DNA from: a virus
Length of the DNA stretch: 21,535 bases
Reading direction: 5' to 3' (one strand)
IMG/VR virus record: IMGVR_UViG_3300028025_003648
Location: 1 to 21,535 of that record
Part shown: one piece after another, positions 1 through 21,535 of the stretch
Layout of the letters: each line of letters opens with the position of its first letter
How positions within the stretch are numbered: position 1 is the stretch's first letter
Position numbers and translations under genes: made by a program
The notes under the pieces: model-generated
Databases searched by the model: none
What the model saw: only the letters and a program-made list of their open reading frames with translations
Told to the model about the DNA's origin: nothing

Positions 1-215
1 GTGTATGCTCGCTCTCGGCTCTTTTTAAAATCACTAATTAAACAACTTTCAATTTGATCTTTTGTAATATTATAAACAGACATTATTCCATTTGATCTAT
101 TTAGATGATGGACTCTAACAAGGTCACCATTTAAAAACCACACCTTTTTGTTTCCAGGTATTACAGAGGACTGATTGTAGCCTTCGCTCTCAATTTTTCC
201 TTTTCTAGTAGCCAC
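1..215 (-). CDS. Small basic protein, possible DNA-binding regulator (3' end cut by window)
   Basis: This open frame runs off the left edge, so only 71 codons are visible. I place the start at GTG 215 because GGGAGG lies 4 bases upstream and the frame stays open from there. The first residues read MATRKGKIESEGYNQSS, followed by a KKVWFLNGDLVRVHHLNRSNG segment and then basic SDFKKSRERAY at the visible end. The alternation of aromatic and hydrophobic residues followed by a basic run resembles the N-terminal part of small phage proteins that carry a MerR-like helix-turn-helix further on, but the helix-turn-helix itself would lie outside the window. It overlaps the zinc-ribbon gene by 55 bases in another frame. 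The reading frame is well supported; the DNA-binding role is a weak inference from remembered family resemblance. Confidence 0.6.
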   Translation of the reverse strand, partial: MATRKGKIESEGYNQSSVIPGNKKVWFLNGDLVRVHHLNRSNGIMSVYNITKDQIESCLISDFKKSRERAY

Positions 216-352
216 TGGCCCTCCCGTGATGCTGATGGTGGATTTAAAAATCTTCTAGATCCACAGTACATGCAATATACTTCAAGATGGTCTACCTTGC
301 TGTACTGTCTATCAATAAACATTCTTCTACTGCATTTGTAGCATTTTATCAT
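161..352 (-). CDS. 63-residue zinc-ribbon protein
   Basis: A short protein with two CxxC knuckles, Cys4/Cys7 and Cys27/Cys30, separated by 19 residues. This is the spacing of a zinc ribbon that binds one structural zinc with four cysteines. The knuckles are CYKC and CMYC, the second followed by GSRRF, and the C-terminal half is basic and rich in Lys, Arg and Glu. There is no signal peptide or membrane segment. The start ATG at 352 follows the stop of the lectin-like tail gene by 2 bases, so it is probably translated by coupling; no strong ribosome binding site is seen. Small zinc ribbons at the end of phage tail modules may bind nucleic acid or act as adaptors; its exact job is unknown. The conserved cysteines make it a credible gene despite its length. 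Confidence 0.8.
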   Translation of the reverse strand: MIKCYKCSRRMFIDRQYSKVDHLEVYCMYCGSRRFLNPPSASREGQWLLEKEKLRAKATISPL

Positions 353-354
353 TC

Positions 355-798
355 TTAATTTGGTATTCCAACAATAATCAAATTCACATCCACTGACATA
401 TCTCCAGTGGTACCAAATCTTACAATACCCTCAACCTTTGAAGTAGTAACAGTTTTTAAAACAACTGAAACATTTTTACCAGCATCAGTTCCACCAACAT
501 TGATTGGTGTTGCAGTAGCAATAGGGGCATACTTAAAATCTGTTGGAAAGTCGTACGAGAATGAAACTTCTGTTCCAGCGCTTCTTGTAGAACTATTAAC
601 AACGTTAATATATCCACCAATAATTCTTGCTTCTGAAGCCTTTATGCTTTGCTTTCCAATTCCTGGTGTATCCACTGTAACGTACTTATAGACTGCTGGT
701 GATATTTGAGAAGAAAGATCATTAATTGCAGTCGCTAATTGATAGATGTAAGAAACATCTAAAGGCTGTCCTCGTTCTGGTAGTGGTAGTTTTGCCAT
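355..798 (-). CDS. Small tail protein with H-type-lectin-like C-terminal domain
   Basis: A 147-residue protein. The N-terminus (MAKLPLPERGQPLDVSYIY, then a short helix ending INDLSSQI) resembles the short oligomerising or docking segments at the start of phage fibre proteins. From about residue 35 it is predicted beta-rich. The C-terminal stretch FKYAPIATATPINVGGTD ... VNLIIVGIPN has the strand pattern of H-type lectin or fibre-tip domains, which end in a hydrophobic strand plus Gly. The likely role is host-surface recognition or capping of the tail tip. The start is ATG 798, 2 bases after the upstream stop. No SD site is present; instead TGGTATAAT ends 9 bases before the ATG, so it may be read from a very short-leader or leaderless transcript in addition to read-through. 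It could equally be an accessory virion protein; the lectin fold needs a profile or structure search. Confidence 0.72.
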   Translation of the reverse strand: MAKLPLPERGQPLDVSYIYQLATAINDLSSQISPAVYKYVTVDTPGIGKQSIKASEARIIGGYINVVNSSTRSAGTEVSFSYDFPTDFKYAPIATATPINVGGTDAGKNVSVVLKTVTTSKVEGIVRFGTTGDMSVDVNLIIVGIPN

Positions 799-800
799 GG

Positions 801-1256
801 TTATACAATTATACCACTAACGGCTGTCCCTAAAGACTCAAATAATGTTGCGTGGGCAAACCTTTGCTTTGGAAATGTTGGAACCTGAACTGCGACCTTT
901 ACACTGGTTGCACCATCTTTAATTATAGTAGCAAACATTGTTGAATAAACTGTTGTAGCGTATTCCCAATTTCCAGAATCCCACTTTACGTATACATCAA
1001 ACTCTGATTTAGTATCAATGGTAGGTGTCCAAACCGCAGTTACTGTATTGCTTGATTGTGATGCCGTAAAAGAAAAAGGAACGGTTGCAACACTTTGTAG
1101 TGGTAACCTGTATTTTGTTGACCAATGAGAAGATCTATTTTTATCTTCAGAAACAATCCTAAATCTTACAACATAGTTTTCATTCATTCCAGATCTTTGT
1201 GGTAAAGATGACTTTAAAACAATTACTTTTTTAATTCCAGAATCTGGTGTTGCCAT
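801..1256 (-). CDS. Minor tail protein with fibronectin-III-like domain
   Basis: A 151-residue protein that is almost entirely beta-strand in character. Residues about 22-50 (NENYVVRFRIVSEDKNRSSH, then WSTKYRL) match the strand and loop pattern of the end of a fibronectin type III or Ig-like domain as found in phage tail proteins. Residues about 60-100 (FSFTASQSSNTVTAVWTPTI followed by FDVYVKWD) look like another Ig-like sandwich. Such domains on virions give weak carbohydrate contact or structural decoration. There is no catalytic motif. The start ATG at 1256 overlaps the upstream stop as TAATG, indicating coupled translation. Its place among fibre genes supports a tail-tip location. The structural class is fairly secure; the exact role is not. 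Confidence 0.72.
   Translation of the reverse strand: MATPDSGIKKVIVLKSSLPQRSGMNENYVVRFRIVSEDKNRSSHWSTKYRLPLQSVATVPFSFTASQSSNTVTAVWTPTIDTKSEFDVYVKWDSGNWEYATTVYSTMFATIIKDGATSVKVAVQVPTFPKQRFAHATLFESLGTAVSGIIV
808..816 (-). promoter_or_regulatory. Candidate extended -10 promoter for the lectin-like gene, inside the preceding CDS
   Basis: On the minus strand TGGTATAAT lies within the last codons of the upstream gene (GGT ATA ATT GTA TAA) and ends 9 bases before ATG 798. A start site 6-7 bases after the hexamer leaves a leader of only 2-3 bases, so the mRNA would be nearly leaderless, and no SD site is present. Being coding, the motif could be chance. Confidence 0.35.
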
Positions 1257-2389
1257 TATTGGACATCCATTGCAAATCTAAACTCGATATAGTTTGTAGT
1301 GTTTGCTAACTTTATAATGGGCTCAGCGTTAGTATTTTTAATAACTGAATAACCAGTCATTCCATATAGTGGATTTGCAGAACTATTATTTTCTAATCTA
1401 ATGCCATCTAAACATACGTAAAAGTTTTCAGATACTGCAGAGTTATCGGTAACACATGTAAATATTTTAACAACATCTACTTGGCTCCAAGTAAACCCAG
1501 TGCTCTTATAGAGTTCTTGAAGTTGTTTAGTTGCAACAACATATCTGTTATTAGTAAAATCATGTTGTCCCGCTCCAGTTCCGTTATTAAGATTAACTTG
1601 AAACCTTGCCCATTCTCCAGTACCGTGAATATCTGTTGATGCAAATTCAACTAAAACTTTAACGTTGTCTGGCACAGCATCAGATTCTCCATTTTTATTA
1701 ATAACAGTAAAGGCTAACTTAATCTCGTCTGTTGGAGCATTTCTGTTAAAATCTAGGTTTGCTCCAGTTAGGTGAAGGTGTTCTGATACGGGATTTACAA
1801 CTAGGTTATTATTGTTATCTACGGTTAAAGTTGAAACATCTCCTCTTGATACAATGATGTTATTAAAAAACCTACATCTTTCATATCTTAATCTTCGCTC
1901 CTCATTGGTAAAAATTCTATTATCTGCGTTTGTCTGAAAAACTTTTTCTGTTCTATTTATTATATTGTTTTTCAAATCTCCATCCAAAGGTTCATATATA
2001 ACTGGTATAGATGTTGCTGCATTTGATTTGTGATATTCCCAGTTTTCGTCTTGTGTAAATGCATAGATTGATTTACTATCATATGCTCCTGCGGAAGTGT
2101 TTGATCCCGCTGAGAATACAGCAACCTCGGTTATCTCATATCTTTCTTCGCTGGGAAGTTCTGCTGTTAATACTAGTTTTGTTATGTTGTTTTCTGAAAC
2201 ATATCCACGAGATATGATTGGTGCACGAAACATTTCAAAATTGAGTCTTTCTTTCTTAGAGTAGTCTCCAAGAGTTCCATCGGCATTTAATGGCTTGGCT
2301 CCACAGCCAAGAGCAATGTATGAGGCGTAGGCTGGTGCCTGTCCCAATAGGTATTTTGCTAAAATATTTTTTCCAGTATCAGTAATCAT
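1256..2389 (-). CDS. Tail fibre / minor tail protein with carbohydrate-binding-like domain
   Basis: A 377-residue protein. Residues 1-100 (MITDTGKNILAKYLLGQAPA, then YIALGCGAKPL and later LPSEERYEITEVAVFSAG) match the N-terminal domain of phage tail-collar or fibre proteins, in which a 'leave the helix, report I-A-L-G' segment is followed by an 'E-I-(T)-E-V-A-V-F' strand. The middle (about 165-185, RRLRYERCRFFNNIIVSRGD) may be a linker. The C-terminal half (about 205-345) is a beta sandwich whose elements include LHLTGANLDFNRNAPTDEIK, EWARFQVNL and FYVCLDGIRLEN; the last is the 'F-Y-x-x-x-D-x-I-x-L' edge strand common in carbohydrate-binding modules. The start ATG 2389 overlaps the upstream stop by 4 bases (ATGA), with GGGGTGG just upstream. 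The likely role is host-receptor contact at the tail tip. Confidence in a fibre-type protein is good; the glycan partner is unknown. Confidence 0.75.
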   Translation of the reverse strand: MITDTGKNILAKYLLGQAPAYASYIALGCGAKPLNADGTLGDYSKKERLNFEMFRAPIISRGYVSENNITKLVLTAELPSEERYEITEVAVFSAGSNTSAGAYDSKSIYAFTQDENWEYHKSNAATSIPVIYEPLDGDLKNNIINRTEKVFQTNADNRIFTNEERRLRYERCRFFNNIIVSRGDVSTLTVDNNNNLVVNPVSEHLHLTGANLDFNRNAPTDEIKLAFTVINKNGESDAVPDNVKVLVEFASTDIHGTGEWARFQVNLNNGTGAGQHDFTNNRYVVATKQLQELYKSTGFTWSQVDVVKIFTCVTDNSAVSENFYVCLDGIRLENNSSANPLYGMTGYSVIKNTNAEPIIKLANTTNYIEFRFAMDVQ

Positions 2390-2877
2390 TGTTCCACCCC
2401 ATATATTGTATCATTATAAAATGATCCAGAATTAAGTATCTGAACCTCTACTTGTTCATCTTCGTCTAGATTAATAACATTTATTATTAGATTTCCAGTT
2501 TCTTCTTCTATATATACTGTCTCACCGTTAGGACCTGTTCCAACAGATGGTATTTTTTTATCAAAGATTATTGGAAACTTCTTAAAATAACTTTCTGAGG
2601 TGTCTTGCAATGACATTATATTTTGTGGATTATATTGATAATTTAAACTTGTTAGGTTTTTTATTGGCTGGTATATAACGCTCTGACCATTAATAATATC
2701 TGACCTTGATATATTGATTATTTCCTGACCCCCGATATCCTCAAAAATTAGATCTGTCATTACCTCAACTGGCATAGACTCATCAGTTATTAAGATGATG
2801 TCTTTTGATGCTGCAAGAACGCCAGTGGAAGCCGATGAAGGGGTTGAGGCTGGTAGGTTTGGTAATGCGTCAACCAT
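2386..2877 (-). CDS. Minor tail / baseplate protein of unknown function
   Basis: A 163-residue acidic protein. I choose ATG 2877 rather than the in-frame GTG at 2889: the GTG is part of a ribosome binding site (GTGAGG) with 6 bases to the ATG, and ATG 2877 sits 1 base after the stop of the hub gene. The N-terminus is Ala/Ser/Pro-rich and low in complexity (ALPNLPASTPSSASTGVLAA). It is followed by an alternating hydrophobic segment (DIILITDESMPVEVMTDLIF), and the C-terminus is beta-like and acidic (NLIINVINLDEDEQVEVQIL). No signal peptide or catalytic motif is seen. Its place between the baseplate hub and the fibre gene, with coupled spacing on both sides, suggests a connector that joins fibre to hub. 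I do not recognise a specific family. Confidence 0.7.
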   Translation of the reverse strand: MVDALPNLPASTPSSASTGVLAASKDIILITDESMPVEVMTDLIFEDIGGQEIINISRSDIINGQSVIYQPIKNLTSLNYQYNPQNIMSLQDTSESYFKKFPIIFDKKIPSVGTGPNGETVYIEEETGNLIINVINLDEDEQVEVQILNSGSFYNDTIYGVEQ

Positions 2878-2878
2878 C

Positions 2879-5800
2879 TTAAACCTCACTCAAATAAACA
2901 GTCATATCTGGCCCTTCTGAACTTTTAGCATAACCTATATTATATACTACAAATCGATCTTTAGAATCTGATACTTGGTTTACTCCCATACTGTCTGTAT
3001 AGTCAACAGTAACAATATCACCAAGTTGAAGTGTTGGAATGGCAAATATTTTTAAACCAATAGATCTTCTAGGCTTAACCACCTTATTTACAATCCACTC
3101 CATTAAACTGTTTGCATCGTCTTGAGTTTGTATGTATGGTGTTTCTAAAGAAAAATCTTTTTTGCCATATGTCATTCTGCTAACCTTAATGTCTTTAAAG
3201 TCATTATCGTATTTTATTGGTGATTTTATTAGACTTGATCCTGATATCTGTGGATTAGAAAAGTCACTGTTTTTATTAAAGAACTCATCCATAGTTAACT
3301 GATGCTGAGATTCTTGAGTAAAAGTTACTCCCTGAATTCTTAGGTAGTTTCCAGTTGTTTCATCTAGACTGAGGGCTGTGTCTGTAGCATTAAATATTAA
3401 AAACTCTGCGCCATAGGAACCTGCTCTAAATCCAGATACTGTGTACCCCTTAATTCTATTAAAGGTTGGTGATAATTTTGCATAGAGTGCAGGATAAGCC
3501 TTATCATATCTTACATTAAAGTATGCTGCCTCTCTCATAATTGATCCAAATTCTTCAAAGTACATATTGTATGCTGGTGGCTCAGATGGACTTATTCCTG
3601 AAAGATATGTTGATTGAACTATTCCACTCATTGCATACTTTCTAAACGACTCATTAGCATCAATCTCTTGATCATCTACAGAAGACATTACTGGTGTGTC
3701 TAATGCAAAGGTAGTGTTTTGAGTATAGTTATTTGTAAGTGCATATAAATTTTCAAACATACACCTTGCAGAACCTCTAACAAACATTGCCATATTGTTA
3801 TAAACTGGAAGTGGCTCTTTGTCATCAACTGTTGCAACTAACCTATTGTTTATGTAAAGAAAAAATCTTCTTATGTTTCCAACATTTTGATACTCTACAG
3901 CCAAATCATATACCGTTGGATTTTCTTCGCCAACCATTCTGGATTGTCCAGTAAACTTACCGTCATCAACAATAATATTTGTTAATCCTCCCCAGAGTTT
4001 TACTGGTATAGCCTTAGATGTTGCTGAGTCTCTCATTACCTTATAAAAAAGAACATTGTCTAGGTTTTGTGCTGAGTCGCTATAACTACTAATATTGTTT
4101 TCTGTTAAAGCCAAAATTTCAAAGTAGTATCCTACGTTTGTTTCTGGATTAAGCATTACGGCAAGCCCACCAGATCCTGCACTAATGTTGATGTTTTGAT
4201 CTGGAGAGTTTCCAGTTACAACAAAGTAGGTGTCACTTCCAATAGGAGTTTGTCCACGGCTTGTATTGTTTTCAATTTTTCCAACAATTCTCATTCTTGT
4301 TCCAAAATGCTTATATTTATTATTTAATTTTTTATGTACGTAAGATACAAAATCAATACCTTTGTCAGTAGTAGTAAAAGATGGTCCATTAAGAATAAGC
4401 GCAGATGATTGGATTGTTCCGCTTTGTGTTGTTAGCAGTCTATTTATATCTGTTTCTGTTCCATAGTACTGTGAAAGAAAGTTTTTTATTATACCAGTTC
4501 TAACTGTCTTTTGTGCTAATGTATTGTTCACTCCCGCTGCCAAGGTGTCTAAGGTCAATGCCTCTGTTTGGGCATCAACAGATGTTGGATCTGCAAGACT
4601 AAACAGTAGTTCTGATCTCATGGTACAGCCACGAACAGAGTCGTTTGATGTCCAGTACGGGTTTAGTCCAGCAACATGCTCCACTACTGGAGTCCCAAAC
4701 TGTCCTCTTCCATGTTTTGACACTGCTCCATTTTTTAACTTAACAACACCATTAACCGTTTGGTAGTTAGGAACAGAATAAATTCTAACAAGTCCTGTTG
4801 GGTATATCTTTCCGTTGTGTCCTAGTTTTGAAAAATAGTTCTGATACTCAAGAACATCGTTTATCCAAACATTTCCGTATCCAGTTATGCTGTATTCGAC
4901 TGCATCGTATTTTATAATCTCTGAATTAGAATAAAAATATCCATTGTATCTTGAAAGCCAGTAAACTCCTTCTCCAAGATCCATAGTATTGTTAACTACT
5001 GTGTTATTTATAACTGAAGGTACAGAAGATGAAAGGTTAGATGTTAGGGGTATTGCACCAAGAACGTAACTTGACTGACTTTTTGCCTGATCATTAATTG
5101 ATTTTGTATTTTGATCTCCCGCAACTTCCCAAAGAAGTGCTGGTTTGTATATCCAGGTTTTTTCTTTATCAATTAGGCTTGCTTGCTTAATAGAGCCATA
5201 AGTTTTCTGTATATATCTTGTTTTATAGTTAATGCTTCCATCATTAAAAATGTCACTGTTTTGAGAAGATATAGATATAATGTTTGCAAGTTTAGTTTTA
5301 GTTTTTTTGTTTTCTACTACCCCATCGTCAACTGAGTCTTTTGATCCAGACAAAACAAAGTCTGTTGGTCTTTGGCTTTCTTCAGGTAGTATGTAGTTTT
5401 TGCTCATCATTACAAAGTTGTTATACTCGTCAAAAAACATAGCGGTCTGTGTTGATACTGCCAATTCATTTAGTATCTGTGCTACTGTTTTGTCTGGTGG
5501 TATAAAGAAGTAAGGGATGATTGGATCTTTTTCTCCAACCGTTCTTTTAAATACATAATTAGAAAAACCAATAGAGTCTAATAGCATTGACACAGCAGAT
5601 GTTAAAGATGCATTAGTTGCCAAAGTTTGTGGTGCAGTTAGTGATTCAAAATAAGAGAACATGTCCCTTAGTTTTAAAGATACTTGCCTGTTGTCTGTGT
5701 TTGACTCTGGAAATCCTTCTGTGTACATTGTTTTCATTGGAACAAAATAGTCATAGCCATCAACATTAATAATAACTTCATACATTTTTATTTGTATGTT

Positions 5801-7198
5801 TTTTGTTATATAATTTTTAATTATACTATTTTCATTGTTTAAATTGAATGCTTGATCGTAGTCAAAAAGTCTAAGGCTTCCGTTAGAAGCCAATAATTGA
5901 CCAACAGGTAAACCAGAAATTCCAAGATCTGATGCTGTTTTTGTTATTGAAAAATCAGTTGTTTTTGTAGATAGGTCTACTGCTAATCTTGGAGAAAGTT
6001 CAATGAGGTCAAATACTGAATCTGATCTTGTCATTGTGTCTACGACAATTCTAAGTCCATCAATATAGTCAAACTCTCTATATGTGCTTAATCCATCTGA
6101 AGAGTTGGTAAACTTTACTGGTGATGTTAGATCTGTAACAAAGTTAGACAGCCTATTTGTTTCTTCTTCCGAAAGATCCCAGCCATATTTTGGAACAAAG
6201 GTTTCATACTTATTCTCAAACCATATATGGTAAACGCCAAGGTCTGATTCATTTGCTTTAATTAGATAAGAATACCCTTTTATATTTTTTGCTGGTAGGA
6301 AATCAACAGATGAGTATTCTTCTGCTTTAATAAATGAACTTCTATATCTATCTGGCACTATTAGTCCATATGATAGTTCAACATAGCCATCACTAGAAAT
6401 TAATGGGGTCCCGTCTTTTTTTGTAGATGCTGCGGTAAATGATTTTGCATCTATCCAATTGTTATTTTTTAATACCTGAATTTTCCATTTTAATGGAGTT
6501 TTTTTGTTAGAGTTGCCGTATAGTGGATCACTAAAAGATCCAGCAGAATTAGAAAATGGACCAAGGTCTACTGAGCCGATATGAGTTTGCATTTTTACAA
6601 CAATTCTGTTTGATGGAATTGAATTTTCATAAACAATAAATGGGGCTGTATCTTGTATATAGTTTTGACCATTTATAACTTTGTTTGATATGCCATATTC
6701 AGATCCACCTTCAGTTCTATAGGATGACCAATACTTAAAAGTGTCTCCTTTGTCTGGCATATAGTATCTTGGTCTATCACACATATTTGAGTTTGCGTGG
6801 TGTAGATATGACTTAGAGAAGTACTGAGCCTTGTTAATTCCAGACCTTGGTCTAAATTTACCAAAGCAGTCTTCTAAAGAATAAAATAGTTTTACTTTTT
6901 CCTTTTTAGGAGTTAAAAACATTGGCTGATTTAAATCGTCTACTCCACCATCAATTTTAATATCGGCATCCGTCGCACCGTAGTAAAACTTTACAGCAGT
7001 GTCTTCTGTCTCATTATTATCAAAACTATTAATTAAACTGTAATAAACTGATTCTGGCTCTGCTGGTCTATATCTATAGTTACCAATTTTCTTTATGTTG
7101 TTTGGAATGTTCATATTCCATTCAGCAATAACCGCAGACTGTGTTCTAATTACAGAAGAGGTTTCTAGATGATTTTTTAATTCATCATTCTGGAACAT
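2879..7198 (-). CDS. Large baseplate hub / tail-associated protein (Tal-like) with embedded lectin-like domain
   Basis: A 1439-residue protein, long for a tail hub. Regions seen, with approximate residues: 190-267, a beta domain with discoidin-like flavour (IPSNRIVVKM, LKWKIQVLKNNNWIDAKSF); 435-600, hub-like segments (SNGSLRLFDYDQAFN, YDYFVPMKTMYTEGF, RQVSLKLRDMFSYFE, then FFIPPDKTVAQILNELAVST and AMFFDEYNNFVMM) matching the phage hub pattern of T4 gp27/lambda gpJ type; 934-1154, a concanavalin/laminin-G-like sandwich ending FLYINNRLVATVDDKEPLPV; 1382-1439, a C-terminal 'LQLGDIVTVDY ... FVVYNIGYAKSS' strand set typical of hub C-termini. There is no obvious peptidase or muramidase motif. The start ATG 7198 has AGAGG 6 bases upstream and lies 1 base after the preceding stop. 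It probably plugs the tail tube and organises the fibres. Hub assignment is well supported by order and motifs; the domain limits are estimates by eye. Confidence 0.8.
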   Translation of the reverse strand: MFQNDELKNHLETSSVIRTQSAVIAEWNMNIPNNIKKIGNYRYRPAEPESVYYSLINSFDNNETEDTAVKFYYGATDADIKIDGGVDDLNQPMFLTPKKEKVKLFYSLEDCFGKFRPRSGINKAQYFSKSYLHHANSNMCDRPRYYMPDKGDTFKYWSSYRTEGGSEYGISNKVINGQNYIQDTAPFIVYENSIPSNRIVVKMQTHIGSVDLGPFSNSAGSFSDPLYGNSNKKTPLKWKIQVLKNNNWIDAKSFTAASTKKDGTPLISSDGYVELSYGLIVPDRYRSSFIKAEEYSSVDFLPAKNIKGYSYLIKANESDLGVYHIWFENKYETFVPKYGWDLSEEETNRLSNFVTDLTSPVKFTNSSDGLSTYREFDYIDGLRIVVDTMTRSDSVFDLIELSPRLAVDLSTKTTDFSITKTASDLGISGLPVGQLLASNGSLRLFDYDQAFNLNNENSIIKNYITKNIQIKMYEVIINVDGYDYFVPMKTMYTEGFPESNTDNRQVSLKLRDMFSYFESLTAPQTLATNASLTSAVSMLLDSIGFSNYVFKRTVGEKDPIIPYFFIPPDKTVAQILNELAVSTQTAMFFDEYNNFVMMSKNYILPEESQRPTDFVLSGSKDSVDDGVVENKKTKTKLANIISISSQNSDIFNDGSINYKTRYIQKTYGSIKQASLIDKEKTWIYKPALLWEVAGDQNTKSINDQAKSQSSYVLGAIPLTSNLSSSVPSVINNTVVNNTMDLGEGVYWLSRYNGYFYSNSEIIKYDAVEYSITGYGNVWINDVLEYQNYFSKLGHNGKIYPTGLVRIYSVPNYQTVNGVVKLKNGAVSKHGRGQFGTPVVEHVAGLNPYWTSNDSVRGCTMRSELLFSLADPTSVDAQTEALTLDTLAAGVNNTLAQKTVRTGIIKNFLSQYYGTETDINRLLTTQSGTIQSSALILNGPSFTTTDKGIDFVSYVHKKLNNKYKHFGTRMRIVGKIENNTSRGQTPIGSDTYFVVTGNSPDQNINISAGSGGLAVMLNPETNVGYYFEILALTENNISSYSDSAQNLDNVLFYKVMRDSATSKAIPVKLWGGLTNIIVDDGKFTGQSRMVGEENPTVYDLAVEYQNVGNIRRFFLYINNRLVATVDDKEPLPVYNNMAMFVRGSARCMFENLYALTNNYTQNTTFALDTPVMSSVDDQEIDANESFRKYAMSGIVQSTYLSGISPSEPPAYNMYFEEFGSIMREAAYFNVRYDKAYPALYAKLSPTFNRIKGYTVSGFRAGSYGAEFLIFNATDTALSLDETTGNYLRIQGVTFTQESQHQLTMDEFFNKNSDFSNPQISGSSLIKSPIKYDNDFKDIKVSRMTYGKKDFSLETPYIQTQDDANSLMEWIVNKVVKPRRSIGLKIFAIPTLQLGDIVTVDYTDSMGVNQVSDSKDRFVVYNIGYAKSSEGPDMTVYLSEV

Positions 7199-7199
7199 T

Positions 7200-7871
7200 C
7201 TATGCCTCTTCCAGTGTTACTGATATATTCCAAAAGTCATAATTAGAATTTCCACGTTTTACAACTGTGTACTGAAATGAAGATAAGAACATTTCAATAA
7301 CTTGATTGTACTGCCCTAGGTGTCCGTAGGCTGCATCATCTTTACCAAAATTAGAATGTTTGTCGTATGAAAGGTATACCCAGAAAGATCCCTGGTGATT
7401 CTCATACCAGTCAAGCATATCAACTCCACCTGCTCCTCCGTCTGTTGTATATTGCATATCAACAGATGACGGTTTGCCAGAGTAACCAGTATAGTCTGAT
7501 TTTCCAGTTACAGAATTAAAGTCTGGAGATAGTGCGAATGCTCTAGATGGAAGCATGTTCCAGTTCGTTGAAATTTTTAACTTATCAGCCACATGATAAG
7601 ATCTCATTCTTCCATTAATCATTCTTTCACGCTTTTCAATTCTGTTTGTATCAATAGATATTTCTCCTCTATTGTCATCTGATAAGATTAAGAATTGATC
7701 CAACAATGACTGATCAACTGCCGTTGCAGGCTGGGCTCCCACCTCGTATCCGTTAGGTAAATAAAGGCTATTTGATAAGGTGCCAGAATTCTCTGACCAG
7801 AGCATTGCTTGTGGTCTTCCATACTTTTTTCTTCCTGCCATATACTGTGCAGCCGTTGGGTTAGTAGCCAT
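7200..7871 (-). CDS. Distal tail protein-like minor tail protein
   Basis: A 223-residue protein placed exactly where siphophages carry the distal tail protein (Dit), between the tape measure and the hub. It forms the ring that joins tube to baseplate. The N-terminus is MATNPTAAQYMAGRKKYGRP. The middle contains the basic run NRIEKRERMINGRMRSYHVA and an aromatic-rich part (WYENHQGSFWVYLSYD), and the C-terminus ends in two long strands (QVIEMFLSSFQYTVVKRGN, YDFWNISVTLEEA). This C-terminal 'F-x-Y-x-V-x-K-R ... Y-D-F-W-N-I-S-V-T-L' pattern is seen in tube and Dit-family proteins. The start ATG 7871 overlaps the tape measure stop as TAATG. AGAGG lies about 12 bases upstream, so coupling probably dominates. 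The Dit name rests mainly on position; 'minor tail protein' is the safe reading. Confidence 0.72.
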   Translation of the reverse strand: MATNPTAAQYMAGRKKYGRPQAMLWSENSGTLSNSLYLPNGYEVGAQPATAVDQSLLDQFLILSDDNRGEISIDTNRIEKRERMINGRMRSYHVADKLKISTNWNMLPSRAFALSPDFNSVTGKSDYTGYSGKPSSVDMQYTTDGGAGGVDMLDWYENHQGSFWVYLSYDKHSNFGKDDAAYGHLGQYNQVIEMFLSSFQYTVVKRGNSNYDFWNISVTLEEA

Positions 7872-10800
7872 TATAAGTTATTACCTCTTAATTTCATAGA
7901 ATCGATTTGTCTAATCTTAGACATTACTGTATTTGCTATTTCGTTTGCATTCGCATCAGACCTAACATTTACTGTCAAATCATAATTATACACTGATCCA
8001 AGTTTCTGAGATCCACTATTTATGCCCTTCATTGTTTCAGTTCCATAACTATCGACAGCATACTTGCTCATTACAAATTCTCCAGGACTTAGCATTGCTG
8101 GAACTGTATCTCGTCCTACAGAGAAACCACCTGCCAAGAATTTAGTTGGGTCAATCAAACCACCCTTTGCAAGTTTGCTTGGACGACCTCCTGGATACTT
8201 TGAAGTAATTCTATTCATTGCTGCATTTGCTAGGCCATTATCTCCATCGGCACGGAGTCTTGCTACTCCTGCCATTAAAGAGTCATACTCTGCTTGCTTG
8301 GCTGCTAGGTCTCGCTCTGCTTTTTCTGCTGCTGCCTTTGAAGTTGCTAGTAGTGCTGCTGCTCGTAGATTCACTTCTGATGCTGAGTCTGTGCTGCCCT
8401 TTGTGTCTTCCCCAGCATATCCCTTAACCCAACCATTGGTATCGCTCCAGCCATAATCTCCTACAGGCTTGGTTGGCTTCTTCCATCCACCTTTACCGTC
8501 AGAAATCCATGCTTTGCCTGGAGACTTGGTTGGATCTGTTTTCCCTGCATTTGGATCTGTTTTCCCTGCATTTGGATCTGTTTTCCCTGCATTTGGATCT
8601 GGCAAACCAAGTGCAGTACCATATGTAGTGACTATATGCTGAGTAATAGTTATAGACTTATCTTTAATTGCATCATAGGATTTTTTAATATCATCCCATG
8701 CACCCTTTATTGTTCCAGAAACTGAATTAACACCAGCAAGCGCTAAAGCAAGATCTCCCTTGGCAAGTTTTTCTGCAGCCTGTGCAGCCTTTAATGTAAG
8801 ATCCCACTCTGCTCTAGTCTGTCCTTGAATAATTCTATTTCTGTCATTTGAAGTAATTTGTGCTGCTAACAAATCGCTTTGTGATTGCAGTGGAAGAATC
8901 TTGTCTTGAATTGCCTTAAGATCGTTTTGTTGATCTAATAATATTCCATAAGTAATTTTTGCAATTGCATCTGTCTTAACTTGAATTGCATCAGTTGCAG
9001 CCACCTTAAGTAGTTCTAGATCGTATATATCATCCTGGATTCCAAGTATTTGTTTATCTACCGCAGCCTTTTTGAGTTCTAGGTCATAAATCTTCTGACC
9101 AATGTCCCACTGCTCTTTTTCAATTTCTTTCTGAGTCTTTCCGCTTACTCCACCACGAAGATTACCAACTTCATTTTCTCTTGATTTTTGCAAAGCATCT
9201 TGGGCACTGGTTGCATAGTTTGCTGCATTAGATGCTCGCATATCTTGAACTGCTTTTGCTGCTGCTGAAATATCTCCTTGGGAAAGAGCATCTGCCAAAC
9301 CAAGTTGTTGCTGCTGCTGACTAATAATTTGCTGATTGATTTCTGCAACTTTTGTAAGAGCCTCTTGCTGTTTATCATATTTCTCATTGATCGCTTCAGC
9401 AGCCTTATTCATAACATCTAAGTCATGAGATAGGACTGAAGATCTTTCTTGTAATGCTTGGATTGGTCTAGTAAAGTTAATTTCTGCGCTTCTTGCTAAC
9501 TTCTCTATCTCTCTTTGCTTCTTTTCAATTGGTCTAGTAAAGTTTGTTTCTATAGCCCTCTGGTCTGCATCAACATCTTTTTGCATATCATCAATCTTAG
9601 ATTGAGTTAGGTTAATAGCATTCTGTGCAATCTTAGATTGATTTCCTAGGTCTTCCATCATAACTTGAAGACCAGCAAATGTATTACCCTGAGAATTTGT
9701 TAGTGTGTTTTCGTCAATCATCTTGTAGGCATCAAACATTTCTGCTGCAGCGGTTGCTGCATTAATTATTTTTTCTTCTCTTGTTTGAGTAAATACAATT
9801 TCAATAATTTTTCTTTCTGGTATGTCTTGGATCTGTGAAAGCAAATGATTAAATTCATCTTGAGCATCTTTTGCAAGAGTAGCAAAGTTGTCCATACCGT
9901 TAATCAATGTATCTAGCATTGCTGGGTCAGAGATTGCTGCACGAATTGCTTCTGCACTCATGCCACCTTGTTGCATCATTGCCACAACTTCTGGGATTCT
10001 CTTTTGGTTGTCTGTAGTCTTCTGTAAATCTTTTTGTCCAGCAACTGCTCCATTAATTTGATTTCTAATTCTTGCTTGCTTTGTTAGCGCAGCATTGGTT
10101 TCTAATTCTGCCTTTGTTACCTTACCTGTAGCAATAAGAGTCTTATAGTTTTCATCTGCAAGCATTGCCTGAATGTCTAGTTCATCAAATCCTAGTGCAA
10201 GAAGTTTTCCTCTTGCTGCAATTTCCTGCTTTGCTAATGTTACAGACTGGAGTTGTGCCTTATTGTAGTCTCCAATAATAGCCTTCTTATATCCCTCCTC
10301 CATGTCTCTACCCTTTTGGGTAAGAACAGTGTCTCCTGCCTTAAACTTCTGGTACTTAGTAACCATCTTTCCAGTTTCAGGATCTACCTGAGTATACTTT
10401 TGCTTACCCTTTTTCTTTTTTACATCTGCTGCTGTTGCTGTATAAGCAAACTTCTTTAAGTCTTTTGTATCAAGGCCAGCAAGGTAATCTGTGAATTGGC
10501 TAGTCTGTCCCATCTTAATTAACTGCTGCTCAAGACCCTTAAACTTGTTTCCAATAGCCTTACTTCCAGTTGCTGCAATCGCTCTTTGAAGTTCTTTAAA
10601 TCCTCCTGCTGCATCAATTGCAGCGTTACGAACATTACGAAGTCTCTTCATTAGTTCGTCATAAGTGGTGTCTCTTTCTTTTTTGTCGCCAGTTCCATCG
10701 TCAACACCGCTCTTAACATCAATGCCCTTAACTACTCCAATATCTAGGTTTGTTTGTGCTCTGTCTCCAGCAGTCTGAGACAAATAGTCTTTCAAAAGCA

Positions 10801-13800
10801 GTGCTCTAGCATCCTTGTATGCCTGCGTTCCGTCTTGTAAGAGTCTATAGTCTGCATTGGTAATCATTTGCTTTTCTATAAAGAGTTCTGCATCTGCTTG
10901 AATTTGTTCAGCGTTTAAGCCTTTTTCATATGTGTATCCAATAGCAAGTTTTTGTAAATATTCTGTTTGTTGATCTCTTGAAAGTTTTCTAAACTCTTTC
11001 ATCTTCTCTTCATTTGCCTGCAAAGACTCAATCGCTTGAAGATCTTCTGGAGTAGCCTTCTTTGCTTTTTCTAAGAACTCGTCTGCAGTAGTAGTCTTAC
11101 CACTCTTTTTATCTTCTGCTTCTGTTTCTTCTTTTAGTTTCTCTAAGAGATCTTGTCTTCTTTGAATTTCTTCTAGGACTGCTGGGCCACCCTTTAGAAC
11201 TAGTTCCATGTCAATAGTTAAACCATCAAGTGCTTGAAGGTTCTTAAGGGTTTCCATATTCTGATCAAACTGTGGACCCTTTTCCAACTGAACCATATAC
11301 TTAACTAATTTAGTTGCAGTTGCTTTACTCTTAAATCCTGCAAACATATTAAATAGTTCTTTAGTCTTTGCGCTTCCTCTTTCAGTAAGAGATAAAGTTA
11401 GAAGTTGGTTTAGTTGACCAAGTTTTCCAGCAAACATCTTTGTATATGACATTGCTTCATCTGGGCTAAGAACCTTACTGCCAACAAGCATTTGAAGTTT
11501 TGCCTGGAACTGCTGTGCTGCTTTACCAGAAGCAAGTCCGTTTGTTGTATATGCTCCATTAACTTTAGTTGTAGCAGAAGTTGCTCCAGTCTCAAATTGC
11601 TTTGTTTCTTTTAAGAATTTATCTGCTGACTTTTCTTGATCTGTTCCAGCATATGCAGATTTAACTGATGCGCTTTGACCATCAAAGAATGCATCTTCAC
11701 GCATTGCTTGGCCACCCCAAACAGAACCGCTATACATCTTATTAAAGTCTCTTTGTCCCATTGCAATCTGAGTGCCAAGTTGATTGTTCATTGTTTCAGT
11801 TGCAAGGGTTGCATCTGCAGTTACTTGTTTAATTTTTTCTTCTAGTTCTAGTCTCTTTTGAGCATTTGTTGTTGATGCTAGTTCTGTTTCAAGTTTTTGC
11901 TTTTGCTTTTGATAATGAATTTCAAGTTGATCCGCCATCATGGTGGTCATCTCTAGATTGTTCATATTTAGAGCAGCGAGTGCAGCAATATCTTTTCTTT
12001 GAGACTTTCCAGCCTCTTTGTCTTTTTCAATATTTCCAAGTGTCTTGGTGCTTCGTGCTCTTGCATTTGCAATAAGATTAAGTCTGGTCTCTAAAGGTTC
12101 CTTCTCTAAGTTTTCTCCATTTGGACCAAGAAGAGTTCTAATTCTTCCAGTAACTTGCATCTGAACTTTTTGATCCTTTAATGATAGAGCAAGTGCCTGA
12201 GAAATACTTTCTGCTTGCTCTTGACTTAAGACTCCGTCAGCAATCTGTGCTGCTAACTTTAGACCAAGATCATCTGCTGCTTTTTCATTTCCAAATTTCT
12301 TTGTATTTTCTTTAAATGTTTTCTTTGTATCTTTTCCAAGATCTGAAGACATAAACTTTTTACCAAATTTATCTGGAACCTTGTAAGACTCGTTATACTT
12401 AGTGTATTGAGAACCCTGTCTTCTTCTATCCATAATCTGAGAGGCACCGACATTACCAGTCATCTCTCCCATCTTTTTCATGCTATCTCTTGTAGCAGAT
12501 GTTGCAAGAACAAACTTTGCTGACTCTGCAGCCATCTTATTAAAGTGCTGGTTGAGCATATATGCTCCTGCACCAACTGCCATAATTCCTGCTGCTGCCC
12601 AGCCTACTGGCCCCATGCCAGCGAGCATAGGCGCAAACTGTGCAACAGTAGTTGCTGCTCCTAATGCTGCTGTAACTTGTGGAGGAGCCCCTGCCATGCC
12701 TGCAACCATTGTTGCTGCACCTAGTGCACCAGTTGCTTTACCAGAAACCTTTCCAACCTTTTCTCTACGCATACCACGCTTCTTCTTTTTAATTTGCTTT
12801 TCAGTCATGGTTGTTGGTTGCTTCTTGCCATCTGCGTCTAGTTCTGGATCAAACAGTAAGTGACCATTCTTGTCTTTTGTGTATCCTGGGTTTGAATCTG
12901 TACCGTCTCCAAATGCCTCATCAAGAGCCTGGGCTTCAGTATATCTCTTTTTACCTGTTTGGGTAAGATCGCTATTTGTCAAAGATGCATTTTGCTGTGC
13001 AAGTTTTGAATTCATTTGTTCTCTCAAGAACTTTTCTTCTTCTTGTAGTTTATTTATATCTTCTTGAGACATTGCTGTATCTATTGTGGATCCGTGAATA
13101 TCTCCAGTAGTTCCTACAATTGCATCATTTAAAACTGCTGTCGTTACTACATTATCTAGGTTTTCTGTTTGTGCTGGGATAATGTCTCCAGTCACTGTTG
13201 CAAGTTCATCTGTTTGATCTGCAACCAAGACAGTTGATTCTGCTGTATCTTCTGTTCCTTCAACAATTCTTCTTAGGCCATCACCTTGCTGCTGTGTTCC
13301 ATTAGAAACTAGTTCCTGATTTTTATCTTGGATTTTTTGAACGTTTCCTATATCTTTTACATCTTCTTCAGATATTACAATGTCTTTGCCGTCAAGTTCT
13401 GCCATTGCAGCAGTTTGTCTTTTCTTTGCTGCTTCTAGTTCTAAAGCATTAGCCTTTTCTTTAGCAGCAAGAACCATTTCATCAGTTATAGTTGTTGGTG
13501 ATTTTGACTTAATTTGCTTTGCTTGCTCTGCTTCAAGTGCTGCTGCTCTTTTCCTAGACTCTGCTGCTTCCTTCTCTGCATTATCTGCTTCTGCACGAGC
13601 CTGACCAATGTTAACAGTGTTACCCTTAATAGTAACTCTTGATTTACTTTCATCTCTGATTTGCTGTACAACCTGTGCTTGTGCGGTTGCTGCTTGCTCT
13701 GTGCTTACCGCTACTTGTTCTGCTGCTGCTTCAGTTCTTTTTGTTGAAGCAATTATTAATGATGAGGTTTGAGATGTAACTGGAGTTTCTGATACAGAGT

Positions 13801-16800
13801 CTACTGTTACATTAGAGCCAAGTTTTCTTCTTTGTCTATCTTGAGACTTAAGAATTTGTCTTTGATCACGCAACTCTGGAGTATCAAGGTCGTCATAAAA
13901 TGCCTTGTTTCCAAGATCCATTTTTGAAACTTTTGCTTGTGTTTCTGCTGCTGAGGGTATTGCTGCATCACCAAGTCTTGCAGATTGTGCCTCAACTTGA
14001 GGCTGGCCTTCTTGCATTCCTTCAATAATTCCATCTGCAATATCTTTACCAACTTTTTTACCTTTTTTAGAAGGAGACTGGGTGTCTGCTCCTTCTGAAC
14101 TCTTGGATCCATCAATTGCTGCTTGACCAAGTTTTGCACCTTCTTCTTTAGCGCTTGCAATTGCTTCTGGTGTAGCCTCAATTCTTGGAGCACCCTGTTC
14201 GTGCATAGGCTGTGTTCCAAGAAGTTCTCCATCTGGTTTTCCAGTTTCAATATTTCCACGAACCGCTGTGTTAAGAATTTTTGAATTTCCTGTATTATCT
14301 CCAAGTGAGTTAGGTCTAAAGCCCTTGGTTTCTAAGAAAGCATTAAGTTCTGCAAGATCTTCTCCAACGCTAACACGAATCTCAGTTACTGCTTGCTTTG
14401 CTGATTCAATAAGAGCATTCCATTCTGGAATTTGACTTCTAATCCCATCTCTTACTTCATATTCTAGTTTAGCAAAAACATCATCAGTCATCAACTCTGG
14501 TGGTTCATTATTAGCAATTCTTTGTTGCTGTATTTCGTTCCATTCTCTTAGTTTTGCTGCAAGTGCATCATCATATATTTTTGCTTGGCCCTTAAGTGCT
14601 TCAAAATCTTGTCCCATAATAGCGGTCATTTCTCGCCATTTATCGACTCCTCTTGATGTAAAATCTGTTTCAAGGTCTTTGCCTAGAGATCCAACACCGT
14701 TGTCTTCTTCATAGCCACGGGCACGTTTTTCATTAGACATTGCTCCATTGAGTGTTCCAAGAAGATCAAACGCATGGGCGTCTGCTACTTTAAGATCTGG
14801 GGCTGCTTTTCCTTTTTTAGCATAGAATTCTCTAATTCCATCTACTTGTCTTTGTGCTTCTTCGTTTAGACTAAGCCTAGATGCTTCAACTCTTTCTGTT
14901 TGTCCAACATGACCAAATTCTTTTTTATAGGGTTGCATAAATTTTGGAGCCCATTGACCCATAACGCTAGAACCAGGAGTAAGTTCACCTTTGTCATTAA
15001 ACTTTCTATCTTGACTAAACCTTTTCTTTCCAACTGTTTCAAGACCTTCTTTTGTTAATTCTCCAAATTCTCTTTTAGTATCAGCAACAATCTTTTTAAA
15101 GGATTCAACAATGGTTGAACGAATTGATTCCATGGAAGTTACAGATGTATCTGTTACCTTTTGCCCTGTAGCCTCAGCATACTTAATTAGTTCAGCATCT
15201 TCCATGTCACGAATGCGAGCAAGTTCTTTTTTGATAAATGGAACAACTCCTGAACCAGCGCCTCCTGATTGGCTAGACACATACGCATTATCGTCTTCGG
15301 TTAGTCCAACCTTACCCTTTTTAAATCCTGGAAGGTCGTCTCCCATTATTGCCTTTAGTAGTGGTGCATATTTCTTTGACTGTGCAGTTGGAACAATTGT
15401 TTCTCCTGGTGCAACCAGTGCAAGAATGCTATCTCCTGCAGATTCGTTACCTGGAACTTTTCCGTCTGCAAACTTTGGCAAACCAGATACGGCACCTGCA
15501 GGTCCAGGAACAGCATTAAATAATCCTGGAGAGCCAGAAGCAAGTGCTCTAGCCTGAGATGCTGCATTTTGATATGCTAGGGCTAAAGCCTCTACTGATG
15601 TTTTTTCTACATTGAATGTTGATATTAAATCTTTGTGAGATAAATGAAGTGCGTGTGTTTGTGCAAGGTTTTCTGTTTCTGCTTGTGTTAGGTAATCAAA
15701 CCCACCACCCAAAACATTGTTTTGTCCGTTAAGTTTTGCAACTCCACCACGAAGCATTGCAAAGAACTTTATAAGGTTTGCAACACCGTTAGCAACAAGA
15801 CCAACTGTCATTAAGACAACTGGAGCAATTCCACCAATAACTCCAATAAATCCAACTACAAACTTTTTAGTTCCATCACTAAGATTATTAAACTTCTCTA
15901 ATATTCTTGAAGCAAACTGAACAATTGGTGTTACTGCTTCTAAAAATGCTTTTCCAATTGGTATAAGTTGTAACTTTAAATTTTCAAGTTGCTTTTGGAA
16001 CTTTACTCCAACAGCATTTTCTACTTTACCAAGTTCTCGCTCAGACAAAATAGCAAGTTCTTCAACTGATGCTCCTGCCAATCCAAGTGCTCTGGCTGCC
16101 TGAGAAGAATCTTTTGTAACATTCTGGAACAGTGTTGATAGACGAGCAAACTGGAACTTACCAAACATTTGCTCAATTGCTCTTGCACGGTTAAGTGGAT
16201 CTAGTGTATCAAGTGCTCTTGCAAATCCTACTACAGTTGCTTTTAGGTCTCCAGCATTAGCATTAACAAGACCCTTAATATTAATTCCAAGTCCCGCTAA
16301 AAACTCACTGGCTTTCTTTGATGGATTAATCATAGAAGCAAGACCAGACTTAAGTGCGTTAGCACCTTCTGATGCGTTGATTCCACCTTCCTTCATTGCA
16401 GTCATAAAGAATGCTAGGTCTTCTACAGATCCACCAAGTTGCTTTACAACTGGTCCAGCCTTTGGAATAGCAATAGTTAAATCTTCAATAGATAATACTG
16501 TCTGGTTTTCTACTGCGTTAAGATAGTTAATTTTTGCTGCAAGTTGATCTGCAGAAATGCCAAAAGCATTCTGAAGAGAAATAGTTGTTTCAAGTGCTTG
16601 CTGTTGTTCTACCTGACCAAGTACTGCAAGTCTTGTTGCATTTGTAACTTGAGCCTGAAGATCTGCACCAGTAAGACCCATTGCAGCAGCCTTTGCTGCC
16701 ATTTCCATTGTGTCTTTAGCAGCAATACCAAACTTTGTAAACTCTTTTGCAAGCATCTGAATTTCTGCAACTGCTTTATCAGTATCTCCAATACTGGTAG

Positions 16801-17515
16801 TCATGTCTCCATAAACTCTTGTAAATCTTACAGTAGCCTCTTCCATTTCTCTAAAGACCTTGGAGGCTGTAGATCCAAGTATTGTAAGAGGGATAGTCAA
16901 ACCAACCATCAACTGACGACCTGCCCACTGAGTGTTCTTACCAAAATTTAAAAGTTGGGTTGAACCTTGCTTGAGAAGTTGATTAAGGAACTGCTGTCTT
17001 TGTGCAGCCATTTGAGTTCTTGTAGCATAGTCAGCATACTGACCATTAACCATTTTAAGGTGCTTTGGAACAACTTGAAGAACCTTTACAAGTTCTCCGT
17101 TGGCATTAGTTAGTTGAACATACTGTGTCTGTAGAGTTTTAACTCTATCTTTCATTGCTCTTTTTAGGACATCTTTTTCTTGTGCAAAAAGACCCTTTAA
17201 GGTTTTGCTATTCATTGTTGCAGCAGCAGCAGTATATCTAAAGTACTGACCCATACTTAACTTATTTTTTTCTAGGGCATCAGTAAACGCTGTAGTACTT
17301 GATGCAATAGTTTTCTGAGATGCAACAAACTTTCCAGTTGCATTAATAGACTGGATAAGTTGTGAGTTTAAACCCTTTTGTGCATTTGCTGCAGCGACAT
17401 TGCCTTCTGTTAGGGCTTGATTGAATTTACTAAGTCCAGCCTGAAGCCTTCTTAGTTGAGCAAGAGCATCACTAGTGTCAAAATGTATACCAATATTAGC
17501 ATTTACATCAGACAC
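7871..17515 (-). CDS. Giant tail tape measure protein (TP901 core family)
   Basis: A 3214-residue protein that sets tail length, is packed inside the tube and probably takes part in DNA entry. Seen by approximate residue: 1-200, helical N-terminus rich in Gln and Ala; 215-420, TP901-type core (EMEEATVRFTRVYGDMTTS ... FFMTAMKEGGINASEGANAL); 548-587, hydrophobic Gly-rich segment FVVGFIGVIGGIAPVVLMTV; about 674-712, a 'DSILALVAPGETIVPT' motif; an internal 'SPSKKGKKVGKDIADGIIEG' motif; 1589-1653, a second Ala/Gly hydrophobic block; 2640-2765, coiled coil with two NFTRPI motifs and then QGDISAAAKAVQDMR; 2972-2995, tandem DPNAGKT repeats; 3116-3160, the usual C-terminal 'GRDTVPAMLSPGEFVM' motif. 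No lytic domain is evident. The start GTG 17515 has AGGGG 11 bases upstream, a long spacing; no better in-frame start exists. At about 0.15 nm per residue the tail would be near 480 nm. Confidence 0.96.
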   Translation of the reverse strand: MSDVNANIGIHFDTSDALAQLRRLQAGLSKFNQALTEGNVAAANAQKGLNSQLIQSINATGKFVASQKTIASSTTAFTDALEKNKLSMGQYFRYTAAAATMNSKTLKGLFAQEKDVLKRAMKDRVKTLQTQYVQLTNANGELVKVLQVVPKHLKMVNGQYADYATRTQMAAQRQQFLNQLLKQGSTQLLNFGKNTQWAGRQLMVGLTIPLTILGSTASKVFREMEEATVRFTRVYGDMTTSIGDTDKAVAEIQMLAKEFTKFGIAAKDTMEMAAKAAAMGLTGADLQAQVTNATRLAVLGQVEQQQALETTISLQNAFGISADQLAAKINYLNAVENQTVLSIEDLTIAIPKAGPVVKQLGGSVEDLAFFMTAMKEGGINASEGANALKSGLASMINPSKKASEFLAGLGINIKGLVNANAGDLKATVVGFARALDTLDPLNRARAIEQMFGKFQFARLSTLFQNVTKDSSQAARALGLAGASVEELAILSERELGKVENAVGVKFQKQLENLKLQLIPIGKAFLEAVTPIVQFASRILEKFNNLSDGTKKFVVGFIGVIGGIAPVVLMTVGLVANGVANLIKFFAMLRGGVAKLNGQNNVLGGGFDYLTQAETENLAQTHALHLSHKDLISTFNVEKTSVEALALAYQNAASQARALASGSPGLFNAVPGPAGAVSGLPKFADGKVPGNESAGDSILALVAPGETIVPTAQSKKYAPLLKAIMGDDLPGFKKGKVGLTEDDNAYVSSQSGGAGSGVVPFIKKELARIRDMEDAELIKYAEATGQKVTDTSVTSMESIRSTIVESFKKIVADTKREFGELTKEGLETVGKKRFSQDRKFNDKGELTPGSSVMGQWAPKFMQPYKKEFGHVGQTERVEASRLSLNEEAQRQVDGIREFYAKKGKAAPDLKVADAHAFDLLGTLNGAMSNEKRARGYEEDNGVGSLGKDLETDFTSRGVDKWREMTAIMGQDFEALKGQAKIYDDALAAKLREWNEIQQQRIANNEPPELMTDDVFAKLEYEVRDGIRSQIPEWNALIESAKQAVTEIRVSVGEDLAELNAFLETKGFRPNSLGDNTGNSKILNTAVRGNIETGKPDGELLGTQPMHEQGAPRIEATPEAIASAKEEGAKLGQAAIDGSKSSEGADTQSPSKKGKKVGKDIADGIIEGMQEGQPQVEAQSARLGDAAIPSAAETQAKVSKMDLGNKAFYDDLDTPELRDQRQILKSQDRQRRKLGSNVTVDSVSETPVTSQTSSLIIASTKRTEAAAEQVAVSTEQAATAQAQVVQQIRDESKSRVTIKGNTVNIGQARAEADNAEKEAAESRKRAAALEAEQAKQIKSKSPTTITDEMVLAAKEKANALELEAAKKRQTAAMAELDGKDIVISEEDVKDIGNVQKIQDKNQELVSNGTQQQGDGLRRIVEGTEDTAESTVLVADQTDELATVTGDIIPAQTENLDNVVTTAVLNDAIVGTTGDIHGSTIDTAMSQEDINKLQEEEKFLREQMNSKLAQQNASLTNSDLTQTGKKRYTEAQALDEAFGDGTDSNPGYTKDKNGHLLFDPELDADGKKQPTTMTEKQIKKKKRGMRREKVGKVSGKATGALGAATMVAGMAGAPPQVTAALGAATTVAQFAPMLAGMGPVGWAAAGIMAVGAGAYMLNQHFNKMAAESAKFVLATSATRDSMKKMGEMTGNVGASQIMDRRRQGSQYTKYNESYKVPDKFGKKFMSSDLGKDTKKTFKENTKKFGNEKAADDLGLKLAAQIADGVLSQEQAESISQALALSLKDQKVQMQVTGRIRTLLGPNGENLEKEPLETRLNLIANARARSTKTLGNIEKDKEAGKSQRKDIAALAALNMNNLEMTTMMADQLEIHYQKQKQKLETELASTTNAQKRLELEEKIKQVTADATLATETMNNQLGTQIAMGQRDFNKMYSGSVWGGQAMREDAFFDGQSASVKSAYAGTDQEKSADKFLKETKQFETGATSATTKVNGAYTTNGLASGKAAQQFQAKLQMLVGSKVLSPDEAMSYTKMFAGKLGQLNQLLTLSLTERGSAKTKELFNMFAGFKSKATATKLVKYMVQLEKGPQFDQNMETLKNLQALDGLTIDMELVLKGGPAVLEEIQRRQDLLEKLKEETEAEDKKSGKTTTADEFLEKAKKATPEDLQAIESLQANEEKMKEFRKLSRDQQTEYLQKLAIGYTYEKGLNAEQIQADAELFIEKQMITNADYRLLQDGTQAYKDARALLLKDYLSQTAGDRAQTNLDIGVVKGIDVKSGVDDGTGDKKERDTTYDELMKRLRNVRNAAIDAAGGFKELQRAIAATGSKAIGNKFKGLEQQLIKMGQTSQFTDYLAGLDTKDLKKFAYTATAADVKKKKGKQKYTQVDPETGKMVTKYQKFKAGDTVLTQKGRDMEEGYKKAIIGDYNKAQLQSVTLAKQEIAARGKLLALGFDELDIQAMLADENYKTLIATGKVTKAELETNAALTKQARIRNQINGAVAGQKDLQKTTDNQKRIPEVVAMMQQGGMSAEAIRAAISDPAMLDTLINGMDNFATLAKDAQDEFNHLLSQIQDIPERKIIEIVFTQTREEKIINAATAAAEMFDAYKMIDENTLTNSQGNTFAGLQVMMEDLGNQSKIAQNAINLTQSKIDDMQKDVDADQRAIETNFTRPIEKKQREIEKLARSAEINFTRPIQALQERSSVLSHDLDVMNKAAEAINEKYDKQQEALTKVAEINQQIISQQQQQLGLADALSQGDISAAAKAVQDMRASNAANYATSAQDALQKSRENEVGNLRGGVSGKTQKEIEKEQWDIGQKIYDLELKKAAVDKQILGIQDDIYDLELLKVAATDAIQVKTDAIAKITYGILLDQQNDLKAIQDKILPLQSQSDLLAAQITSNDRNRIIQGQTRAEWDLTLKAAQAAEKLAKGDLALALAGVNSVSGTIKGAWDDIKKSYDAIKDKSITITQHIVTTYGTALGLPDPNAGKTDPNAGKTDPNAGKTDPTKSPGKAWISDGKGGWKKPTKPVGDYGWSDTNGWVKGYAGEDTKGSTDSASEVNLRAAALLATSKAAAEKAERDLAAKQAEYDSLMAGVARLRADGDNGLANAAMNRITSKYPGGRPSKLAKGGLIDPTKFLAGGFSVGRDTVPAMLSPGEFVMSKYAVDSYGTETMKGINSGSQKLGSVYNYDLTVNVRSDANANEIANTVMSKIRQIDSMKLRGNNL
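8532..8601 (-). repeat. 21-bp tandem repeat in the tape measure gene, three exact copies plus a partial one
   Basis: Three exact head-to-tail copies of the 21-base unit (units at 8532-8552, 8553-8573 and 8574-8594 on the plus strand) are followed by the first 7 bases of a fourth. Each unit encodes the heptapeptide DPNAGKT on the minus strand, giving a flexible Asp/Pro/Gly-rich linker before the last 240 residues of the tape measure. Because copies are identical at DNA level, the array is probably young and could change in number by slippage without shifting the frame. Confidence 0.95.
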
Positions 17516-17543
17516 TATTCATGACACCCCTATTCATTTTTTA

Positions 17544-17855
17544 TTATTTTGATGTAAGCAATGCTGTAGGATCTGTAAGTTGAATACCAGAGGCTGCATC
17601 GATTACTGCGTATACTGTTGGCAAGTCGATATTATCTTCTAGTTGCTCACGAGTAACTTCTTCCTTTACGTATTGCTTAAATGCAATTTCTACACAATCT
17701 AAAAGAACATTCATTGACTCATCGTTATTATCTGACACATCTGAAAGTTCCTGGAACCTCTTCATAAAAGGCTTAAGTAAAGAAATCTTTAGCGGTCTAA
17801 CATCAATAGTTGTACCATCAATGAGAGTTATCTTCTTTGTTGTTTGTTCTGACAT
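17544..17855 (-). CDS. Short tail assembly chaperone
   Basis: A 103-residue acidic protein immediately upstream of the tape measure gene, the standard site of the gpG-type chaperone that coats the tape measure during tail assembly. The start is ATG 17855 (MSEQTTKK), with GGAGG 5 bases upstream; the in-frame TTG at 17867 is inside that ribosome binding site and is rejected. The strand set LIDGTTIDVRPLKI, the helix KPFMKRFQEL and the C-terminal IDLPTVYAVIDAASGIQL are each matched in the same order by the longer chaperone encoded just upstream, so the two are paralogues. This one has only the shared N-terminal domain. It has its own candidate extended -10 promoter at 17883-17891. The 28 bases to the tape measure start carry no terminator. 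Confidence 0.85.
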   Translation of the reverse strand: MSEQTTKKITLIDGTTIDVRPLKISLLKPFMKRFQELSDVSDNNDESMNVLLDCVEIAFKQYVKEEVTREQLEDNIDLPTVYAVIDAASGIQLTDPTALLTSK

Positions 17856-17882
17856 TATTTCCTCCAATAGGTTTGTTGATTA

Positions 17883-17891
17883 ATTATACCA
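17883..17891 (-). promoter_or_regulatory. Candidate extended -10 promoter for the short chaperone
   Basis: On the minus strand the gap between the two chaperone genes carries TGGTATAAT, a perfect extended -10 (TGnTATAAT). No convincing -35 lies about 17 bases upstream. Transcription would begin near 17876, giving a leader of roughly 20 bases that contains the GGAGG ribosome binding site. The same motif occurs in other gene gaps here, which strengthens the call, but it is unproven. Confidence 0.5.
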
Positions 17892-17907
17892 TAGCGACAG
17901 GCTTATT

Positions 17908-18591
17908 TTAGTCTATTTTTTCGTAGTCTAAGCCCATGCCAATACCAAATCCAGCGCTAGTTGCATTTTGGCCTTGAAGAGCAAGGATGTCTCTTGAGTC
18001 GTTTGCTTGTCCACGACTAAATACCCTAGCCTTCATATCTTCCCAAGCATTACTTTTGTTTGCATTTTTATCTAAGTCTACACCCTGCATTGCTGCCATA
18101 AATTTTTTTGTAGCATAGTCTTCTTCTCTTTTTACATTTAGTATTGCAGTTATCTCTTGCATTGATAAAGATCTTTCTAGTTCATCATAGTCTTTCCAGA
18201 TACCCAGCAAAAAAACTTCTGATTCTAGTTTTGCCAAATCAAGGTCTTCCCAAGTTGCCCCAGACCTAACTGCCTGATTTTTTACTCCTTCATCAGATTC
18301 TGCATCTACCTTGATTCCTGCAGCATAGTCTAATAGTTTATATATTGTTTTTAAATCTATTGCATCTTCAAAGTCTTCAATAGAGTTTGAAATGCTTGGC
18401 ATGTATTGTTTCATACAATTCATTCCACAAATAGCAAGAGCAGATATAGCCTCTATGTCGCCTTTTGCTGATCGAACACCTTCAAAGTCATTCATAAATC
18501 TTCTTAGATATTTAATCTTAAGTGGAGATATTTCTAACTCAGTTCCGTCAACTAAATAAATAATTCCAGTTTTGTATATTTCTGTAGCCAT
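17908..18591 (-). CDS. Long tail assembly chaperone
   Basis: A 227-residue protein when begun at ATG 18591 (MATEIYKTGIIYLVDG). The upstream in-frame TTG at 18621 lies inside the terminator hairpin of the major tail gene and is rejected. Residues 1-95 are paralogous to the short chaperone: LVDGTELEISPLKI, LRRFMNDFEGV and AIDLKTIYKLLDYAAGIKV align in order. Residues about 120-170 (LGIWKDYDELERSLSMQEIT, YATKKFMAAMQGVDLD) resemble the T-type extension of gpGT chaperones, and the C-terminus is WEDMKARVFSRGQANDSRD then AGFGIGMGLDYEKID. In most siphophages short and long forms come from one gene by frameshift; here they are separate genes with the long form first. No SD site precedes the ATG, and a TATACT hexamer ends 6 bases before it, so a leaderless transcript is plausible. 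Confidence 0.83.
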   Translation of the reverse strand: MATEIYKTGIIYLVDGTELEISPLKIKYLRRFMNDFEGVRSAKGDIEAISALAICGMNCMKQYMPSISNSIEDFEDAIDLKTIYKLLDYAAGIKVDAESDEGVKNQAVRSGATWEDLDLAKLESEVFLLGIWKDYDELERSLSMQEITAILNVKREEDYATKKFMAAMQGVDLDKNANKSNAWEDMKARVFSRGQANDSRDILALQGQNATSAGFGIGMGLDYEKID

Positions 18592-18597
18592 TATATA

Positions 18598-18606
18598 AGT
18601 ATACCA
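18598..18606 (-). promoter_or_regulatory. Candidate extended -10 promoter giving a leaderless long-chaperone mRNA
   Basis: On the minus strand TGGTATACT is followed by six bases (TATATA) and then the ATG at 18591, so a normal start site would fall on the A of the ATG. No SD site is present. The motif directly follows the run of T residues of the major tail terminator, a logical place to restart transcription. No good -35 is seen, and the local AT-richness means chance is possible. Confidence 0.45.
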
Positions 18607-18639
18607 AACAGAAAGGCCCAACCCCGAAGGATTGAGCCT
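18607..18639 (-). terminator. Factor-independent terminator after the major tail protein gene
   Basis: On the minus strand AGGCTCAATCC and GGGTTGGGCCT form an 11-bp stem (nine Watson-Crick pairs and two G-T wobbles) closed by a TTCG tetraloop, followed by TTTCTGTTT. The hairpin starts about 18 bases after the major tail stop codon. It is the only strong terminator I found in the window. Confidence 0.9.
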
Positions 18640-18657
18640 CTCATATATTTAGTTGTA

Positions 18658-19275
18658 TTATGCTGCGCCGACTGTGCGGTCTACGATCTTGCCGTATGAT
18701 CCGTTGTCGTTTGGAAGAAGACGGAATGATACTTCGAACATTGTCGCTTCGTCACGCTTTGCTGATACTGATACGCTCTCAATTGAAAGTGCACGGTATG
18801 CAACGTAGACACGCTCGATATTCTCGGTTGCGTCTCCAGTTCCTGGTCCAACTGCAATCAAACCACGCTCTACTGGAACATCGCCAATATCGCCTGCTGA
18901 AAGATTAAGTGTTGGGTTGCTTGAAACTGTTGTTAGATCTGCATCCTTGCCTGCAAGGGCAAATAGAAGGTTCTCTAGTGTTGATTCTGCGAATGTAGTA
19001 TTTAGGTTTACCTGCATGCCTTGCTTAAATAACTTAGCAACGTCAAGTACCTGGTCTACTGCTACTTCGCCGAAATCTGGCTGGAATTGGATTTCCAAAC
19101 CATTCATTGTATATCCAACGTTACGGAAGTCTACATCAGATGCAAGGGTTTCCTTGTATGATGTACCTGCCACGAACGCTGGTCGATCTGCGTCTGCAAG
19201 TGCGCCTGCTTCGTATGTGAAGAGTGCTGCTGCTCCAACGATAATGTCGTTAGAACTACCACGTGTATATGCCAT
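18658..19275 (-). CDS. Major tail (tube) protein
   Basis: A 205-residue protein (MAYTRGSSNDIIVGAAALFT) that should polymerise into the tail tube. The start is ATG 19275, because AGAGGTG lies 6 bases upstream; the in-frame GTG at 19284 belongs to that ribosome binding site. Features typical of tube proteins are a small Gly/Ala-rich N-terminus, NVGYTMNGLEIQFQPDFGEV and VDQVLDVAKLFKQGMQVNLN (strand plus helix), and a C-terminal strand set (VAYRALSIESVSVSAKRDEA, FEVSFRLLPND). Its position before the chaperones and tape measure is canonical. Base use differs from its neighbours: plus-strand 18661-18720 is 33/60 G+C by hand count against 21/60 for 11401-11460 in the tape measure gene, consistent with selection for high expression. 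It has its own candidate promoter and terminator and so may be a monocistronic unit. Confidence 0.88.
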   Translation of the reverse strand: MAYTRGSSNDIIVGAAALFTYEAGALADADRPAFVAGTSYKETLASDVDFRNVGYTMNGLEIQFQPDFGEVAVDQVLDVAKLFKQGMQVNLNTTFAESTLENLLFALAGKDADLTTVSSNPTLNLSAGDIGDVPVERGLIAVGPGTGDATENIERVYVAYRALSIESVSVSAKRDEATMFEVSFRLLPNDNGSYGKIVDRTVGAA

Positions 19276-19327
19276 GTATTTCACCTCTTTTTTCTTTATA
19301 GATTAAAGGGCTTGTTTCCTCATGATA

Positions 19328-19336
19328 ATTATATCA
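19328..19336 (-). promoter_or_regulatory. Candidate extended -10 promoter of the major tail protein gene
   Basis: On the minus strand the 68-base gap before the major tail protein holds TGATATAAT, a perfect TGnTATAAT extended -10. The start site would fall near 19321, giving a leader of about 45 bases with a strong AGAGGTG ribosome binding site. No clear -35 hexamer is seen. The gap is one of only three of 50 bases or more in the window, which supports a regulatory function. Confidence 0.55.
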
Positions 19337-19343
19337 TCCATTT

Positions 19344-19958
19344 TTAAGGGGCTATTGCTCTGGTTATGTCTTTCATCTGATGGTAATCGTAGTCAATAAT
19401 TATCTTGTTACCGCCATAGGTACGGGCTGTTCCAAAGTCAATAATATCTCTGACCTCTTCTAGTTGGTATATCTTAAATCCATGAAAATAGAATTTGCAG
19501 GTCATGCCGTCTATAGTCTTTCCTTTAGCCCAGGCATTGATCTCTTCTGCAGTTTCATCTTCACGATCCATAAGTCTCAAAACTGTTTCTTGTACCCTAA
19601 CCATTTTTTCTGTAACATCTGATTCTGTTGCATAAAAATAGTATAGAAGTTGTTCACATTTAATATGTGGGAATGGAGATCTACGCATACGGATTAGTCT
19701 ATCCCATGTTGCCATAACTCCAGCATAAGCAAGTCTCTGTGACTCTTGTGTTAAGACTTTAGGCTCTATTGGTTTGTTAGTAGAATCTAGAACATACTGT
19801 GGGGCTATAGTAACCCAACTTTCAGTTAATTCATCAATAGATGCTGGTCGAGATGGGAAAAATGGAACCCCAATACCAATACCCAGACCAAGTTTTTCTT
19901 GAAGATACTTATTAATCCATAGACCTGGTGTATTTAATGTTGATGTTGAGGCTGTCAT
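19344..19958 (-). CDS. Tail terminator / tail completion protein candidate
   Basis: A 204-residue protein placed between the gp10-like neck gene and the major tail gene, the usual slot of the tail terminator that caps the tube at the head end. Sequence features are an N-terminal segment (LWINKYLQEKLGLGIGIGVP), a Pro-rich loop (FFPSRPASIDELTESWVTIA), the helix-rich middle RRSPFPHIKCEQLLYYFYAT with KMVRVQETVLRLMDREDETA, and C-terminal strands (YQLEEVRDIIDFGTARTYGG, KIIIDYDYHQMKD). 'FPHIKCEQLLYYFYA' and 'RTYGGNKIIIDYDYH' recall a conserved neck family of actinophages, as I remember it. The start ATG 19958 overlaps the preceding stop as TAATG, with AGGGATGG upstream. Confidence in a neck or tail-completion role is moderate and rests mostly on order. 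Confidence 0.68.
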   Translation of the reverse strand: MTASTSTLNTPGLWINKYLQEKLGLGIGIGVPFFPSRPASIDELTESWVTIAPQYVLDSTNKPIEPKVLTQESQRLAYAGVMATWDRLIRMRRSPFPHIKCEQLLYYFYATESDVTEKMVRVQETVLRLMDREDETAEEINAWAKGKTIDGMTCKFYFHGFKIYQLEEVRDIIDFGTARTYGGNKIIIDYDYHQMKDITRAIAP

Positions 19959-20632
19959 TATGATACCATCCCTGCGTTTGCTACCCAGCGAGATCCAACA
20001 GACATTCCAGTTGATCTTCCACCTTTTTTGCCAGCAGCCAAATTTTTCTTGTAAACAGTAGGGTTAGCAAAATACTTATCAATACCACTTGATCTTAAAA
20101 ATGATTGAGTGAAATATTTACCAAAGAACATGTCCCAAACATTTTGGAATTGTCCCTGTGTATTTCCTCCAGGATTTTGAACCAATACTGGCTTCTTTGT
20201 ATACACAACTTGTCCACCAACCTCAAACCTTAAAGTCTCTCCATTGATTGGCTTAATAACAACTGGCTGTCCGAGTTCCATAACTTTTGCTTTGTTTTCA
20301 AAAGGAACTCTAGAACCATCCTGAATAGTTCTTGACTGCTTAAAGTCTGACATAAACGATAGTCCAAGATTACTTATAGTAAACTTAATATCAAATAGTC
20401 TTGCTGATGAACTTCCTGATTGACCCCATTCATAAACATGATGAAGTGTATCGTAACCTACTCTTGCGTTTGCATCAATAAACTGTGACGCTTGCTCTGC
20501 TACTACTGGGCCAAGGTTCTTAAATAAAGCAGTCTTGCCAGCCTGCATCCCATCAACAAATCCAAAAGAATAGTCCATAATATTTTCCATCTCTTTACGA
20601 AACTTTACGCTATCCATTCTTACTTTAATCAT
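19958..20632 (-). CDS. HK97-gp10-like neck / tail component
   Basis: A 224-residue basic protein. The N-terminus (MIKVRMDSVKFRKEMENIMD) and the following helix with ALFKNLGPVVAEQASQFID follow the HK97 gp10-like pattern: a short strand, then a long helix with a 'V-A-x-x-A-x-x-F-I-D' motif. Next come HHVYEWGQSGSSSARLFDIK and a beta portion (FTISNLGLSFMSDFKQSRTI, GGQVVYTKKPVLVQNPGG). Near the C-terminus are KNLAAGKKGGRSTGMSVGSR, a very basic Gly-rich tail, and WVANAGMVS. These proteins join the portal and head-closure rings to the tail. The start ATG 20632 overlaps the upstream stop by 4 bases. It could also be described as a minor tail Z-like protein (lambda gpZ type); the position before the terminator fits either name. 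Confidence 0.7.
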   Translation of the reverse strand: MIKVRMDSVKFRKEMENIMDYSFGFVDGMQAGKTALFKNLGPVVAEQASQFIDANARVGYDTLHHVYEWGQSGSSSARLFDIKFTISNLGLSFMSDFKQSRTIQDGSRVPFENKAKVMELGQPVVIKPINGETLRFEVGGQVVYTKKPVLVQNPGGNTQGQFQNVWDMFFGKYFTQSFLRSSGIDKYFANPTVYKKNLAAGKKGGRSTGMSVGSRWVANAGMVS

Positions 20633-21075
20633 ACATCTACCGCCTGATTCTCAGATCTACGGATTACAAGGTTGTAATATTCAATACCGCCAAATGGTCC
20701 TACAAATGGCTCCTGTGTTGCAATTTCAAATATCGTGGACTTTCCTGCTCGTGGTCCTGCTGTCTCTGTGTATATGTGGTTGCAGTTTCTATCACGAATA
20801 TTTGTCAAAATGATGTTTGTCATTGAGTGCGGAGCATCTAAACTTGAAATTCTTATGTCAGTCTTTACTCTACCGATTAGAGATGTTTTTTGTGTTATGT
20901 TAACATTTGGAGTTATTTCTTCTTTACCTGCTCCACCTACAGAATTAAAATTACCAGCAATAGTTTTATCTAGTACCCAATTCTTTTTAACATTTCCGTA
21001 AACACCTTGATCAACAATTGGGTAGTAGACATCTGCTTGCATTGGAAAAATAAAATCTGGCTCTTCGCATATCAT
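20629..21075 (-). CDS. Head-closure protein candidate
   Basis: A 148-residue, mostly beta-stranded protein. The start MICEEPDFIFPMQADVYYPI is followed by VYGNVKKNWVLDKTIAGNFN. 'A-D-V-Y-Y-P-I ... Y-G-N-V-K-K-N-W' is a recurring pattern in siphophage head-closure (stopper) proteins, which seal the portal after packaging and accept the tail. The C-terminal half contains IYTETAGPRAGKSTIFEIAT and the basic strand YYNLVIRRSENQAVDV. The ATG at 21075 overlaps the adaptor stop (TAATG), with AGGGA 7 bases upstream. Order (adaptor, closure, gp10-like, terminator) supports the call. No membrane segment or catalytic motif is seen. Moderate confidence, family by order and pattern only. Confidence 0.7.
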   Translation of the reverse strand: MICEEPDFIFPMQADVYYPIVDQGVYGNVKKNWVLDKTIAGNFNSVGGAGKEEITPNVNITQKTSLIGRVKTDIRISSLDAPHSMTNIILTNIRDRNCNHIYTETAGPRAGKSTIFEIATQEPFVGPFGGIEYYNLVIRRSENQAVDV

Positions 21076-21535
21076 TAAATTATCCCTGGCTTGACAATAT
21101 TTTTAACATATTTTTCAAGTATCTTATCTACTAAAAAGTTTCCTGTTCCATTAAGCATTGACTTATCAAATTGAATTCTAAACTGATCTGTGTTATATGC
21201 TGTAATGTATCTCTTATAGTAATCAAGTTTTCCACACTTCAGATCTTCTATTAAAAGTTTTGCTGCATATTCAATGTCAGCAGGTACTGTAATATATCCG
21301 TGATCAACAACAAATGTGTAATCATATCCTGAAGGGAATCCTACGCCATCAAATCCATAGTAGGCAAGGTCTCCACTTGCTATTGGAAGGTTCTGGGCTG
21401 TAGACTCATACCTGTTAACTACACCATCACGTATTTTTTGTATAGCGGTCTTATCTGATGTTATAGAATATTCGTGCTCATTTAATTCTGGAGTTGATCT
21501 ATCATAAACTAATTGGTTATTCTCATAAACTTTAA
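21075..21535 (-). CDS. Head-tail adaptor (connector) protein, 5' end cut by window
   Basis: This open frame enters from the right edge; the first 2 bases are a partial codon, then 152 codons run to TAA at 21075. Visible residues start KVYENNQLVYDRSTPELNEH and later include YYGFDGVGFPSGYDYTFVVD, HGYITVPADIEYAAKLLIED, CGKLDYYKRYITAYNTDQFR and FLVDKILEKYVKNIV. The pattern 'V-P-x-D-I-E-Y-A-A-K-L-L-I-E-D' plus a terminal helix is that of gp6/gp15-like head-tail connectors, helical-bundle proteins that dock below the portal. Its location ahead of the closure protein fits. The true start lies outside the window, and there is no in-frame stop in the visible part. Confidence 0.75.
   Translation of the reverse strand, partial: KVYENNQLVYDRSTPELNEHEYSITSDKTAIQKIRDGVVNRYESTAQNLPIASGDLAYYGFDGVGFPSGYDYTFVVDHGYITVPADIEYAAKLLIEDLKCGKLDYYKRYITAYNTDQFRIQFDKSMLNGTGNFLVDKILEKYVKNIVKPGII

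Follow-up and report, generated by a model that had tools for sequence, protein, structure and literature searches.

The window, by which we mean the whole 21,535-nucleotide stretch (positions 1 to 21,535) of the IMG/VR virus record IMGVR_UViG_3300028025_003648, carries two neighboring genes, A and B, that lie between the gene for the major tail protein (MTP) and that for the tape measure protein (TMP) in the minus-strand order MTP, gene A, gene B, TMP. An earlier note on this sequence had described A and B as two separate complete genes for a long and a short tail chaperone, and separate and complete they are. The genes and the elements around them, in the order in which they are read, are as follows.

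18658–19275, minus strand: MTP gene, the upstream neighbor; it matches phrog_2175 (E 2.6e-32) and its homologues are annotated as major tail protein
18611–18642, minus strand: intrinsic-terminator-like hairpin in the gap between the MTP gene and gene A, the top site in the scanned region
18598–18606, minus strand: extended -10 promoter-like site of gene A, TGGTATACT, 6 nt 5' of the ATG
17908–18591, minus strand: gene A, putative long chaperone of the GT type (TAC-NC), 227 amino acids, with G fused in frame to T and without a Shine-Dalgarno sequence
18298–18591, minus strand: G (TAC-N) domain of gene A, residues 1–98, defined by phrog_10504 and by the hhalign comparison with B
18277–18283, minus strand: in-frame A AAA AAT heptamer in the G/T linker of gene A, not conserved
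17911–18255, minus strand: T (TAC-C) domain of gene A, residues 113–227, with the phrog_10474 match over residues 131–219
17883–17891, minus strand: extended -10 promoter-like site of gene B, TGGTATAAT, with TATAAT in relatives
17861–17865, minus strand: Shine-Dalgarno sequence GGAGG of gene B, as read from the sequence
17544–17855, minus strand: gene B, putative short chaperone of the G type (TAC-N), 103 amino acids, without a T extension
17565–17573, minus strand: GAT CCT ACA (D-P-T) in gene B, at the position of the relatives' slip site GAC CCA AAN, with the heptamer lost
7871–17515, minus strand: TMP gene, 3214 amino acids, the downstream neighbor, homologous to annotated TMPs of Streptomyces phages

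A and B are paralogues, A being an in-frame G::T fusion and B a second G domain that lacks T. BLASTP aligns the two proteins at 36% identity over 89 amino acids (E 3e-15), and the profile–profile alignment of the N-terminal domains, on which the earlier note had staked the relationship, is strong, matching residues 1–98 of A to residues 1–99 of B (hhalign probability 99.85, E 1.1e-30); these two E-values rule out a chance resemblance. Both proteins match phrog_10504 (E ~1e-17 to 1e-18). The C-terminal extension that had been ascribed to the long form only is likewise real, as phrog_10474 is matched by the C-terminus of A and not by B, and this domain of A is homologous to the -1 frame T open reading frame of Streptomyces and Rhodococcus phages.

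Both proteins are predicted to function as tail chaperones, and homology of A and B to annotated tail chaperones was found in database relatives. Structure prediction, one of the checks proposed in the earlier note, agrees with the paralogy, since the AlphaFold models show the shared domain of A and B in the same element order, E-E-H-H-H-H (two strands, four helices). The HK97 tail assembly chaperone 2ob9 is the top PDB fold match for A (Z 4.0) and belongs to the top group for B (Z 4.5), both being weak scores (<5) that stand among unrelated helical folds of similar score. A fold search of BFVD with either protein returned tail assembly chaperones, including N15 GT. Matches to the Pfam family Phage_TAC_19 are weak and come from 7 of 43 B proteins, and a PDB sequence search with the chaperone proteins gave no meaningful match.

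The tandem arrangement is widespread in related phages. The fused layout, MTP-G::T-G-TMP, was found in 147 distinct loci of the clade of the window, mostly from uncultured or environmental phages, and every complete locus recovered from environmental phages with A, B or the MTP as query has this layout. Further scans, one with a divergent fused A protein and two with MTP alignments headed by a Streptomyces phage or by frameshift-type relatives, yielded this layout and the frameshift one described next, with nothing intermediate. A second layout, MTP-G-T-TMP, occurs in 104 distinct loci from Stanwilliamsviridae, Rhodococcus phages and environmental phages; both counts were taken after duplicate removal among the matches listed (best-80 lists). 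Intermediates, either a fused gene without B or an extra G beside a frameshift pair, were absent from the ~300 fused and ~140 frameshift locus records, and the shorter architectures that might pass for intermediates are loci that merely end early. The observation first made on a single window thus holds over a large clade.

Wherever a distinct two-frame locus was examined, T was in the -1 frame relative to G. Most of the frameshift loci end G with an X XXY YYZ heptamer, C CCA AAN being the commonest form and G GGA AAA that found in the Rhodococcus phages. The Boydwoodruffvirinae have CCCGGAA at the slip position (L241, L242, L245, L246, L249), a non-canonical heptamer that could be an unusual slip site. 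A joined G/T frameshift gene is annotated in three of the records, those of Sham, NiceHouse and Francesca. The G/T frameshift layout is also seen in the un-annotated Streptomyces phage records PP171438.1, PP171439.1 and PP171442.1 (L237, L247 and L246, respectively), and one frameshift-type relative has a tandem pair of major tail protein genes (L467:3013-4336).

In an unrooted tree of the MTP, the fused and frameshift types are split by one branch with support of 100/100. In the G-domain tree, also unrooted, the A, B and frameshift G domains each form one group, with A and B together on one side of a branch supported at 97/89. Given the single change on the MTP tree and the grouping of A with B, the present layouts can be accounted for by a single duplication and a single fusion that followed the separation from the frameshift relatives. 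Since the trees have no root, we read the direction of change, from frameshift to fused, from how widely the frameshift form occurs. The proposal that duplication here stands in place of frameshifting agrees with this comparison, in which the relatives use a -1 slip and the clade of the window has a fusion plus a duplication. We consider it likely that slippage was replaced by two duplicated genes, GT (A) and G (B), whose differing start signals set the G:GT ratio.

A different reading is that the G domains diverged in job, with A alone as the classical chaperone and B as a second chaperone that serves another part of the TMP or another partner, so that G and GT were never replaced. The identity of only 36% between the G domain of A and B, together with their two deep, separate tree groups, fits specialized roles, although divergence after duplication is to be expected anyway once the two forms, which in lambda differ only by T, are encoded apart. 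The length of the TMP (3214 amino acids) leaves room for such a role of B, but both genes are present in all of more than 300 fused locus records wherever the contig extends far enough, and the frameshift capacity of the relatives was lost at the same step, which makes this reading an improbable one beside the replacement of slippage by two genes.

That replacement would place the control of the ratio in the start signals, and these differ between the two genes. The earlier note had credited the short gene with its own ribosome binding site and candidate promoter; the GGAGG and the extended -10 site are both present, and they are kept in about 144 of the 147 relatives. Across these loci, TATAAT precedes B in 144, mostly 23–31 nt 5' of the ATG, and a clear Shine-Dalgarno sequence does so in 145. 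What the earlier note missed is the promoter-like site of A itself, the hairpin before it and the absence of a Shine-Dalgarno sequence, which is found before A in none of the 147 loci. A TGnTAnAnT match stops exactly 6 nt short of the A start codon in 130 of the 147 loci (0.1 expected from shuffles), and the -10 element in this set is usually TATACT, one base from the consensus. In 6 of the 147 relatives a -10 at leaderless spacing is absent, and one of these (L108) has a short leader. A hairpin of at least six pairs with a T-rich tail lies 5' of A in 125 of the 147 distinct relatives, with 36 different apical stems among them, and the intergenic stretch between the MTP gene and gene A in the window has a fold z of -5.9.

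With transcription starting ~6–7 nt after a -10 element, a -10 that ends 6 nt before the ATG would have the mRNA of A begin at the ATG. We therefore infer a leaderless mRNA for A and a leadered mRNA with a Shine-Dalgarno sequence for B, promoters and leaderless start both being predicted from sequence; no host or provirus turned up among the bacterial and archaeal genome contigs searched. The leader style of B (extended -10, ~25 nt, strong Shine-Dalgarno) is like that of G in the frameshift relatives, which have an extended or plain -10 mostly 23–29 nt 5' of the G start and, in all cases scored, a stretch resembling a Shine-Dalgarno sequence, and unlike that of A. The earlier account is thereby refined to a contrast between two predicted modes of initiation, leaderless for the long form and Shine-Dalgarno-leadered for the short one.

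Two further TGnTATAAT sites were seen on the minus strand of the window. One, at 808–816, precedes the start codon of the gene at 355–798 by 9 nt, and this gene is possibly leaderless, or nearly so, as well; the other, at 19328–19336, is upstream of the MTP gene.

It could also be that A and B form one transcription unit whose levels are both set by read-through from upstream, with the promoter-like sites idle. Matches to a consensus are by themselves no evidence of function, and TGNTATAMT sites in the window (6 against 2.5 expected) are mildly above chance; a generic sigma-70 promoter scan, which found fewer sites than in shuffles, is uninformative. However, the spacing and sequence of both sites, as well as the hairpin, are held across 147 divergent loci, and A, having no Shine-Dalgarno sequence, would be poorly translated from a read-through message, so we give this reading little credence. 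The mRNA of A probably continues into B, and the two genes are then not fully independent. In one relative (L028), ~1.2 kb with two open frames (155 and 211 amino acids between stops) separates A (4001–4678) from B. Both chaperone genes and the promoter and leader of B are kept despite this insertion, which suggests that A and B can be expressed apart.

Expression from two start sites would need no slippage, and the slip site of the relatives is lost in both genes. A programmed -1 frameshift is recognized by a T in the -1 frame behind a heptamer, and in A the T domain is in frame with G. In the linker of A, 29 of the 147 distinct relatives have in-frame heptamers. Among 99 representatives the linker count was 19, where codon resampling predicts 10, but an excess also shows over all of A and in B; the linker heptamers were accordingly given little weight, although the one in the window may be a weak residual slip site. 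A relict slip site in A was considered as well, but the CCCAAA and GGGAAA strings that 26 relatives carry near the junction are out of the slip frame. An extension of B by slippage, raised in the earlier note as a product joining the short gene to a further frame, can be rejected on the sequence, for both the -1 and the +1 frame run into stops after a few codons and leave no open frame ahead of the TMP gene. That A makes its own short form by a dnaX-like -1 slip in the linker into a stop, with B an extra copy boosting G, is very improbable: a slip at the A AAA AAT of the window would indeed end after ~108 amino acids, the length of a G protein, and the linker heptamers exceed expectation in the representatives, but they are confined to the minority of relatives given above, the excess, which extends to the rest of A and to B, may be explained by A-rich codon use and common descent, and the relatives' CCCAAAN no longer stands in that frame.

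The replacement of slippage by two genes may be pictured as follows. The ancestor would have had a single G gene from which T was reached by a programmed -1 slip, the state still seen in the present relatives, and G would have been duplicated in the common ancestor of the clade. The upstream copy may then have been joined permanently and in frame to T, giving A, and the downstream copy, B, would have kept the promoter, leader and Shine-Dalgarno sequence of the G type while losing the slip site. Today A would be expressed from its own extended -10, on an mRNA that begins at or beside the ATG, behind a terminator-like hairpin that may limit read-through, and B from a consensus extended -10 through a leader with a strong Shine-Dalgarno sequence, so that the G:GT ratio would now be fixed at initiation and not by slippage. 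In lambda, gpG in many copies and gpGT in few work together on the TMP, contact with the tail tube protein is made through T, and a balanced G:GT ratio is needed (PMC5009743); by analogy, many B and few A would coat the TMP and the T domain of A would recruit the tail tube protein. In Mycobacterium tuberculosis, median RNA and protein levels are lower for leaderless genes than for genes with a Shine-Dalgarno sequence (PMC3898074), and A as the scarce form would fit such levels were the same to apply in the host of the window. We incline, with some reserve, to the fuller statement that control of the ratio at the level of decoding was lost once and replaced by dosage control, through duplication, a leaderless, scarce long form and a Shine-Dalgarno-led, abundant short form.

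Frameshifting in tail chaperone genes is among the most widely conserved recoding events, and Xu, Hendrix and Duda are said to have described the conserved -1 frameshift of these chaperones in 2004. Why it persists is a question on which this clade bears: with one switch between related groups, the gains and losses of moving the ratio from slippage to initiation can be asked about, and the contrast between the two genes raises the testable idea that leaderless messages serve as a low-output setting. The PRFect study notes that a joined chaperone gene is missing from many actinophage genomes, a lack for which its authors partly blame annotation (PMC10885494). For annotators, no joined frameshift gene should be forced in the clade of the window.

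In T4-like phages, TAC-N and TAC-NC reportedly come from separate genes, according to work by Vladimirov, Gautam and Davidson in 2022. To our knowledge, a contrast of leaderless and Shine-Dalgarno starts is not known for the two-gene chaperones of T4-like phages. The passages of PMC12859696 and PMC12846349 that cite a 2022 paper on T4-like phages credit it with proposing a mechanism other than frameshifting. The likeness to the window is one of layout only, with two genes and no frameshift behind the long and short forms; the T4-like phages are myophages with different, probably distant proteins. Some Microbacterium phages (cluster EA other than EA3–EA6) appear to express two open reading frames separately (PMC7302621), and the passage that reports this, unlike the window, features no fused long form with a duplicated short form. 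For siphophages, we found no description of a G::T-G arrangement in the literature.

Like gpG and gpGT of lambda, B and A have a common N-terminal domain, with the T domain on the long form only, and are encoded just before the TMP gene; unlike lambda, which uses one gene and slippage, the window uses two genes and needs no slip. The closest counterparts are the Stanwilliamsviridae (Streptomyces phages Faust, Sham and Karimac) and the Rhodococcus phages NiceHouse and Francesca, which have homologous MTP, G, T and TMP in the same order, the Streptomyces phages also carrying terminator and promoter-like signals before G, as the window does before A. These phages differ from the window in having a single G, a T in the -1 frame and a slip site (CCCAAAT or GGGAAAA; CCCGGAA in Boydwoodruffvirinae). 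Given the reports of separate expression or separate genes in Microbacterium and T4-like phages, the two-gene idea is already known; the new part is a single, traceable replacement of a slip site, beside frameshifting relatives, by two genes with contrasting start signals.
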